Of a stretch of DNA of 64,000 bases, positions 1 to 64,000 are shown piece by piece. Under the pieces are notes generated by a model. It was not told the origin of the DNA. It made no database searches and saw only the letters and a program-made list of their open reading frames with translations. The number at the start of each line of letters is the position of its first letter. Positions within the stretch are counted from its first letter, which is position 1. The stretch spans positions 62,001 through 126,000 of the forward strand of contig JACQDN010000026.1 in the NCBI GenBank assembly GCA_016201105.1, in the 5' to 3' direction. Made by a program: the position numbers and the translations under genes. Origin of the DNA: Pseudomonadota bacterium (GTDB taxonomy: Bacteria; Pseudomonadota; Alphaproteobacteria; Micropepsales; Micropepsaceae).

Positions 1-184
1 GAAGGTAGCCGCGACCCTGCCATGGCGCGGTCCCGAGATGAACGATGAGCCAAGCAATGGGAAGCGCCACAGCGCTCGCAGCCGTGCCGGGCGCGGGAAA
101 GACGCTGCCCAACCCAAACACGGTCGCGATCTGCTTGGCGATTTTGGAATGTCTCGTGTTGTCATTCCCGATGTCGGACGTCAT
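1..184 (-). CDS. pgpA: Phosphatidylglycerophosphatase A, 5' part only (runs off the window)
   Basis: The first 61 residues of a PgpA-family membrane phosphatase, which removes phosphate from phosphatidylglycerophosphate to give phosphatidylglycerol at the inner membrane. The diagnostic N-terminal pattern FGLGSVFPAPGTAAS is visible at about residues 23-37, followed by the start of a hydrophobic helix. The ATG at 184-182 overlaps the ispDF stop codon in an ATGA arrangement, so the two genes are translationally coupled. The 3' end lies outside the window. The residues seen are few, but the motif is highly typical, and pgpA next to ispDF is a known alphaproteobacterial arrangement. Confidence 0.85.
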   Translation of the reverse strand, partial: MTSDIGNDNTRHSKIAKQIATVFGLGSVFPAPGTAASAVALPIAWLIVHLGTAPWQGRGYL

Positions 185-1335
185 GTGCGCGGCAAGGCGA
201 CGGTCGCCACCGCCTGCGCCACCAGGCCTTCGCGGCGGCCGGTGAACCCCATTCCTTCGGTGGTTGTCGCTTTCACGCTGACGCGGGAAACGTCGATCTT
301 GAGGATTTCCGCGATGCGGGCGCGCATGGCTTCGCGGTGCGGGGCAATCTTGGGAGATTCGCAGATCAAGGTGATGTCGCAATGCACGACATGACCGTTT
401 CGTTCCGCGATGAGCTTGGCGGCGTGTTCGACGAAGATGGACGACGATGCGTCGCGCCAGCGCTCGTCGGCCGGCGGAAAATGTTGGCCGAGATCGCCTT
501 CGCCGATGGTGCCAAGCAGAGCGTCGGTGAGCGCATGCAGGCCGGCATCGGCATCGGAATGGCCTTCCAGGCCTTCGCGGTGCGCGATCTTCACGCCACA
601 AAGCCAGACAAACTTGCCGGGCGCGAAGCGATGGGAGTCGAAACCGAAGGCAGTGCGTGTTTCGAAGCCGCCCAGAAGACTTTGCGCGGTTTCGAGATCG
701 GAAGGCGAGGTGATCTTCATGTTGGTCTCTTCGCCGTCCACCGGCGTGATGGTCAAACCTGCAAGTTCTGCCAGCGCCATATCGTCGGTCACAACCCTGC
801 CGTTGTATTCGCGATGCGCCTGCCAGATCGCGTTGAATCGGAAGCCTTGCGGCGTCTGGGCGCGCCACGTGTTTTCACGTGAGATCGTTTCCCAACGTCC
901 CAAACTCGCGTTGCGCTTGAGCGTGTCGGAAACCGGCAGCAGCGGAATTGCCGCGTCCGCGCCGGATTCCAGCGCGGCGACAACACGGTCGACCAGGGAC
1001 TGCGACGTGAGCGGTCGCGCGGCGTCGTGGATGAGCACAAAGTCCGGCTTGTGCGCGGAAAGCGCTTCCAATCCGTGCATCACCGAATGCTGGCGCGTAC
1101 CGCCACCGCCCAGCGCAGGTAATACCTTCAGGCCCTTGACCGCCTCGGCATAGAGTTCGCGATCGCTGGAAGCGATGACGACTTGCGAGACCGCGATGTC
1201 GCTCCTGCTCGTGAAAACTTCCACGGCGCGGCGCAACACGGATTTGCCCATCAGTTCGCGATACTGTTTGGGAACAGAACCGCCCATGCGTTCGCCGCGG
1301 CCGGCAGCAACGATCAGGGCGGCAATCCTCGACAT
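181..1335 (-). CDS. ispDF: Bifunctional IspD/IspF isoprenoid biosynthesis enzyme
   Basis: A fusion of two enzymes of the MEP (non-mevalonate) isoprenoid pathway. The N-terminal half, to about residue 222, is the MEP cytidylyltransferase IspD: the CTP-binding loop AAGRGERMG lies at residues 10-18 and PKQY at 22-25. The C-terminal half, from about residue 225, is the MECDP synthase IspF, with the metal-binding FGFDSHRF and GHSDADAGLH segments. The 384-residue length matches other IspDF fusions, which are common in alphaproteobacteria. The fusion skips IspE, the step that lies between the two activities. The gene ends in an ATGA overlap with pgpA. Confidence 0.97.
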   Translation of the reverse strand: MSRIAALIVAAGRGERMGGSVPKQYRELMGKSVLRRAVEVFTSRSDIAVSQVVIASSDRELYAEAVKGLKVLPALGGGGTRQHSVMHGLEALSAHKPDFVLIHDAARPLTSQSLVDRVVAALESGADAAIPLLPVSDTLKRNASLGRWETISRENTWRAQTPQGFRFNAIWQAHREYNGRVVTDDMALAELAGLTITPVDGEETNMKITSPSDLETAQSLLGGFETRTAFGFDSHRFAPGKFVWLCGVKIAHREGLEGHSDADAGLHALTDALLGTIGEGDLGQHFPPADERWRDASSSIFVEHAAKLIAERNGHVVHCDITLICESPKIAPHREAMRARIAEILKIDVSRVSVKATTTEGMGFTGRREGLVAQAVATVALPRT

Positions 1336-1412
1336 GGAAAGACCCTAAACTCCACACACGGCTGAACCAACCATCGAAACAGGCTCTGGTCGTGAGCAAG
1401 ATCGATCGGCGA

Positions 1413-2396
1413 TCAATCGCACTCCACCGTGCATGGCGGCGGTCCCCAGCCCGGCGGCGGGACTTCCGGTGGCGGATTGTTCGGCGGAGGCGGTGGAGGC
1501 GGCAGGACAAAAGGCGGGAAATTCGGTACGCCCGGCGGATTATTGTTTCCACCCGGTGGGAACGACGGTGGCCCGCTGGGACCTTGGTCGTTGCCATGCG
1601 GAACAGGGCCTGTCGGTGGTGGCGGTGGAGGCGGCGGGGGAAGGTTGTTGCAGGCCGTGACCGCCACGACGTTCACCGGTTGCGTGCAGGGCGATTTGAC
1701 ACCGACACCCGGAAACAACTCGTCAACCGGATCGGTCCACACGTCCGCGTCTCGATGCTTGTCGATCAGATCTTCGTTGTTGTCGTCGAAGTAGATGTTG
1801 ACGCCGATCCAAAAGCCGGTCTGATCCTTCGAACCGAGGCGGCCCTCGGCAAACGGCGCCAATTGCGCGAATTCGAACGGCAGCAAATATTCACCGCCGA
1901 AGGCGAATGCATCTTTGCCGCGCGTGCGGCGATGGCCGATAAAGGTGCGGATATCCGGATCGGGATAGTAAGCGGCGTTCACGATATCGAAGAAGTTCGA
2001 CTTGATATCGCCGCCTTCGTAACCGCCGGTGCCTTCAAAGTTCCAATTCTTCAAACCGTAGAACGCGCCCTGTAGCCCAACACGTTCTGTTTCGATTCCG
2101 CCCGACCAGCGCGTGAAATTTCCGGTGCCACCAAACAGGCCGAGAGTCTTGTCGCGCCAATAGAGATGTGCGCCGATCGAGAACACATCCTGATGATCGA
2201 GATAGCCCAACAAACCGTCGAATTGCAGTCCCAGATGCGGGGCGAGTCGGAAATTGTACGTGCCCGAAGCGGTGTTGGTGCTGTTGCTGGCAACTTCGCC
2301 GCTGGCAGGGGCGAGCTTGCCGCCGGCCATGGCAGGGCCTGCTGTCGCGGCAAGCACGGCGAGAGAGGCCCCCAAAAACAGCCAACGCTTAGACAT
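1413..2396 (-). CDS. Secreted or outer-membrane protein with polyproline C-terminus
   Basis: No family recognised. A clear signal peptide ends near AMA at about residue 24. Residues 30-210 are rich in alternating aromatic and glycine residues (YNFRLAPHLGLQFDGLLGY, WIGVNIYF), which suggests outer-membrane beta strands. There is a CTQPVNVVAVTAC segment near residues 237-249. From about residue 253 to the end (327) the chain is almost entirely proline, glycine and asparagine, with uninterrupted runs of seven or more prolines, and closes with CTVEC. The long proline runs imply dependence on elongation factor P. The gene lies 77 bp upstream of ispDF on the same strand and is divergent from ntrB. 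Function unknown. Confidence 0.7.
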   Translation of the reverse strand: MSKRWLFLGASLAVLAATAGPAMAGGKLAPASGEVASNSTNTASGTYNFRLAPHLGLQFDGLLGYLDHQDVFSIGAHLYWRDKTLGLFGGTGNFTRWSGGIETERVGLQGAFYGLKNWNFEGTGGYEGGDIKSNFFDIVNAAYYPDPDIRTFIGHRRTRGKDAFAFGGEYLLPFEFAQLAPFAEGRLGSKDQTGFWIGVNIYFDDNNEDLIDKHRDADVWTDPVDELFPGVGVKSPCTQPVNVVAVTACNNLPPPPPPPPPTGPVPHGNDQGPSGPPSFPPGGNNNPPGVPNFPPFVLPPPPPPPNNPPPEVPPPGWGPPPCTVECD

Positions 2397-2486
2397 AACT
2401 CCCCCGCAAGCTTGGACGCTCAGGCCCCAGCCATCGCTCTTAAGTCCGCGAACGTCAAGGGTTTTTGCCGATAGACCGTCAGAGGG

Positions 2487-2514
2487 TTGCCAACCTGTGT
2501 GCCTCGTTTATAGT
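2487..2514 (+). promoter_or_regulatory. Sigma70-like promoter for ntrBC
   Basis: TTGCCA at 2487-2492 and TATAGT at 2509-2514 are separated by 16 bases. Each hexamer matches five of six consensus bases. Transcription would start near 2521, giving a leader of about 24 bases before the ntrB ATG at 2545. This is the best-scoring promoter by eye in the intergenic space between the divergent secreted-protein gene and ntrB. Confidence 0.45.
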
Positions 2515-2544
2515 CATTTATGAGGCTGCCTAATCTATAGGCAA

Positions 2545-3645
2545 ATGGTCCAGTTCGACTCTCCAGTGCAACTTCACGCCGAAGCGGCTCAAATAGCTGC
2601 GGCTTTGCCGATGCCGGTCCTTTTGGTGGGACCGGACAATCGCATCCTCTTCGTGAATCCCGCAGGCGAACAATTTTTTGCGACGGGAGCGGAGTTGCTC
2701 GGCCGTCAGAATTTTCATGACGTGGTGCCGTTCGGCAGTCCGCTGATTCAACTTCTGATTCAGGCACGCGAACGCAATGCGACGGTCGGCGAGCGCGACG
2801 TCGATCTTTCGACGCCGCGCCACGGTGAACGAATCGCCGATGTGACGGTCACTCCGGTGCCCGAACCCGAGGGCGGGCTGATCGTCACGTTGCAAGAGCG
2901 CGGTCTCGCGCAACGACTCGACCGTCAACTGCTGCACCGGGGCGCGGTGCGCTCGCTGCACGGCATGGCCGCGGTGTTGGCGCATGAAATCAAGAACCCG
3001 CTCGCCGGCATTCGCGGCGCTGCGCAATTGCTGGAAGAGGCCGTGCCTCCGGGCGAGCGCGGACTCACCCAACTCATCTGCCAGGAATCCGACCGCATCC
3101 GCGATCTGATCGACCGCATGGAAGCGTTTGGCGACACGCGCGCTTTCCCCAGAAATCCCGTCAACATCCACGAGGTGCTCGATCGCGTGCGCAAGGTCGC
3201 GCAGACCAGCTTCGCCCGCAACGTGACGTTCAGCGAAACTTTCGATCCGTCATTGCCGGCGGTGCTGGGCGATCGCGACCAGCTCATCCAGGTGTTCATG
3301 AACCTGGTGCGCAATGCGAGCGACGCCGTTCCGGAAAACGGCGGCGAAATCATCCTGACGACGGGCTATCGACCCGGCGTGCGCATGAGCGCGAGCACTG
3401 CGGCAGGGCGCTTGAGTCTGCCGCTGGAAGTAACGGTGCGGGACAACGGTCCAGGCGTGCGCCCCGATCTCATGCCGTACATCTTCGATCCTTTCGTGAC
3501 GACCAAGCCCGGCGGCTCGGGTCTGGGACTCGCCCTTGTCGCCAAGATCATCGGCGATCACGGCGGCGTCATCGAATGCGATTCCGTTCCAAGAAAGACC
3601 GTGTTCCGTGTGCTTTTGCCCAAAGCGGGCGAAAAGGAGAGGTAG
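2545..3645 (+). CDS. ntrB: Nitrogen regulation sensor histidine kinase NtrB
   Basis: Cytoplasmic sensor kinase/phosphatase for NtrC; in well-studied bacteria it responds to the PII protein and hence nitrogen status. The sequence shows an N-terminal PAS domain (about residues 15-115), a dimerisation/phosphoacceptor helix with AHEIKNPL and the predicted phospho-histidine at residue 147, then an HATPase domain with N-box VRNASDAV, DNGPG and GGSGLGLAL motifs. No membrane segments, as expected for NtrB. The length of 366 fits the family. ntrC begins at the base after the stop. In many alphaproteobacteria dusB precedes ntrB; here a divergent secreted-protein gene does instead. Confidence 0.95.
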   Translation: MVQFDSPVQLHAEAAQIAAALPMPVLLVGPDNRILFVNPAGEQFFATGAELLGRQNFHDVVPFGSPLIQLLIQARERNATVGERDVDLSTPRHGERIADVTVTPVPEPEGGLIVTLQERGLAQRLDRQLLHRGAVRSLHGMAAVLAHEIKNPLAGIRGAAQLLEEAVPPGERGLTQLICQESDRIRDLIDRMEAFGDTRAFPRNPVNIHEVLDRVRKVAQTSFARNVTFSETFDPSLPAVLGDRDQLIQVFMNLVRNASDAVPENGGEIILTTGYRPGVRMSASTAAGRLSLPLEVTVRDNGPGVRPDLMPYIFDPFVTTKPGGSGLGLALVAKIIGDHGGVIECDSVPRKTVFRVLLPKAGEKER

Positions 3646-5097
3646 ATGCCGGCAGGAACCATCCTCATCGCCGACGACGACGCAGCCATCCGCACAGTTT
3701 TGAATCAAGCGCTGGGGCGCGCCGGCTACGACGTGCGCACGACGGGCACCGCGGCGGGGCTGTGGCGCTGGGTTTCCGCCGGCGATGGCAATCTGGTGAT
3801 CACCGACGTCGTGCTGCCGGACGAGAGCGGGTTCGATCTAATTCCGCGCATCAAGCGCGCACGGCCCGATCTGCCGGTGGTCGTGATGAGCGCCCAGAAC
3901 ACTATCCTCACCGCGATCACCGCGGCCGAGCGCGGCGCCTTCGACTACCTGCCCAAACCGTTCGACTTGAAGGAATTGACAGCACTGGTGCAACGCGCGC
4001 TCGCAAGTCCGCAAGCCAAACGCGAAGCACAAAGCCAACCCGAACATGGAGAAGATCGTCTTCCGCTCATCGGCCGCTCACCGGCGATGCAGGACATCTA
4101 TCGCATCATCGCGCGGCTGACGCAGGCCGATTTGACCGTGATGATCATGGGCGAGAGCGGTACCGGCAAAGAACTTGTCGCGCGCGCCCTGCACGACTAC
4201 GGCAGACGGCGCAGCGGACCTTTCGTGGCCGTGAACATGGCGGCGATCCCCAAAGAACTCGTGGAAAGCGAATTGTTCGGGCATGAGCGCGGCGCCTTCA
4301 CGGGCGCCACCAACCGGGGCGTCGGACGTTTCGAGCAAGCCGAAGGCGGCACGCTCTTTCTCGACGAAATCGGCGACATGCCGCTGGAAGCGCAGACGCG
4401 GTTGCTGCGCGTGCTGCAGCAGGGCGAATATACCACTGTGGGCGGACGCGTGCCGATCAAGACCGATGTGCGCATTATCGCCGCGACCAATCGCGATCTG
4501 CGCCAGCTCATCCAGCAAGGGCTGTTCCGCGAAGATCTCTACTACCGGCTCAATGTCGTGCCGCTTCGTCTTCCGGCGCTTCGCGAACGCGTCGAAGACA
4601 TTCCCGATCTGGTGCGCCATTTCCTGCGCAAAGCGGAAGAAGAGGGTCTGCCGCCCAAGCATCTGGACGTTGAAGCGCTCGACTTGCTCAAGCGTTATCG
4701 CTGGCCCGGCAATGTGCGCGAATTGGAAAACCTCGTGCGCCGGCTCGCGGTGCTGCATTCTGGCGAAACGATTCCCGCGTCCGCGATCGCAGCAGAGCTG
4801 AAAGAGCCGGTGAGGCCGATCGAATCTCTGGACGCAGGGGATTCCGATAGCCTCTCCGCTGCCATCGAACTCCACCTGACACGCTATTTCGCAGCCCAGG
4901 GCGACAAGCTTCCGCCAGCCGGGCTGTACGACCGCATAGTCCAGGAAGTGGAACGGCCGCTGATCTCGATCTGCCTGGGGGCAACGCGGGGCAACCAGAT
5001 CCGCGCTGCGCACCTGCTGGGTCTGAACCGCAATACCTTGAGGAAAAAGATCAGGGATCTGGGGCTCGAAGTGATCCGCGGGCTCAAGATCGACTAG
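3646..5097 (+). CDS. ntrC: Nitrogen regulation response regulator NtrC (sigma54 activator)
   Basis: Transcription activator for nitrogen-limitation genes. The receiver domain has acidic residues in IADDD (residues 8-12) and the phosphoacceptor D54 in [10 protein letters not shown]. The AAA+ domain carries Walker A GESGTGKE from residue 169 and an intact GAFTGA loop at residues 216-221, which contacts sigma54. The Fis-type helix-turn-helix is at the C-terminus ([20 protein letters not shown]). The length of 483 is normal. It starts immediately after the ntrB stop codon, so the two form one transcription unit. Confidence 0.96.
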
Positions 5098-5163
5098 CGA
5101 ACTCGCAAACCCGAATCATCCGCTCAGCTTTTAACTCTGTTGCGTTTTTGCAGCGCGGCATTC

Positions 5164-5191
5164 TTGCAACATGCTGTGACATCGCTACACT
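5164..5191 (+). promoter_or_regulatory. Possible promoter for ntrYX
   Basis: TTGCAA at 5164-5169 and TACACT at 5186-5191, 16 bases apart, in the 145-bp gap between ntrC and ntrY. The gap suggests that ntrYX has its own promoter in addition to read-through from ntrBC. Support is only the hexamer match and position. Confidence 0.3.
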
Positions 5192-5242
5192 CCGCCCGCT
5201 TTCCGAATTCCTTCCGAGACTTAGCAGGGGCGACGGGCCTGA

Positions 5243-7498
5243 ATGGCGACAACCGACGTAGTGCCCGATGGAGTGGACGCGCCGACGCGGCGTGGCCTGC
5301 TGGGCCTACTTCAGGTGATGTCCCGCCCGTCGTTGCTGGCGTTCGCTGTCGGCATTGTCTCCTTCGCGGTAGCGGCCTTCACCTTTGCGGCCGTCACTGG
5401 GGTCGTCCCCTTTAGGTTGAACAAGCCGACGTTCATTGCCCTGATGCTGCTCAATGGCGGCCTCATTCTGACGCTCGCCGGGTTGATCGCATGGCGTCTG
5501 TTGCGGCTTTGGCGTGAGCGCCTCGCGGGCATGGCGGGCGCGCGGTTGCATGTGCGTTTTGTGGTGATGTTTGCGGCCATCACCCTGGTGCCCGCCATTC
5601 TGGTCGCCGTCTTTGCTGCCGTGACACTGAATCTCGGCATCGAAGCTTGGTTCTCTTCGCGCGTGAAAGATGCGCTCGGCAGCGCGGTCAACGTGGCCCA
5701 CCGTTTCGAAAAGAGTCAGGAAGATCTAATCGTGGCCGACGTCTACCAGATCGCGAACGGCATCGAACGCGATCCACAAATTTTTGCAGACGGCCATGTC
5801 GACGAGGCCCTTCTATTTACCAAGCTCGCGACCATGACGAAGGACCGCGGTCTGCAGGCGTCATATATTCTGGATTCCAGCGGTCAGATCCTGGGCAGCA
5901 CCAAGCAGCGCTCCTTGCCGGATCAAAAGCCGCCCAGCGCGGACGCTCTCGAGCAGGTGGCCCACGGAAAGGTCATCATCGATGCGAGTTCGAAGATCGG
6001 CGTGGTGCGGGCGCTGATTCATTTGCAGGCGCTGAAGGACGCCAACCTGCTGGTGGTGCGCGCGATCGATCCCGCGGTGCTGGGCTACTATCAACGAACG
6101 ATGAGTGCGGTTGAGGAATACAACCACCTCGACGAAAGCCGATCCGACATCCAACGGATATTCGTCGAGTTGTATGCCGTGGTCTTGGCGTTGATCCTGC
6201 TGTCGGCGATCTGGCTCGGACTTTGGGCCGCCAACACAATGGTGCGGCCGATTTCACGACTCATCGGAGCGGCCGAACGCGTCTCCGGCGGCGATCTTAA
6301 ATCGCAAGTGCCCGTCGAACGCGACGACGATGAGATCGGAACGTTGGGCCGCGCCTTCAACCGCATGATGGCCGAGCTCGATGCCCAACGCAGCGACTTG
6401 ATCGATGCGAGCCGCCAGATCGACATCCGCCGCCGCTTCACCGAAGCAGTGCTCTCAGGCGTCAGTGCCGGCGTCATCGGCCTCGACGGCGACGGCAATA
6501 TCACGATCGTCAACCGTGCCGCCGCACGCCTTTTGAACGTGGCGCCGGAAGAAGTGGAAGGCCACCATTATTCCGAAGCGGTGCCGGAATTGGGCGCGCT
6601 CATCCGCAAGGCCATTGCGGAACCTGTCAGCCGCGCCAGCGGCGAGGCCAGCGTCAAACGTGGTGGCAAGACACGCACATTGAGCGTGCAGGTGGACAGT
6701 GAAAAGGGTGATGTCGGTTTCGTGGTGACGTTCGACGACATCACCGATCTCGTCTCCGCGCAACGCACCGCCGCCTGGGCCGATGTGGCGCGACGCATCG
6801 CGCACGAGATCAAAAATCCGCTGACGCCGATTCAACTCTCCGCCGAACGCTTGAAGCGCAAATATGGCCGCGAGGTCGTCACAGATCCCGAGATCTTCGA
6901 GCAATGCACCGACACCATCATTCGCCAGGTCGGCGATATCGGGCGCATGGTCGACGAATTTTCGTCTTTCGCCCGCATGCCGGCGCCGATGATGAAGCGC
7001 GAACACGTCCAGGATTTGGTGCAGCAGGCCGTGTTCCTGCAGCGCGTGGCCAATCCGGCGATCGCTTTTGAAACCAAGTCGCCGCCCGAGCCGGTCTATG
7101 CCGAATGCGATGGGCGGCTGGTGTCGCAAGCGCTTACCAACGTGCTCAAGAATGCGACGGAAGCGATTGCTGCGCGCGAGGCCACCGGCGACGAGACACC
7201 GGGGCGCATCGCCATCGCGCTTGAAAGCCGGGACGATCGCCTCACGATCAGGATCGCCGACAACGGAATCGGGCTTCCTGCGGAGCACCGCCATCGCCTG
7301 ACGGAACCTTACGTGACGACACGGGCCAAAGGCACGGGTCTTGGCCTGGCCATCGTGCGCAAGATTTTCGAAGATCACGGCGGCGACATTGCGCTGTCCG
7401 ACCTGGGTGAAGACGAACGGGGGGCGGAAGTGCGCCTGACATTTCCCATTAAGCAAAAACCGGTGCGTGACGCACAACATGTGGGGGTAGGGGTATGA
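5243..7498 (+). CDS. ntrY: Membrane sensor histidine kinase NtrY
   Basis: Inner-membrane sensor kinase partnered with NtrX; in other alphaproteobacteria the pair affects nitrogen metabolism, redox response and envelope functions. Three hydrophobic segments lie within about residues 25-130, a periplasmic region follows, and a further membrane helix sits near residues 310-335. Then come HAMP (about 335-385), PAS (about 400-500), the phosphoacceptor helix with RRIAHEIKNPLTP and predicted H521, and an ATPase domain with NVLKNATEAI, DNGIGLP and GTGLGLAI. The length of 751 is usual. It overlaps ntrX by four bases (ATGA). Confidence 0.95.
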   Translation: MATTDVVPDGVDAPTRRGLLGLLQVMSRPSLLAFAVGIVSFAVAAFTFAAVTGVVPFRLNKPTFIALMLLNGGLILTLAGLIAWRLLRLWRERLAGMAGARLHVRFVVMFAAITLVPAILVAVFAAVTLNLGIEAWFSSRVKDALGSAVNVAHRFEKSQEDLIVADVYQIANGIERDPQIFADGHVDEALLFTKLATMTKDRGLQASYILDSSGQILGSTKQRSLPDQKPPSADALEQVAHGKVIIDASSKIGVVRALIHLQALKDANLLVVRAIDPAVLGYYQRTMSAVEEYNHLDESRSDIQRIFVELYAVVLALILLSAIWLGLWAANTMVRPISRLIGAAERVSGGDLKSQVPVERDDDEIGTLGRAFNRMMAELDAQRSDLIDASRQIDIRRRFTEAVLSGVSAGVIGLDGDGNITIVNRAAARLLNVAPEEVEGHHYSEAVPELGALIRKAIAEPVSRASGEASVKRGGKTRTLSVQVDSEKGDVGFVVTFDDITDLVSAQRTAAWADVARRIAHEIKNPLTPIQLSAERLKRKYGREVVTDPEIFEQCTDTIIRQVGDIGRMVDEFSSFARMPAPMMKREHVQDLVQQAVFLQRVANPAIAFETKSPPEPVYAECDGRLVSQALTNVLKNATEAIAAREATGDETPGRIAIALESRDDRLTIRIADNGIGLPAEHRHRLTEPYVTTRAKGTGLGLAIVRKIFEDHGGDIALSDLGEDERGAEVRLTFPIKQKPVRDAQHVGVGV

Positions 7499-8907
7499 GT
7501 AAAAACGGTTCGCTGATGGCGCCTGAAATCCTCGTCGTTGACGACGAGGAGGATATTCGCGAGTTGATCTCCGGGATTCTGCGCGACGAAGGCTTCGACA
7601 CGCGCACGGCCGGCGACAGCGATGGAGCGATCGCGGCGGTGCGCGCGAGACGGCCGCAAATCGTCGTACTCGACATCTGGCTGCAGGGCAGCAAGCTCGA
7701 CGGGATTCAGATCCTGGACATCATGAAGCGCGAGCATCCTGAAATGCCTGTGGTGATGATCAGCGGTCACGGCACAATCGAAACCGCGGTCGCCTCCATC
7801 CGCAAAGGCGCTTACGACTTCATCGAAAAGCCCTTCAAGGCGGATCGGCTCATTCATGTCGTGGGCCGCGCATTGGAATCGGCGCGGTTGAAGCGCGAAG
7901 TGGCAGAGCTTCGCTTGAAGGCCGGCGATGAAACCGAACTGGTCGGCGCTTCGTCGGCCATGTCGCAGCTGCGCCAAACCATCGACAAGGTGTCGCCGAC
8001 GGGAAGCCGCATCCTCATCACGGGGCCTTCCGGCTCGGGTAAGGAAATCGTCGCGCGCATGATTCATGCCCGTTCGCGCCGCGCCGGCAATGCTTTCGTG
8101 GCCGTCAATTGCGCGACCATGGACCCCGCCCATCTTGAAGCGGAATTGTTCGGCGAGGAAACCAACGAAGGCCCGCGCAAGATCGGCCTGCTGGAACTTG
8201 CGCATAATGGCACGCTCTATCTCGACGAAGTGGCCGACATGCCTACGGAAACGCAGGGCAAGATTCTGCGTGTGCTGGTGGAACAGACTTTCCAGCGCGT
8301 CGGCGGTTCGATCCGGGTGCAAGTGGATGTGCGCGTGATTTCGTCCACCACCCGTGATTTGCGCGCGCAGATCGCAGGCAGCGTGTTCCGCGAAGATCTC
8401 TATCATCGCCTCAACGTGGTGCCGGTGCGCGTGCCGTCATTGGCCGAACGGCGCGACGATATTCCAATGCTGGTGACGCATTTCATGAAACGCCTTTCGG
8501 CGACCTGCGGTCTTCCGGTCCGCGATGTGGGCGACGATGCGATGGCCGTGCTGCAGGCCCATAGCTGGCCCGGCAATGTGCGTCAGTTGCGCAACATCGT
8601 GGAGCGGCTGCTGATCCTGGCGACCGACGACGCCGCGCAGGCGATTTCCGCCGATCTCCTGCCCGCCGACTTGGGCGGCAACTCGCACTGGAACAACGGC
8701 GGCAAGAGCGATCTGGTGATCTCGCTGCCGTTGCGCGAAGCGCGCGAAATCTTCGAGCGCGAATATCTGGTGGCGCAGATCAACCGCTTCGGCGGCAATA
8801 TCTCGCGTACGTCGGCATTCATCGGCATGGAGCGCTCGGCGCTGCACCGCAAGCTGAAATCGCTGGGCGTGGGTCCGACCGGACGCGAACAGACGTTTAA
8901 CGCCTGA
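7495..8907 (+). CDS. ntrX: Response regulator NtrX (NtrC family, without GAFTGA)
   Basis: Partner response regulator of NtrY. The receiver domain begins ILVVDDEEDIREL, with predicted phosphoacceptor D60 in VVLDIWL. The AAA+ domain has a Walker A-like GPSGSGKE and a LYLDEVADM Walker B segment, but the stretch after ELFGEE reads TNEGPRKIG, where sigma54 activators have GAFTGA. This loss implies that it does not remodel sigma54 holoenzyme and acts in another way, as reported for several alphaproteobacterial NtrX proteins. The C-terminus has a Fis-like helix-turn-helix (NISRTSAFIGMERSALHRKLKSL). The start overlaps the ntrY stop. Confidence 0.94.
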   Translation: MSKNGSLMAPEILVVDDEEDIRELISGILRDEGFDTRTAGDSDGAIAAVRARRPQIVVLDIWLQGSKLDGIQILDIMKREHPEMPVVMISGHGTIETAVASIRKGAYDFIEKPFKADRLIHVVGRALESARLKREVAELRLKAGDETELVGASSAMSQLRQTIDKVSPTGSRILITGPSGSGKEIVARMIHARSRRAGNAFVAVNCATMDPAHLEAELFGEETNEGPRKIGLLELAHNGTLYLDEVADMPTETQGKILRVLVEQTFQRVGGSIRVQVDVRVISSTTRDLRAQIAGSVFREDLYHRLNVVPVRVPSLAERRDDIPMLVTHFMKRLSATCGLPVRDVGDDAMAVLQAHSWPGNVRQLRNIVERLLILATDDAAQAISADLLPADLGGNSHWNNGGKSDLVISLPLREAREIFEREYLVAQINRFGGNISRTSAFIGMERSALHRKLKSLGVGPTGREQTFNA

Positions 8908-8917
8908 TGAGCAACCC

Positions 8918-9847
8918 ATGAACGCGCCTTCCGCGTTTCACGGCTGGAGCGCGCAGCAACCTGTCGGACGTATCGCCTACGTGAACGGGCGATATATGCC
9001 GCATGTCCAAGCCGGCGTGCACATCGAAGACCGCGGTCTGCAATTCGCCGACGCGATCTATGAAGTGTGGGGCGTCGTCAGCGGAGATTTCTTCGATGAG
9101 GAAGAACATCTCGACAGGCTCGAGCGCTCTTTGCGCGAACTCGGCATGGCGATGCCAATGGGGCGTGACGCGCTGAAAATGGTGCTGCGCGAGACGGCGC
9201 GGCGCAACCGCGTGCGCGACGGCATGATCTATCTGCAGATCACGCGCGGATCGGCGCGGCGCGATCATCCGGTGCCGAAATCCTCGCCGCGGCCGACGCT
9301 GATCGTGACTGCACGCAGCATAGACATCACCGATCTCGAACGGCGACGGCGTGACGGCGTCGCCGTGGTCACGCAGCCCGACGAACGCTGGGCGCGCTGC
9401 GATATCAAATCGACCGCATTGCTGCCCAACATCCTCGCCAAGACCGCAGCTCGCGGCGCGGGCGCCTATGAAGCATGGCTCGTGGATGACGAGGGGTACA
9501 TCACCGAAGGCTCGTCGACGTCGGCCTGGATCGTCGACGAAGCGGGCAGGGTCATCACGCGCGATTTGAGCAACGTCATCCTTCCCGGTGTCACCCGCCG
9601 CGTGATCATGCAAGCGGCAGCATCGGCCCAGCTTCCCATTGTGGAGCGCAAATTCACGCCTGCTGAAGCGATGAGGGCGAGGGAAGCCTTTCTCACCGCC
9701 GCCACCGCAGGCGTCACGCCGATTGTCGCCATCGACGGCAAAAAAGTCGCTGACGGAAAGCCTGGCCCCCTCACAAGGCGCATCCAGGAACTCTATGGGC
9801 TGACCGCCCGCAAGGCGGCCGAGGGAAAGTCTGCCGCAGCGGAATAG
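8918..9847 (+). CDS. dat: Class IV aminotransferase, D-amino acid aminotransferase-like
   Basis: PLP-dependent class IV aminotransferase (D-alanine aminotransferase, branched-chain aminotransferase and ADC lyase superfamily). The predicted PLP lysine is K164 in CDIKSTALLPN, and the phosphate-binding ITEGSSTSAW follows. The N-terminal VNGRYMPHVQAGVHIEDRG is typical of D-amino acid transaminases, which interconvert D-alanine and D-glutamate for peptidoglycan. It begins 10 bases after the ntrX stop, so it is probably co-transcribed. Substrate assignment within the class IV family is an inference; a branched-chain or lyase function is not excluded. Confidence 0.85.
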   Translation: MNAPSAFHGWSAQQPVGRIAYVNGRYMPHVQAGVHIEDRGLQFADAIYEVWGVVSGDFFDEEEHLDRLERSLRELGMAMPMGRDALKMVLRETARRNRVRDGMIYLQITRGSARRDHPVPKSSPRPTLIVTARSIDITDLERRRRDGVAVVTQPDERWARCDIKSTALLPNILAKTAARGAGAYEAWLVDDEGYITEGSSTSAWIVDEAGRVITRDLSNVILPGVTRRVIMQAAASAQLPIVERKFTPAEAMRAREAFLTAATAGVTPIVAIDGKKVADGKPGPLTRRIQELYGLTARKAAEGKSAAAE

Positions 9848-9870
9848 GCTGCGACCACCCCTGCGGGGCA

Positions 9871-9899
9871 TTCGCAAATGCAAAAAATGTCCCTATGCT
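9871..9899 (+). promoter_or_regulatory. Possible promoter for hfq-hflX
   Basis: TTCGCA at 9871-9876 and TATGCT at 9894-9899 with a 17-base spacer, placed in the 105-bp gap upstream of hfq. Each box matches four of six consensus bases, so this is only suggestive. Confidence 0.3.
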
Positions 9900-9952
9900 G
9901 CGATTCCTGCGCTCAAGCTGGGGCGCTAAAGCCATAACAAGTGGGTTCACCC

Positions 9953-10207
9953 ATGAGCGAAAAACAACAAAACCTTCAAGACACGTTCTTGAATGCCGTT
10001 AGAAAAGCCAAAGCACCCGTGACGATCTTTCTCGTCAACGGCGTGAAGCTCCAGGGAAACATCACTTGGTTCGACAATTTTTGCGTACTTCTGCGCCGGG
10101 ACGGGCAAGCACAGCTCGTCTACAAGCACGCGATCTCGACCGTCATGCCGCTGGCGCCGATCCAGCTGCAGGACGCGGAAGTCGCCCCGGCGCTGGAAAC
10201 GGCCTGA
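9953..10207 (+). CDS. hfq: RNA chaperone Hfq
   Basis: Sm-like hexameric RNA chaperone that pairs small RNAs with mRNAs. The 84-residue protein contains the Sm1 motif ([15 protein letters not shown] ... FDNFCVLL) and the Sm2 motif YKHAIST. I chose the ATG at 9953 ([14 protein letters not shown]) because the QD-FLN start is universal in Hfq; a GTG 12 bases upstream would add four residues without family support. hflX follows in an overlapping or nearly overlapping position, the classic hfq-hflX pairing. Confidence 0.97.
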
Positions 10208-11553
10208 TATCTCCCAAAGGTTCCAAGCGCGGCGGAAGCGATGCGCACTCGCGTACGGCGTTTGTCGTTCACGTGGAACCAAAGCGCGGACGCGGCGACG
10301 AAGCACTCGGCCGCGATGCGCAAGCGCGTCTTGCCGAAGCTGTCGGCCTGACGGCTGCCATCGGATTGAAGGTGATCGCGACCCAGATCGCGCCGCTGGC
10401 GCGGCCGACACCGGCCACACTTATCGGCAGCGGCAAGGTTCAAGAGATCGGCATCCTCGCCAAGGAGCTCGAACCTGAAGTCGTCATCGTCAATGCGCAG
10501 CTTTCGCCGGTGCAACAGCGCAATCTGGAAAAAGCCTGGAACGCGAAAGTGCTCGACCGCACGGCGCTCATCTTGGAAATCTTCGGCGAACGCGCGCAGA
10601 CGCGCGAAGGGCGCCTGCAAGTGGAGCTGGCGCATCTCTCCTATCAACGCAGCCGGCTGGTTCGATCCTGGACCCACTTGGAACGCCAACGCGGCGGTTT
10701 CGGCTTCCTGGGCGGCCCGGGTGAAACCCAGATCGAGACCGACAGGCGGCTGATCGGCGAACGCATCGCCAAGATCAAGCGCGAGCTGGAAGAGGTGAAA
10801 CGTACCCGCGGATTGCACCGCGACGCGCGCCGCCGGGTGCCGTATCCGATCGTAGCGCTGGTCGGCTACACCAATGCCGGCAAATCCACTTTATTCAACG
10901 CCCTAACGCAGTCCGGTGTTTTGGCAAAGGATCTGCTCTTCGCCACCCTCGATCCCACGATGCGGGTGGTGAAGTTGAAGGATCGCCGCCAAGTCATCTT
11001 CTCCGACACGGTCGGGTTCATCGCCGATCTTCCCGTCGAGCTGGTCGCCGCCTTCCGGGCCACGCTGGAAGAGGTGCTGCAGGCCGACGTCATCGTGCAT
11101 GTGCGCGACGCGGCCCACGGCGAAAGCGCGGCGCAGCGGCGCGACGTTCTTAAGGTGCTTGATGAACTCGGCGTCGAAACTGAGGGCGAACGCGCCCTTG
11201 TGGAAGTGCTGAACAAGATCGATCTTCTGGAACCGGCGACGCGCGCGGCGCTGCTGGAACGCAATAGGCCAAAGGGCAATGGACCGATCGCGATCTCGGC
11301 GCTATCGGGCGACGGCGTTCAGGCCTTGCTGGAGCGGATCGAAGGATCGCTCGGGCGCGGGCAGGCGGTATTTCGTCTGACCCTGGATGCGGCAGACGGC
11401 GCCGGACTCGCCTGGGCTTATGCGCATGCCCGTGTCATCGAGCGCAAGGATCGCTCGAGCGGGCCGTCGCTCAAGATTGCCATCGATCCTCAAGACGTGG
11501 ATCGCTTCACCAGCCGCTACGGCGACAAAATTGCGCCGGCCATTGGCAACTAA
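10204..11553 (+). CDS. hflX: GTPase HflX
   Basis: Ribosome-associated GTPase that splits stalled or heat-damaged ribosomes. Family features in order: N-terminal [10 protein letters not shown], the HflX domain with [10 protein letters not shown] and ELSPVQQRN-like [13 protein letters not shown], a helical linker with [12 protein letters not shown], then G1 GYTNAGKS (from 10864), G3 DTVGF and G4 NKIDLL. The start is uncertain. The frame has no ATG between the hfq stop and the conserved RTAFVVH segment. The in-frame ATG at 10066 lies deep inside hfq, and a CTG at 10204 overlaps the hfq stop. I give that CTG as a boundary; a non-ATG start between 10204 and 10273 is likely. Confidence 0.9.
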
Positions 11554-11582
11554 TAGTCTGAATAGCGATAGCGGGGGCGAAA

Positions 11583-12182
11583 ATGAAAAAGCTTGCAGCA
11601 ATTGTGTGTTTATTCCTGACCGGCTGCGTCACCGATCGGGTCGACACGAGCTATCATGGGTCAGATGCGGGCGTCCTCGTCTTTTCTGCTGGAAGCATTG
11701 CAGGAAAGAGGGGAGTTCAAATCTTTTACAGAAAGGTCGGTCAGCCCTCGGGCGTACGCGGATTTGGTGGCGATGGCTCGATTTATTACAATCCCGGTTC
11801 CATTTTTACACGCGATCCGGATTTCACAGGCCACGAAACTGGCGAAGTCACGGTCCAACACCTCGAGCCCGGCGAGTACGAGATTTACACTTGGCAAGTG
11901 GCCGAAGGTATGGGGGGTCTAGGAGAAGTCCTATGGTCGCCGCGTAGCGACTTTTCGTTGAGGTTCACCGTTCGCCCGGGGCAAACGACTTACATCGGAG
12001 ACTATGCGCGTTTCCAGTTTCCTGGCGCTTATACTGCTTTCACTTTCGTTATCTCGGACAAACATGAGCGTGATATCGCCATTGCCAAGAAGGTGGAACC
12101 GAACTTGCCGCCCGTCACGATTCAAGTGCCCGATGTATCAAGACTCAATGAACCGTCTTTGCTCTCGAAGGAGCCGTTCTGA
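11583..12182 (+). CDS. Putative lipoprotein
   Basis: A 199-residue protein with a lipoprotein signal: a lysine-rich start, a short hydrophobic core and lipobox LTGC with C15 as the lipidation site. The mature part is predicted to be beta-rich, with patterns such as EVTVQHLEPGEYEIYTW and RFTVRPGQTTYIGDYARF that resemble carbohydrate-binding or Ig-like folds of unknown-function lipoproteins. It lies 29 bases after hflX on the same strand and converges on mazG, with stop codons almost touching. I do not recognise a specific family, and no function is assigned. Confidence 0.75.
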   Translation: MKKLAAIVCLFLTGCVTDRVDTSYHGSDAGVLVFSAGSIAGKRGVQIFYRKVGQPSGVRGFGGDGSIYYNPGSIFTRDPDFTGHETGEVTVQHLEPGEYEIYTWQVAEGMGGLGEVLWSPRSDFSLRFTVRPGQTTYIGDYARFQFPGAYTAFTFVISDKHERDIAIAKKVEPNLPPVTIQVPDVSRLNEPSLLSKEPF

Positions 12183-12183
12183 A

Positions 12184-12969
12184 CTACTCCATCTTCTTCG
12201 CCGCCTGCCAGATCGCTTCCATCTCGTCGAGCGAGGCGTCGGCCAGCGTGCGGCCACGGGTGGCCAGCGTGTTCTCGATGAATTTAAAGCGGCGTGCGAA
12301 CTTGGCGTTGGCCGTGCGCAGAGCCTGTTCGGGGTCGATTTTCAGATGCCGGGCGAGATTGGCGACGGCGAAGAGCAGATCGCCCAGCTCTTCTTCCAGC
12401 TGTTCGGGCGCCGCGCCGCGTGCCTGCGCATCGACGATCTCAAGAGCCTCTTCGGCGATCTTTTCGACCACTTTGGGTGCGCTATCCCAATCAAATCCAA
12501 CGGTTGAGGCGCGTTTCTGAAGTTTTACCGCACGCAACAGCGCGGGCAGGGCGCGGGGCACGTCGTCGAGCAGGCCAAGGGCTTTCTCGGCCCGTTCGCG
12601 CTTTTTGTGTTCTTCCCAGGCGACGGTTTGCGCTTCGGCGCTGTCGATATCATTGCGATCCCCAAACACATGGGGATGGCGGCGCTCCATCTTGTCGGTG
12701 ATAGCGCCGACAACATCGGCGAAATCGAAGAGTTTTTTCTCTTCTGCCATGCGGGCGTGGAACACGACCTGAAACAATAAGTCGCCGAGTTCGCTCTTCA
12801 GCTCCGGCCAATTCTCCTCTTCGATGGCGCCGGCGACTTCATAGGCTTCCTCGATCGTATAGGGCGCGATGGTCGCAAAGGTTTGTTCAAGGTCCCACGG
12901 GCAGCCGAATTTCGGATCGCGAAGTCGGCGCATGATCTGGAGCAGGGCGGCGATGTCGGTCTTGGCCAT
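12184..12969 (-). CDS. mazG: Nucleoside triphosphate pyrophosphohydrolase MazG
   Basis: House-cleaning enzyme that hydrolyses NTPs and dNTPs to monophosphates and pyrophosphate; in E. coli it also lowers ppGpp under starvation. At 261 residues it has two tandem MazG all-alpha domains. The first shows CPWDLEQTFATIAPYTIEEAYE and the metal-binding EEENWPELKSELGDLLFQVVFHA pattern. The second shows EEALEIVDAQ and LEEELGDLLFAVANLARH. mazG near hflX is a recurrent alphaproteobacterial neighbourhood; here a lipoprotein gene on the other strand lies between them. Confidence 0.95.
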   Translation of the reverse strand: MAKTDIAALLQIMRRLRDPKFGCPWDLEQTFATIAPYTIEEAYEVAGAIEEENWPELKSELGDLLFQVVFHARMAEEKKLFDFADVVGAITDKMERRHPHVFGDRNDIDSAEAQTVAWEEHKKRERAEKALGLLDDVPRALPALLRAVKLQKRASTVGFDWDSAPKVVEKIAEEALEIVDAQARGAAPEQLEEELGDLLFAVANLARHLKIDPEQALRTANAKFARRFKFIENTLATRGRTLADASLDEMEAIWQAAKKME

Positions 12970-12970
12970 G

Positions 12971-13031
12971 GCGAATAGCGAATAGCGAGTAGCGAATAGG
13001 GCGGCAACCCCGTTCGCCGCTCGCTATTCGC
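12971..13031. repeat. GAATAGC direct repeats with an inverted arm
   Basis: A short AT-richer segment between mazG and the MerR gene. GCGAATAGC-like units repeat in tandem from 12971 to 12999, and the inverse CGCTATTCGC is at 13022-13031, perfectly complementary to GCGAATAGCG at 12971-12980. The whole can fold into a long imperfect hairpin. It lies just upstream of the mazG start codon and downstream of the MerR stop, so it could act as a transcription terminator or simply be a dispersed repeat. Confidence 0.6.
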
Positions 13032-13038
13032 GGCCGCG

Positions 13039-13836
13039 TCAGCGGCCTTCGCTTTCTTTCACTTTCGCCCAGGCTTTGCCGACAAAGGCGAAAATCTCCG
13101 GATTCAGGGGCAGCTTCGGCGCCGCCTTGGGGTCGGCCATGGCGTCGGTCCAGACCTGCTTCACCCGCTTTTCCACATCGGGATTGCCACGCGTGAATTG
13201 GTCGACCATGGCGTGCCAGCGTTTGGCGAGATCGAGCGCCGCGGGCGAGGTGGGGTCGCCTTTGGCCATGAGCGCCTTGGCTTCGGCAATCAGATTGTCC
13301 CAGCCTTTCTGAATTGCGGCCGGGTCGAACGGGCGCTTGGCCGTCTCGGCGATTTCGTCGACCGAGAAGTGCTTGGCGACATGCGGATCGAAGATCGCTT
13401 TCATCTCCTCAGGCGTCGGTTTGGTGGTCATCGTCGTCTCCTTGGTGAGGGTTGTGAGATCGTCGATGGAGAGATCTTCGCCGCCCGCGAGTTTCTTCCG
13501 CGCGGCCCGTACCAGCGACAGAGCGCGCGACAGGCGCGAACTCTCCGCCGCAAGCGCCTGTTCCTGAAGCGCAAGCACGGTTCCCAGCACGACGCCTTTG
13601 CCGGCGAGAAGCTCGGCAATACGGGCGAGGCTGAGGCCCAGATGCTTGAGCGCCAGGATCTGGTGCAGCCGCGCGATCTGCTCGGGCCCGTAGGCCCGCC
13701 AGTCGGAAGCGGTGCGCACCGGCGTGACGAGTCCGCGGCGCTCGTAAACCCGCAGAGCCTTCACGCTGATGCCGAGCCGCTTGGCGGTCTCGGCGGGGCT
13801 GAGGAACTGGTCCTTTGGGTTCACTTTTGCAAACAC
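13039..13836 (-). CDS. MerR-family regulator with TipAS effector domain
   Basis: A DNA-binding regulator with an N-terminal MerR winged helix (FLSPAETAKRLGISVKALRVYERRGLV...WRAYGPEQIARLHQI), a dimerisation helix, and a C-terminal TipAS-type domain of about 130 residues (EEMKAIFDPH...AKRWHAMVDQFTRG), which in TipA binds thiopeptide antibiotics. The longest frame begins at a TTG at 13896, but that TTG is part of a probable -35/operator. I therefore prefer the GTG at 13836, which has AAGAGAG upstream; a GTG at 13821 is also possible. The inducer here is unknown. Confidence 0.85.
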   Translation of the reverse strand: MFAKVNPKDQFLSPAETAKRLGISVKALRVYERRGLVTPVRTASDWRAYGPEQIARLHQILALKHLGLSLARIAELLAGKGVVLGTVLALQEQALAAESSRLSRALSLVRAARKKLAGGEDLSIDDLTTLTKETTMTTKPTPEEMKAIFDPHVAKHFSVDEIAETAKRPFDPAAIQKGWDNLIAEAKALMAKGDPTSPAALDLAKRWHAMVDQFTRGNPDVEKRVKQVWTDAMADPKAAPKLPLNPEIFAFVGKAWAKVKESEGR

Positions 13837-13871
13837 AACGAAGCTCTCTTCATCGACGGGTAGAGCTTCTG

Positions 13872-13896
13872 GACCCGGACCTTGGGGACAGGTCAA
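13872..13896 (-). promoter_or_regulatory. Probable MerR-type operator/promoter, autoregulatory
   Basis: Reading on the minus strand, TTGACC (13896-13891) is followed by an imperfect dyad, GACCTGTCC against the complement of GTCCGGGTC, within a long 19-base spacer. A long spacer with a central dyad is the hallmark of MerR-family promoters. The -10 box is weak by eye. It lies directly upstream of the preferred MerR start. Confidence 0.3.
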
Positions 13897-14029
13897 GCGG
13901 GAATTTCCACAGATATCCGCAGCTCATAATTTCGTATAAGTAATATTATGGGAAATATGGGGGCGATATTGCTTGGCGCAGAACCGCGAATAGCCGGCTC
14001 GGACCGCGAGGTCTTCCTGTGCAAAGCGC

Positions 14030-14383
14030 CTAGCGTTTCGCGCGCTCGTCCAGCACCACCGCCGTTGAGATTTCCAGTTCGTGACCGGCCCTGTCTTGGC
14101 GGGACATTTCTTGCGCGAGGACATCCGTCCCTTGCGCCCGCACCTGCTGCGAGTTTTCCCATTGAGGTTCACAGACGGCTTGGATACCCCGGGCAATGTC
14201 CGGCACGCTCGAAACATGATCGTCCATCTTGCGCGCCGCAGCGCGCAGACAAGCCACAAACTCTTCATCGGCGCGGCCCAGAGCTTGAGTGTCGACGGGC
14301 GGATCGGGATAAAGACCGTGCGAACAACTGGCCACGAATATGGCCAATGCAGTCAGCCCAAGACTTGCGCGCGCACCCTTCAT
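14030..14383 (-). CDS. Small putative lipoprotein
   Basis: A 117-residue protein with a lipoprotein signal ending ASC at residue 20 and a short mature part rich in charged residues and glutamine. Three further cysteines occur (AC-L at VACLRAAAR, QAVCEPQW), so one disulphide is possible in the periplasm. The ATG at 14383 is chosen because GGGGGGAAC precedes it at ribosome-binding distance and the signal peptide starts there; a longer frame from 14425 adds 14 residues without a signal. No family recognised. Confidence 0.6.
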   Translation of the reverse strand: MKGARASLGLTALAIFVASCSHGLYPDPPVDTQALGRADEEFVACLRAAARKMDDHVSSVPDIARGIQAVCEPQWENSQQVRAQGTDVLAQEMSRQDRAGHELEISTAVVLDERAKR

Positions 14384-14474
14384 GGTTCCCCCCGGTTTCG
14401 CCTGATACCTGTGATTGATCGTCAATATTTAGGATAAAAAGAAGCTGGGCCGTATATTGTTCCTACACCGGACT

Positions 14475-14999
14475 TCAGCGACTCTCAAACCTCTGCACTA
14501 CGAAATCGCGGCCGTAGACCGCGAAATGTTCCTGCGCTTCGTTGAAGCGGCCATCCGCGTACGCAGAGATGATCCGCCGCCAGAAGCTTTGGGCCGGAGT
14601 GTTGGTCAGCAGCTCGCGCACTTCCCAGCGACCTTTGAACTTGTCGAACAAACGCGTTGCCGCGATCTGGCCAACGCCATGGCGGCGAAACTTCCGCGCC
14701 ACGAAGAATTCGCCCATGTCGAAGGTGCTGGGGCCGATCTGCTTGACGAGCCCAAAGCCGGCCAATTCGCCGTCGGCTCGAATGAGAAACGGAAAACCAC
14801 GCCAGTCCGCCGGCCAGGGGCGTTCGTCGTTCTCGGGGCGCCTGCCCCAGTATTTTCCCAAATTGGCGCTCAGGTCATACGAGCCATCCGCACCGAAACC
14901 CCAACCGGTGAATTCGGACATGTCGTAGACGTAAAAGCGGCCCATGTTGCAGACGGACGCGAAATCGGTGTCCGATGCTTCGGTGATCTGAATTTCCAT
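14475..14999 (-). CDS. GNAT-family N-acetyltransferase
   Basis: A 174-residue acetyltransferase of the GNAT fold, transferring acetyl from acetyl-CoA to an amine that cannot be identified from sequence. The core shows FLIRADGELAGFGLVKQI (beta strands 2-4), the acetyl-CoA loop in FVARKFRRHGVGQIAATRLFDKFKG, and the C-terminal NTPAQSFWRRII motif seen in predicted acetyltransferases. The ATG at 14999 follows a TTG at 15002; ATG is preferred. It is divergent from the kinase-like gene at 15029, with only 29 bases between. Confidence 0.85.
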   Translation of the reverse strand: MEIQITEASDTDFASVCNMGRFYVYDMSEFTGWGFGADGSYDLSANLGKYWGRRPENDERPWPADWRGFPFLIRADGELAGFGLVKQIGPSTFDMGEFFVARKFRRHGVGQIAATRLFDKFKGRWEVRELLTNTPAQSFWRRIISAYADGRFNEAQEHFAVYGRDFVVQRFESR

Positions 15000-15028
15000 C
15001 AATACCCCAGCCAGTCTATCGAGCGCCC

Positions 15029-15577
15029 ATGGAACCCTATGCCATCCATATCACAGGCGCCTCGGGCTCGGGTGTGACGACCTTGGGCCGTGCATTGGCC
15101 GCGCGAACCGGCGCCGTGCCGCTCGACACCGACGATTTCTACTGGGCGCCGGTCGAACCGAGGTTCAGCGCAAAGCGAGAGATCGCCGAGCGGCTGCGAC
15201 TGTTGTGCGGAGCATTCGATGCGGCTGGGCCGAACGGTTGGATTCTGTCGGGGGCGATCGGCGATTGGGGCGATCCGATAGTGCCGCTCTTCAAGTTGGT
15301 GGCGTTCCTGAGAACGCCGACCGAAGTGCGCCTGCAGCGCTTGCGCGAGCGTGAAGTGAGAGATTTCGGCGACGCGATCAAGCCCGGTGGCGCGCGCCAC
15401 CGGGAATTCGAAGACTTCATCGCCTGGGCGGCGGAATATGACAGCGGCACGCGCGAAGGCCGCAGCTTGCCCCGTCACGAAGCCTGGCTCGCAACGCTCT
15501 CCTGTCGGGTGTTGCAGCTGGATGGAACGGAAGCGCCGGAAGTGAATGTGGGGCGCGTGATCAAAGCACTGCGCTAA
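15029..15577 (+). CDS. P-loop nucleotide kinase-like protein
   Basis: A 182-residue P-loop protein of the adenylate/shikimate-kinase-like class. The Walker A region reads GASGSGVTTLGRAL, with valine where the invariant lysine is expected (GxxGxGKT), a notable departure. DTDDFYW follows, then a LID-like REREVRDFG and a carboxy-terminal strand. Similar proteins are annotated as adenylate kinases or AAA family, and some tolerate a changed P-loop. The enzyme may be inactive or may bind nucleotide differently. It converges on the MBL gene, 12 bases apart. Substrate unknown. Confidence 0.75.
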   Translation: MEPYAIHITGASGSGVTTLGRALAARTGAVPLDTDDFYWAPVEPRFSAKREIAERLRLLCGAFDAAGPNGWILSGAIGDWGDPIVPLFKLVAFLRTPTEVRLQRLREREVRDFGDAIKPGGARHREFEDFIAWAAEYDSGTREGRSLPRHEAWLATLSCRVLQLDGTEAPEVNVGRVIKALR

Positions 15578-15589
15578 TCTCAATAGTGT

Positions 15590-16411
15590 TCAGGTGTTCA
15601 ATTCGATCTTCATCCCGTCAAATGCAGGCTCCACGCCGTCCGGCAATTCGAGGCGAAGTTTTTCGTAATCGAGATCGATGTGCAGGTTGGTGAGCACCGC
15701 GTGACGCGGTTTGATGCGGTCGATCCAATCCAGTGCGAGCCCGACATGAGCATGCGTGGGGTGCGGGGCGTGACGCAGCGCATCGACGATCCAGCATTCG
15801 ATACCTTCGAGCATCTTGAACGACTCGTCGGAAAGCTCGTTGACGTCGCTGGAATATGCGATCGGTCCAAAGCGGAAGCCGAGCGAGCCGAACCGTCCGT
15901 GCTCCTGCCAGAACGGCAGGACGGTGATGACACCACCCGCGCCCTTGATCTCGAACGCCCTGCCCGGCGCGATCTCGTGGGACGTCATGATCGGTGGATA
16001 TTCGCTGTCTGGCGGCGTCGTGAAGATGTAGCCGAAGCGATCGTGCAACCCGTCGAGCGTCTTGCGGTCGCTATACAGCGGAATGCGCGCGCGCGCCGCG
16101 TAAGCGACGGAGCGGATGTCGTCGAGGCCGTGGGTCTGGTCGGCGTGATTGTGGGTGATGAGAACGGCGTCGAGACGTCCGCAGCGCGCGTCCAAGAGCT
16201 GCTCGCGCATATCGGGCGAGGTATCGACTAGCACCGCCGTCTCGCCGCCAAGCGATTTGCGCCGTACGAGAATCGAACAGCGGCGGCGGCGGTTCTTGGG
16301 ATTGGCGGAATCGCAGGCACCCCAATCGCCGGCGCCGTCGGGGCCGCCGATGCGCGGCACGCCGGTGGACGATCCCGAACCCAGAATCGTGACTTGCAGA
16401 ACGTCGGTCAT
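15590..16411 (-). CDS. MBL-fold metal-dependent hydrolase (PhnP-like)
   Basis: A 273-residue metallo-beta-lactamase-fold hydrolase of the PhnP/RNase Z-like phosphodiesterase type. Visible motifs are GSGSSTGVPRIG at the N-terminus, the zinc ligand motif THNHADQTHGLDD, and the later GLALDWI and TNLHIDLDY segments with ligand histidines. Four-base overlap (ATGA) with tatD upstream shows co-expression; tatD and this hydrolase are regular neighbours in alphaproteobacteria. The physiological substrate is not known. Confidence 0.9.
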   Translation of the reverse strand: MTDVLQVTILGSGSSTGVPRIGGPDGAGDWGACDSANPKNRRRRCSILVRRKSLGGETAVLVDTSPDMREQLLDARCGRLDAVLITHNHADQTHGLDDIRSVAYAARARIPLYSDRKTLDGLHDRFGYIFTTPPDSEYPPIMTSHEIAPGRAFEIKGAGGVITVLPFWQEHGRFGSLGFRFGPIAYSSDVNELSDESFKMLEGIECWIVDALRHAPHPTHAHVGLALDWIDRIKPRHAVLTNLHIDLDYEKLRLELPDGVEPAFDGMKIELNT

Positions 16412-17190
16412 TGCGGACGTTTGGCTTTGGTGAAGAGACGAAAGAAATTGTCAGTGGTCGCCTGTGCCAGTTCGTCTTGCGTGACGCCTTTGAGGCCCGC
16501 AAGCATCGCTGCGGTGTGGGCGACAAAGGCCGGCTCGTTGCGTTTGCCGCGATGAGGCATGGGCGCCAGATACGGAGCGTCGGTCTCCACCAGAAGCCTG
16601 TCTAACGGCACGTCCTTGATCACCGCGCGCAATTTGTCGGATTTCTTGAAAGTGGCGATGCCGGAGACGGAAATGCAGAAGTCCAGCGCGAGGGCAGCGT
16701 CCGCCAAGCGCTTGGTGCCGGTGAAGCAATGGATGAGGCCGGGGAAGGCGCCCTTCCCCATTTCGTCCTCGAGAATCGCGATCGTGTCTTCGTCGGCGTC
16801 GCGCGTATGCACGATCAACGGCAATCCGGTTTCGCGCGCTGCCGCGATATGGACACGGAAGTTCTTGGCCTGCAGATCGCGCGGACTGTGCTCATAATAG
16901 AAATCAAGGCCGGTCTCGCCGATGCCGACGACTTTGGGATGTTTGGCGCGCTCCAGCAGCGGGGTTGCATCTTCCAGGAGTTCGACTTCGGCCTCGTGCG
17001 GATGGATTCCGACCGAACACCACACTTGCGCGAAACGCTCGGCGATGGCGCGGGCATTGTCGAAGTTTTTCAGTGTCGTGCCGATGGTGACGGCGGCCTT
17101 GACGCCCGCATCGTTCGCACGCGCGACCACCGCGTCCAGCTCGGGCGCGAATTCCGGAAAATCGAGGTGACAGTGGCTGTCGACGAGCAT
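16408..17190 (-). CDS. tatD: TatD-family metal-dependent deoxyribonuclease
   Basis: A TIM-barrel metal-dependent hydrolase of the TatD family (260 residues), with 3'-5' exonuclease activity on DNA in studied members. The metal-binding start DSHCHLDF is at residues 4-11; GIHPHEAE, GETGLDFYYEHSP, LIVHTRDADEDT, HCFTG and ETDAPYLAP are all in the expected order. It is the upstream gene of the pair with the MBL hydrolase. In many alphaproteobacteria metG precedes it; here a repeat-bounded GIY-YIG gene lies upstream instead. Confidence 0.95.
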   Translation of the reverse strand: MLVDSHCHLDFPEFAPELDAVVARANDAGVKAAVTIGTTLKNFDNARAIAERFAQVWCSVGIHPHEAEVELLEDATPLLERAKHPKVVGIGETGLDFYYEHSPRDLQAKNFRVHIAAARETGLPLIVHTRDADEDTIAILEDEMGKGAFPGLIHCFTGTKRLADAALALDFCISVSGIATFKKSDKLRAVIKDVPLDRLLVETDAPYLAPMPHRGKRNEPAFVAHTAAMLAGLKGVTQDELAQATTDNFFRLFTKAKRPQ

Positions 17191-17252
17191 GGACGTTCGT
17201 TAGCGCGGGCGGAGCGAGATGGCAAATGGGAGGGTTGAGTACCCCGCAACCG

Positions 17253-17403
17253 AAATTCGTCATCCCGGTCGAACATTGCGAAGCAATGTGAGTGCCGGGA
17301 CCCATACGCACGATGCTGAAGATGTTTTCGCGACTGTTCGCCACCGCGGGTATGGGTCCCGGCACGCGCACCCTATCGGGCGCTTGGCCGGGATGACGAA
17401 TTT
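17253..17403 (+). repeat. 150-bp palindromic repeat, copy 1
   Basis: A 151-bp element with perfect 16-bp terminal inverted repeats, AAATTCGTCATCCCGG at 17253-17268 and its complement at 17388-17403. It also has an inner perfect 15-bp inverted pair, GTGCCGGGACCCATA at 17292-17306 and its complement at 17351-17365. A small hairpin, ACATTGC-GAA-GCAATGT, lies between the left arms. It encodes nothing. It resembles a REPIN or MITE. A second copy in inverted orientation is at 17816-17964. Confidence 0.9.
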
Positions 17404-17503
17404 GTATGCGATTGTATCGGGCAGAACGAACTGAGGGAAAATCTTACTAATTGAGCATATTGCCACGCTGGATGATATTCGGCGCTTCCACGATGCTCCG
17501 CCC

Positions 17504-17815
17504 ATGGTGTCGCGAGATCAATTCAATGTCTTTATTGCTGTCTACATGATGGCGAGCCGCAGATACGGGACGATCTATACCGGCGTCACCAGTCAACTTC
17601 CAAAGCGCGCCTGCGAACATCGTGAAGGTCTGATCCCCGGGTTTACGAAAAAGCACCGCGTCAATCGTCTGGTCTGGTTTGAGCGCCATGAGAGCATGAC
17701 GGTCGCCATTCGGCGTGAGAAAACGATCAAGCGGTATAGGCGGGAATGGAAGTACAATCTGATCGAACGGGAGAACCCTTATTGGATCGATCTCTATCCA
17801 TATCTTTCATACTAG
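17504..17815 (+). CDS. GIY-YIG nuclease-domain protein between inverted repeats
   Basis: A 103-residue single-domain GIY-YIG endonuclease-like protein. The two core strands read VYMMAS and GTIYTGVTS. They are followed by KRACEHREG with the expected arginine, the GFTKKH turn, LVWFE, and the helix AIRREKTIKRYRREW with the candidate catalytic glutamate, then the family C-terminal NPYWIDLY. This is the small group related to UvrC N-domain and YhbQ, often called a GIY-YIG nuclease of unknown role. The ATG at 17504 keeps the first strand; ATGs at 17546 and 17549 would cut it. It lies exactly between two inverted copies of one repeat, and its stop ends at the base before the right copy. Confidence 0.85.
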   Translation: MVSRDQFNVFIAVYMMASRRYGTIYTGVTSQLPKRACEHREGLIPGFTKKHRVNRLVWFERHESMTVAIRREKTIKRYRREWKYNLIERENPYWIDLYPYLSY

Positions 17816-17964
17816 AACCGTCATCCCGGCCAAGCGCCCGCAGGGTGCACGTGCCGGGACCCATAAGCGCGGTAGTCGAACGGTCCCGCGCAAACATCTT
17901 CAGCATCGTGTGTGTGGGTCCCGGTACTTATATTGCTTCGCAATGCTCGGCCGGGATGACGGTT
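17816..17964 (-). repeat. 150-bp palindromic repeat, copy 2 (inverted)
   Basis: A 149-bp copy of the repeat at 17253-17403, in inverted orientation. Terminal inverted repeats are perfect over 16 bp (AACCGTCATCCCGGCC at 17816-17831 with its complement at 17949-17964). The inner GTGCCGGGACCCATA arm is conserved, its partner less so. By eye most positions match copy 1 once reversed, including the asymmetrical centre CGATGCTGAAGATGTTT. It starts one base after the GIY-YIG stop and overlaps the holB stop codon by two bases. Confidence 0.9.
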
Positions 17965-19012
17965 AGAGTGGTGAATTCCGCGCCGTTCTTGAAAGCGATC
18001 GCGCGCTGCTGAGCACAGTTTGTTTTGGCTCCAGGTGCAACGCCGAGGCCCGAGAAAAATTGCGAATGAGTTGTTCGCGCAGTTCGATCCAGCGCTGGAC
18101 GTTTCCGGTTTCGGCTCTGGTGCGGATGCGAGCGCCCAAAGCCTGCACGAAGAACTCGCCGAATTTCTCCAGCCCGTCGCCCATGCGTCCGGTTTTTTCG
18201 GCGATCGCAAAGATGGCTGCGAAATCCGGATTGGCGGCACCGTCGATCAGGCGCTCCGCCGCTTCGGCGAGTTCGAGGCCGTCGTCGCCGGAGAGCTGCA
18301 GCGCCAGCCCCAATGAGCCGCCCGCGAGCTTCGCCAGCGATGCGCGTTTGGGTTGGGGAAGATCGGGCAGATGCTTGGCAAGTTCGGCCTGCAGGTCGCA
18401 GAGGGGCAGCGGCCTCAACGCGAGACGCTGGCAGCGCGAACGAATGGTCGGCAGCAATCGTCCCGGCGCATTGGCGAGCAGCATCAACATGGCGCGTGGT
18501 GGCGGTTCTTCCAGCGCCTTGAGCAGCGCGTTGGCGGCGGCATCGTTCATGTCGTCCGCGGTGTCGACGATGGCGATACGCCAGCCGCCGGCGCCCGACG
18601 TCATGCCGAAGAAACCGGCAAGACGGCGAATCTCGTCGACGCCCAGCACCGTCATCAACTTGCCGGTGTTGGGATTGGGGCTGCGTTTCAGAACGAGCAA
18701 TCCGGGATGCGCGCCTGCGATCACTTGCGCCGATACCGCGTCGTTTTGAGCGACCGCCAAATCTTCAGGACCCTGATCGGTGGCGCCGAAGCGCAAGAGG
18801 TACCGCGCGATGCGGTAGGCGAGCGTCGCCTTGCCGATCCCCGGCGCCCCCGAGATCAGCCAGGCTTGCGGCGGGCGGCCCGAGCGGACGGCGCGCGAGA
18901 CAATGGCAAGCGCCGCGCCCTGCCCCGCAAAATGCATGGTCTCGCGCGGATGGGGAAAGCCTTCCAGCCGGTCGGGCTCCTCGACCTCTTCGGGTTTCGT
19001 GCGCCGGGCCAT
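17963..19012 (-). CDS. holB: DNA polymerase III subunit delta'
   Basis: Clamp-loader subunit delta' of the replicative polymerase. At 349 residues it has a P-loop-like GAPGIGKATLAYRIA, IVDTADDMNDAAANALLKALEEPP (the segment used in clamp-loader AAA+ proteins) and the sensor-like TIRSRCQRL. Cysteines for the zinc module of the E. coli protein are absent. It is part of the rlpA-dacC-tmk-holB operon, with a three-base gap to tmk. The TAA stop at 17965-17963 falls at the edge of repeat copy 2, so the C-terminal residues may have been altered by that insertion. Confidence 0.93.
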   Translation of the reverse strand: MARRTKPEEVEEPDRLEGFPHPRETMHFAGQGAALAIVSRAVRSGRPPQAWLISGAPGIGKATLAYRIARYLLRFGATDQGPEDLAVAQNDAVSAQVIAGAHPGLLVLKRSPNPNTGKLMTVLGVDEIRRLAGFFGMTSGAGGWRIAIVDTADDMNDAAANALLKALEEPPPRAMLMLLANAPGRLLPTIRSRCQRLALRPLPLCDLQAELAKHLPDLPQPKRASLAKLAGGSLGLALQLSGDDGLELAEAAERLIDGAANPDFAAIFAIAEKTGRMGDGLEKFGEFFVQALGARIRTRAETGNVQRWIELREQLIRNFSRASALHLEPKQTVLSSARSLSRTARNSPL

Positions 19013-19015
19013 GAC

Positions 19016-19648
19016 TTACGTGATCCCGAAACGAGAGGAGACGATCCGCCAGATATCCGCCGCAACGGTCTCCACATCGCGCGCCGTGTCCACGACGATA
19101 CAGCGGCTCGGTTCGCGCTTGGCGATCTCAAGAAATGCCGTGCGCAGTTTTTCATGAAAGCCGAGGTCGAATTTCTCAAAGCGCGTGTCGCTCCCCGGGC
19201 GCGACAGGGTGCGTTTCAATCCCATCTCGGCGGGAAGATCCAGGACGAGGGTGAGATCGGGCTTCAACCCGCCCAGCGTGGCGGCTTCCATCGCCGCGAT
19301 GCGTTCCTTCCCAAGCCCGCGTCCGGCGCCTTGATAGGCGTAAGTGGAATCGGTGAAGCGGTCGCACACCACCCATTTTCCGGCGTCGAGCGCCGGCTTG
19401 ATCGTCCGCGCAACGTGATCGGTGCGTGCGGCGAACATCAACAGCGCCTCGGTGAGCGCGTCCCAGCGGCCGGGTTCGCCTTTCACCAGAAGCTCGCGGA
19501 TTTCCTCACCACCCGGCGAGCCGCCAGGTTCGCGGGTTTGTACGCAAGCGATGCTCTTGGCTTGGAGTGCCGCGACGAGCAGGCGCAGTTGTGTCGACTT
19601 GCCGGCGCCCTCGCCGCCTTCGAGCGTGATGAACTTCGCGCCCGCCAT
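19016..19648 (-). CDS. tmk: Thymidylate kinase
   Basis: Phosphorylates dTMP to dTDP using ATP, an essential step of DNA precursor synthesis. Family motifs seen in 210 residues: the P-loop EGGEGAGKSTQ, the dTMP-binding REPGGSPGGEEIRELL, VCDRFTDSTYAYQGAGRG, and a LID region with SRPGSDTRFEKFD. It lies between dacC (10 bases upstream) and holB (3 bases downstream). tmk-holB pairing is nearly universal in proteobacteria. Confidence 0.97.
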   Translation of the reverse strand: MAGAKFITLEGGEGAGKSTQLRLLVAALQAKSIACVQTREPGGSPGGEEIRELLVKGEPGRWDALTEALLMFAARTDHVARTIKPALDAGKWVVCDRFTDSTYAYQGAGRGLGKERIAAMEAATLGGLKPDLTLVLDLPAEMGLKRTLSRPGSDTRFEKFDLGFHEKLRTAFLEIAKREPSRCIVVDTARDVETVAADIWRIVSSRFGIT

Positions 19649-19658
19649 CCGGTTGCCG

Positions 19659-20828
19659 TCAGCTTTTCTTCGCGCCGAAAATCAGGCGGCCGACCCCTGA
19701 AAAGACGCGACTGAAGAATCCGGCGCGGTCCACTTCCTCGGCGGCATAAACGGGCACTTCGACGCCGGGAAAGTCCGGCGCGGTGACCTTCAGCGTGCCG
19801 ATCTGCTGTCCTTTCATGATCGGCGCCTTCACCGGCCCATCATATTTGAGCGAGACTTTCATTCCCGCGCGCGAATCCACCTGCATGGTAATGGCGAGCG
19901 GCGTGCCGAGTTTGAGCGGCACGGTTTCCTTTTCGCCCTGGTATGTTTTCGCCTGCCCCACAATGTCGTTGGGGCCGAAGAGTTTGTATTGGCGGAATTC
20001 GCGGAAGGCCAATTCCAGAATGCGCGCGGCTTCGTCGGCGCGGTAGCGTTCGGCGAACCAGTCGTTGGTGCCCGCCGGGTAGCGAAGCCCGTTCAGCACC
20101 AAGATGAAACGCTGGCCGTTGCGCACGGCCGATGCCGTCACGCCATAACCCGATTCATCGGTGTGGCCCGTTTTCAAACCGTCGGCGCCGGGCAATTTGT
20201 CGAGCACCAGATTGCGGTTGGGCTGGGTGATGCCGCCCCACACGAAACTTTTCTCGCCGAAGAAGTGATAATAGGCGGGATAATCCCTGACGAGATGGCG
20301 CGAGAGTTTCGCCAGATCGTAAGCCGACATCAGCTGGCCGGGAGGATCGGGCAATCCGTCCGGATTGACGAAGTGCGACTTGGCGAGCCCGAGTTCCTTG
20401 GCGCGCTTGTTCATCATCGCCACGAAGCCTTCCACCGTGCCACCGAGCGCCTCGGCGATGACGATGCAGGCATCGTTGCCCGATTGTATGACGACGCCGC
20501 GGATCAGATCCTGCACGGGAATGCGCGAGCCCACCATCACGAAGGATTTCGAACCTTGCGTGCGCCAGGCGCGTTCGGAGACGGGAAAGGTGTCAGTGAG
20601 TTTGACGCGGCTGTCCTTCATGCGCTGGAACAGCAGCTCGATCGTCATCAGCTTGCTCATCGAGGCGGGCGGCATCGAAACAAAACCGTCCTTCTGCCAA
20701 AGCACCTGTCCCGAACCGGCATCCATCAGCAGCGCATGTTCGGCATTGGTGGAAAGATCGGCGTTGGCCGCCGTGGCAAACGCGGTGGCGAAGATGGCGG
20801 TGAGCAAAAGACGGGGCATACGGCCCAT
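19659..20828 (-). CDS. dacC: D-alanyl-D-alanine carboxypeptidase (penicillin-binding protein 5/6 type)
   Basis: Periplasmic peptidoglycan DD-carboxypeptidase that trims the terminal D-alanine of stem peptides. A signal peptide covers about residues 1-23. Catalytic motifs are SMSK (S56 and K59), SGN in VIQSGNDACIV, and KTG in LKTGHTDESGYG. After the catalytic domain there is a C-terminal PBP5 beta domain, and the end (RVFSGVGRLIFGAKKS) is an amphipathic membrane anchor helix, as in PBP5/6. The length of 389 fits. The symbol dacC is by analogy; dacA would be equally defensible. Confidence 0.95.
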   Translation of the reverse strand: MGRMPRLLLTAIFATAFATAANADLSTNAEHALLMDAGSGQVLWQKDGFVSMPPASMSKLMTIELLFQRMKDSRVKLTDTFPVSERAWRTQGSKSFVMVGSRIPVQDLIRGVVIQSGNDACIVIAEALGGTVEGFVAMMNKRAKELGLAKSHFVNPDGLPDPPGQLMSAYDLAKLSRHLVRDYPAYYHFFGEKSFVWGGITQPNRNLVLDKLPGADGLKTGHTDESGYGVTASAVRNGQRFILVLNGLRYPAGTNDWFAERYRADEAARILELAFREFRQYKLFGPNDIVGQAKTYQGEKETVPLKLGTPLAITMQVDSRAGMKVSLKYDGPVKAPIMKGQQIGTLKVTAPDFPGVEVPVYAAEEVDRAGFFSRVFSGVGRLIFGAKKS

Positions 20829-20908
20829 GAACGAAGACTCCCAACAGAAACGCGTTACGGCATAGCGGATTCGCGCACGAAAATACGGGCCGAGTATGGC
20901 AATTCCGT

Positions 20909-21835
20909 TCAGCGATCGACAACAATTTGCGCGTCGTTGCTGCCCAGGCCTGTCAGTCTTGCCAGTGCGGCGTCGGCCTGTTCGGTCTTGTCGAACGGCC
21001 CCATGCGGACCCTATAGAGACGCTGCCCATTCCTGTCTATTGGCGAGATCTCCACGTCGCCTGCCGCGGAAAGCCTCAGCTTCAGGCGGTTCGCGTTGTC
21101 GAGGGTGCTGAAGGCGCCGACCTGCACATAAAGGTGGGTGACGGCGGGGACGGGAACCTGGGTGACATCGCCAATCGGCTGCGATGGAGGCGGTAAAGGA
21201 TTGGTGGCGACGACAGTGGGAAGCTGGTTGCTCGCAACCGGCGGCTCGACAACCGCGCCCGGCGCGATGTCGAGTGCCGTGGTTGCGACTTTGCTGCTGG
21301 GCGGCGCCGCGGGAACGGCAGACGCGATCTCGGCGGACGTCGAGTCGACCGGCACGCCGTCGATGTCGGCGCGGCCGGCATAGGTGACACGCACCCGCGC
21401 GGTGCCTTGGCCGTAGAAACCGAGCAACTTCGCCGCGCGCTGGGAGACGTCGATGATGCGGCCCTTGGCATAGGGCCCACGATCGTTGACGCGCACCACG
21501 ACGGACTTGCCGTTATCGAGATTGGTGACGCGCACGTTCACCGGCATGGGCAGCGTGCGGTGCGCGGCGGTCAGGGCATCCGCGTCGAAGACTTCGCCAT
21601 TGGCGGTCGCCTTGCCGTAAAAGGTCGGGCCGTACCAGGAGGCGATCCCGGTCTCGTCATAGTCCGGCTGCTCCTTGGGGTAATACCAGGTGCCTTCGAT
21701 CTGATAGGGCTTGCCGACTTTGTAGATGCCCGCGTTCGGGGGAACGGAGACGACACTTTCTTGGCTGGCGCACGCCGCTGCGAAACTCGCGAGCGCGCAG
21801 ACGGCGGCAGCATTCTTCAACGCGCGAAAGTTCAA
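20909..21835 (-). CDS. rlpA: RlpA-type septal lytic transglycosylase/lipoprotein
   Basis: An outer-membrane lipoprotein with a double-psi beta-barrel that cleaves denuded glycan strands at the septum. The lipobox is FAAAC with C22. The barrel, about residues 60-150, has GIASWYGPTFYGKATANGE and VRVNDRGPYAKGRIIDVS, including catalytic-type residues. A proline/valine-rich linker follows, then a C-terminal SPOR domain (LYVQVGAFSTLDNANRLKLRL...RVRMGPF) that binds denuded peptidoglycan. The start is a TTG at 21835; no ATG lies nearby in frame. First gene of the rlpA-dacC-tmk-holB run. Confidence 0.92.
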   Translation of the reverse strand: MNFRALKNAAAVCALASFAAACASQESVVSVPPNAGIYKVGKPYQIEGTWYYPKEQPDYDETGIASWYGPTFYGKATANGEVFDADALTAAHRTLPMPVNVRVTNLDNGKSVVVRVNDRGPYAKGRIIDVSQRAAKLLGFYGQGTARVRVTYAGRADIDGVPVDSTSAEIASAVPAAPPSSKVATTALDIAPGAVVEPPVASNQLPTVVATNPLPPPSQPIGDVTQVPVPAVTHLYVQVGAFSTLDNANRLKLRLSAAGDVEISPIDRNGQRLYRVRMGPFDKTEQADAALARLTGLGSNDAQIVVDR

Positions 21836-21945
21836 GGCGAGTCAACCCCTAAGCCCGTGAACAGAATAAGCGATGGATGCGACGGTCTCAATGATGTGCA
21901 TCGAAGGTCTACCGGTGTTTTTCGCGAGAAAGAAAAGTGAAGGGA

Positions 21946-22130
21946 TCACGCAGAGCCGCAGGTCCGGGCTTCGCCGGACCGCAGAGGACACGGAGTTCGA
22001 GCCTGCGCGTTAAATCCGATCAATCTGCTTGATATTCCGGCCGGGCGAAGCCCGGCCAAGCAAACTTTTGAGAATTTCGGTCTGACGAAGGACAAAGCTC
22101 AGACTCTGCGTCCTCGGCGGCTCTGCGTGA
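21946..22130. repeat. Nested palindromic repeat (CACGCAGAG family with two internal hairpins)
   Basis: The 441-bp space between rlpA and the DUF885 gene is mostly this element. The outer arms are perfect 14-bp inverted repeats, TCACGCAGAGCCGC at 21946-21959 and its complement at 22117-22130. Inside are two GGGCTTCGCCC-type hairpins: GGTCCGG...CCGGACC at 21961-21980 and GGCCGGGC-GAA-GCCCGGCC at 22039-22057. The first hairpin interrupts the outer arm and is bordered by GCA on both sides. No coding potential is seen, and nothing else is recognised between 21836 and 22276. Confidence 0.75.
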
Positions 22131-22276
22131 ACCATTCAAGTTTCGTAACCCAGCCCCGGCGCCAAAAGCGCGGGCTTGTGACTTGATCCGGGCAAGCAAT
22201 CGGCCGACCCTTCGGTCCTGCCGTCTCTTAAACCAATTTCTGAACTCGCCCCTTTCACTCCCTCACGAGGTGCTTC

Positions 22277-24082
22277 GTGTTCCACTCCGTTTCGCGCCGC
22301 GCGGCCATCGCTCTTCTGGGCGCCACCGCGCTGACGTCTGCCACCGTCAACATGGCGGATGCCGGCGGTTACGGCACCGCGCCCTCGTCCGCTGCCGACA
22401 AGAAATTCGCGGCCCTGTCCAAGCGCTGGCTCGACGGTTCGCTGCGCCTCAATCCCATCAACGCAACCGCCGCCGGCGAGCACCGCTACGACCACGAGGT
22501 GGACGACGTGAGCCCGGCAGGCAGAAAAGCGCGCTCCGATTTCAACCGCGCCGTGCTCGCCGAGCTGGACGCGATGGACCGCACCAAGCTCTCCCGCGCC
22601 AACCAGGTGGACGCGGCGCTTCTCTCCAACGAAATCCGCTACGAGCAGTGGGACGACGAAGTCCAGCAGAGCTGGGCCTGGGATCCGCAAGGCTATAACG
22701 GCCTTGCCGGCAGCGCGGTGTACTTGCTGATGGCGCGCGACTTCGCGCCCCTGCCCGTGCGCCTGAAGGCCGCCATCTCCCGCATGGAGAAGTTGCCGCG
22801 TTTGTTCGCGCAGACCCGCGACGCCCTCCAGCCTGCCCGCGTTCCGAAGATTCACGCTCAGACGGTCGCCCGGCAGAACAAGGGCCTGATTTCGATCATC
22901 GACGGGCTGATGCCGCAAACGAAGGTGCTCTCCCCCGCTGACAGGAAGCGGTTGACCGCGGCCGCCGATCGTTTGCGCCAGGCCGTCAATGCCCATCAGT
23001 TCTGGCTCGACAATATCCTGGTGCCCAACGCGAAGGGCGATTTTCGTATTGGTGCAAAGCTCTATGACGAAAAGCTCGCTTTCGCTCTCAACTCGCCTTT
23101 GTCGCGCGCCGAGATCCGCAAGCGTGCCGAGGCGGCCTTTGCCGACACGCGGGCACAGATGTACGCCATCGCCAAGGGCGTGCTGGCGGGCAAAGCCGGT
23201 TCTCCGCCGACACCCGACGCCCCGAGCGACGCCGAACAGCAGGCCGCGATCGCCGCGGCGCTGGAGTTGGCTTATGTGCAGCACCCCAAGCCCGAGGAGT
23301 TCGTTTCGGCTTGCGAGGAGGCGGTGAAGACGACCACCGCCTTCGTCAAAACCAAAGACCTCATCACCCTGCCCGATGCACCGGTGAAGGTAATCGTGAC
23401 GCCGGAGTTCAAGCGCGGCGTGGCGGGCGCCTATTGCGATCCGCCCGGCCCGCTCGAGAAGGGGCAAGACACGTTCTTCGCCGTCGATCCCATTCCGGCC
23501 GAGTGGACGGCGAAGCAATCGGAATCCTACCTGCGCGAATACAACAGCCGCGCCATTCACGAACTGACCGTGCATGAAGCGATGCCAGGCCATTACGTGC
23601 AGCTCTGGCACTCCAACCGCTATCCGTCCGTCCTGCGCGCCGTACTCTCATCCGGTTCGTTCGTGGAAGGCTGGGCCTGTTACGCCGAGGATGTGATGGC
23701 GGAGCAAGGCTATCTGGACCGCGATCCGCTCTATCTGCTCGCACATCTGAAGCTCAACCTGCGCTCAATCCTCAATTCCATTTTAGACCAAGCCATCCAT
23801 GTCGACGGAATGGAACGCGAAGACGCGATGAAGCTGATGACGGGCAAGGCCTTCCAGCAGGAAAGCGAAGCGGCCGGCAAATGGGTGCGCGCGCAGGTCA
23901 CGTCGTGCCAGCTGCCAACCTATTTCGTGGGATTGTCGGAGCACCATGAACTGCGCAAGGAAGTCGAAGCGCGCGAAGGCACGGCCTTCAACCTGAAGGC
24001 CTATCACGACAAGGTCCTGTCCTACGGCTCCCCGCCGGTGCGCTATGCGCGGGCGCTGATGCTGAACGAGCCGATTGATTGA
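22277..24082 (+). CDS. Exported DUF885 family protein (putative metallopeptidase)
   Basis: A 601-residue exported protein of the DUF885 family, whose members are predicted zinc peptidases; some have been tested as dipeptidases. The N-terminus MFHSVSRRAAIALLGATALTS has a twin arginine and a hydrophobic core, so Tat or Sec export is likely. The conserved motif HEAMPGHYVQ begins at H433 and matches the HExxxGH metal-binding pattern of the family. A GTG at 22277 follows ACGAGG. A second, diverged DUF885 gene is at 40922-42772. Substrate unknown. Confidence 0.88.
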   Translation: MFHSVSRRAAIALLGATALTSATVNMADAGGYGTAPSSAADKKFAALSKRWLDGSLRLNPINATAAGEHRYDHEVDDVSPAGRKARSDFNRAVLAELDAMDRTKLSRANQVDAALLSNEIRYEQWDDEVQQSWAWDPQGYNGLAGSAVYLLMARDFAPLPVRLKAAISRMEKLPRLFAQTRDALQPARVPKIHAQTVARQNKGLISIIDGLMPQTKVLSPADRKRLTAAADRLRQAVNAHQFWLDNILVPNAKGDFRIGAKLYDEKLAFALNSPLSRAEIRKRAEAAFADTRAQMYAIAKGVLAGKAGSPPTPDAPSDAEQQAAIAAALELAYVQHPKPEEFVSACEEAVKTTTAFVKTKDLITLPDAPVKVIVTPEFKRGVAGAYCDPPGPLEKGQDTFFAVDPIPAEWTAKQSESYLREYNSRAIHELTVHEAMPGHYVQLWHSNRYPSVLRAVLSSGSFVEGWACYAEDVMAEQGYLDRDPLYLLAHLKLNLRSILNSILDQAIHVDGMEREDAMKLMTGKAFQQESEAAGKWVRAQVTSCQLPTYFVGLSEHHELRKEVEAREGTAFNLKAYHDKVLSYGSPPVRYARALMLNEPID

Positions 24083-24091
24083 AGGCACAGT

Positions 24092-24165
24092 TTCCTCCCC
24101 CGCGTGCGGGGGAGGTCGATCCGGCGAAGCGCAGCGAAGCCGGATCGGGAGGGGGTAAGTCGCCA
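24092..24165. repeat. CCTCCCCC-type REP element
   Basis: Two adjoining hairpins directly after the DUF885 gene: CCTCCCCCGC-GT-GCGGGGGAGG at 24094-24115 and GATCCGGC...GCCGGATC at 24118-24146, followed by GGGAGGGGGTAAG. The same CCTCCCCC ... GGGGGTA(A/G)G arrangement occurs twice at 53624-53757. It probably also acts as a transcription-terminating structure for the DUF885 gene. Confidence 0.75.
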
Positions 24166-24218
24166 ATCTCCCCTCCCCGTTGCACCTTCCGCCGCTTCGT
24201 CACATACAGCGCACACAT

Positions 24219-24308
24219 GGATGGGTGGCCGAGCGGTTGAAGGCACCGGTCTTGAAAACCGGCAGGCCCGCAAGGGTCTCGTGGGTTCGAATCCCACCCC
24301 ATCCGCCA
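24219..24308 (+). tRNA. tRNA-Ser (anticodon UGA)
   Basis: A 90-base class II tRNA. The acceptor stem GGATGGG (24219-24225) pairs with CCCATCC (24298-24304), followed by G and an encoded CCA (24306-24308). The anticodon stem is CCGGT/ACCGG with loop CTTGAAA, and anticodon TGA at 24253-24255 reads UCA-type serine codons. The long variable arm (GGCCCGCAAGGGTCTC region) is typical of serine tRNAs, and the T-loop GTTCGAATC is standard. This tRNA gene stands at the edge of a gene-poor, lower-GC region. Confidence 0.97.
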
Positions 24309-24361
24309 GGATAACTTCTTCGCCGGCCGATTCCATGCGAGATCGACAGGGAAATAGATTT

Positions 24362-24913
24362 ATGGATTCAACGGGATTGTCGCCACAGATTTGGTTTCCG
24401 GTAGTCACACTTATCATCGGCGCTGTACTTAAGGGGCTGTATGACACGCTTGCTGATCGGCGAACCCTCGCACGCGAGCGTGAAGCACGGCGTGATCAGC
24501 GTCGAGGTACAAGTCATCTCAATCGAGCGGTTTTTCAACGCACTACGCTGCTGGAATTACAAGAGGCCGCAGCTCAATTGGCGAGGTTCACTGGGCAAGC
24601 CAATCATCAAGATGTCATGGCATATCGCGCTTCCGGGAAGTGGCAAAAACAGCTGATCACTGAAGACGTAGATGAGGGCTCTCGCAAGGCAAACGTCCGA
24701 GTAAACTTGCTACGTGTTCGCGTGAGGGATGAGACAGTCAGGCAGCTGGCCGAGCTATTTTCGACTTTGTGTGTAGATTCTGTTTTCGCAACGAGCGAAC
24801 AGGAAGCTCGGGACGCAATAACGCAAATGGGTAAGCATCTGACCCAGCTGCAAGAGCGTATTGGCATTGTTCTTCGAAACTTGGATGACGAAGAGGATCA
24901 CCTGCTCGCATAG
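24362..24913 (+). CDS. Small membrane-anchored protein of unknown function
   Basis: A 183-residue protein starting at ATG 24362, 54 bases after the tRNA. Residues 9-30 form one hydrophobic segment (WFPVVTLIIGAVLKGLY), and the rest is charged and predicted helical (LADRRTLAREREARRDQRR, then QEAAAQLARFTGQ, NVRVNLLRVRV). This suggests a single-pass anchor with a coiled, cytoplasmic body. An upstream in-frame frame from 24104 would run across the tRNA and is rejected. Base composition is visibly lower in GC than neighbouring housekeeping genes, which is compatible with acquisition. No family recognised. Confidence 0.6.
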   Translation: MDSTGLSPQIWFPVVTLIIGAVLKGLYDTLADRRTLAREREARRDQRRGTSHLNRAVFQRTTLLELQEAAAQLARFTGQANHQDVMAYRASGKWQKQLITEDVDEGSRKANVRVNLLRVRVRDETVRQLAELFSTLCVDSVFATSEQEARDAITQMGKHLTQLQERIGIVLRNLDDEEDHLLA

Positions 24914-24985
24914 GTGAAGCGAACATTGGCTATGGGGTCAGGGTCCAATTCTTCATGGTCTTTGAGCCCGTGATCATTGATGTTC

Positions 24986-25789
24986 TCACTTCATCTGAAC
25001 TACAGGTGTGGGTGGTACCGGCGCAGTAGGAGCAGGTTCAGCCTTTTCCTTCGCAGCTTTTCTCAGCGCCTTCTTCACAGCCTTCTCTGCCGCCTTAGCC
25101 TCTTCGCCTTCGGTGAGTTCGCGTTTGACGACATCGTTTTCGATGATTGCTCGAATCTCATCGAGATCGGGATTGAGCCCGTCTGCCAGCCTCTTCAATT
25201 CCCGGCGCACCATAGCAACCACTGGATCTGATAGCAGGATAGCGGCGATGGAAAATTTGCCCATGGCTTGCTTGGAACGGAACATCTGCGTCATGGACGA
25301 AGGTGTGAAGACTTCGCGGCTGAGATTTCCGAAAAACTCAATTACCTCGTCGGATTTGGGACTGACTGAGGCTAAGTCGATTTCCATGACCAGCGTGCGG
25401 TCGACGGGCTTGTCAAAACTGATTTTGTAGGCCTGCCAGCGCGTCGCGTTGGTAAGAAGTGCCCAATCCACGCCTTGGTTCGCTCCGTAGTTTACGACTT
25501 GCGTGACGTGCGATTCTTTCAGCTCCGTATTCGCAGCCTTCACTTCGATTAGAAATCGCACATCATTTCCCACCTTCACCGCGAGGTCTGCGTAGTTTCC
25601 GCGAACGGCGTATTCGGAAGTAATTTCCTCGAGTTTCTTATAGCCCATGATCTCCGCGATCATTTCAGCAATGATCAGGGCGGTATCGGATTCATTCACA
25701 TCGCGTTTGGTGGCGTCCACGAGTGTTTTCTGAAATTTTTTAACCTGTTGCGAAATGCGATCGCAAACTCTTGCTGGAATTCGAGCCAT
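24986..25789 (-). CDS. Orphan HsdR N-terminal-like (PD-(D/E)XK) protein
   Basis: A 267-residue protein whose first 150 residues resemble the N-terminal nuclease domain of type I restriction HsdR subunits. The pattern is NESDT near residue 33, NYADLAV with D68, and FLIEVKAAN with E82 and K84, which fits the PD-(D/E)XK active site. There is no helicase part. Residues 150-230 are helical, and the tail is alanine/lysine-rich, ending in PAPTAPVPPTP. Such proteins are annotated as type I restriction enzyme HsdR N-domain proteins. No HsdM or HsdS lies nearby, so it is not part of a standard restriction system. It lies near tRNA-Ser. Confidence 0.7.
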   Translation of the reverse strand: MARIPARVCDRISQQVKKFQKTLVDATKRDVNESDTALIIAEMIAEIMGYKKLEEITSEYAVRGNYADLAVKVGNDVRFLIEVKAANTELKESHVTQVVNYGANQGVDWALLTNATRWQAYKISFDKPVDRTLVMEIDLASVSPKSDEVIEFFGNLSREVFTPSSMTQMFRSKQAMGKFSIAAILLSDPVVAMVRRELKRLADGLNPDLDEIRAIIENDVVKRELTEGEEAKAAEKAVKKALRKAAKEKAEPAPTAPVPPTPVVQMK

Positions 25790-26031
25790 TGTTAGTCCCC
25801 TTTGCTTGACACTATTGCACGAATTCTTAGGAACCGGCCAGAAGCCTAATAAAGGCGCTATTCAGAACGAGCGATCTATTTGACCAGGCTGGGATACCCG
25901 CTAGGCGGTTACGGCGCCCAAAGCAGGGCTTCGTCCCGAAGACGCTTGAAATCTCACCCGTTTACCTTTGCGCCAGGTTCACAATCGAACCAAACGATCC
26001 CGCGTTTATAGTTGGGCCGTTCGGGGGACGC

Positions 26032-26442
26032 ATGATTCGGATTTCATCGCTGTTGGCAGTGCCGCTGCTCGTTTGTCTCGGCGTTCTCGCCCCGCTGCCG
26101 AGCAAGGCCGACGACGACACTGTCGAATTCGCGCGCCAACACATGCGCTGCGATGCATGGCTCGAGATCCACCACAATGGCGGCAAGGACGCCAAGACCA
26201 TCGACGACTGGTCCGTCGCCTATTTGAAAAGCGTCGCGCACGATTTCGCCGTCGACATGGCGCACAAGACGGGAAGCCGCAGTCAGAACGACGATGGGGC
26301 GGAATATGCCGACGAGCGCGTAGTCACCTGGCTCTTCCTGCATTGCCACGACCATCCGGACGACACGATTACGGTGAGCGCCATGAACTGGTCGATGGCG
26401 CTCAGCCTCGCCTCGGGGCCGCGCCCGCTGCCGCCGTATTGA
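26032..26442 (+). CDS. Secreted HdeA-like small protein
   Basis: A 136-residue exported protein with a signal peptide cleaved near KADDD (about residue 26). The mature part has two cysteines far apart (MRCDAW and LHCHDHPDD) with a conserved tryptophan and tyrosine pattern (WSVAYLKS), which resembles the HdeA/HdeB fold of acid-stress chaperones joined by one disulphide. HdeA-family assignment is tentative. The gene stands alone, and nothing is seen in the 242 bases upstream apart from AT-richer sequence. Confidence 0.6.
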   Translation: MIRISSLLAVPLLVCLGVLAPLPSKADDDTVEFARQHMRCDAWLEIHHNGGKDAKTIDDWSVAYLKSVAHDFAVDMAHKTGSRSQNDDGAEYADERVVTWLFLHCHDHPDDTITVSAMNWSMALSLASGPRPLPPY

Positions 26443-26575
26443 GCGTTGGCGTGCCTGATCCTCACCAATGAAGGCCGCCGCGCCGCCTCAATGACATGAT
26501 ACCAATTGCTCGAGGTCTGCCGGTGAGCATGGATGATGGTGTGCGTACCACCCCGCCCTCACGCCCCCACCCGGC

Positions 26576-27217
26576 TTATTTAGTAGGCGGCAGCGGCGTC
26601 AGCGTGACACTCACCTCGCCGTTGTGCGCGAACACATAGGTGTTCGTTGCTTCCGAGCCGGTGTGGATCTGATAAGTCGCATAGCCAGTCGAGCCCGTCG
26701 TTACTTGAGTTGCTTCCAGGATGCGATCCGTGGTCTTGCCGACCATGGCGGGATCGGATGCCACGACGAGATATGCTTCGCCAACGTGGCTGCGCACAAT
26801 CACACTCAGTCCCGTGCTACGAAACTCGGCCGCCTGTCCTGCATAATCGCGGCGCAGGCTGCCGTCGGATGCGAGAAGCATCACATGGGGCGCGAACAGA
26901 GTCCTGCCTGCTGCAACGCTGGTCACGTCGAGAATGTAGGGCACGTCAGTCGGCGGCAGCGCAAACACCTTGTACAGTGCAGCACCGGCGGAGTTCTTCA
27001 GGCAAGGCGCTGTATCGCCGATCTCGAACGCAACACTGCCTTCCTTCTTGCCGTCGAAAATCAGAGGCGCTGCCGTCGACAGGTCCGGCGCAGCGGCACA
27101 TTCCTTGGCCGAGATCGTGGTCAACGGTGCCAACGCTTTTGGACCTGTCGCGCAGCCGCAGAGCAGCGCGAACACCGACAAAGTGGCGAAGCGCCACGGT
27201 CCCGGGAAACGGATCAT
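26576..27217 (-). CDS. Putative lipoprotein (second gene of a two-lipoprotein unit)
   Basis: A 213-residue protein with a lipoprotein signal and lipobox LCGC, C22 being the likely lipidated residue. The mature region shows alternating hydrophobic residues (VAFEIGDTAPCLKN, LYKVFALPPTDVPYILDV, MLLASDGSLRRDY) and looks like a beta-sandwich; the FALP..VPY pattern faintly recalls MalM-type periplasmic proteins. That resemblance is weak. It follows the lipoprotein at 27232 by 14 bases, so both are probably one operon. Function unknown. Confidence 0.65.
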   Translation of the reverse strand: MIRFPGPWRFATLSVFALLCGCATGPKALAPLTTISAKECAAAPDLSTAAPLIFDGKKEGSVAFEIGDTAPCLKNSAGAALYKVFALPPTDVPYILDVTSVAAGRTLFAPHVMLLASDGSLRRDYAGQAAEFRSTGLSVIVRSHVGEAYLVVASDPAMVGKTTDRILEATQVTTGSTGYATYQIHTGSEATNTYVFAHNGEVSVTLTPLPPTK

Positions 27218-27231
27218 CGATCGCTCCTCGC

Positions 27232-27951
27232 CTATCGTAGAAGCCGGCCAAGCGCATCGCTTGTCTGGTGCAGTGACAGGTCGATTCCGGTCACCGTCCG
27301 GTCCGGTTCGACCGTCATGGCATCGAAATTGACGAAGGTATACGCGGGATCGGGCGACACCGACACGTTCTTCCCCTGTCCAAACGGTGCCACTGGATTG
27401 TAGAAAATCGAGTCCTGCATCAGGACGCTGCCGTCAGATGCCCGCACGAGTCGGCACAACAGATATACGAAGGGCCGATAGGGTGTGGAACTCCCGATAC
27501 CCGCGGCGACGTAGCCGTAGTTGACCGCGGAGATATCGAGATAGGCGTCGGCCCCGGTGTCGGCTGTCGCCGGATAAGACTTCAGGTAGTCGCCTTGCTT
27601 ACGCTCAACTGCGACCGCCTTGGTATCGAAGCCCTGGGCTTTCAGCGAGCTTTCAAGTGCCTGTACAAAGCTGTCGCGCGGAACGAACTTGCGATTCACC
27701 AGCATCGCGTTGACCTTGCTGTCCCGGGACTCTTCCATGCCCGCGTCAACCAGCGCGCCGATGAGCCCGAAGCTCTGCCCCATATCGCTTGCGAGCCAGA
27801 TCGTCGGTCTTTCGGGCATTCCCGGCGTGACAATTCCGATGGTGTGGACGTTGGTGTTCGCACTTTTATCGAACGGAATTTCCGGTTGCGCTGCGCAGCC
27901 AGCAAGCACTGCTGTCACGGCCGCAGCCGCGATACATTTCACGAATTGCAT
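27232..27951 (-). CDS. Putative lipoprotein (first gene of a two-lipoprotein unit)
   Basis: A 239-residue protein with a lipoprotein signal, lipobox LAGC and C19 as the likely lipid site. The body contains HTIGIVTPGMPERP, a membrane-like GQSFGLIGALVDAGM segment and SFVQALESSLKAQGFD, a layout seen in uncharacterised outer-membrane-associated lipoproteins. It is the upstream gene of a pair with the lipoprotein at 26576 (14-base gap). No specific family can be named, and partner proteins are unknown. Confidence 0.65.
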   Translation of the reverse strand: MQFVKCIAAAAVTAVLAGCAAQPEIPFDKSANTNVHTIGIVTPGMPERPTIWLASDMGQSFGLIGALVDAGMEESRDSKVNAMLVNRKFVPRDSFVQALESSLKAQGFDTKAVAVERKQGDYLKSYPATADTGADAYLDISAVNYGYVAAGIGSSTPYRPFVYLLCRLVRASDGSVLMQDSIFYNPVAPFGQGKNVSVSPDPAYTFVNFDAMTVEPDRTVTGIDLSLHQTSDALGRLLR

Positions 27952-28057
27952 TATTGCCCCCAGACGAAATCGGCCCCCACCCCACTAAATCAAGGCCGAA
28001 CAAACTGAACTTAGGAGCGGCAACCCAGGCGTGTCAATTCCGCATGGATCTTGGGCA

Positions 28058-28276
28058 ATGAACCAGGCATCTGCGTCAAACAACACAATGGTGAACGGGT
28101 CGCGCGTGACTCGAAGCGCACAATGGTCGCGAGGCTTGAATTTTCTAGCGTTCATTGCGGGGATTCTGGCGGCCCTCGTTATAGTTTCATTTTTCAATGG
28201 CGGCTTCGCCTGCTGCGCAAGCGGACATCCCGCAGATCCGGAAGGAGCTTGTTCACGGCCACCTGGGGCCCCTTGA
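28058..28276 (+). CDS. Doubtful small membrane protein reading into a repeat
   Basis: A 72-codon frame with one hydrophobic helix (FLAFIAGILAALVIVSFF) at about residues 29-46. After the helix the sequence GGFACCASGHPADPEG is the translation of the palindromic repeat that begins near 28198. If real, the protein is a one-helix membrane peptide whose tail was supplied by the repeat. The codons of the first part look ordinary, but no homologue is known to me. The 431-base space around it contains no other gene. Confidence 0.25.
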   Translation: MNQASASNNTMVNGSRVTRSAQWSRGLNFLAFIAGILAALVIVSFFNGGFACCASGHPADPEGACSRPPGAP

Positions 28277-28320
28277 CCTCGCGTTGTTCGCGTTGCGAAC
28301 GACGCTCGCCGGGGATGACA
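28198..28320. repeat. Dispersed palindromic repeat, single unit
   Basis: A repeat-like segment ending GCTCGCCGGGGATGACA at 28304-28320, with an imperfect hairpin GCGTTGTTCGC-GTT-GCGAACGACGC at 28281-28305. An upstream GGCGGCTTCGCCTG motif is present. The GGGGATGAC end is similar to the ends of the 150-bp repeats at 17.25 and 17.82 kb, but the middle differs. Only one copy lies in the window, so repeat status is inferred from style. Confidence 0.45.
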
Positions 28321-28382
28321 AGATGAGATAGAGATGCAGGGGAGACCGCTAGCAGCCCAGCGGGCATAAAGAGAGTCACCTC

Positions 28383-29927
28383 ATGAACGGCGCCGAAAGC
28401 CTCTTGCATACGCTGACCGCTTGCGGCGTCGACGTCTGCTTCACCAATCCCGGCACCTCCGAGATGCATTTCGTCGCCGCGCTCGACCGCGCGCCGCGCA
28501 TGCGCGCCATTCTCACTTTGTTCGAAGGCGTGGCGACCGGTGCGGCGGACGGCTATGGGCGCATGGCGGAGAAACCGGCCGCCACGCTCCTGCATCTGGG
28601 GCCGGGTCTGGCGAACGGGCTCGCCAATCTTCACAACGCGCGCCGCGCCGGCACGCCGCTTGTCAACGTCGTCGGCGATCATGCGACGTATCATGCGCAA
28701 TACGACGCGCCGCTTGCGTCCGACATTGCCGGCTTCGCGCGGCCGGTTTCCGGTTGGGTGCATTCCTGCACAAGCGCCAGAAACGTGGCTTCCGACGGTG
28801 CACGCGCCGTCCAAGCCGCGCGCGCGGCGCCGGGACAGATCGCAACGCTTATCCTCCCCGCCAACACCGCTTGGGACGAAGCCGAAGGAGCGGCGGCGCC
28901 ACTTCCGCATCTGACGGCGGCGCCCGTTTCCTCCGCTGCGATCGACGCCATCGCAAAGGGGCTGAGTGGCAAAAGCAAAATCGCGATCCTGATCCGCGGC
29001 GCGGCTTTGCAGCCGCGTGGACTGACGGCGGCCGGCCGCATCGCCGCGAAGACCGGCGCGAGATTGATGTGCGACACCTTCGCGCCGCGGCTGGCGCGCG
29101 GTGCCGGCCGCGTCGCGGTGGAGCGCATTCCCTATTTCGCCGAACAGATCGTCGAATTCCTGAAGGATCTCGAAGCGCTGGTTCTCGTCGGCTCCAAGCC
29201 TCCGGTGTCGTTCTTTGCCTATCCGGGCAAGCCCAGCTGGTGCATGCCGGAAGGTTGCCGCATCCACACCCTCGCCCATCCGCATGAAGACGGTATCCAG
29301 GCTTTGGAAGCACTTGCCGAAGCACTGGGCGTGCCAAAACAACCGATGGGCATTGCCGACTACAAAAAACAGGCGGTTCCGTCGGGCAAACTCGATTCCT
29401 TCAGCGTGGGTCAGGCGATCGCACACTATCTGCCGGAGAACGCGATTCTGGCCGACGAGGCCGCAACCTCGGGCGTCGGCACGGCCGTGTTCACGGCCAC
29501 GGCGCCGGCGCACGATCATCTCACGCTCACCGGCGGTTCGATCGGCCAAGGCGTGCCGCTGGGAACGGGCGCGGCCGTGGCCTGCCCGGAGCGAAAAGTG
29601 ATCTGCCTGCAAGGCGATGGCGGGGGTATGTACACGCTGCAAGCGCTGTGGACGCAGGCGCGCGAAAAGCTCGATGTGACCACTGTGATCTTCGCCAATC
29701 GCGCTTACGCCATCTTGAACATCGAATTGATGCGGGTGGGCGCTGAGAATGCCGGCCCCAAGGCGCTTTCGATGTTCGATTTGCGAAATCCGGAATTGCG
29801 CTGGACCGACCTCGCCCGCGGCATGGGCGTGGAAGGGGAGCGGGTCGAAACAGCAGACGATTTCGCGCGGGCCTTCGGTGACGCAATGAAGCAGCGCGGA
29901 CCCCGTCTCATCGAAGTCGTGCTGTGA
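28383..29927 (+). CDS. Thiamine diphosphate-dependent enzyme (acetolactate synthase-like / 2-oxoacid decarboxylase)
   Basis: A 514-residue ThDP enzyme of the acetolactate synthase/benzoylformate decarboxylase group. The N-terminal domain has the conserved catalytic glutamate region (TNPGTSEMHFVAAL, then LFEGVATGAADGYGRMA). The central domain is a nucleotide-binding fold. The C-terminal domain has the ThDP motif QGDGGGMYTLQALWTQARE, consistent with the GDG-(x)n-N motif (N at ANRAYAIL). Whether it synthesises acetolactate or decarboxylates a 2-oxoacid cannot be settled. It lacks a small regulatory subunit gene, which favours decarboxylase or lyase activity. The GTGA overlap with the next gene, a 2-hydroxyacid oxidase, suggests a shared pathway. 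Confidence 0.85.
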   Translation: MNGAESLLHTLTACGVDVCFTNPGTSEMHFVAALDRAPRMRAILTLFEGVATGAADGYGRMAEKPAATLLHLGPGLANGLANLHNARRAGTPLVNVVGDHATYHAQYDAPLASDIAGFARPVSGWVHSCTSARNVASDGARAVQAARAAPGQIATLILPANTAWDEAEGAAAPLPHLTAAPVSSAAIDAIAKGLSGKSKIAILIRGAALQPRGLTAAGRIAAKTGARLMCDTFAPRLARGAGRVAVERIPYFAEQIVEFLKDLEALVLVGSKPPVSFFAYPGKPSWCMPEGCRIHTLAHPHEDGIQALEALAEALGVPKQPMGIADYKKQAVPSGKLDSFSVGQAIAHYLPENAILADEAATSGVGTAVFTATAPAHDHLTLTGGSIGQGVPLGTGAAVACPERKVICLQGDGGGMYTLQALWTQAREKLDVTTVIFANRAYAILNIELMRVGAENAGPKALSMFDLRNPELRWTDLARGMGVEGERVETADDFARAFGDAMKQRGPRLIEVVL

Positions 29928-31339
29928 CGGCGAGCGATACCGCAGGTCTCCTCGAGCGCCTCAAAGCGTTGCTCGGCGACAGCGGTGTTGTTGAAGGCGG
30001 CGCACAGACGCACGCAGTCTTGGGCATGAGCCGGCTGGGCACGCCAATCGCGATTCTGCGGCCCAAATCCACGCAAGAGGTTTCGGCGTGCTTGCGACTC
30101 TGCCACGAGGCACGCCAAGCCGTCGTGCCGTGGGGCGGACGCACCGGACTTGTCGGCGGGGCGTCGTCCGACGGGGCCATCGCGCTCTCGCTGGAACGCA
30201 TGAACCGCATCGAGGACATCGATGTGGAGGGCGCCACCATGACAGTGGAAGCAGGCGCCGTGTTGCAAACCGTGTGCGAAACCGCCGAGACGAACGGTCT
30301 GTTCTTTCCCCTCGATCTCGGCGCGCGAGGCTCCGCCACCATTGGCGGCAATATCTCGACCAATGCCGGAGGCAACAGAGTCATCCGCTACGGGATGATG
30401 CGCGATCTGGTGCTGGGGATCGAAGCGGTGCTGGCGGATGGCACAGTCGTTTCTTCGCTCAATCGCCTCATCAAGAACAATGCCGGGTACGACCTGAAGC
30501 AGCTTTTCATCGGCTCGGAAGGAACGTTGGGCGTCGTCACGCGCGCGGTGCTGCGGCTGAGGCCCAAGCCCAAGAGCCAAAACATGGCGTTTCTTGCGGT
30601 CGACGATTTTGCACATCTCGTGCGCATCCTGCGCAATGTGGAAAGCGGACTGGGCGGCACGCTCTCGGCCTTCGAAGTCATGTGGGACGACTTCTATAGC
30701 CTGGTGACAACGCCGCCGGCGCAAGGCCGCCCTCCCGTGCCTCACGGCCATCCGTTCTATGTGCTGATCGAAGCGCTCGGCGGCGGTCAGGACGACGATG
30801 CGGCGCGCTTTGAAGGCGTGCTGAGCGCAGAACTCGAAAGCGGCAGCATCGCAGATGCGGTGCTGGCCAAATCGAAAACCGAATGCGCGCGATTCTGGGC
30901 GTTGCGCGACGACGTGGGACAGGTCCTGCGCAACGGGCCCGTCTTCACCTTCGATGTAAGCTTGAAGATCGCGGACATGGACAGTTACGCGCGCGAGGTG
31001 CGCGCGGCGCTGCTGGCGCGCTGGCCGAACGCGACATTGATGGTGTTCGGGCATTTGGGTGACGGAAATCTTCACCTGATCGCCGGCGTGGGCGAATCGG
31101 GACGCCTGGCCCACGAGGCTGTAGAGCACATTGTTTATGAGCCGCTTCGCGCGCTTGGCGGATCGGTGTCCGCCGAGCACGGCATTGGATTGGAAAAGCG
31201 CCCCTACCTCTCTTATTCCCGCGGTGCCGATGAAATCGCACTGATGCGTACGCTGAAACTCGCCCTGGATCCGCAGAATATCCTTAATCCTGGAAAGGTC
31301 CTCGAGGCCCAGGGGCCCGGCGGCCCTCATTCCACCTAA
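29924..31339 (+). CDS. FAD-linked oxidase, 2-hydroxyacid dehydrogenase type (GlcD/D2HGDH family)
   Basis: A 471-residue flavoenzyme of the VAO/PCMH family. The FAD domain shows VVPWGGRTGLVGG, the pyrophosphate-binding LGARGSATIGGNISTNAGGN, and IKNNAGYDLKQLFIGSEGTLGVV. The C-terminal cap has HLGDGNLHLI and the metal/substrate motif SVSAEHGIGLEK. The closest groups are D-2-hydroxyglutarate, D-lactate and glycolate dehydrogenases, which oxidise a D-2-hydroxyacid to a 2-oxoacid. The start is a GTG at 29924 overlapping the ThDP gene stop. Together the genes could oxidise a hydroxyacid and process the resulting 2-oxoacid. Confidence 0.88.
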   Translation: MTASDTAGLLERLKALLGDSGVVEGGAQTHAVLGMSRLGTPIAILRPKSTQEVSACLRLCHEARQAVVPWGGRTGLVGGASSDGAIALSLERMNRIEDIDVEGATMTVEAGAVLQTVCETAETNGLFFPLDLGARGSATIGGNISTNAGGNRVIRYGMMRDLVLGIEAVLADGTVVSSLNRLIKNNAGYDLKQLFIGSEGTLGVVTRAVLRLRPKPKSQNMAFLAVDDFAHLVRILRNVESGLGGTLSAFEVMWDDFYSLVTTPPAQGRPPVPHGHPFYVLIEALGGGQDDDAARFEGVLSAELESGSIADAVLAKSKTECARFWALRDDVGQVLRNGPVFTFDVSLKIADMDSYAREVRAALLARWPNATLMVFGHLGDGNLHLIAGVGESGRLAHEAVEHIVYEPLRALGGSVSAEHGIGLEKRPYLSYSRGADEIALMRTLKLALDPQNILNPGKVLEAQGPGGPHST

Positions 31340-31531
31340 GCAATTGGTTTCCTAGGCAATAGGTGGATAACCGGCACTAATTCTTCGCGTTATAGGGTAG
31401 GGTCCACCCCGCGCGGCGGCGTCTGATCGAGGGTTACTGCCGCATAACAGCTGCGGGGGATGGTTGGGCTTGCGCCCGGACAAACTCGCCGGGACGTGGC
31501 AGAAACACTATGAATCGAGCTGGGTATTGGC

Positions 31532-33076
31532 GTGACCGACATTGCTCTTCATGGCGCGGCCAGTGAATTTTCCCTTAGAGACACTGCTGTGACCCGGTCG
31601 GCCTTTGGCATCAGTTGGAATCAAGCTGCAGCGCTCGTCGGTGCCTGCACCCTCTTGAGGGTCATTGTCGCCTGGTATTTGCCGCTCTCGTTTGACGAAG
31701 CCTACTTCTGGCTGTGGTCGAAGCATCTGGCGATCGCCTACTACGACCATCCTCCGATGATTGCGCTGGCAATCCGCCTCGGCACTCTGCTTTTTGGCGA
31801 TAGCGAATTTGGCGTGCGCTTCGTCTCCCTCATGGCCTCCGTCGCCGCAAGCTGGGCGGTGTGGCGCTCGGCGACAATCCTGCTTGCCGATGAGCTCGCC
31901 GCGATAACCGCCTGCTGTCTGTTCAATATTACGTTGATGGTGGCGTCTGAATCGATGAGCGCAACTCCGGACGCGCTCATGCTCGGTGCCTCGGCTCTTC
32001 TCTTGCTCACGCTGGTAAAATTAGAGCAGACCGGAAATGGCCGCTGGTGGTTGGCCGCGGGTCTCGCACTCGGCTTTGCCCTTCTGACAAAATACACCGC
32101 ACTGTTTCTGGTCGCCGGTTGCGGGCTTTGGACGATCATGACGCCCCAAGGTCGGCGGTGGTTTCGTTCGCCCTGGCTTTATGCGGCAGGGGCCATCGCT
32201 CTTGGCAGCATGGTTTCAACGCTTTTGTGGAATGCCGCTCACGACTGGATCTCGTTTAAATTCCAGTTCGGCCGCGTGGTGAATGGCGCGATCGGCGTTC
32301 GCTTCCTCGGAGAATTCATCGCCAGCCAGATCGCGCTGGCGACTCCCTTTGTATTCGTGCTGGGTTATGCTGGCCTGGCACGTGGCCTGGCCAAGTGGAG
32401 GCAATCGGGCGCGCTCGCCATCACGGTCTGGATCTGCGTTCCTGCGGTCGTTTATTTTCTCACCCACGCCCTGCACGATCGGGTGCAAGGCAATTGGCCG
32501 TCCTTCATCTACCCGGCTCTCGCGATTCTCGCTGTGTCGATCGTACCCAATTCGTTTGGCGAGGGCGCATGGGGCAAACTGCTTTGGATCTCACAGCGTT
32601 TGGCAATTCCGGCGGCTCTCGCGGTTCTGGCGATCTCCTACGCGCAAGCGTTTTTCGGCGTCCTGCCTTTGGGTATCCACGATCCTGTTGCGCGTATGAC
32701 GGCGGTGGGCATCACGCCGGTGATGGACAAGATCTCCGCGCTCGCCCGCGAAAATCACGCAGCCGCCATCGTGACGAACAAATACGTCACGACGGGTTGG
32801 ATTTCCTTCTACGCGAAACCACGCCTTCCGGTGGTGCAGATCACCGAGGACTATCGCTGGCTCTCCGAGCCGCATGCGGATGCAGCGCTTCTGAGCCAGC
32901 CTCTCATTTACGTGTCCGAGACCCCGGCAATCCCCGGAACTCCGGTGACGCAGGAATTCGCGAACATAAAGTTCCTGGGCAAGTTCGACCGCGAGCGTAG
33001 CGGAAAAACGATCGACAGTTTCTACGTCTACGCGGTGTCCGGCTTGCGGGGAGCGCCAACTGGCCGCGTCTCATAG
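31532..33076 (+). CDS. Glycosyltransferase family 39 membrane protein (1 of 2)
   Basis: A 514-residue polytopic inner-membrane GT-C protein of the GT39/ArnT/PMT type, which transfers a sugar from a polyprenyl-phosphate donor to a periplasmic acceptor. The first periplasmic loop carries the catalytic-type DEAYFWLWSK and YYDHPPM motif. About ten hydrophobic segments follow, and the C-terminal portion is a soluble periplasmic domain. The start is a GTG at 31532. The next gene encodes a paralogue, and the third a polyprenyl-phosphate glycosyltransferase, so donor synthesis and transfer are in one operon. The acceptor (lipid A, protein or polysaccharide) is unknown. Confidence 0.9.
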   Translation: MTDIALHGAASEFSLRDTAVTRSAFGISWNQAAALVGACTLLRVIVAWYLPLSFDEAYFWLWSKHLAIAYYDHPPMIALAIRLGTLLFGDSEFGVRFVSLMASVAASWAVWRSATILLADELAAITACCLFNITLMVASESMSATPDALMLGASALLLLTLVKLEQTGNGRWWLAAGLALGFALLTKYTALFLVAGCGLWTIMTPQGRRWFRSPWLYAAGAIALGSMVSTLLWNAAHDWISFKFQFGRVVNGAIGVRFLGEFIASQIALATPFVFVLGYAGLARGLAKWRQSGALAITVWICVPAVVYFLTHALHDRVQGNWPSFIYPALAILAVSIVPNSFGEGAWGKLLWISQRLAIPAALAVLAISYAQAFFGVLPLGIHDPVARMTAVGITPVMDKISALARENHAAAIVTNKYVTTGWISFYAKPRLPVVQITEDYRWLSEPHADAALLSQPLIYVSETPAIPGTPVTQEFANIKFLGKFDRERSGKTIDSFYVYAVSGLRGAPTGRVS

Positions 33077-33092
33077 GGCTAAAGAGGAAGGC

Positions 33093-34667
33093 ATGAGCTC
33101 CGCGCACACGACGGCCGATTTGGCGCCGATCAGGCAACCAGCGCCTGCGCGCACTGTGCTGCCGCTCGCATGGACTCCGGCCAGAACCGTTGTTGCGTTG
33201 ATCGTTGTTACCGCCTGCATCCGGCTTGCGGCGGCGGCCGTGCTCGGTTTGGGTGTCGATGAATCCTACACGGTGGGAAACGCGCGCACGCTCGCATGGA
33301 GCTATGTCGATTATCCTCCACTCCATGTCTGGCTGGTCGGCGCATGGTCGTGGTTGTGGGGCAGTGAAAGCGCAATCGTCGTCAGATTGCCCTTCATCTT
33401 TCTGTTTGCCGGTTCGACCTGGTTGATGTTCCGCCTGACGACGCGGTTGTTTGACGAAACCGCGGGGCTATGGGCCGCGCTTCTGTTGAACGTCATGCCT
33501 GTATTCACGCTGCCCCACGCCAGCTGGGTGTTGCCCGACGGACCCCTCGCCTTCTTCTCCTTGGGCGCGGCCTATGTCACGGCCTCGCTCCTCTTCGACG
33601 GCGGCGAGCGCAAAGCTTCAGTGGCGAAATGGCTTCTGGCGGGATTTCTCGCCGGGGCTGCTCTGCTCTGCAAATATCACGCGGCATTCCTGGTCGTTGC
33701 CATCTTTGCCTTCCTCCTTACCACTCCCGACAAGAGACGATTGCTGGCGACGAAAGGTCCATGGCTCGCGGCGGCCGCTGTGCTTGCGATGTCGGCGCCA
33801 ATACTGATCTGGAACGCACAACATGGCTGGATCGGCATTTCATTTCAGGCCAAGCGCGTGCACAGCTTCATGCATCCCGATGTGCTGCGCATGCTCTCTT
33901 ATGCCGGCGAGCAGGCGTTGTATCTGGTGCCATGGCTGTTCGTGCCTCTTGCTTTTGTTCTAGGGCGCGCGCTCTGGCGCGGACCCTCGGACCAGCGCTC
34001 GTGGTTTCTCGCCCTGATCGCCGTCGGTCCGATCGTGTTTTTTACCGCAGCCTCGCTGTTTGCACGCGGCTTGCCGCATTGGCCCATGCCGGGATGGCTG
34101 TTTGCCATTCCTTTGCTCGGTGCCGAAACCGCGTTGCTGGCTCAACGGCACGGACGTCTCGTCAGATACGGCGCAGCCGCAACAGGAGCGCTGATCTTCG
34201 CGGCGCTCGTGCTTGTGGCCAGCGAAGGGGCCACGGGCTGGCTGGTGAGCAGCCCCACGGCCAAGGCCGCGCAGTCCGATCCCACGCTGGAAATGCTCAA
34301 CTGGACTGAAATCAAACAGGTTCTGGCGCAACGCGCGCTTCTGAAAGGCGGCACAACGGCGATCGCCGGCACCAATTGGATCGAAGCGGGAAAACTGAAC
34401 TACGCCGTGGGTTCGGATATTCCCGTCCTCTGTCTATGCGTTGATCCGCAGCAATTCAGATATTCGCGCAATGTGTCGGATTTCGCCGGCCAAACGGTTC
34501 TCGTGATCCAGTCGCGCGATCGGCTTTCGAAAAGCCGCGCACTTCTGGCCAAACAGTTCCGGCAACTTCAGCCGCTGGCGGGCATCACGCTTCATCGCGC
34601 GAATCGACCTGCTATCGACTTGGTGGTGCTGCGCGGAATAGGATTTGCGCCGGAGACAAAAACGTGA
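33093..34667 (+). CDS. Glycosyltransferase family 39 membrane protein (2 of 2)
   Basis: A second GT39-type transferase, 524 residues. The catalytic loop reads DESYTVGNARTLAWSYVDYPP, parallel to the DE...DHPP of the upstream paralogue. At least ten membrane segments are seen, plus a C-terminal periplasmic part with a CLCVDP segment. Gap to the upstream gene is 16 bases, and the stop overlaps the GTG start of the GT2 gene. Two diverged paralogues side by side suggest two acceptor sites or a two-sugar modification. Confidence 0.9.
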   Translation: MSSAHTTADLAPIRQPAPARTVLPLAWTPARTVVALIVVTACIRLAAAAVLGLGVDESYTVGNARTLAWSYVDYPPLHVWLVGAWSWLWGSESAIVVRLPFIFLFAGSTWLMFRLTTRLFDETAGLWAALLLNVMPVFTLPHASWVLPDGPLAFFSLGAAYVTASLLFDGGERKASVAKWLLAGFLAGAALLCKYHAAFLVVAIFAFLLTTPDKRRLLATKGPWLAAAAVLAMSAPILIWNAQHGWIGISFQAKRVHSFMHPDVLRMLSYAGEQALYLVPWLFVPLAFVLGRALWRGPSDQRSWFLALIAVGPIVFFTAASLFARGLPHWPMPGWLFAIPLLGAETALLAQRHGRLVRYGAAATGALIFAALVLVASEGATGWLVSSPTAKAAQSDPTLEMLNWTEIKQVLAQRALLKGGTTAIAGTNWIEAGKLNYAVGSDIPVLCLCVDPQQFRYSRNVSDFAGQTVLVIQSRDRLSKSRALLAKQFRQLQPLAGITLHRANRPAIDLVVLRGIGFAPETKT

Positions 34668-35785
34668 CCAATGTTCGCCGCTCCGGTCCGCTCTTCGAAA
34701 TCCCCGGCCAAGGTGGAAACGCCGCCATGAGTCCGCTGGTAAAGCGCGTCGTGACCCGCATCCCGCGATCCGCCGGCTCGCAAGAGTCGCGCGCCCTGAT
34801 TTCGATTGTTATCGCGTTCTACAACGAGCAGGAGACGATCGAAGCCCTGTTTCGCGAAGTCGAGAACGCCACCAAGGATCTCCCTCACGATTTCGAATAT
34901 GTCTGCGTGAACGACGGCAGCCGCGACCAAACCCTCGAATTGCTTTGCCGTGAGGCGGAAACGGGCCGGCGGATCAAGGTGATCGATTTGGCGCGCAATT
35001 TCGGCAAGGAGGCTGCAATCAGCGCCGGTCTTGCCAATGCACGCGGCGATGCGGTGATCGTCATGGACGCGGATCTGCAGGATCCCCCTGCCCTCATTCC
35101 CACGTTCATCGAAAAATGGCTCGATGGCTACGACGTCGTCTATGGCGTGCGCGCCAGCCGCAAGTCCGACACCTTTTTGAAGAGGTTCACGGCGCATGCG
35201 TTCTACTCGATCTTCAATGTTTTGACCGAGGTAAAGCTCCCCGAGGGCGCCGGCGACTTTCGTCTCCTCGATCGGCGCGTGGTCGACGTGTTGCTGTCGC
35301 TGCCCGAGCGAAATCGTTTCATGAAGGGATTGTTTGCCTGGGTCGGCTTCCGGCAGACGGGCGTCGAGTTCGTGCGGCCGGCCAGGCGTGGTGGTTTGTC
35401 GGGATGGAGCTATCTGCGGCTGTTGAACTTCGCCGTGGACGGCCTGACAAGCTTTTCCATTGTGCCTTTGCGCATGGCAAGCATCCTGGGCGGGTTGATT
35501 TCCGTGGGCGGACTTTCCTACGCGGCATTTTTAGTTTTGCGCACGCTGATCTTCGGCGCCGATGTGCCCGGCTATGCCTCGGTCATGGTGGCGGTGCTGT
35601 CGCTGGGCGGTGTACAGCTCCTGTGCCTTGGCTTGCTGGGAGAATATCTCGGCCGGCTCTACATGGAAGCAAAAGCTCGGCCGCTCTACGTGATTTCGGA
35701 AATTTTCGACAACACGGAGGAAGACGCCTCCGGTGAAGCCGCGAAGAGGCCAGCCTTGGTTTCACGGATAAAGAGTCCATCGTAA
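34664..35785 (+). CDS. Glycosyltransferase family 2, polyprenyl-phosphate sugar synthase
   Basis: A 373-residue GT2 enzyme of the dolichol-phosphate mannose synthase/ArnC/GtrB kind, which charges undecaprenyl phosphate with a sugar on the cytoplasmic face. A 45-residue N-terminal extension precedes ISIVIAFYNEQETIEALF. The nucleotide-binding and metal motifs are CVNDGSRDQTL and VIVMDADLQDPP. Acceptor-site residues GAGDFRLLDRRV and ERNRFMKG follow, and two C-terminal membrane helices are near residues 265-335. It provides the lipid-linked donor for the two GT39 enzymes. The start is a GTG overlapping the preceding stop; ATGs inside are alternatives. Confidence 0.92.
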   Translation: MTNVRRSGPLFEIPGQGGNAAMSPLVKRVVTRIPRSAGSQESRALISIVIAFYNEQETIEALFREVENATKDLPHDFEYVCVNDGSRDQTLELLCREAETGRRIKVIDLARNFGKEAAISAGLANARGDAVIVMDADLQDPPALIPTFIEKWLDGYDVVYGVRASRKSDTFLKRFTAHAFYSIFNVLTEVKLPEGAGDFRLLDRRVVDVLLSLPERNRFMKGLFAWVGFRQTGVEFVRPARRGGLSGWSYLRLLNFAVDGLTSFSIVPLRMASILGGLISVGGLSYAAFLVLRTLIFGADVPGYASVMVAVLSLGGVQLLCLGLLGEYLGRLYMEAKARPLYVISEIFDNTEEDASGEAAKRPALVSRIKSPS

Positions 35786-35830
35786 CGGCGAGCGGATCGT
35801 CAGGGGCAGCCAATCGCCGGATCAGATGCG

Positions 35831-36358
35831 TTGAGTGAAAACCACCATACTGCGCTGCTGACGACGTACTTGTCCCAGCGCGCGCCGCTGACGCGGTTTC
35901 TCGCGGCTCGTCTTGGCAATCAGGATGAAGCGCAGGACGTCTTGCAGGAACTATATCTGCGCGTTTCCCGCATCGAAGACAGCAGTGATTTGCGCGATCC
36001 GGTTTCCTATCTCTTTCGCATCGCGCTCAATCTTGCACGCGACCACCGCCGGGAACGCATGCGTGCTCGCGCGCGAGAAGCCAAATGGGGCGACGCACAC
36101 TATGTCGCCGTCCAAGGCGATGTGCTGTCCGAAGCGCCATCGGCCGAAGCCGGCTATGGCGCAAAACAACTCGTCGCGAAGGTCGAAAGCGAACTCGCTC
36201 GGCTATCGCCGCAATGCCAACGCGTGTTCCGCATGCACAAGTTCGAAGGACTGACACATGAGGAAGTCGCGAGACGCATCGGCATCTCGCGCAGCACGGT
36301 GGAAAAGCACATGCACACCGCGCTGGTTCATCTGACCCGTCATTTGGAGCGTGGCTAG
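35831..36358 (+). CDS. ECF-type RNA polymerase sigma factor (FecI-like)
   Basis: A 175-residue extracytoplasmic-function sigma factor. Region 2 includes DEAQDVLQELYLRV and DPVSYLFRIALNLARDHRR; region 4 includes GLTHEEVARRIGISRSTVEKHMHTALVHL. FecI-type sigma factors are held by a membrane FecR-like protein and released when a TonB receptor with an STN domain senses its ligand. All three parts are present in order here. The start is a TTG at 35831, as no ATG fits before region 2. Confidence 0.92.
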   Translation: MSENHHTALLTTYLSQRAPLTRFLAARLGNQDEAQDVLQELYLRVSRIEDSSDLRDPVSYLFRIALNLARDHRRERMRARAREAKWGDAHYVAVQGDVLSEAPSAEAGYGAKQLVAKVESELARLSPQCQRVFRMHKFEGLTHEEVARRIGISRSTVEKHMHTALVHLTRHLERG

Positions 36359-36359
36359 A

Positions 36360-36482
36360 ATGTCACAGCGCTCCGATCCCGTCACAAAGGAACACATCGC
36401 CATGGCGGTCGATGGGCGGCGCCGCCGTCTTCATGCTGGAGCGACAGAGGCGAAGGGGCTCGCAATAAAGGCTTTGCAATGA
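36360..36482 (+). CDS. Overlooked 40-codon ORF between sigma factor and anti-sigma factor
   Basis: An ORF of 40 codons starting at ATG 36360, one base after the sigma-factor stop (TAG 36356-36358). It ends in a TGA that overlaps the ATG of the FecR gene (ATGA). The peptide begins MSQRSDPVTKEHIAMAVDG and contains an arginine cluster (GRRRRLH), so it is basic and hydrophilic. It could be a translational coupling leader for FecR or a small regulatory peptide. No homologue is known to me, and the ORF may be a chance frame. The exact abutment at both ends is the main support. Confidence 0.4.
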   Translation: MSQRSDPVTKEHIAMAVDGRRRRLHAGATEAKGLAIKALQ

Positions 36483-37474
36483 CCGAGCGGAACGAGCAGC
36501 GCACGACGGATGAAGCGGCCGGTTGGTTTGTAAGGATCAACTCGGATTCCGCAAGCGAGGCCGACTGGGCGGCGTTCACTGCATGGCTTGAGGCCGATTC
36601 CACGCATCGCCTCGCATTCGATCGCGTGGAAGATCTCGACCGCGAACTCGATGCGCTCGCCGCGAAGCCGGAAGAAAAGGTCGTTGCATTCAATCGCCGC
36701 TCCGGCCCGGCTAAAATCACCGTGCGCGGTCCGCAGGCCTGGATCGCCGGCGCGGGACTTTTGGCCGCCGCGGCACTGGTGGCGATCTTCGTCATGCCCC
36801 GCGCGCCGCAAGCCGTCACACTCGCGACTGGAACCGGTGAAACGAAATCGGTGGATTTGGCCGACGGCACGCATATCGACATCAACACCAAGTCGAAGAT
36901 CATCCTCGACCATGGAGTTGCAGGCCGCCACGTTATTCTGGTGGGAGGCGAAGCGCTGTTCCACGTCGCCAAAGACCCGACGCGCCCGTTTGTCGTCGCG
37001 GTCGGCGACAGGGCCGTGCGCGTTGTCGGAACCGTCTTCAACGTCCTGCGCAACGAGGGCGCGATCACCGTCGTGGTGGCGCAAGGAAAAGTGGCGGTGT
37101 CGCCGCTTAAGCGTCACTCCGGTGCTCGCGTGCAGCAAACGGAGTTTCTCACTCCCGGCGAAGGACTTGTGTACGACGAATCGAACGAGACGCTCACGCG
37201 CGAACGGGTCGATCCAACCCATACGCTGGCGTGGCGCGACGGCTATCTCGTCTACGACAACGCCCCGCTCGCAAGCGTTGCAAGCGACCTCAACCGGTAT
37301 TTCAGCCACCGTGTGGCAGCTGAAGGCAAAGCCGAGCGGCTGCGTTTTTCCGGCGTCTTGAAGATGGACAACGAGGATGCGGTCTTGAATCGCCTCACCA
37401 AGCTTTTGCCTATCGGAACAAGTCGCAACCCTGACGGAACCGTCACATTGCGTTCGCCGAAAAACAGTGATTAA
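36479..37474 (+). CDS. FecR-family anti-sigma factor
   Basis: A 331-residue inner-membrane signal transducer. The cytoplasmic N-terminus is DUF4880/FecR-N-like (EAAGWFVRINSD...WAAFTAWLEAD...HRLAFDRVEDL) and would bind the sigma factor. One membrane helix lies around residues 82-102 (GAGLLAAAALVAIFVM). The periplasmic FecR domain has SVDLADGTHIDINTKSKI and FVVAVGDRAVRVVGTVFNV. A C-terminal STN-like region follows (AVLNRLTKLLPIGTSRN), which contacts the receptor STN domain. It overlaps the small ORF stop and precedes the TonB receptor by 29 bases. Confidence 0.93.
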   Translation: MTERNEQRTTDEAAGWFVRINSDSASEADWAAFTAWLEADSTHRLAFDRVEDLDRELDALAAKPEEKVVAFNRRSGPAKITVRGPQAWIAGAGLLAAAALVAIFVMPRAPQAVTLATGTGETKSVDLADGTHIDINTKSKIILDHGVAGRHVILVGGEALFHVAKDPTRPFVVAVGDRAVRVVGTVFNVLRNEGAITVVVAQGKVAVSPLKRHSGARVQQTEFLTPGEGLVYDESNETLTRERVDPTHTLAWRDGYLVYDNAPLASVASDLNRYFSHRVAAEGKAERLRFSGVLKMDNEDAVLNRLTKLLPIGTSRNPDGTVTLRSPKNSD

Positions 37475-37503
37475 GACGAACGTTCTCCACGGGAAAGCCC
37501 GGC

Positions 37504-39888
37504 TTGCAGCGTATCGACAAGACCGGCCGGCGCGCATTGTCGCTCGGCATTCTTTGCGTGCTTCTGGCGACCCGCGCGATTGCGCAGGACGCGGCGGTGT
37601 CCTTCCGCCTGCCGGCGGAGCCGCTTGATCGCGCCATTGTCGATTTCGCCGTACAGGCCAATCTCTCCGTCGGCGATACTGGCGTTGATTTTCACAACAA
37701 GCAGAGCAACGCCGTCTACGGAACCTATTCGCGGCGCGACGCGCTCGAAAAACTGCTGTCGGGAACGGGGTTCGAATTCGAATTTCTGGACGACAATACC
37801 GTGGCCGTCCGCCCAGTCGGCACCGATGCCGTGCGACCGGCAAATCCGATCGAGTCGATCCTTGTCACCGCAACAAAGCGCGAGGAACGTGCCGACTCGG
37901 TGCCCTATTCCCTTTGGGTCCGCTCCGGCGATCGGCTCGAAAATCTGGGCCTCCGCAGAAGCGAAGATCTCACATCGCAAGTTGCCGGTCTCACTGCGAC
38001 CAACCTCGGCGCCGGAGAGGACAAGCTCTTCCTTCGCGGCCTGACCGACAGCGTTTTGCCGGGACTGAGCGAGTCCATGGTCGGGCTTTATCTCGACGAA
38101 GGCCGTATCGCGGACGATGCTCCCAATCCCGACCTGCAGCTCATCGATATCGATCGCGTCGAAGTGGTGCGTGGCCCACAGGGGACGCTATATGGCGCGG
38201 GATCGCTCGGTGGTTTGGTGAGGATCATCACGCACAAGCCCGATCTCGACTCGTTCGAGGCGATGGCATCGGCGTCGGCCTCCGATACCAGAGGCAGTCA
38301 TTCGGGAAGTCTCGAAGCGGTCGTCAATCTGCCGCTGCTATCCGACACGCTCGCGCTCAGACTCGTGGGATATGTCGAGAACGACGGGGGATACATCGAC
38401 GAGCGGCGCCTCGGAAAGTCCAACGCCAATCGTTCGGTCGTGCAAGGCGCAAGAGCCAATCTCTTGTGGCAGATCGACGGCGACTGGTCGGTCTCGACAG
38501 CGGGCGTGTATCAGGAAATCAAGACGCAGGATTCGCAGTATTTTCAGCTCGGCCTGCCCGCGCTCACCCGCGACAACTATCTTCGCGAACCCTATTCCGA
38601 TCGCATTCTACAGCTCGACGTGACCGTGCAGGGTTCGCTCGGCTGGGCCGATGTCGTCTCGGCGACAACCGCATTGGACCGCGATATCCGCAAGCGCTTC
38701 GATGCGACGTTGGCGTGGACCGACATTAGCGGCGAACCGCTCGGACCGGCGCCCTTCGATGAAGCCAGATCCATTCGATCGTTTACGCATGAGACGCGCC
38801 TGACCTCGACGGGTGACGGACCCTGGAAATGGCTGATCGGCGTCTATGCCTCCCACCGCGACGAGGACTTTCAGACTCGGCTGGTAGGTCCCGATGCGCT
38901 GGGTCACCCCCTGCTGGCACGGTCGGAGATGCGCGAGGATCGCGCCAATGAAATCGCCGGCTTCGGCGAAATGACTTACGCTTTCAGCGATACCCTCGCC
39001 TTCACTGCCGGTCTGCGCGGTTTTGTCTCCAATCGAAACGTCGCGGCGCATGTCAGCGGCTCGGTCGTCGACAGCGATTTCCATCCCAAGGGATCGAACA
39101 ACCAGCACGGGCTCACGCCGAAATTCGTTCTCAGCTACCGGCCATCGCGCGACACGCTGTTCTACGCGCAGATTTCTCAAGGCTACCGGCTCGGTGGCAT
39201 CAACATCGACGGCCCAGCCGGTGCAATTCTGGACGGTCACGAGGTCGGCAGCACCTTCGATTCCGATGTCTTGTGGAACTACGAGCTGGGCTCGAAGACG
39301 AGCTTCTTGGACGGCAAAGTGAGTTTGAACGCGGCGATCTATTTCGAAGATTGGTCGAATGTGCAGACCGATCAGCTAGGGTCCGACGGCTCATTTTTCG
39401 TGGTGAATGCCGGCAAGGTGGAAGATGTCGGTTTTGAAACCGACGTCGTTTCCCGGCCCTTCGATGGCTTCAGCCTGTCGGGAAATTTCTTTTGGAACCA
39501 TCCCCAGCTGATCCATCCCAATCCGTTGCTCGTCAAGGACGACGGTCTTCTGCCGGGCGCGCCGGATTTGAGCTTCGGAGTTTCGGCCCGTTACGACTGG
39601 GCCCTGAGCACGGACATCGATGCGTTCGCCGGCGCGGATTACGGCTATGTCGGACGCTCGCATCTGGGCTTTGACAAAAGCAGCGCGCCGATGGGCCGCA
39701 ATCAGACGACCAATATTCGCATTGGCGCGATGCGCGGAGCGTGGGAAGCCATTCTTTCCGTCGACAATCTGTTCGACGAAGGGGGAAACACGTTTGCGTT
39801 CGGCAATCCGTTCGACGCCGGCAAGCTCCGGCTGAGCACTCCACCGCGCCCGCGCACCATCGGACTGCGGCTCACATGGAGGAGCTGA
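37504..39888 (+). CDS. TonB-dependent receptor with STN signalling domain
   Basis: A 794-residue outer-membrane receptor. A signal peptide (cleavage after AIA, residue about 27) is followed by an STN domain (residues 30-100: FRLPAEPLDRAIVDFAVQAN..., VYGTYSRRDALEKLLSGTGF). The TonB box/plug region starts near SILVTATKRE, and then comes a 22-strand-type barrel with a C-terminal LRLTWRS. The STN domain marks it as a transducer that activates the upstream sigma factor through FecR. Substrate is unknown; the adjacent genes do not encode siderophore synthesis. The start is a TTG at 37504. It converges on the deacetylase gene. Confidence 0.94.
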   Translation: MQRIDKTGRRALSLGILCVLLATRAIAQDAAVSFRLPAEPLDRAIVDFAVQANLSVGDTGVDFHNKQSNAVYGTYSRRDALEKLLSGTGFEFEFLDDNTVAVRPVGTDAVRPANPIESILVTATKREERADSVPYSLWVRSGDRLENLGLRRSEDLTSQVAGLTATNLGAGEDKLFLRGLTDSVLPGLSESMVGLYLDEGRIADDAPNPDLQLIDIDRVEVVRGPQGTLYGAGSLGGLVRIITHKPDLDSFEAMASASASDTRGSHSGSLEAVVNLPLLSDTLALRLVGYVENDGGYIDERRLGKSNANRSVVQGARANLLWQIDGDWSVSTAGVYQEIKTQDSQYFQLGLPALTRDNYLREPYSDRILQLDVTVQGSLGWADVVSATTALDRDIRKRFDATLAWTDISGEPLGPAPFDEARSIRSFTHETRLTSTGDGPWKWLIGVYASHRDEDFQTRLVGPDALGHPLLARSEMREDRANEIAGFGEMTYAFSDTLAFTAGLRGFVSNRNVAAHVSGSVVDSDFHPKGSNNQHGLTPKFVLSYRPSRDTLFYAQISQGYRLGGINIDGPAGAILDGHEVGSTFDSDVLWNYELGSKTSFLDGKVSLNAAIYFEDWSNVQTDQLGSDGSFFVVNAGKVEDVGFETDVVSRPFDGFSLSGNFFWNHPQLIHPNPLLVKDDGLLPGAPDLSFGVSARYDWALSTDIDAFAGADYGYVGRSHLGFDKSSAPMGRNQTTNIRIGAMRGAWEAILSVDNLFDEGGNTFAFGNPFDAGKLRLSTPPRPRTIGLRLTWRS

Positions 39889-39899
39889 GAGTGCATGAA

Positions 39900-39920
39900 G
39901 GCGAGATGAGCTATCTCGCC
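39900..39920. terminator. Possible bidirectional terminator hairpin
   Basis: GGCGAGAT (39900-39907) and ATCTCGCC (39913-39920) form a perfect 8-bp stem with a 5-base loop between the convergent TonB receptor and deacetylase genes. It overlaps the end of the deacetylase reading frame. There is no strong T-run on either side, so rho-independent action is uncertain. Confidence 0.35.
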
Positions 39921-40774
39921 GCCGTCGCAATTCCCGCATCGCTATTGGACGCCACCGGTACCTCGGTCGCGGGCGGGGTTTCGTACTGTTTGTATTCCGG
40001 CATCTCGTCCAGGCGCACGAAGCGGTAGCCTTCTTCGATAAGGGCCGGCACGACGGCCGTCACAAGGTCGGCGGCCTTCGAGCGGATGCAGTGCATCAGC
40101 ACCACACCACCGTCGCGGCGGCGGATCTCGCGCATGTAGCCTTTGGCGCAGGTCTCGGCGTCCCAGCCGCGGTGCCAGCAATCCCAGTCTGCGGCCGAAA
40201 GGACGTAGCCGTCGCTGCTCGTGGAAATGGAGCCACCGATATCCCAATAGATCGGACCGACGTAGTTCTTCAGCACCGGATCGGCATTGAGCACATCGGC
40301 GTGCGCCGTGCGCCACGAACCATAAGGTGCCCGGAAATAGAATTTGGCGTTGGCAGGCATCAGCGGCGCGATGAGGTCGTGCACTTCGCGGATCTGCGCG
40401 ATCAGCAATTCGGGATGACGGACGTACTTCTTGCCCAACATCGGATGCGAAGCGCTGTGATTGGCCAGAAGATGACCTTCGAGCGCGATGCGCTTCAAGA
40501 CGTCGGGGTAGGCACGCGCCATGGTTCCCACGACGAAAAAGGTCGCTTTCACGCCTTCCTGTTTGAGCGCATCGAGCACCGCAGGCGTATTGGCGTTCGG
40601 ACCGTCATCGAATGTCAGGGCGATGGTATGGGTGTCGCGCAGACCGGAATGAAAAATGTTCTTGGTCTGGAAATAGGCTACATCCTCGCGCGGCTGAGAT
40701 TTTTCGCCCGCCTGGGCGGCGCATGTGAATGCCATCGCTGCCGCGAGGGCCAACGAACCTAAGAACTTTGACAT
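39911..40774 (-). CDS. Exported polysaccharide deacetylase family protein
   Basis: A 287-residue exported NodB-type deacetylase. ATG 40774 is used because a signal peptide begins there (KFLGSLALAAAMAFTCAAQA), whereas the longer frame from 40861 adds 29 residues of poor signal quality. Conserved motifs: TFDDGPNANTPAVLDAL (metal-binding D-D pair), HLLANHSASHP (metal-binding histidines), RAPYGSWRTAH, and a late VVLMHCIRSKA. It is likely periplasmic and removes acetyl groups from a polysaccharide or peptidoglycan. Substrate cannot be told. It converges with the TonB receptor. Confidence 0.9.
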   Translation of the reverse strand: MSKFLGSLALAAAMAFTCAAQAGEKSQPREDVAYFQTKNIFHSGLRDTHTIALTFDDGPNANTPAVLDALKQEGVKATFFVVGTMARAYPDVLKRIALEGHLLANHSASHPMLGKKYVRHPELLIAQIREVHDLIAPLMPANAKFYFRAPYGSWRTAHADVLNADPVLKNYVGPIYWDIGGSISTSSDGYVLSAADWDCWHRGWDAETCAKGYMREIRRRDGGVVLMHCIRSKAADLVTAVVPALIEEGYRFVRLDEMPEYKQYETPPATEVPVASNSDAGIATAAR

Positions 40775-40921
40775 TTTTCCCTCTGGACCGATCCTCGGCC
40801 CATCCCCCGGCAGCGTTAACGCGCCACTGCAAAGTCTAGGTGCAGGACCTTGTCCGGGCAACAGAATCGCGGCTCGGATTGTGAATCATTCCGCGGGTCC
40901 CTGCCCCAGTCCAGGCCCGGT

Positions 40922-42772
40922 CTAGCCCGGTTTTTCCGCGAGGCCTTCCTTCTCTGCGATCCAGCGGTCGACGCTTTTCTGCAACAGCCACAACGGCATG
41001 GCGCCGTTCTCCAGCACCAGCGAATGATATTCGCGCAGATCGAACTTGGCCCGGAGTTCGGCTTTCGCCTTCTCCCTGAGTTCGAGAATCGACTTCATGC
41101 CGATCTTGTAGGCGCAGGCCTGACCGGGCCAGGTCACGTAGCGCTCGGTCTCTGCGGTGACGTCGCTTTCCGCCATGCCGGTGGTCTTGCGGAAATAGTC
41201 GATCGCCTGTTCGCGCGACCAGTGTTGCGCATGCATACCGGTGTCGACGACGAGACGCACGGCGCGAAACAGCTCCGCCTGCAGCCGACCGAGGTCGCCA
41301 TAGGGATCGCCGTCATATAGGCCCATGTCCTTGGCGAGATACTCGGCGTAGAGCGCCCAGCCTTCGCCGTACGCGGGAAGGAAGCCGAAACGGCGGATGA
41401 AAGGCAGATTCGTGATCGTGGTGGCGGTCGCGATCTGCAGATGATGGCCGGGAATGCCTTCGTGATAGGCTATCGTCGGCATCGCCCAGCTCGGCGTCTC
41501 GCTGACGTTGCGCAGGTTCGCAAAGAAGACGCCGGGGCGCGAACCGTCGGCGGACGGACGTTCGTAGTAAGCACCGGCGGAGCCTTTCTCGGCATAGACC
41601 GGCACACGGCGCACGTCGAGCGGCTGCCCCGGAATCTTCGCGAAGTATTTCGGCAGCAAGGTGCGTACATGGGCGAGGAGTGTCTTGTAGCGCGCGAGCA
41701 TCTGCTCGCGATCGGCGTCTGTGTCTTGAAATGCAAACCGCGGATCATGGGCAAGCTTGTCCATGCGCTCGCCGACCGTGCCGTCCGGCATGCCCACGGA
41801 TTTGAGGATTTTATCCATCTCCGCAGTGATGCGCGTGGCCTCCGCCAGACCGTAGGTGTGTATTTCCTCGGGTGACATGTCGGTGGTGGTGAGGAATTTG
41901 AGTTGATCCGCGTAGTAGGCATCGCCGTTCTTGATGTGCCACACGCCGGCATCATGCGTGGCGCTGCTGCGCAGGATTGCTTCCTCCGCGATCAGGCGCC
42001 GGAAGGCCGGATAGACGATGTCTTTCGTCGCGGCAGTTGCGTCGGTCACAAGCTGCCTCTTCTCGTCGTCGCCCAAGTCTTTGAGCGCGTCAGCTTTCAT
42101 CCGAAGCGTCATCACGAGCGGATTGTCCGCAGGCTTGGAGGCGATGAGGGTTTTCATCTGCTCGATGGAATCGTCGATGATGAAGTCCGGCGCCAGGACG
42201 CCCAGCTTGGCCTGGCGCGAAATATCGGAATTGATGGCATCCAGCACCGCGCCTAACGCCTTCACCCGGTCGACATAGTGGCGGGCGAGCTTGGCATTGG
42301 TGATCTGATGCTGCGACATCAGGAAATTCGGCAATTCCTTCTGCACACCGAACGCCTGATTGACCGGATAGAGACTGCCCTGCTCGCCGATCCAGGGGAA
42401 TCTCTCGCTGCCGAGCTGGCGTTCATACGTCCACAGCGCGATGTCGTAGGAAAGCTGTTCTTGGGGGCTGAGCTTCGCACGATCCCAGCTTTTGACTTCC
42501 GCCATGTAACGTTTGATGCGGGCGACGAGTTCATCGCGCGCTTGAAGCGAATAGGGATCGAGTTTGCCGCTGTGAAAATCAATCCACGTACCATCGATAA
42601 TGCCGATCGAGGTGAGCGCCTCGGGCCGTTCCATCAGCGCGAACACGGCTTGGCGATTGAGCAGCATGTCGAACGAGAACGGTGTGCCCCACACCGTGCG
42701 ATAGACCCAATAGCCGCCGCCGATCACGGCGGCGAGCAGCACAATAAGAATTGTCCTCCAAACCCAACGCAT
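40922..42772 (-). CDS. DUF885 family protein with N-terminal membrane anchor
   Basis: A 616-residue member of the DUF885 group of putative metallopeptidases. The ATG at 42772 is preferred because GGGGGAAC precedes it and the membrane anchor starts here (MRWVWRTILIVLLAAVIGGGY); an upstream GTG at 42787 adds five residues. The metal-binding motif HEGIPGHHLQ begins at about residue 437. It is distantly related to the DUF885 protein at 22277 but is anchored rather than cleaved. It follows the iorAB-like genes by 36 bases on the same strand and could be co-transcribed. Substrate unknown. Confidence 0.88.
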   Translation of the reverse strand: MRWVWRTILIVLLAAVIGGGYWVYRTVWGTPFSFDMLLNRQAVFALMERPEALTSIGIIDGTWIDFHSGKLDPYSLQARDELVARIKRYMAEVKSWDRAKLSPQEQLSYDIALWTYERQLGSERFPWIGEQGSLYPVNQAFGVQKELPNFLMSQHQITNAKLARHYVDRVKALGAVLDAINSDISRQAKLGVLAPDFIIDDSIEQMKTLIASKPADNPLVMTLRMKADALKDLGDDEKRQLVTDATAATKDIVYPAFRRLIAEEAILRSSATHDAGVWHIKNGDAYYADQLKFLTTTDMSPEEIHTYGLAEATRITAEMDKILKSVGMPDGTVGERMDKLAHDPRFAFQDTDADREQMLARYKTLLAHVRTLLPKYFAKIPGQPLDVRRVPVYAEKGSAGAYYERPSADGSRPGVFFANLRNVSETPSWAMPTIAYHEGIPGHHLQIATATTITNLPFIRRFGFLPAYGEGWALYAEYLAKDMGLYDGDPYGDLGRLQAELFRAVRLVVDTGMHAQHWSREQAIDYFRKTTGMAESDVTAETERYVTWPGQACAYKIGMKSILELREKAKAELRAKFDLREYHSLVLENGAMPLWLLQKSVDRWIAEKEGLAEKPG

Positions 42773-42808
42773 GGACGGTTCCCCCACTCATAGATTTTTA
42801 TGGATTAT

Positions 42809-45043
42809 TCAGCCGGCCGACTGCCGCTTCTCCTTGGCGAGCGAAACATCTTGGATCGGCAATTCGCGAATTCGCACGCCGGTGGCGGCAAAGATCGCAT
42901 TCGCCAGCGCAGGTGCGACCGGCGGCACGCCCGGTTCTCCTGCGCCCCCGAGGGCGGCATCGCTTTCTACGACGTGGACTTCCACCTCCGGCGCATCGGC
43001 GAGCTTCACCATCTGATAGTCCGGGAAGTTCGCCTGCACGACGGCGCCCTTGTCGATGGTGATGGCGCCATGCAGCGCGGCGCTGAGCCCGAATAGGATG
43101 CCGCCTTCGATTTGCGCCTTGAGACCGTCCGGATTGACCGCCATGCCGCAATCGATCGCCGACACGATGCGGCGAACTTTCAACGCGCCGTCATCGTGAA
43201 CCTCGACTTCGGCGACATGGGCGACGATGGAGTTGAAGCTCTCCACGATGGCGACGCCACGGGCCCTTCCAGCAGGGAGCGGCGTACCCCAGCCCGCTTT
43301 CTCGGCCGCGAGGTTGAGTACCGCGACATGACGCGGCGAGGCGGCAAGAAGCGCGCGACGATAAGCCAGCGGATCCTTGCCGGCGGCGTGCGCCAATTCA
43401 TCCACGAAAGATTCGACAAAGAAGCCGTGCCATGACGCTTCCACGCTGCGCCAGGGACCGGTGGGAACGTGCGTCGCGACCTTGACCGAACTGATCGCCT
43501 GGTTTGGGATCGCGTAAGCGATATGCGCTTCGGCACTGGGATTGTCGTCGGTCGTATAGTCGTTCACCCACGCATTGGGCATCCCGGTCTTGTCGAGAAT
43601 AGCGCGGAAGCGACTGGTGACGTTCGGTCTATAGAAGTCGTGCTGCATGTCCTGTTCGCGCGTGAAGATGAGCTTCACGGGTTTGCCCGGGACCGCCATG
43701 GCGGTGCGCACCGCGTATTCCAGGAAATTCCACTGGCCCGGCAGACGGCGGCCGAAAGCGCCTCCCGACTGCAGGAGATGGAAAGTGACGTCGCCGAAAT
43801 CGAGACTCGCAATCTTCGCGCAATAGGCGCGCGAACCCAGACCGTCCTGCGTGCCGGACCAGACTTCCAATTTGCCGTCCTTGTAGACGGCGGTGGCATT
43901 CATCGGCTCCATCGGCGCGTGCGAAAGATAGGGCACGTTGTAGACGGCTTCGATAACCTTGCCGTTTGCGAGCGCCTTGACGCCGTCGCCCTGCTCGACA
44001 TCGGATTTGAGATCGGGGCCTTTGAGCGCCGCGTCGTGGCGAGCGCGCAGCGACGCGCTCGTCACTTTGTCATTCTCGCCAGTGGCAAAGACCGGATTGA
44101 GCGCGGCGACCGCATCGCGCGCGCGCCAGAAACGGTCGGCCACGACGACAACCGCATCGTCCAGCTTCACCACTTTGGCGACGCCGCGCCGGTTCATCAC
44201 CGCGTTCTCGTCGACCGAGGTGAGCTTCGCGCCGAACACCGGCGATATCTTGATCGCCGCATAGAGCATGTCCGGCACTTTTACGTCGACGCCGTAGGTC
44301 GTCGTGCCGTTCACTTTTTTCGGGATATCGAAACGGGGAATGGGCTTGCCGACGAGGGTGTATTCGCTCTTGGCCTTCAGCTTAGGACGCGACGACGGAT
44401 CGAAATTTGCAGCTTCCGTCACCAATTCGCCGTAGCCGAAGCTTTTGCCACTGGCCTTGTGCAGCACGCGGCTATTGGCGGTCGAACAATCCTCCACCGA
44501 AACGTTCCAGCGCGCCGCTGCGGCCTTCACCAGCATTTCCCGCGCGGCGGCGCCCGCGATGCGCATGGCGTATACACCGGTGGCGCGGACGGCCGAAGAA
44601 CCGCCTGTGACCTGCAAGTTCATGTATTCGGCGATGGTGCGGAACGTGTTGGAGACCGTGCCGCGCATAAAGGCGGGAAAACTTTGGTCGGACATATTGC
44701 GCGAGCCCAGCACGAAACCTTCCGCCAGCGCGCCATTGGCGAACAGCGGCTCAGGCGGGGCCTGCTCGACCTGCACCTTGCTCCAATCGGCGTCGAGTTC
44801 CTCGGCCGCCATCTGCGGCAGCGCCGTGAAGATGCCTGTGCCCATATCGCAATGGGGCACGACCACCGTGATGGTGCCGTCGGTCGCGATCTTGATCCAG
44901 TTGGTGACGAACTGCTCGCCGTTTTTGGCGTCCAGCGTGTTCGCCTTGGCAATGCGTCCGCTCGGCCAAAGCGCATAGCCCACGATGAGTGCGCCCAATG
45001 CGCCGGTGCCGCCAAGCAAAACCATTCTGCGTGTCGAAGCCAT
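42809..45043 (-). CDS. Isoquinoline 1-oxidoreductase-like molybdopterin subunit (IorB)
   Basis: A 744-residue xanthine-dehydrogenase-superfamily large subunit, which binds the molybdenum cofactor and hydroxylates N-heterocycles or oxidises aldehydes. The ATG at 45043 is chosen because AGGAGGCGCACC precedes it; the longer frame from 45091 is unneeded. The N-terminus MASTRRMVLLGGTGALGALIVG has a twin-arginine-like start and hydrophobic core, suggesting export or membrane attachment. IorB features are GTGIFTALPQMAAEELDADW, the molybdopterin loop GGAFGRR and late GVPPVAPALANAIFAATG. It is downstream of the small iron-sulphur subunit. True substrate unknown. Confidence 0.88.
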   Translation of the reverse strand: MASTRRMVLLGGTGALGALIVGYALWPSGRIAKANTLDAKNGEQFVTNWIKIATDGTITVVVPHCDMGTGIFTALPQMAAEELDADWSKVQVEQAPPEPLFANGALAEGFVLGSRNMSDQSFPAFMRGTVSNTFRTIAEYMNLQVTGGSSAVRATGVYAMRIAGAAAREMLVKAAAARWNVSVEDCSTANSRVLHKASGKSFGYGELVTEAANFDPSSRPKLKAKSEYTLVGKPIPRFDIPKKVNGTTTYGVDVKVPDMLYAAIKISPVFGAKLTSVDENAVMNRRGVAKVVKLDDAVVVVADRFWRARDAVAALNPVFATGENDKVTSASLRARHDAALKGPDLKSDVEQGDGVKALANGKVIEAVYNVPYLSHAPMEPMNATAVYKDGKLEVWSGTQDGLGSRAYCAKIASLDFGDVTFHLLQSGGAFGRRLPGQWNFLEYAVRTAMAVPGKPVKLIFTREQDMQHDFYRPNVTSRFRAILDKTGMPNAWVNDYTTDDNPSAEAHIAYAIPNQAISSVKVATHVPTGPWRSVEASWHGFFVESFVDELAHAAGKDPLAYRRALLAASPRHVAVLNLAAEKAGWGTPLPAGRARGVAIVESFNSIVAHVAEVEVHDDGALKVRRIVSAIDCGMAVNPDGLKAQIEGGILFGLSAALHGAITIDKGAVVQANFPDYQMVKLADAPEVEVHVVESDAALGGAGEPGVPPVAPALANAIFAATGVRIRELPIQDVSLAKEKRQSAG

Positions 45044-45053
45044 GGTGCGCCTC

Positions 45054-45509
45054 CTAAAGTTTCGTGCCGGCGAGCGAACGCACGGCTTCACGGATGCGCG
45101 GATAGGTTCCGCAGCGGCAGATGTTGGTGATGACGGCGCCGAGCTCTTCGTCGCTGGGCTTGGGATTCTTTTTAAGCAATGCCGTCACGGCCATGATCAT
45201 GCCGGACTGGCAGTAGCCGCATTGCGGAACCTGATGATCGATCCAGGCTTGCTGTACGGCGGTGAGGCCGTTTGCACTGATGCCTTCGATGGTCGTGATC
45301 TGTTTGTCGGCCACCGTGCCGACAGGAACCTGACAGCTGCGAATCGCTTGGCCGTCGACGTGAACCGTGCAGGCGCCGCACGCCGCGATGCCGCAACCGA
45401 ACTTTGTGCCGGTTAAATTTAGTTCATCGCGAATGACCCACAGCAGTGGCGCGTCGGGCTCGACATCCACATCGTGTGACACACCGTTAACGTTCAACCT
45501 GATGCTCAC
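45054..45509 (-). CDS. Isoquinoline 1-oxidoreductase-like [2Fe-2S] subunit (IorA)
   Basis: A 151-residue iron-sulphur subunit that passes electrons out of the molybdenum site. The first [2Fe-2S] cluster has [12 protein letters not shown] with C39, C44 and C47 and then C59; the second cluster has CGYCQSGM and CRCGTY in the C-terminal helical domain. The start is a GTG at 45509. It is 10 bases upstream of the large-subunit gene. In aldehyde-oxidising relatives a cytochrome subunit is common, but none is present here, so electrons leave by another route. Confidence 0.93.
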
Positions 45510-45725
45510 GTGAAACCCCCGTGAATTGCTGCTTTGCGTTGTTTAGCACAGCGGACCCCGGCCGTGTGTGACGGCGACGTCAGCCAGTAGTGGAAAGCCT
45601 GCGTTATGTGACGGGCTTGCCACGCATTTTACGCATGCCTGGCGAATATCGTCTCACGGCCTTGTGACACCATATGCTGCGCAACAACCGTTCAATGCCG
45701 CCGAATTTTGTTGTGAGAGGGCACG

Positions 45726-48700
45726 ATGCGCGGATTAGTCCAAATGGGCATCCGCAGCCCGGCTGCCGTGGCAGTCGGCGTTGCTGTCGCGATTCTATTC
45801 GGCATCTTCGCGCTGACCAATCTTCCTATCCAGCTCTTCCCAGATATCGAGCGGCCGCAAATCGGCATCGCCACGGGCTGGCGTTCGGCGACGCCCCGTG
45901 AGGTTGAGTCCCAGATTCTTGAACCCGAAGAACAGGTGCTGCAGGGCCTTCCCGGCCTTGCGGAGATGAACAGCTTCGCCAACAGCGGCAACGGCTATAT
46001 CCAGCTTACCTTCGCGCTCGGCACCGACATGAAGGACGCGATGGTCAATGTGATCGGTGGGCTGAACCGTCTGCCGCCATTGCCCGCCGACAGCGAGCGA
46101 CCCTCGGTGCAGCTTTCAAGCCAACAGGATTCAAACTCCTCGCTGCTGTTCGTATTCATGCAGGTGAAACCCGGGAACACGCGCGCGGCCGATAGCTATG
46201 AGTCCTTCATTCGTAATGTCGTCATCCCGCGCATCGAAGCGGTACCAGGCGTCGGCAGCGTCGAATTTTTCGGAACAGCGAATGAAGAACTGCAGATCGT
46301 CTTCGATCCGATGCGCGCTGCCGAGCTCGGCATTCAAATTCCCAGGATGGCGGGCCAGATCAGCGGCTCCGAAGACACCTCCGGCGGCACGATGGACGTC
46401 GGCCGCCGCCAATACAGCGTCGCGTTCCGCGGGCGCTATTCCGTCGCCGATCTGAAAGATCTCATTCTGGAATGGCGCGACGGCAAGCCGGTGAAGCTGG
46501 GCGATATCGCGGACGTTAAAATTGCGCGCGGCAAGAAGAATTCCTTCGCCTATCAGAATGGCAATCCCGCGCTCGGCTTCCGCGTGGTGCGCGCCAGCGG
46601 CGCCAACGTGCTTGCCACCGTCGAAGCGGTGAAAGCAGAACTCACCAGCATCAATGACGGCGTCGCCAAAGATCAAGGCGTTCTGCTGGCTCCGTCCTTC
46701 GATCCCTCGCACTTCATCAACCAGGCCATCGGCATGGTGAGCTCGGATCTCTTGTTCGGCATCTTCCTCGCCATTGGCGTGCTGTGGTTTTTCATGCGCG
46801 AATGGCGCGCGACACTCATCATTTCGTCGGCAATTCCGATCTGTCTGCTCGCCGTCGTCATGTTGCTGCAGTTGGCGGGCCGCACGCTGAACGTCGTGTC
46901 GCTGGCGGGCCTCGCTTTCGCCACGGGCATGGTGCTCGACGCGGCCATTGTGGCCTTGGAAAACATCCTGCGTCTGCGCGAACGCGGCATGCCGGCCGCC
47001 GAAGCAGCCCAGACCGGGACCGAGCAGGTGTGGGGCGCCCTGCTCGCCTCTACCGCGACAAACGTTGCGATCTTCCTGCCGGTGATCTTCCTCAAGGACG
47101 TCGAGGGGCAGCTTTTCGCAGACCTTTCACTCGTCATAGCAGCCTCGGTGCTGGTCTCGCTGATCGTCGCCATCACGGTGGTGCCGACGGCTTCGGTGCT
47201 GTTCCTCAAGACGCGCCCGAAGATCGCCGAACTCACCAATGTGTGGCGCCGCATCACCGATGTTGTGATGAGCGCAACCAACACACCGTTCAAACGGCAA
47301 GCGTGGATCGTGACGCTGATCGCCGGCTCGGTCGCGGGAACATGGTTGTTGATACCGCCGATTTCCTATCTGCCGCAGGTCAAACGCGCGGCCATCGACA
47401 CCTTCTTCCAGTTGCCGCCGGCTGCGACGACGTCCTTCACCGAACGCGAACTTGCAAAGCCATTGATGCAGAGGTTGGCGCCTTACATGAAGGGCGAGAA
47501 ACAGCCGGCGCTGCTCAACTATTACGTCATGAGTTACGGACCCGGCGATCTGGAGATGGCGGTCCGCGTGATCGACGACAAAGACCTGCCGACCATGCTC
47601 AACATCGTGCAGAACAACATCCTCAAAGATCTTCCCGATACGATCTCGCAAGCGCAAGTCGGCAGCCTGTTCGGCGGCTTCGACGAAGGCGGCGGCATCT
47701 CCATCAATATTCAATCGACAGATTCCGAAGCGATGCGCGCGGCAGCCAAGCGCGGCATCGAACTGATCAAGCAGAAGCTTCCGAAGGCCACCGCCTTTCC
47801 GCAGCCCTCGCTTGACTACGACCAGCCGGAGCTACGCATCCTTCCCAATGATCGCGCCATCACCCAGGTGGGCTGGACGCGCGCCGATGTCGGCCAGATC
47901 GTGCCCGCGCTCGGCGAAGGCCTCTATGTCGGCCAACGCTATGACGGCGACAAACGGCTCTATCTGATTTTGAAATCGAAAGAGCTGAATTCGCCGGAAG
48001 CTCTCGCCGAGGCACCACTCGCTACGCCCAGCGGCGGCAACGTGCCGTTCGGATCACTGGTCGACGTTAAACAGACGCTGGCGCCGGGCGGCGTCTATCG
48101 TCACGACCGTCGCCGGACGATCGCGTTGAACGTGATACCGCCGGAGGGCATGGCGCTGTCGGATGTCATGGCCACCATCCGGAATGACGTCGAGCCCGAA
48201 CTCAATCAGATCCTCGGCGCGGACGGACATGTCTCTTATGGCGCGGCCGCCAACCATCTCGACAACGCGCTGTGGAGCATGGGCAAGAACTTCGGCCTGG
48301 CCGTCTTGCTCCTCTTCCTCATCATGGCGGCATTATTCCGCTCGGTGCGCGATGCGGCGATCGCAACCATTGCTCTGCCGCTCGGCACCGTCGGCGGGGT
48401 GGCCGCGCTGCAAATGCTGAATTGGGTCGTGTTCCAGCCGCTCGATCTTCTGACGATGATCGGATTCATCATCGTCCTCGGCCTCGTCGTGAACAACACC
48501 ATTCTGCTCGTCGCCCGCACGCGGCAGGCGGAAGCCGAAGGCATGACCCGTGTCGACGCCGTGCGCTCGAGCCTTGAAACGCGCCTGCGGCCGATCTTCT
48601 CGAGCACGCTGACGGCGATCTTCGGCATGCTGCCGCTGGTGATCATTCCCGGCGCGGGCGCCGAAATCTATCGCGGGCTTGGTGCGGTGATCGTGGGTGG

Positions 48701-48815
48701 TATTTTGGTGAGCCATGTGTTCACCCTGATCCTTATCCCGGCGATGTTGAGGCTGGGCGAACAACCTGTGGCACTCAGGCAGTCGCCGATGACCCCGGTG
48801 AGGGCTGCAGCATGA
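45726..48815 (+). CDS. RND-family efflux pump, inner-membrane transporter
   Basis: A 1029-residue AcrB/CzcA-superfamily transporter with twelve predicted membrane helices and two large periplasmic loops. The start GIRSPAAVAVGVAVAILFGIFALTNLPIQLFPDIERP matches RND N-termini, and GLAFATGMVLDAAIVALENI is the proton-relay TM4 signature with aspartate. It probably exports hydrophobic compounds using the proton gradient. The adaptor gene follows (ATGA overlap); the order transporter-then-adaptor is the reverse of the usual one. No outer-membrane factor gene is adjacent, so a TolC elsewhere is needed. Confidence 0.93.
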   Translation: MRGLVQMGIRSPAAVAVGVAVAILFGIFALTNLPIQLFPDIERPQIGIATGWRSATPREVESQILEPEEQVLQGLPGLAEMNSFANSGNGYIQLTFALGTDMKDAMVNVIGGLNRLPPLPADSERPSVQLSSQQDSNSSLLFVFMQVKPGNTRAADSYESFIRNVVIPRIEAVPGVGSVEFFGTANEELQIVFDPMRAAELGIQIPRMAGQISGSEDTSGGTMDVGRRQYSVAFRGRYSVADLKDLILEWRDGKPVKLGDIADVKIARGKKNSFAYQNGNPALGFRVVRASGANVLATVEAVKAELTSINDGVAKDQGVLLAPSFDPSHFINQAIGMVSSDLLFGIFLAIGVLWFFMREWRATLIISSAIPICLLAVVMLLQLAGRTLNVVSLAGLAFATGMVLDAAIVALENILRLRERGMPAAEAAQTGTEQVWGALLASTATNVAIFLPVIFLKDVEGQLFADLSLVIAASVLVSLIVAITVVPTASVLFLKTRPKIAELTNVWRRITDVVMSATNTPFKRQAWIVTLIAGSVAGTWLLIPPISYLPQVKRAAIDTFFQLPPAATTSFTERELAKPLMQRLAPYMKGEKQPALLNYYVMSYGPGDLEMAVRVIDDKDLPTMLNIVQNNILKDLPDTISQAQVGSLFGGFDEGGGISINIQSTDSEAMRAAAKRGIELIKQKLPKATAFPQPSLDYDQPELRILPNDRAITQVGWTRADVGQIVPALGEGLYVGQRYDGDKRLYLILKSKELNSPEALAEAPLATPSGGNVPFGSLVDVKQTLAPGGVYRHDRRRTIALNVIPPEGMALSDVMATIRNDVEPELNQILGADGHVSYGAAANHLDNALWSMGKNFGLAVLLLFLIMAALFRSVRDAAIATIALPLGTVGGVAALQMLNWVVFQPLDLLTMIGFIIVLGLVVNNTILLVARTRQAEAEGMTRVDAVRSSLETRLRPIFSSTLTAIFGMLPLVIIPGAGAEIYRGLGAVIVGGILVSHVFTLILIPAMLRLGEQPVALRQSPMTPVRAAA

Positions 48816-49978
48816 AAGAAGGCGTAATGACCATGGAAACGTTCCGATCACGGCTCGACACCATGCGTGGCCAAGTGGCCAACAAATTCGACAACGTTTC
48901 GCGGCTGAAGCTTGGTGTGGGCGTGCTGGTCATCCTCCTCGCAGGCGCCGGGGTCTACTTCCTGTGGCCGTCCAAGCCATCGCAGGCCCAGCAACAGGCC
49001 GCGGCTCAACCGGCCACCGTGGTTACCGTCGTGCAGGCCAAGGTTGTGAAACTCGCACCGAAACTCGCTTTGCCCGGCACCGTGGTGGCGCGCAGCGATT
49101 CCAAGCTCGCCTCCGAAGTCGAGGGTAAAGTGGCATGGGTTGCCGAAGTCGGCACTTCGGTGAACGAGGGCGATGTGGTGGCGCGGCTCGACAATCTCGT
49201 GCTCGGCATGCAGCTCGCCCAGCAGAAGGCCAATGTGGCCCGCCTTGCCGCCAGTTCGCGCTTCAACCGCGACCAGGCCGGGCGCATGCAGAAGCTGTTT
49301 TCGTCCAATGCCATTGCCCAGAGCCAGCGCGATCAAGCGGTTTCCACACGCGACATGACCAATGCCGAGCTTGCGCAAGCCGATGCCCAGCTGAAACAGA
49401 CACAATATCAATACGACCACAGCGAGATCCGCGCACCCTTCCCGGGCCGGATCGCCGCGCGCCTCATCAACGCCGGGGAATATGCGACGCCGGGCAAGGA
49501 TATCGTGCGGCTGGTCGATATCGGCTCCATCGAAGTGAAGACTCAGTCGCCCATCGACACCGCGCGCTTCCTGCATGAAGGCATGATTGTGCCGGTGGAA
49601 ATCGAAGACCGGCAGATCCAGGCGACCGTGCGCGCCATCGTGCCGGTGGGCGATGAATTGAGCCGCACCATCGAAGTGCGCCTGACGCTCAAGCCCGGCG
49701 ATGCGCTGGTGGGCGACGCGGCGAAAGTGTTGGCGCCGGCGTCCGAACCCAAGAGCGTGCTGGCCGTGCCGCGCGACGCGCTGATTCTGCGCGAGGACTC
49801 CACCTACATCTTCAAGGTCTCTCCCAAGAGCGAAGCCTTGCGCGTGGCGGTGGAAACCGGATCGGAAGATCGCGGCATGGTCGAAGTGAAGGGCCAGATC
49901 GCCGCGGGAGACCGCGTCGTCGTGCAAGGCGGCGAGCGCCTGGAAGCCGGACAAAAGGTGGCGCCGAAGGGAGCCTAG
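48812..49978 (+). CDS. RND efflux periplasmic adaptor (membrane fusion protein)
   Basis: A 388-residue HlyD-type adaptor linking the RND transporter to the outer-membrane channel. One N-terminal membrane helix is at about residues 34-52 (LGVGVLVILLAGAGVYFLW). It is followed by a lipoyl/hairpin region (SKLASEVEGKVAWVAEVGTSVNEGDVVARL), an alpha-hairpin (QKANVARLAASSRFNRDQAGRMQKLFSSNAIAQ), the barrel-sandwich return (IRAPFPGRIAARLINAGEYATPGKDIV) and beta-barrel/MP domains. The start ATG 48812 overlaps the transporter stop; an ATG at 48827 is an alternative. Confidence 0.93.
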   Translation: MKEGVMTMETFRSRLDTMRGQVANKFDNVSRLKLGVGVLVILLAGAGVYFLWPSKPSQAQQQAAAQPATVVTVVQAKVVKLAPKLALPGTVVARSDSKLASEVEGKVAWVAEVGTSVNEGDVVARLDNLVLGMQLAQQKANVARLAASSRFNRDQAGRMQKLFSSNAIAQSQRDQAVSTRDMTNAELAQADAQLKQTQYQYDHSEIRAPFPGRIAARLINAGEYATPGKDIVRLVDIGSIEVKTQSPIDTARFLHEGMIVPVEIEDRQIQATVRAIVPVGDELSRTIEVRLTLKPGDALVGDAAKVLAPASEPKSVLAVPRDALILREDSTYIFKVSPKSEALRVAVETGSEDRGMVEVKGQIAAGDRVVVQGGERLEAGQKVAPKGA

Positions 49979-50055
49979 GAAAATCAGGTTCCTGCAAGGG
50001 GCAAGAGTTTTTCCACCAACACAACACCTGCGAATCTGCATACTCTGACTGCGGT

Positions 50056-50709
50056 ATGCCGAGAGACATCCGCATGACGGTGGAAGAGCGCGTCAAGCAG
50101 CAATTCCCGACTTTGTTCATCACGCTCGTCAGCGTGTTGATCGGAATATTCCTTGCCGATCTGCTGGCCGAAGCACGTAGCCGCATGAACTTGTGGCCGC
50201 TCAATTGGAGCACACTGCGCACTTGGGCGCAGATTTCAGCGATGGTCTCTTGCGCGATCGCCACCTGGGTGCACTACGCCCATATTGGAATCTCGCGTCG
50301 TCGCATCGCCACCTTTGCGGACTCATTGATCTCGTTCGCCGTCCCTCTCCCTCTGCTCGTCAGCAACACATTCGTCGGCCGGGACACAATCTGGCCCTGG
50401 TATTTTTTCGCCAGCGGTTATCTTGTGATTTCGGCCATCAGCAGCGTTTGGCAAATACGTCTGGCGCTGAGCGAGCCCGAACTCAAGCCGCTGCAGGCCT
50501 TGCTGCGACCTTCGGGAAGTGCGGCGATAATTCTGCTGGGCATCCCTTTTTTTGCGCTGATGGGTTTCCTAGACGCGCGGCACCTTCTGTCGCTGCCTAT
50601 GGAGACGCTGGCGGCGATGACACCTACACCGGCCGCCCTAATCTTCGGCTGGTTATTCGTCCACAATTGGCAAACCGCGATCGTGGCGACGGCTGAGTCT
50701 TCAGGATAG
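50056..50709 (+). CDS. Polytopic membrane protein of unknown function
   Basis: A 217-residue inner-membrane protein with about five or six hydrophobic segments (for example FITLVSVLIGIFLADLL, WAQISAMVSCAIATWVHYA, LISFAVPLPLLVSNTFVG, WYFFASGYLVISAIS, AAIILLGIPFFALMGFL, PAALIFGWLFVHNW). No conserved motif is recognised. It lies after the efflux adaptor on the same strand with a 77-base gap but shows no family link to pumps. 50710-50927 beyond it has no gene that I can support. Confidence 0.65.
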   Translation: MPRDIRMTVEERVKQQFPTLFITLVSVLIGIFLADLLAEARSRMNLWPLNWSTLRTWAQISAMVSCAIATWVHYAHIGISRRRIATFADSLISFAVPLPLLVSNTFVGRDTIWPWYFFASGYLVISAISSVWQIRLALSEPELKPLQALLRPSGSAAIILLGIPFFALMGFLDARHLLSLPMETLAAMTPTPAALIFGWLFVHNWQTAIVATAESSG

Positions 50710-50927
50710 GCAACTAACACCGCTCGCGAATTTGGTGGCCACCACGCCGGACGGGCAATTGTGCGGGCTGGGAATGACGCCAAGGCCGGCGGCCATCGCG
50801 GAAACCAGATAGGTAGTCCACCCTACGGACTGATGCGACTTCCCGCCTTCCTTGCCTGATGGAGCAAAGCGAAATCAATCAGATCTGCGCACGCTGGTCC
50901 ATCACCCTGCATTGGGTCGCCAGAGAT

Positions 50928-52667
50928 TCACGATCCTGGCGCAGCCGCACGCGCGGTGCTTACGATCTGCGCGCTGGTTGCCGGAAAATCCGATTTAGTA
51001 AGATAGAAAACGTAACGCGCGGCTTCATCCAACGGATCGAGACGCGGCACACCCAAGCCGGCCTGTCGCGTCGAATGGATGGTGAAGCCCGCGATCGTTC
51101 CATCCGGCGCCAGCCATGCCTGCAGCACCGGGCCCAATCCCGACACCGCGTAGGTCATCACGCCGGTATAGGTCCAGAAATTGCCGAGGCTGTAGGCGAT
51201 GAGATGGCCGCGATAGATCTCGACCGCGCGGGGCACGTGCGGGCCCTGCCCGATCACAAGATCGGCGCCTGCATCGATCACGGCGTGCGAAAACGCGATC
51301 ACGTCGCCGCGGTTCTCGCCGACGAAGAACTCGCTCGTCTTGGCGACATGGACGTAAGACCAACCTTCGGCGCCGCCGTGGAACGAGACGATGACGAGAG
51401 CGTGGTGTTTCTTGAGATCGCGCACCAAGGCTGCGGCGCGCGGAATGTCGTTTAGGTTAAGAGTACCGTTGTTTGGTGCAAACGCGATGACGGCGGCGCG
51501 ACGGCCATTCGCAAGTATGAGCGTGGAGGCGCGGGCATCATCCCGGTCAAGGCCGGCATACGCGATACCGTTTGCACGCAAGGCTGCGATAGTGGAATTG
51601 CGGCCCGGCTCGCCATAATCCCCGCTGTGATTGTTGGCGAGACTCACCGCATCGATTCCCAGATTGGCGAGCACGCCGGCATAATAGGTGGGACCGCGGA
51701 ACGCGAAGCAGGTGGCGCAGGCTTTCAAAGTGACATCATTGCCGTCGTAGAGCGGGCCTTCCAGATTGGCGAAGGCGATGTCTGCGCCGCGAAAGAGGGC
51801 CGCGAGCCTGTCGCCGACGAGCGAGGCGACATCGACGCCGGGCTTGATATTGGGATTGAGCCCGCTGTCGCGCGAGCCCATCATCACGTCGCCCGCCGCC
51901 ACGACGCTGACGACACCGGGACTGTTCGCTTTGTATTTCGTGGAGAGCCAGATCGTTTGCTCTGCAATGGGGGCGCGCTCTTCGGCGATACCGGGCTGGA
52001 TCTTCAGCACGGGCTGCAGCGATGCCGTTTGTATCGGCTGCAGAACGGGCGCGGGCTTAGGTGGCGCAGCCGGCACGGGACGGTCGCGGTAGACGATGAT
52101 GGTGCGCGGCGGCGGGGATTCCATCACGATCTTGGTGCGCTCGCGCCCCTGCTCGTACGGCGCAACGCCAAAGCTCGCGAGCGTGCTCCGCGTTACGCCT
52201 CCCCCGTCGAGACGGGAGAGTTCATCGCTGGAAGCGACGACAGGCGCGCAGCCGGGTGGAATGGCCGCAAGCTTCTTGCACAGCGCGAAGGCGTCCGAAA
52301 TGCTGTTGACGGGAAAGAAGATGCTGTCGATGGCGATGATATCGCCTTTGGCGGAGCGGCGCACCAAAGCGCGCTTCCACGGCAGGTCTTTCACTTCGCT
52401 CTTGAGCGCACCGGCCAGAGCCTTGACACTCCCGGTATCGGGCACGTCGCCGATGTTGGCGCCCAAAACCATCAAGGAGTCGGATTCCGCAATGGTGCGA
52501 AGCGCCGGCGGCGCGATGTCGCCCTCCGCGACGCGTCCCTGATAGCGGGCGATAAGGCTCGCGAAGATCGTGAGCGTCAGCAGCGTGAGCGCGAAGATGC
52601 TCGCGGCCACGGTCACGAACTGACCGTACCAGCCCTTCAGGCTCCAGCCGTAACGCACCCAATTCAT
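50928..52667 (-). CDS. CapA/PgsA-family protein with N-terminal membrane anchor
   Basis: A 579-residue protein with an N-terminal anchor (FVTVAASIFALTLLTLTIFASLIA) and a C-terminal PGA_cap domain of the metallophosphatase-like CapA family. Residues 30-240 are a proline-containing stretch with no recognised domain. The CapA part has VSVVAAGDVMMGSRDSG, FANLEGPLYDG, SLANNHSGDYGEPG and VIGQGPHVPRAVEIYRGHLIAYSLGNFW. CapA-type proteins work in polyglutamate capsule anchoring, but many alphaproteobacterial homologues occur without capB/capC. None of those partner genes is here. Confidence 0.88.
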   Translation of the reverse strand: MNWVRYGWSLKGWYGQFVTVAASIFALTLLTLTIFASLIARYQGRVAEGDIAPPALRTIAESDSLMVLGANIGDVPDTGSVKALAGALKSEVKDLPWKRALVRRSAKGDIIAIDSIFFPVNSISDAFALCKKLAAIPPGCAPVVASSDELSRLDGGGVTRSTLASFGVAPYEQGRERTKIVMESPPPRTIIVYRDRPVPAAPPKPAPVLQPIQTASLQPVLKIQPGIAEERAPIAEQTIWLSTKYKANSPGVVSVVAAGDVMMGSRDSGLNPNIKPGVDVASLVGDRLAALFRGADIAFANLEGPLYDGNDVTLKACATCFAFRGPTYYAGVLANLGIDAVSLANNHSGDYGEPGRNSTIAALRANGIAYAGLDRDDARASTLILANGRRAAVIAFAPNNGTLNLNDIPRAAALVRDLKKHHALVIVSFHGGAEGWSYVHVAKTSEFFVGENRGDVIAFSHAVIDAGADLVIGQGPHVPRAVEIYRGHLIAYSLGNFWTYTGVMTYAVSGLGPVLQAWLAPDGTIAGFTIHSTRQAGLGVPRLDPLDEAARYVFYLTKSDFPATSAQIVSTARAAAPGS

Positions 52668-52805
52668 GCACCACTACCCCGCACGAAGGGTGCCGGAAGG
52701 TGTGTTTCAAGTCGAGACAATCGGGCGGCAGGGTTAATCCGAACTGGTGGGAATAGCTGCTAAAACATTGTTAGGATGCATTAATCTTCTATCGAGTTGC
52801 CGCCG

Positions 52806-53174
52806 ATGATCAAGCTGACCTTCTGCCTGCATCGCCTGCCCCATCTCAGCCGCGAGGCGTTCCAGAAATATTGGTTCGAGAACCATGCGCCGCTGGTGAA
52901 AAAGCACAGCGGGGTGCTCGCCATCCGGCGCTATGTGCAGATGCATTCGGCGACGCACGAGCTGAACGCCGTGATCCGCGCCGGGCGCAATGCGCCGGAG
53001 ATGTACGACGGCGTGGCGGAGCTCTGGTGGGACAGTTTCGAGACGCTGAGCGCGGCGAGCGGAACGCCGGAAGGTCAGGCTGCGGGATTGGAGCTGCTGG
53101 AGGACGAACGCAAATTCATCGACCTCCACCGCTCACCGCTGTGGTTTGGGGAAGAGAAGGCGATCGTGGGCTAG
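52806..53174 (+). CDS. EthD domain protein
   Basis: A 122-residue small EthD-family protein, a dimeric alpha/beta-barrel fold linked to degradation or redox proteins. The start MIKLTFCLHRLPHLSREAFQKYWFENHAPLV contains the conserved H...F..YW...H.PLV pattern. The ATG at 52806 is preferred over an upstream TTG at 52797, because family members begin with this strand. It converges with the DUF4112 gene, and the two frames overlap slightly (53171-53174). Ligand unknown. Confidence 0.85.
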   Translation: MIKLTFCLHRLPHLSREAFQKYWFENHAPLVKKHSGVLAIRRYVQMHSATHELNAVIRAGRNAPEMYDGVAELWWDSFETLSAASGTPEGQAAGLELLEDERKFIDLHRSPLWFGEEKAIVG

Positions 53175-53563
53175 CGCCGTCGCGCCGCTTTCTTCTGCAG
53201 CGCACGGCGCGCCAGCGCCACGTTTCGGCGGTTGCATTTGATGACGATGTCGAGGATGTCGCCCGCCACCGGCACCGAGCCGATCACAAAATCGAACAGC
53301 ACGTTCCACAGCATGCGCAGCTTGGTCCACAGCGGCAGGCCGAGATCGGCCAGATTGACGACGATGTAGAGGCTGAAGAGCGCCGCGAATGCATCGCCGA
53401 GAACCGGCACGAGGCCGAACACGGGATCGAGACCGAAACGAATATTCGTGCCCGGAATACGAAACTTCGAGTCCATCAGGTCGGCGAGCCACTCCAGCCG
53501 CGCCAGGACGTCGGCTTCTGTGGCGGTGAGAACTTCCGGCGCGGTGAGCGTTCGCGTGGCCAT
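53171..53563 (-). CDS. DUF4112 domain membrane protein
   Basis: A 130-residue protein with the DUF4112 pattern: LADLMDSKFRIPGTNIRFGLDPVFGLVPVLGD followed by two hydrophobic segments, AAFSLYIVVNLADLGLPLW-like and VLFDFVIGSVPVAGDILDIV, and a basic tail. The conserved G-D-P repeats (GLDPVFGLVPVLGD and GSVPVAGDILD) mark the family. Inner-membrane location is predicted; function is unknown. The stop overlaps that of the EthD gene by four bases on the opposite strand. Confidence 0.85.
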   Translation of the reverse strand: MATRTLTAPEVLTATEADVLARLEWLADLMDSKFRIPGTNIRFGLDPVFGLVPVLGDAFAALFSLYIVVNLADLGLPLWTKLRMLWNVLFDFVIGSVPVAGDILDIVIKCNRRNVALARRALQKKAARRR

Positions 53564-53623
53564 GCATTCCTCAATGCCGGAAAGTCACCAACACAATGAG
53601 CCGGAAATGAGGCGGGCGTAGTG

Positions 53624-53757
53624 TTCCTCCCCCGTCTTTACGGGGGAGGTGGCGAGCGCAGCGAGCCAGAGGGGGTAGGAGGAAGCTGCGGACTTACCCC
53701 CACCGCTTCGCTCGCGAGTGCTCGCTCAGCACCTCCCCCGCAAAGCGGGTGAGGAAG
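53624..53757. repeat. Paired inverted CCTCCCCC repeats (BIME-like)
   Basis: Two CCTCCCCC-type units in inverted orientation: CCTCCCCCGTCTTTACGGGGGAGG with GGCGAGCGCAGCGAGCC at the left, and a mirror unit with TTACCCCC, CTCGCGAGTGCTCGCTCAG and CCTCCCCCGCAAAGCGGGTGAGG at the right. The junction GGGGGTAGG ... CTTACCCCC also pairs. It fills the space between the DUF4112 start and the ilvD stop (TTA at 53758-53760), so it lies immediately downstream of ilvD. A related unit is at 24092. Confidence 0.85.
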
Positions 53758-55473
53758 TTATATATCCGCGTAGCACCGCACTTCGTCGGCCGCGCCGGGC
53801 GTAGTGATGGCGCCGTTGCGCGCGGGGCCGACGTTCTTGGCGTAGCGCGCGAGTGCGCCGCTGCGGAACGATGGCGACTTCTGCTTCCAAGCCGCGCGGC
53901 GCGCGGCGAGTTCGGCGTCGGAGAGCTCGACGTTCATTGTGCCTGCTGCGGCGTCGATAACAATCACGTCGCCATCTCTCAAGAGGCCAATGGGCCCACC
54001 CGCCATCGCTTCCGGACCGACATGACCGACGCAGAGCCCGCGCGTGGCTCCGGAAAACCGACCGTCGGTGATGAGCGCGATATTCTCGACGCCCTGTCCA
54101 TAGAGCGCTGCGGTGGTCGACAGCATTTCGCGCATACCAGGCCCCCCTCTTGGCCCTTCATAGCGGATGACGATGACGTCGCCTTCCTTGTAATTGCGCG
54201 CCTGCACCGCCGCGAAGGCATCTTCCTCGCAATCGAACACACGCGCCGGTCCGCGATGCTTCAGATGCTTGAGGCCCGCGATCTTCACGATGGCGCCCTC
54301 GGGCGCGAGGTTGCCTTTCAACCCGATGACGCCGCCGGTGGAAGAGAACGGATTCTTCGCGTCGCGCATCACGTTCTGATTGGGGTTGAACTTCACGTCC
54401 TTCAGGTTTTCCGCGACGGTCTTGCCGGTGACGGTCAGACAGTCGCCATGCAAATAGCCGCCGTCCAAGAGCGCGCGCATCAGCATGGGCACGCCGCCCG
54501 CTTCCCACATGTCTTTGGCGACATACTGTCCGCCTGGTTTGAGCGAGGCCAGATATGGCGTGCGCTTGAAGATCTCCGCTACGTCGAAGAGATCGAATTT
54601 GATCCCGGCCTCATTCGCCATCGCCGGCAAATGCAGCGCCGCATTGGTCGAGCCGCCGGTGGCCGCGACCACCATCGCCGCATTCTCGAACGCTTCGCGC
54701 GTGCAGATCGCGCGCGGGCGCAGATTCTTTTCCAACAAGCGCATCACGCCCTCGCCCGCTTTCAGCGCGAAATCGTCGCGCGCCAGGATTTCCGCCGGCG
54801 GCCCGGAGGAATACGGCAGCGCCAGACCGATCGCCTCGGCGACGCAGGCCATGGTGTTGGCGGTGAACTGTCCGCCGCAGGCGCCCGCGCCCGGACAGGC
54901 GTGGCATTCCAGATCGTGCAGATCCTCGTCGCTCATCTTGCCGGCCGCGTGCTGGCCGACGCCTTCGAAGATGTCGACCACCGTCACATCCTTGCCCTTG
55001 AACTTCCCGGGCATGATGGAGCCGCCATAGAGAAAGACGCTCGGCACATTGAGGCGCAGCATTGCCATCATCATGCCGGGAAGGGATTTGTCGCAGCCCG
55101 CGATGCCGACCAGCGCATCGTAGCAATGCCCGCGCATGGTGAGCTCGACGGAATCCGCGATCACTTCGCGGCTAACGAGGGAGGATTTCATCCCCTCATG
55201 GCCCATGGCGATGCCGTCGGTGACCGTGATGGTGCAGAACTCGCGCGGCGTGCCGCCGGAGTCCTTGACGCCACGCTTGGCCGATTGCGCCTGGCGCATC
55301 AGCGCGATGTTGCAGGGCGCGGCCTCGTTCCAACAGGTGGCGACGCCGACGAAGGGGCGATGGATCTCCTCTTCCGTCAGCCCCATGGCGTAGTAGTAAG
55401 AGCGGTGCGGCGCGCGCTCCGGGCCTTCAGTGACGTGGCGGGAGGGCAGCTTCGATTTGTCGAACTTGGGCAT
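53758..55473 (-). CDS. ilvD: Dihydroxy-acid dehydratase
   Basis: Dehydrates 2,3-dihydroxy-isovalerate and -methylvalerate in valine, isoleucine and pantothenate synthesis. At 571 residues it carries the iron-sulphur cysteines in [11 protein letters not shown] (C47), [12 protein letters not shown] and [16 protein letters not shown], plus GTMN and [19 protein letters not shown] near the C-terminus, which identify the IlvD/Edd family. Edd is excluded by the IlvD-type motifs and length. Adjacent genes are not branched-chain genes, so it appears to be a single-gene unit on the minus strand. Confidence 0.96.
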
Positions 55474-55572
55474 GGGCGGATTCCAGGGAGATCGGGTGCC
55501 AGTATAGGTCAGGTTCTCGCAGGCTCCAGAAGCGCATTGGCCGCAGGCGTTCGCACCGCCGCCACGCGGTAG

Positions 55573-56637
55573 TTAGGCCTGCGATGGTTCGACGACGCCG
55601 GCCGGTTGCCGCAGTCTGCGATAGAACGCCATCACGGCTTTGCGGCCCGGCTCTTCGACCGTGCGGAAGAATATCCAGGCGAGCGTGGCCAAGACGACTG
55701 TGGCGACGGCAAACGCCACCATGTCCGGCGCGCCGCGCGCCGTCAGCGTAGTAATGATCGTCACGCCGATGTATTGGTGCAGCAAATAGAGCGAATAGGA
55801 GATGCGGCCGACAAACGCGAGCGGCCCCAGGCGCGCGCCAGGCGCGAGCTTCAGCAGCAATATCATCAGGGCGGATGTGCCGAGAATAAAGGTGTGCGAT
55901 GCCCAATGCGGTATGGCTGTGGGAGCAAAGTACTCAAGGTGGATTGCATACAAGAATGTTGCGACAATTGCCGTGATCACCGCTTCGCGCCGGCGATGAG
56001 CCAGAATCTCAAGCCACGCCGCCATGCCGAAAAGAAACAGCGGCATGTCGTGCGCGATCAGGATCCGTTCGCTGATCCCGGGCGCAATGGGCGCAAGAGC
56101 CGCGCCCAGAATGGCGATGCCGACTACAATCATCCAAAAATTCTGCCGCAACAGCGCAAAGCCGATGGCCGCAAACAGATAGAACTTCACTTCAATGGCG
56201 AGGCTCCAATAGGCGCCGTCGACATAGCCGTGGTGAAGATCGCGCGAGATCATCGAAAAGCCGACGAGATAGTCGCCGAACGTTGATTGAAAAACCGAAG
56301 GACCGACAGCGCGCATCAGCAGAAAGGTCAGTGTCGCAGCGGCGATGTAGGCCGGATAGAGACGCGCAAACCGCTTCACCGCGAATTCAAAGGCGCTTCG
56401 GCACTGCGCCAGCGTCATGGCGATGACAAGGCCGGAAATGACGAAAAACACTTCGACGCCGAATTTTCCCAGACCCAGAATAGGCGAATACTGATGCGCG
56501 TAACCGTAGAGACCCGGCGCTCTGAACGGTGGCGCCCGAAAGACCAGATAGTGATAGAGCAGCACAGTCAGGATCGCGACGCCACGAAACGCGTCGATCA
56601 CATTGATGCGCTGTTTTTGGTCCACGACAGCCCCCAT
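55573..56637 (-). CDS. Acyltransferase family 3 membrane protein
   Basis: A 354-residue polytopic acyltransferase (OafA/NodX type) that moves acetyl or other acyl groups onto surface sugars. It begins RINVIDAFRGVAILTVLLYHY with the conserved D-x-x-R-G and histidine. About ten membrane helices follow, with FGVEVFFVISGLVIA and AYWSLAIEVKFY, both family signatures. The final cytoplasmic tail includes FFRTVEEPGRKAVMAFYRRL. It lies alone between ilvD and a protease gene. Sugar target unknown. Confidence 0.93.
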   Translation of the reverse strand: MGAVVDQKQRINVIDAFRGVAILTVLLYHYLVFRAPPFRAPGLYGYAHQYSPILGLGKFGVEVFFVISGLVIAMTLAQCRSAFEFAVKRFARLYPAYIAAATLTFLLMRAVGPSVFQSTFGDYLVGFSMISRDLHHGYVDGAYWSLAIEVKFYLFAAIGFALLRQNFWMIVVGIAILGAALAPIAPGISERILIAHDMPLFLFGMAAWLEILAHRRREAVITAIVATFLYAIHLEYFAPTAIPHWASHTFILGTSALMILLLKLAPGARLGPLAFVGRISYSLYLLHQYIGVTIITTLTARGAPDMVAFAVATVVLATLAWIFFRTVEEPGRKAVMAFYRRLRQPAGVVEPSQA

Positions 56638-56712
56638 CCAAGCCCAAATAGCGGCCCTTCAGCTGGGAAACAACAGGTGCGTCCACCATCGCGCCGAATT
56701 TATGCTTGGAAC

Positions 56713-57612
56713 TCAGGAACGATCGTTTGGGGTCAAAACCAGCCTTCCGTTGCGGTAGTCGAACAGCACTTTGTAGTGTCGCAGAATCTCGCCACCGATA
56801 TAGCCGTCCACATCAGTGGCCGCGAAAGCGCCGTCTTTGTCGATAGAAAGCTTGGCGTCGAGCCCCGCCAGTTCCTGCTTTCCGATGACGAGTTTGGTAC
56901 CACGCAACAATTCGCTGGACGTCATACCGCCGAGCGATGAACCGGCTTTCACCTTTACACCGGCCGCTAGCAAATTGTGCCGTGCCACGAACGGGCTTGT
57001 GAGGATGAGACCGCCGTCAAAGCCGGTATCGATGGTGAGCTTCACAGATATTGCTGGCCGACCCTTGGCAATCGTCAACAACGCCTCGATCTGGCAGTTC
57101 TTATGGACGATGCGCAGGGGGATGAAGTCGGAGCCCTGCAGCACGGGCGTTTTGCGCAGCACCATGCGCCGCGCGGTGTAGTCTATTTCCGGGTTATATG
57201 CGGCGAAGAACGCATAGCCGAGGATACCATCGACCGCGTGACCCTCCTGCTTTTCTCCGCTCTCAAGCGCAATAGCCGCCAAAGGGGCTGAGTCCATTTT
57301 TAGCGAGCCAAGCTGGAGGGAGGCAGACTCCGTCATCGTGATCTGCACGGAGCCTCCGATTGCGCCCACCTTCTTGTGTTCGTTGAGTTTCAATCCAATT
57401 TGTTTCGCGACACCGGAGTCGATCAGGTTCACCGGCGCCGCTGCACCGCTGTCGACCAGGAACCAGAGCGGTCGGGAACTCGGGAGAGTTACGGCGACGT
57501 AGACATGACTGTCGTAGATTTGAATGCGAACAGCATTCGGCGCTTCTTCCGCGACACTCGGACTGGCGGCTGCCAGCATCATCACGCTAGCCGCCAAAAG
57601 CGTGGCCTTCAT
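56713..57612 (-). CDS. Retropepsin-like aspartic protease-fold protein, exported
   Basis: A 299-residue exported protein with a signal peptide (KATLLAASVMMLAAASPSVAE) and two retropepsin-like half-domains. The first active-site motif reads FLVDSGAAAPVNLID, the second TIDTGFDGGLILTSP, so two D[ST]G motifs are present in one chain as in pepsin-like proteases, although each half is small. Each is followed by a hydrophobic-hydrophobic-glycine segment (VDGYIGGEILRHYKVLFDY). It resembles bacterial aspartyl protease-family proteins of unknown substrate. It is a single gene. Confidence 0.8.
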   Translation of the reverse strand: MKATLLAASVMMLAAASPSVAEEAPNAVRIQIYDSHVYVAVTLPSSRPLWFLVDSGAAAPVNLIDSGVAKQIGLKLNEHKKVGAIGGSVQITMTESASLQLGSLKMDSAPLAAIALESGEKQEGHAVDGILGYAFFAAYNPEIDYTARRMVLRKTPVLQGSDFIPLRIVHKNCQIEALLTIAKGRPAISVKLTIDTGFDGGLILTSPFVARHNLLAAGVKVKAGSSLGGMTSSELLRGTKLVIGKQELAGLDAKLSIDKDGAFAATDVDGYIGGEILRHYKVLFDYRNGRLVLTPNDRS

Positions 57613-57784
57613 GGAGATTCCCTCTGTTCAGGAGTACTTAGTGGCGCCGCATCCCCTCTTCAAGACGAGTAGAATCCGCGCTCCGACGACGCAACAAGTC
57701 ACAGGCGAATTCAGTTGAAAGCGTACCATGTCGCCAGTCTTGTTCGTGTCGACCTCAATTCATTCGGTCGTATCCACCAAAATT

Positions 57785-57822
57785 GAAACACCCGGCGGCG
57801 GGGGAGCTCAACCGGGTGTTTC
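57785..57822 (-). terminator. Probable terminator hairpin for the glycine-zipper gene
   Basis: GAAACACCCGG at 57785-57795 and CCGGGTGTTTC at 57812-57822 form a perfect 11-bp stem with a 16-base loop, 20 bases downstream of the stop codon at 57842. Reading on the minus strand, the stem is followed by AATTTTGGT, a short T-rich tract. It may also serve transcripts from the other side. Confidence 0.5.
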
Positions 57823-57841
57823 AGACGTAAACTGTTCAGTA

Positions 57842-58135
57842 CTAGCTGTAGCGATGCCAGCGATGATCGCGATCGTAGTAGCCTTCGCGGCGATGTCTGG
57901 AACTCTTACAGCCGGAGCGTTCGATGGAATTGCCGGCCAGACCGCCGACAATCGCACCCCCAACTACACCGACCCCGTTGCCGTGAGTCACTGCGCTGCC
58001 GACGACACCACCCCCAACTGCACCCAATATGGTTCCAGTGGGATGATGACGCTCGCATAAGGCGTTTGCCGCGATCGTCGAAGCGCCAAGAGTGATGGCG
58101 GCAAGCACGAGCGCGTGAGCTGTTCGTCTAAACAT
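57842..58135 (-). CDS. Glycine-zipper small secreted protein
   Basis: A 97-residue exported protein. ATG 58135 has GGAGGATTTC directly upstream and starts a signal peptide (MFRRTAHALVLAAITLGASTIAANA). The mature part is a glycine zipper: GTILGAVGGGVVGSAVTHGNGVGVVGGAIVGGLAGNS, typical of 17-kDa antigen/glycine-zipper 2TM proteins that insert helices into membranes. A histidine/arginine-rich tail (CKSSRHRREGYYDRDHRWHRY) closes the chain. Likely outer-membrane associated; function unknown. Confidence 0.85.
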   Translation of the reverse strand: MFRRTAHALVLAAITLGASTIAANALCERHHPTGTILGAVGGGVVGSAVTHGNGVGVVGGAIVGGLAGNSIERSGCKSSRHRREGYYDRDHRWHRYS

Positions 58136-58311
58136 GAAATCCTCCCTGGGTGCCCTCACCGCAACCGAGCGTCAGCGAATCGGTTCTCCACGCCCGAACA
58201 TTAGGAGAACGGACTGGGAAGGCTCTGGTTCCACGCCAGCTGTCATTTCGTCCGCTCGAATCAACTTGAGATTTGCTGGATCGCCATGCCGGATTGCCCG
58301 AAGATTGTCGC

Positions 58312-58941
58312 ATGACGAACCTTCGCGCCTTTTGGGATCGCTGCTTCGAAGACCTCGAGGTCTCACAGCCGCCGCCCTGCGCGTTCGACGAGCTACGGGC
58401 ACGCTACAGCGAACCGCATCGGGCCTATCACACGCTGCAGCATCTAGATGAATGCTTTGCTCTGTTTGAAACGGCGCGACCGTTGATGAAGGAGCCGGGC
58501 GTCGTAGCCGTCACCCTGTTCTATCACGACGCGATCTACGACACGCACCGCTCCGACAATGAAGAGAAGAGTGCAGACCTCGCCGAAGCCATGCTGGACG
58601 AGTATTGCGCCCTGTCGCACGAAACGAGTGCGCAGATTCGAGACGCTATTCTAGCCACCAAGCACAACGTCCGGCCGACTCCGGGCGATTGCGAAGCGGT
58701 CGTCGATATCGACCTATCTATTCTCGGCGCACTTCCTGCTCGGTTTGACGAATACGAGACGCAGGTGCGTAGAGAGTATGCGTGGGTTTCAGATGATGAC
58801 TTTCGTACCGGGCGCACCAAGATTTTGAGAGAATTTGTCGCTAGACAGCCCCTCTATCGGGCGGACTTGTTTAAAGTACAATTTGAAGCCCGCGCCCGCG
58901 ACAACCTGATGCGTTCGCTGCGTGCACTCGAAGCAAGGTGA
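58312..58941 (+). CDS. HD-superfamily predicted metal-dependent phosphohydrolase
   Basis: A 209-residue protein with the pattern YSEPHRAYHTLQHLDECFALF, then VTLFYHDAIYDTHRSDNEEKSA, and later DIDLSILG and VRREYAW. This is the uncharacterised HD-superfamily group often named predicted metal-dependent HD phosphohydrolase; histidines and the paired HD supply metal ligands. The ATG at 58312 matches the usual family start (MTNLRAFWDRCF); the longer frame from 58273 is unsupported. It is a single-gene unit. Substrate unknown. Confidence 0.85.
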   Translation: MTNLRAFWDRCFEDLEVSQPPPCAFDELRARYSEPHRAYHTLQHLDECFALFETARPLMKEPGVVAVTLFYHDAIYDTHRSDNEEKSADLAEAMLDEYCALSHETSAQIRDAILATKHNVRPTPGDCEAVVDIDLSILGALPARFDEYETQVRREYAWVSDDDFRTGRTKILREFVARQPLYRADLFKVQFEARARDNLMRSLRALEAR

Positions 58942-59030
58942 ATAGTATAGCCTCTCTGTATTCTGTCGATGCGCTGCATTTCGCCCACGGCAACACCCTG
59001 TAGGGTACCAGAGTCTCTATTCTTGGCATG

Positions 59031-60266
59031 CTATAGCTTGACACCGTAGCTAGCGTATCTATCGGCAATCATTGGCTCCAGAGCCTTGGCGCTCGCAATA
59101 TCAGCGCTGCCTCCCGAAGCATCACCCAATCTTAATTTCGCCAATCCGGAAACATAGAACGATGATGCCAGCTTGGGGTCGATCGCAATTGCGGCAGAGC
59201 AATCCGCGACCGCTTTTGCATAATTCGCCATTTGAAAATATACCAACCCGCGAGAATCGAGCGCAGCCACCAAAGAAGCGTCAATTTCAAGCGCCCTGTT
59301 GCAGTCGGCAAGCGCCACGTTGAGTTCTTGGCCGCTGATTGCCCGACTCCAGCATCTACCATTGAACGCAGCAGCGTACTTGGGCTCCAACCGGATTGCT
59401 GCATCGAAATCTTGCACGGCTTGAGCGTACTCGTGCATCTCAATGTATACCGACCCGCGGCGCGCAACTGTTTCCGCTGAGTCCGGCTTCATGGCTACAG
59501 CGCGATTCAGGTCTAAGATCGCGAGATCGTATTGTTTGAGGTAGAAGTAGGACCTTCCACGAAATTGGAGAGGCAGGGCATCATTTGGGCGAAGAGAAAT
59601 CAGTTTGGTAAAATCAGAAATAGACTCTTGGTATTGTTTCAATCCAAAATGCGCCATTCCTCGAATTGCGTATGCGCCGGGATTGTTGGGCCCCTGCTCC
59701 ATGATCTGGTTGCTGTCGGCGATCGCATTCTGGTATTGGTTCGCTGCGATGTAGGCAAGAGCGCGATATTTTAGAATCGCGGCCGGTTGCTCACCACCCT
59801 TCAGCGCATCACTGAAGTCTTGCAAGGCACGATCAAGTTGTCCGATGTCTGTGAGAACTATACCTCGCGCGACCAAGAAGTCGGTATTGTCCGGTTCCAG
59901 CCGGAGTGCTGCGTCGTAGTCCAGGGTGGCGCGCTCTTTTTGCTTTATCGCCACGTAGACTTCAGCACGTCTGGCGTAGTGCTGTGCCGTTGGGTTCAGG
60001 TCCAAAGACCGATTGAGATCAGCGAACGCCGCTGGGTAGTTCCCCGACGCCTCTTCCGAGACGGCGCGATTGGACAGCGCAGACGCCAAATTCACTGCAT
60101 CCAATGAGGCGCTATCAATAACCCAAGTGCATGCAATTTCCTGCGATTTGCCGGAACCGTTCGAACAAATAGCGGCTTGATCTTCCGCCTCACCGGCGAG
60201 TGCCGGAATAATCGTTAAGGACGCTGCGAGCAACACAGCCCAGCCAAATCCAGAGTCAGATTTCAT
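59031..60266 (-). CDS. TPR-repeat periplasmic protein
   Basis: A 411-residue exported protein with signal peptide KSDSGFGWAVLLAASLTIIPALAGE (start ATG 60266). The body is a chain of about ten 34-residue tetratricopeptide repeats (for example AFADLNRSLDLNPTAQHYARRAEVYVA, QYQESISDFTKLISLRPNDALPLQ), so it is a protein-protein docking scaffold. No catalytic domain is seen. It stands alone, 40 bases downstream of the valS stop on the same strand. A partner cannot be inferred. Confidence 0.85.
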   Translation of the reverse strand: MKSDSGFGWAVLLAASLTIIPALAGEAEDQAAICSNGSGKSQEIACTWVIDSASLDAVNLASALSNRAVSEEASGNYPAAFADLNRSLDLNPTAQHYARRAEVYVAIKQKERATLDYDAALRLEPDNTDFLVARGIVLTDIGQLDRALQDFSDALKGGEQPAAILKYRALAYIAANQYQNAIADSNQIMEQGPNNPGAYAIRGMAHFGLKQYQESISDFTKLISLRPNDALPLQFRGRSYFYLKQYDLAILDLNRAVAMKPDSAETVARRGSVYIEMHEYAQAVQDFDAAIRLEPKYAAAFNGRCWSRAISGQELNVALADCNRALEIDASLVAALDSRGLVYFQMANYAKAVADCSAAIAIDPKLASSFYVSGLAKLRLGDASGGSADIASAKALEPMIADRYASYGVKL

Positions 60267-60347
60267 TTTGATCGACCTTAGCAGAGGCGTTTGAAGCGGT
60301 AGCGCCACAGGTAGAGTTTTCAGATCACTTCTTGATCGTACTCGCTC

Positions 60348-63005
60348 CTATGGAGCAAGACGAGCGACAGCCTCCCTTAATCGCACTACCAGTGCCGCTG
60401 CCTCTTCGCGCTTCTCTTTCTGCTCGTCAATCACGTCTTCGGGCGCGCGGGCGACGAAGTCGGGGTTGTTGAGCTTGGCGTCGAATTTGGCGATCTCGCT
60501 CTCGGTCTTCTTCAATTCCTTTTCCAGGCGCTGACGTTCCTTGGCGAAGTCGATGACGTCGCCGAGCGGCAGTGCGGCAACCGCTTCGCCCAGCACGAAT
60601 TGTGCGGAACCATTTGGGATTGTCTCGTCGCAATGAGCGCTCGCAAGCCTTGCCAGCGTCATGATCACGTCGCGATTGCGCGTCAGCCGTGCCTTGGTCG
60701 CCTCACCGGCGTCTTTCAACACCAGCGCGATCCTGGCCGCCGCCGGTACGTTCATTTCGGCGCGGATGGAGCGGATGCCCAACACGAGATCGATCACCCA
60801 GTGCATCTCGTCATGCGCGGGATCGTCGCCTTTTGGCACCGGCAGTCTCGGCCATTCGGACTCGATGAGCAGCGTCTTGCGCGGCGCCGCATGCTCTGCG
60901 GTGCGGGCCCAGAGTTCTTCGGTGATGAAGGGAATGAAGGGGTGGAGCAGAGAAAGAATGCTGTCTCGCACCCACGCCGCCGTCGCGCGCGTCTCATCCT
61001 TGGCGGCCTGATCGTTGCCGTTCAGTAAGGGCTTGATGAATTCCAGATACCAGTCGCAATACACGTCCCACACGAAGCGGTAGGCCGCGCCCGCCGCCTC
61101 GTTGAAGCGCAGCGCCTCCAGAGACGCAGTCACTTCGGAGGCCGCACGCGCGGTTTCGCCCACGATCCATTTGTTGACGGTCAGTGCGACCGCAGAAGGA
61201 TCGAAATCCTCCCGCGTGATACATTCGTTCATCTCGCAGAAGCGCGAGGAATTCCACAACTTGGTTCCGAAATTGCGGTTCACTTCCACCCGCGAAGCGC
61301 CAATGCGCATGTCGCGCCCCTGCCCGGCCGCGAGCGCCAGCGTGAAGCGCAGCGCGTCGGCGCCGTATTCGTCGATCAATGTGATGGGGTCGACGACGTT
61401 GCCCTTGGTCTTCGACATTTTCACACCCTTCTCGTCGAGCACGCGGGTGTGAATGAAGACTTCACGGAACGGCGCGTCCTTCGTGAAGTGAATCCCCATC
61501 ATCATCATGCGGGCGACCCAGAAGAAGATGATGTCGAATCCGGTGATGAGAACCGAGGTCGGATAGTAGCGCTTCAACTCCGGCGTCTTGTCGGGCCAAC
61601 CCAGCGTGGAGAACGGCCATAACGCGGACGAGAACCAGGTGTCGAGCACATCGCTGTCACGGGTGAGGAACACTTCCTGGCCGCGTTTCTTGCGCGCCTC
61701 GATCAGCGCTTCATTTTCGCTTTCCGCGACGTAGATGTGCTTCTGGTCGTCGTACCAGACGGGAATCTGGTGACCCCACCACAGCTGGCGCGAGATGCAC
61801 CAAGGATGAATGTTTTCCAGCCAGCGGAAATAGATGTTTTCCCAGTTCTCCGGAACGATGCGGGTCTTGCCGGTTCGAACCGCCGCGATCGCCTTCTCGG
61901 CCAGGGGGCGGACATCGAGATACCATTGCTCTGTCATATAGGGCTCGAGCACGACGGTCTTTGTCTTCTCGTCATGCGGCACGGCGTGCGTGACCGGTTC
62001 GACGCGATCGACGAACTCGAGCGCTTCGAGATCGGCAAGCACAACTTCGCGCGCTTTGAAGCGGTCCAGGCCGCGATAGGCTTCCGGAACGTTGTCGTTC
62101 AGCGTGGCGTCCGGGTTCAGGATGTTGATCAGCGGCAGGTTGTGGCGCTTGCCGACTTCGAAGTCGTTGAAATCGTGGCCGGGCGTGATTTTGACCGCGC
62201 CGGTGCCTTTTTCCGGATCGGAATGTTTGTCGGCAATGATGGGGATGAGGCGGTTCGCCAACGGCAGACGCAAATTCTTGCCGATCAAATCCTTGTAGCG
62301 CGCGTCGTCTGGATGAACCGCCACGGCGGTGTCGCCCAGCATGGTTTCGGGCCGCGTCGTGGCAACCGTTACGAACTGGCCCATCTGTCCTTCAACGGGA
62401 TATTTGAGATACCAGAGGTGACCCTTGATCTCGATATTCTCCACTTCGAGATCGGAGACCGCGGTTTGCAGGCGTGGATCCCAGTTCACCAGGCGCTTGT
62501 CTTTGTAGATCAGCCCTTCGCGATAGAGTTCGACGAAGGTTTTGAGCACCGCGCGAGAGAGACCCTCGTCCATCGTGAAGCGGTCGCGCGTCCAATCCGC
62601 GCTCGCGCCCAGCCGGCGCAGCTGTTGGCCGATGGCGCCGCCGGATTCGTCTTTCCATTTCCACACCGCTTCGAGAAATTTCTCGCGGCCCATCTTGATG
62701 CGGCTCTGCTGGCGTTCGGCGAGCTGGCGTTCGACGACAAGCTGCGTGGCGATGCCGGCATGATCCATGCCCGGTTGCCAGAGCACATCCTTGCCGCGCA
62801 TGCGCTCGAAGCGCGCGAGAATGTCCTGCAACGTGTTGTTCAGCGCGTGACCGATGTGAAGCCGGCCTGTGACGTTGGGCGGCGGAATGACGATGCAGAA
62901 CGGCTCGGCGTCGGGCCTGCGCCCGGCCCGAAAGGCTCCGGAAGCTTCCCATTGGGCGTAAATCCGCCCTTCGACGTCCTTGGGATTGAAGGTCTTATCG
63001 AGCAT
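60348..63005 (-). CDS. valS: Valyl-tRNA synthetase
   Basis: Class I aminoacyl-tRNA synthetase charging tRNA-Val. At 885 residues it has PPPNVTGRLHIGHALNNTL with the HIGH motif near residue 48, an editing domain, GFDIIFFWVARMMMMG, and KMSKTKGNVVDP with KMSKS. The C-terminal coiled coil (KERQRLEKELKKTESEIAKFDAKLN) is typical. The popZ gene lies 104 bases upstream on the same strand, a standard alphaproteobacterial pairing. Confidence 0.97.
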   Translation of the reverse strand: MLDKTFNPKDVEGRIYAQWEASGAFRAGRRPDAEPFCIVIPPPNVTGRLHIGHALNNTLQDILARFERMRGKDVLWQPGMDHAGIATQLVVERQLAERQQSRIKMGREKFLEAVWKWKDESGGAIGQQLRRLGASADWTRDRFTMDEGLSRAVLKTFVELYREGLIYKDKRLVNWDPRLQTAVSDLEVENIEIKGHLWYLKYPVEGQMGQFVTVATTRPETMLGDTAVAVHPDDARYKDLIGKNLRLPLANRLIPIIADKHSDPEKGTGAVKITPGHDFNDFEVGKRHNLPLINILNPDATLNDNVPEAYRGLDRFKAREVVLADLEALEFVDRVEPVTHAVPHDEKTKTVVLEPYMTEQWYLDVRPLAEKAIAAVRTGKTRIVPENWENIYFRWLENIHPWCISRQLWWGHQIPVWYDDQKHIYVAESENEALIEARKKRGQEVFLTRDSDVLDTWFSSALWPFSTLGWPDKTPELKRYYPTSVLITGFDIIFFWVARMMMMGIHFTKDAPFREVFIHTRVLDEKGVKMSKTKGNVVDPITLIDEYGADALRFTLALAAGQGRDMRIGASRVEVNRNFGTKLWNSSRFCEMNECITREDFDPSAVALTVNKWIVGETARAASEVTASLEALRFNEAAGAAYRFVWDVYCDWYLEFIKPLLNGNDQAAKDETRATAAWVRDSILSLLHPFIPFITEELWARTAEHAAPRKTLLIESEWPRLPVPKGDDPAHDEMHWVIDLVLGIRSIRAEMNVPAAARIALVLKDAGEATKARLTRNRDVIMTLARLASAHCDETIPNGSAQFVLGEAVAALPLGDVIDFAKERQRLEKELKKTESEIAKFDAKLNNPDFVARAPEDVIDEQKEKREEAAALVVRLREAVARLAP

Positions 63006-63109
63006 GCATGCCTCTTGGGGGAGGAGCGGCGGTTCGTCAACCGTCCCTACGCCTTATCTTCAAGAGGCTTTGGGGGCCGGTCGCTGTGCCGGCCCTTGGT
63101 TCTTGCGGG

Positions 63110-63793
63110 TTACCGGCGACGCGCCTTTACGACGCGGGCTACTTCGCCCCGTACCGCTTCTTCCAGCATCGCCGGGAAGTGCTCGTCCAGCCATTCGCGG
63201 ATGAGCGGCTTCATGCGGTCTACGATGGCCTCGGCATTGCCGTCGGCCCACTCGCGGATGACGGGTTCGAAGGACTCGCGCACGGCGCGCTCGAACACCG
63301 CTTCCACGGTCGCCCCGTCGATCGGCGCAACGGGCGCCACCCGATCGCGAACCGGCGCCGCCGGTTCGGGCTGGCCATGCTCATCGTCCAAAGCGGCGAA
63401 CGCATCGTCGATCGCCTTGCGGGATTTGTCGGAAAAGATGCCCTCTGGCGAATGCGCAGGGGCTTCGGCGCGGGCTGTCGTACTCACGGGGGTTTCCTCG
63501 ATCGACTGGAACACAACTTCATCTGCCGGCGGTTTCGGGGACGGCGCGGCGCGCAGGACCGGAGCAGGCGCAACCGGCGCGGGTGTTGGCGCCGGTTCCT
63601 CCTCCACTTCATGGGTGAGTTCGAGCACGTCGTCTTCGACAGTGGCGACGGCGACAGGCTTGGCCACGACGGGCGCGGGCTGCGGCGCGGCAGGGGCCGG
63701 CGCGGCGGCTTCGTTGGAGTCTTCGGAGATGATCTTGCGGATGGAGGCGAGAATTTCCTCCATGGTCGGTTCGTGTTGTGGATTCGACGCCAT
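63110..63793 (-). CDS. popZ: PopZ-family polar organiser protein (DUF2497)
   Basis: A 227-residue protein with the PopZ N-terminal helix EPTMEEILASIRKIISED near residues 9-26, a long proline/alanine-rich acidic linker, and a C-terminal helix (IREWLDEHFPAMLEEAVRGEVARV) that drives oligomerisation. In Caulobacter, PopZ forms the polar microdomain that tethers the chromosome origin through ParB. The ATG at 63793 is preferred: an upstream TTG at 63799 adds two residues, and GGAG lies at the proper distance before the ATG. valS is downstream. The homology is of family level; polar function in this organism is inferred. Confidence 0.9.
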   Translation of the reverse strand: MASNPQHEPTMEEILASIRKIISEDSNEAAAPAPAAPQPAPVVAKPVAVATVEDDVLELTHEVEEEPAPTPAPVAPAPVLRAAPSPKPPADEVVFQSIEETPVSTTARAEAPAHSPEGIFSDKSRKAIDDAFAALDDEHGQPEPAAPVRDRVAPVAPIDGATVEAVFERAVRESFEPVIREWADGNAEAIVDRMKPLIREWLDEHFPAMLEEAVRGEVARVVKARRR

Positions 63794-63878
63794 GCTCAAT
63801 CTCCAGCCGCGGGCAGAAAGGAGTCCAGGACCCTAAGACAGTCGATCAAAGAAGGAAAGACGGAGTTAAGACGCTGCT

Positions 63879-63943
63879 ACCCTCCCCTTGAGGGAGGGTC
63901 GAAATATTTGAGTGCAAAGCACGAAAATATTTCGGGGAGGGGC
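63879..63943. repeat. CCCTCCC-type palindromic repeat near window end
   Basis: ACCCTCCC (63879-63886) pairs with GGGAGGGT (63892-63899). CGAAATATTT (63900-63909) pairs with AAATATTTCG (63925-63934). The segment closes with GGGGAGGGG. This AT-cored double hairpin differs from the CCTCCCCC family at 24.1 and 53.6 kb but shares the style. No gene is supported from 63800 to 64000. Confidence 0.65.
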
Positions 63944-64000
63944 CATGCCACGCCAGTTGAAGGCGAGACTCAACATTCACGCGAGCATTGAGAGGGCTCG

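Follow-up and report, generated by a model that had tools for sequence, protein, structure and literature searches.

A GIY-YIG nuclease gene framed by CGTC-tagged palindromic repeats: a probable REP-nuclease unit between tatD and holB

The analysed stretch, a window of 64,000 nucleotides from a Pseudomonadota bacterium of the Micropepsaceae (contig JACQDN010000026.1), contains a 704-bp unit in which a small GIY-YIG nuclease gene lies between two palindromic repeats. With a probability of roughly 0.7, this is a REP-nuclease unit, a GIY-YIG gene that travels with, and probably recognises, palindromes bearing the tag CGTC, and that may drive their spread. We conclude that such a unit would resemble the RAYT/REPIN design but with a GIY-YIG enzyme. 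The finding is more general than one locus, as the link to repeats extends across the nuclease subfamily. The unit and its neighbours are as follows.

16408 to 17190, minus strand: left neighbour, presumed TatD-type DNase gene (open reading frame; homologues adjoin holB at 29 loci)
17258 to 17398, no strand: left repeat, a head-out inverted dimer of a CGTC-tagged REP-like unit, 141 bp
17504 to 17815, plus strand: GIY-YIG nuclease gene of the REP-associated subfamily (class A), 103 aa
17819 to 17961, no strand: right repeat, the inverted dimer of the left repeat again, 143 bp
17258 to 17961, no strand: whole unit of repeat, gene and repeat, very probably an insertion between tatD and holB, 704 bp
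17963 to 19012, minus strand: right neighbour, presumed holB-type gene (DNA polymerase III delta prime; open reading frame)

The gene product carries a GIY-YIG domain (PF01541; Pfam, E 1.2e-11), and the flanking palindromic repeats belong to one family, as the preliminary description had recognised. The arms 17258-17332 and 17887-17961 span 75 nt with 89% complementarity, forming the sole inverted pair of at least 40 nt in the window (exact seed 14). The left repeat is bounded by CGTC at 17258-17261 and GACG at 17395-17398, and the right repeat by CGTC at 17819-17822 and GACG at 17958-17961. Each copy opens with CGTC and a short stem (ATCCCGG / CCGGGA), whose enlarged loop forms a small hairpin of its own; the tail ACCCATA and a spacer of some 45 nt follow, after which the order is repeated in reverse (TATGGGT...GACG). 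The opposite orientation in the earlier picture of two repeats of about 150 bp rests on similarity, the left repeat matching the right copy on the opposite strand at 88% (blast), as each copy is in itself a nearly symmetric inverted dimer. The right repeat, placed one base past the stop of the gene in the preliminary description, has its outermost palindromic bases immediately 3' of the TAG codon (17813-17815), and its far end lies directly against the stop codon of holB (17963-17965). Folded as single-stranded DNA, the left stretch 17253-17404 reaches -55.3 kcal/mol (z -9.1) and the right stretch 17815-17966 reaches -47.3 kcal/mol (z -6.4), with 0 of 200 shuffles as stable in either case.

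The stem of the units in the window starts with AT and pairs over about 6-7 bp with an A.C mismatch, and the loop of about 25 nt encloses the inner hairpin. Scanning the window for GTCAT-tagged hairpins returned five, two of them the inner halves of the unit, which pass the stem rule at 7 of 8; the outer halves fail this rule, and the remaining three hairpins (at 5972, 9551 and 11434) are all without a REP tail. Elsewhere in the same genome the repeat recurs, with 24 blast matches at 15 sites, two representing the unit and 13 lying elsewhere, many of them dimers. Terminal inverted repeats are present at the unit and likewise at relatives. The sole recognisable gene within the 704 bp, by the families searched for that gene, is the GIY-YIG gene, in agreement with the earlier statement that the unit holds no transposase. 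An RNA element was considered and rejected, as an Rfam search of 17000-18300 up to E 0.1 gave no match; the one tRNA in the window (gathering thresholds) lies outside the unit.

Of the two neighbours, we take 16408-17190 to be a TatD-type DNase gene, used as the site marker, and 17963-19012 to be a holB-type gene. Matches to holB occur in 60 of 69 genus genomes at E<=1e-90 and in 68 of 69 at E<=0.001, some of the latter being a paralogue only. Among the 30 best-scoring holB loci of the genus, which include that of the window, all 29 others have holB and tatD adjacent without a GIY-YIG match. The distance from the end of holB homology to the tatD start is 26-79 nt in these 29 relatives and 799 nt in the window, where about 67 bp separate the left repeat from tatD and the last holB codons differ from those of the relatives at the insertion edge. 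The relatives are distant (HolB about 60-68% identical). The unit is therefore very probably an insertion, and the empty sites anticipated in the preliminary description exist both at this junction and on Sphingobium plasmids.

On the latter, the junction from fnrL to a response regulator is common to the plasmids, and seven carry the nuclease gene; three plasmids with the gene and four without it were examined. TomMM7A and TomMM15 display CGTCACCCCGGG-CTTGA-CCCGGGGTCCCGCT, the gene, and then the reverse of that repeat, while TomTYG46 has the same arrangement with changes in the right repeat. At the same place, TomTYG64 carries only CGTCACCCCGGG-TCAAG-CCCGGGGTGACG, the outer half of each repeat, and TomTYG74 carries the same with changes, so that the gene-free palindrome of these two equals the left half of the left repeat joined to the right half of the right repeat. 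TomTYG72 and TomTYG65 have neither gene nor palindrome, and the flanks are 90-99% identical among the six plasmids other than TYG65. The block borders coincide with the CGTC tags. These plasmids provide a near-exact empty site, with repeat, gene and repeat present or absent as a block. The block either entered a palindrome or left one via recombination between stem copies; the 8-bp stem half present twice is readable as a target-site duplication, and the difference could reflect gene loss rather than gain. Comparison of Novosphingobium pNL2 with ES2-1 and THN1 met a rearranged region with no clean junction, and plasmids of Rhizobium tumorigenes and CIAT894 offered no high-identity two-flank empty site among the best 40 of 288 and of 145 records.

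To place the nuclease, GIY-YIG genes were drawn from 84 sources, comprising the window, three own-genome loci and 80 regions hand-picked from same-genus matches (plus two own-genome matches), a non-random choice with better assemblies preferred. Scored with a model seeded on the window protein, the 84 genes split into class A with 59 genes (116-141 bits) and class B with 25 (<90 bits), the latter UPF0213/YhbQ-like by eye. The genome itself holds six PF01541 matches: three of class A (the window gene and the loci L168 and L169), two of class B, and one in a 649-codon frame that is presumably UvrC. Residues Y14, G22, T23, Y25, G27, R35, H39, E72 and N91 are among those invariant in 61 class A sequences, a pattern that fits a working GIY-YIG site. 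The AlphaFold2 model of the window protein has a mean pLDDT of 92.6, and its Foldseek and VIA lists are led by GIY-YIG proteins (UPF0213, Slx1, HIGLE, I-TevI and UvrC). Sequence matches in the PDB are weak (E 0.04-0.06), and NCBIfam returned no match to the window protein and only sub-cutoff matches for a genus relative.

Two other readings of the gene were tried and rejected. A defence role was set aside as PADLOC gave no match at E 0.01. Phage origin was discarded likewise: with the nuclease of the genus relative as query, only two phage records were retrieved, both from the single phage RHph_Y65 at 35% identity, and PHROGs yielded no match for the window protein and only weak homing-endonuclease-like matches for the relative.

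Class A genes are accompanied by CGTC repeats far more often than chance placement allows. The strict test in the genus sought, within 150 bp of either gene end, a hairpin stem starting with AT right after GTC. Such hairpins occur at 37 of 59 class A genes on either side and at 23 of 59 on both, compared with 1/25 and 0/25 for class B and with 126/2950 and 1/2950 for random positions in the same loci. The association depends on the tag: swapping it reduced the class A count to 1/59 for GACAT and 0/59 for GTGAT, CTCAT and GTCTA, and GTC followed by C or G was not enriched (9/59 vs 609/2950 random). In a wide set of 109 loci, drawn from named genomes and the taxonomic class, 90 have the repeat on either side and 55 on both, against 182 and 5 of 5300 random positions. 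A relaxed CGTC-REP definition, under which TGTC, a different first stem base or a CC tail was accepted as well within the same 150 bp, gave 96 of 106 wide loci on either side and 62 on both (random 184/5250 and 8), 37 of 59 genus class A genes on either side and 30 on both (random 132/2950 and 1), and 1/25 for class B. By this relaxed search, 22 of the 59 genus genes and 10 of the 106 wide genes have no nearby repeat. The expectation that repeats flank GIY-YIG homologues at many loci is thus borne out for the majority, well above random positions or class B.

The composition of the wide set bears on these counts. For its 80 wide loci, a single short peptide pattern was used and the best 80 of 586 confirmed loci were taken, many of them from draft or metagenome assemblies, so that the rarer phyla among them could reflect binning errors; the 30 class loci were those with the highest scores, two matches of 43 and 89 bits being left out of the 109-locus test. 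Three loci present in both sets (L255, L264 and L265) were counted at n=109 and removed for n=106, and none belongs to the 78 two-sided loci considered below. Repeats of relatives in the wide set were selected by the 7 of 8 stem rule. The loci scanned came from Caulobacter, Brevundimonas, Sphingomonas, Bradyrhizobium, Dyella, Rhodanobacter, Lysobacter and Massilia, and also from Thiobacillus, Sulfurovum, a Nitrospiraceae bin and candidate-phyla bins, not all with a repeat; among the bins, which are possibly contaminated, repeats are present in Sulfurovum (L231), Nitrospiraceae (L243), Bipolaricaulota (L242) and Moraniibacteriota (L181).

A motif-free test, comparing the 250 bp before with the 250 bp after the gene (inverted score >=21), was positive for 36/59 class A and 2/25 class B genes, the two class B genes having long inverted matches with scores of 28 and 40; random placements gave 2/60 and a larger control 11/397. 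Direct inspection extends the association to repeats that fall outside the strict motif. The own-genome loci L168 and L169 have inverted repeats of types other than that of the window: at L168 the right repeat encodes the C-terminus of the protein, and L169, though scored as repeat-free, carries the weak-stem repeat TGTCACCCCC...GGGGGCCCAG on both sides. The strict scan found no GTCAT hairpin near the gene in 5 of 7 plasmid records (Sinorhizobium meliloti, R. tumorigenes, Sphingobium TYG46, N. aromaticivorans pNL2 and Planktothrix); in TYG46 and pNL2, the sequence read directly has CGTC repeats with a stem starting AC or GC. The tie of the class A subfamily to CGTC repeats extends over the Proteobacteria and to a few draft genomes of other phyla, and nuclease gene and repeat are almost certainly a functional pair.

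The arrangement of the repeats suggests how gene and dimer relate. For the repeat GTCATGGCCCGCNANNGCGGGCCACCCAG, pairs were read at 108 places among the matches listed in 10 genomes, with G100, G003 and G000 (one each) and G016 (39) left out. All 24 neighbouring opposite-strand pairs within 600 bp have CGTC ends outward and tails inward, and a further two neighbours among the matches listed share a strand. Of the 24 pairs, 20 are gene-free and span 98-204 bp, while the other four span 369-436 bp. Each of these four encloses a nuclease match, so that the gene sits where an ordinary dimer has its spacer. By eye, none of the 39 copies of G016 among the matches listed pairs within 600 bp, and the dimer layout is therefore not universal. 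Taking all 165 class A genes, 81 have GTCAT repeats on both sides within 200 bp: in 57 the tails face the gene, which is the simple layout, in 15 the heads face it, and 8 and 1 are mixed. The window has the heads-facing layout, with the gene between two whole dimers, which is rarer than the layout with the gene in the spacer.

The type of repeat goes with the clade of the nuclease. At 50 of the 78 two-sided loci the left and right stems are the same, the shuffle maximum being 13/78. In the genus, protein distance correlates with repeat distance (Mantel rho 0.48, n=37; maximum of 2000 permutations 0.39), where the repeat distances rest on six stem bases, and both this and the copy-number statistics ignore shared ancestry. 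A gene shares its repeat with the nearest nuclease of a different genome in 17/37 cases and with a same-genome paralogue in 3/21 pairs, so the pairing follows the nuclease and not simply the host.

Copy number points in the same direction for GTCATGGCCCGCNANNGCGGGCCACCCAG, the one repeat type taken into this test and the repeat of one clade, which ranges from 0 to 222 copies in the 69 genus genomes (reversed control 0). Clade membership was defined as >=68% identity, a cut-off set after the list was inspected, by which 23 of 69 genomes qualify; a stop-containing fragment of 45 aa in G038 (67%) was excluded. The median is 14 copies in the 23 genomes with the clade and 0 in the 46 without it (p=1.5e-6), the comparison of clade genomes with the 25 that have other class A genes only gives p=7.9e-5, and identity cut-offs from 60 to 75% give p between 5.8e-7 and 1.6e-3. 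Four of the 23 clade genomes are without the exact repeat, and some clade-free genomes hold up to 13 copies. Repeat copies greatly exceed nuclease genes, so most copies cannot adjoin a nuclease gene.

A mechanism consistent with these observations can be outlined. The nuclease would nick the repeat in its single-stranded form or as an extruded hairpin, and the unit, or a short gene-free dimer, would be copied elsewhere as the nick is repaired, replication restarts there or strands anneal. With the gene usually in the dimer spacer, gene-free dimers may represent non-autonomous derivatives. GIY-YIG enzymes hydrolyse DNA and are not known to join strands, so any transposition would depend on repair by the host. 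The odds that spread is driven by the nuclease itself are about even. A broader formulation, put forward tentatively and at slightly less than even odds, is that CGTC REPs, the second major superfamily of REPs, are the ends of transposase-free elements driven by GIY-YIG nucleases, with gene-free dimers, including the NIMEs/dRS3 pairs of Neisseria, as their miniatures, and with spread occurring by nuclease-triggered hairpin repair or homing and not by strand transfer.

An unlikely alternative assigns the protein a housekeeping or domesticated role as an Ssn-like single-strand nuclease, with the repeats as recognition sites for a host function and spread by other means. Such an enzyme would limit or shape the uptake of single-stranded DNA or clear hairpins, with gene-side repeats kept for autoregulation. 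In 2025, a Neisseria GIY-YIG family named Ssn was reportedly described in Nature Communications as site-specific for single-stranded repeats and modulating transformation, which would favour a host role. The N. gonorrhoeae homologue, whose locus we take to be the published Ssn gene, is 51% identical to the window protein over 87 aa (E 1e-30 for the pair); it lies among dRS3 repeats, with a dRS3/CGTC-1-type repeat 2 nt after its stop. The fold also agrees to a degree, the nearest solved structures to the model being UPF0213 and the structure-specific nuclease Slx1, with scores so modest (Foldseek E >0.001, Z <8) that no function is read from the fold. Against a host role stand the traits of a mobile unit: class A is patchy (122/385 genomes of the taxonomic class at E<=1e-20) and reaches up to 10 copies per genome (G190), empty sites exist, and repeats occur on both sides of the gene.

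Homing is similarly improbable. Here the nuclease would cut an existing CGTC palindrome and the block of repeat, gene and repeat would be copied in, giving site-targeted and not random spread. The Sphingobium plasmids speak for it, as the gene-free site is one symmetric palindrome, exact in TomTYG64 and changed in TomTYG74, and the catalytic domain of the homing endonuclease I-TevI is among the fold matches (Z 5.8). That palindrome could, however, be a deletion scar between direct stem copies, and at the site of the window the gap of the 29 distant relatives contains no CGTC palindrome by eye.

A passenger role for the gene, captured between copies of repeats that a RAYT/IS200-type or IS transposase moves, is very improbable. 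Simple inverted repeats do resemble terminal repeats, an IS4 transposase gene adjoins one Rhizobium unit, and the third and eighth repeat-richest genomes (G016 and G008) have one Y1 match each. Repeated capture would not, however, be expected to place the same subfamily beside repeats at 96 of 106 loci from Proteobacteria and a few drafts of other phyla. Of the 69 genus genomes, 18 have Y1 (RAYT-type) transposases, whose presence is unrelated to the number of GTCATGGCCCGCNANNGCGGGCCACCCAG copies (p=0.80), and the two repeat-richest genomes (222 and 126 copies) are without Y1; at five Y1 loci examined among 33 matches listed, no such hairpin lies within about 1.5 kb. In the passages of the CGTC survey that deal with transposases, no tyrosine transposase gene was flanked by CGTC sequences, and the few associations with other transposases were put down to coincidence (PMC3733652). 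An accidental meeting of two things that are each frequent, a repeat and a small gene, to which the presence of the exact CGTCATCCCGG motif at only 1 of 6 own-genome GIY-YIG loci might point, is practically negligible, being rejected by the genus, wide and relaxed association controls, while the other two class A genes of this genome have inverted repeats of other types and the remaining three are not class A.

The REP-nuclease reading matters for several reasons. CGTC REPs are found in many Proteobacteria. The 2013 survey (PMC3733652) left their mover unnamed, and the present data name a candidate enzyme and links between clade and repeat. Units that are present or absent at fixed sites make the question of the mover directly testable. 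Should the nuclease drive the spread, the unit would exemplify a mobile element that relies on a hydrolytic nuclease in place of a transposase and has converged on the RAYT/REPIN design, and the diversity of nuclease-repeat pairs would offer many sequence-specific hairpin or single-strand cutters for study. The preliminary description had called the system undescribed, which is doubtful, the nuclease family having reportedly been described as Ssn. The description of Ssn probably lowers the novelty of the nuclease-repeat pairing and not the evidence for the unit. The CGTC REP class, too, had been described already (PMC3733652). A literature search of titles and abstract starts, which most subscription papers lie outside, found no link of GIY-YIG with REP, RAYT or dRS3.

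Among known systems, RAYT/REPIN, in which GTAG REPs go with HUH Y1 transposases, resembles the unit in anatomy, as the analogy drawn earlier had it. Both have a small nuclease gene between inverted REPs, dispersed gene-free dimers and cognate pairing; the enzyme there is HUH/Y1 and the tag GTAG, whereas the window gene is GIY-YIG and the tag CGTC, and repeat number here is unrelated to Y1. Part of this outline of RAYT/REPIN follows the 2013 survey (PMC3733652). Insertion sequences and composite transposons share the terminal inverted repeats, but DDE, HUH, serine or tyrosine recombinases are absent among the recognisable genes of the unit. GIY-YIG homing endonucleases, UvrC, Slx1 and UPF0213 share domain and fold with weak sequence similarity; the UPF0213/YhbQ-like class B genes of the same genomes have repeats at 1 of 25 only, and the interruption of its own site by a homing endonuclease gene is compatible with Sphingobium and is not seen at the site of the window. 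Ssn of Neisseria belongs by sequence to the same GIY-YIG subfamily as the window protein, and the gene stands beside a repeat in both; its reported role is in natural transformation, whereas the inserted block, the two layouts and the copy-number link come from this analysis.

The neisserial intergenic mosaic elements, RS elements flanked by dRS3 (PMC10745880), have a spacer between CGTC-1 repeats and are comparable to the gene-free dimer, although in another genus; the passage on them makes no mention of a relation to a nuclease. Nearly 700 dRS3 copies are reported in meningococcus (PMC10745880), and the 2013 survey equates dRS3 with CGTC-1 (PMC3733652). The CGTC-tagged REPs were defined by Di Nocera et al. 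in 2013 by an end tag CGTC (also TGTC or CCTC), an 8-9 bp stem beginning A-T, a loop of 4-5 nt and a CCA tail, occurring in many copies, predominantly in alpha-Proteobacteria, and as inverted dimers with spacers mostly of 20-100 bp (PMC3733652). The units in the window share the CGTC tag, the AT stem start, the ACCCATA (CCA) tail, the inverted dimers and the multiple copies. Their loop of about 25 nt, which holds a hairpin of its own, is unlike that of 4-5 nt, for which reason they are called CGTC-REP-like; some CGTC REP families have other loop lengths (PMC3733652), and many flanking repeats of relatives have loops of 4-5 nt by eye. The survey's passages on associations of CGTC REPs concern transposase genes only, and by its account these repeats "apparently lack a dedicated transposase" (PMC3733652). 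To a class reported without a dedicated transposase, the present comparison adds a GIY-YIG subfamily tied to such repeats.

The assembly from which the window derives contains paralogues of the repeat-associated GIY-YIG nuclease gene (class A) at loci L168 (C16) and L169 (C75), with repeats at the following positions of these loci:

L168, 4920-4970 and 5310-5345: repeats of the paralogous unit.
L169, 1080-1139 and 1480-1544: TGTC-tagged repeats flanking the paralogous gene.

The right repeat of L168 lies within the nuclease reading frame and codes for the C-terminal residues of the protein, which are near-identical to those of the protein from a further compared locus, L091. The repeats flanking L169 combine their TGTC tag with a long loop and a weak stem and were overlooked by the automatic search; because repeats of this type escaped it, the reported linkage rates, expressed as the share of class A genes with a repeat within 150 bp, are probably underestimates. 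Among genes of the other GIY-YIG subfamily (class B), which as a rule stand alone, L157 in genus genome G038 is an exception, displaying a long inverted match across its two flanks (score 40), formed by a different sequence.

In the two dimers of the window (17253-17403 and 17816-17964), palindromy reaches 3-5 bases past CGTC, with differing bases, AAATT..AATTT in one and AACC..GGTT in the other. Other dimers of the same genome give no clear sign of such additional palindromic bases, and the extension may be due to chance. A repeat search of the 64 kb found a sole direct pair of at least 40 nt, 4523-4626 and 8384-8487, spanning 104 nt with 71% identity.

An array of repeats accompanies the nuclease gene at L283, on a plasmid of Rhizobium sp. 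CIAT894:

2810-3380: small array of inverted CGTC repeats, 3' of the nuclease gene.

The repeats recur with a period of 271 bp, located relative to the match at 310, 581, and 852 on one strand and at 479 and 750 on the opposite strand. Two Neisseria gonorrhoeae records listed as plasmids by PLSDB, NZ_CP119142.1 and NZ_CP119140.1, are probably chromosomes, given their size of 2.17 Mb each. On plasmid p1 of Planktothrix agardhii (L286), a nuclease gene whose product shares 61% identity with a class A protein has, according to the annotation, a gene for a type IIL restriction enzyme on one side and drmA of a DISARM defence system on the other; the strict scan found no GTCAT-tagged hairpin there.
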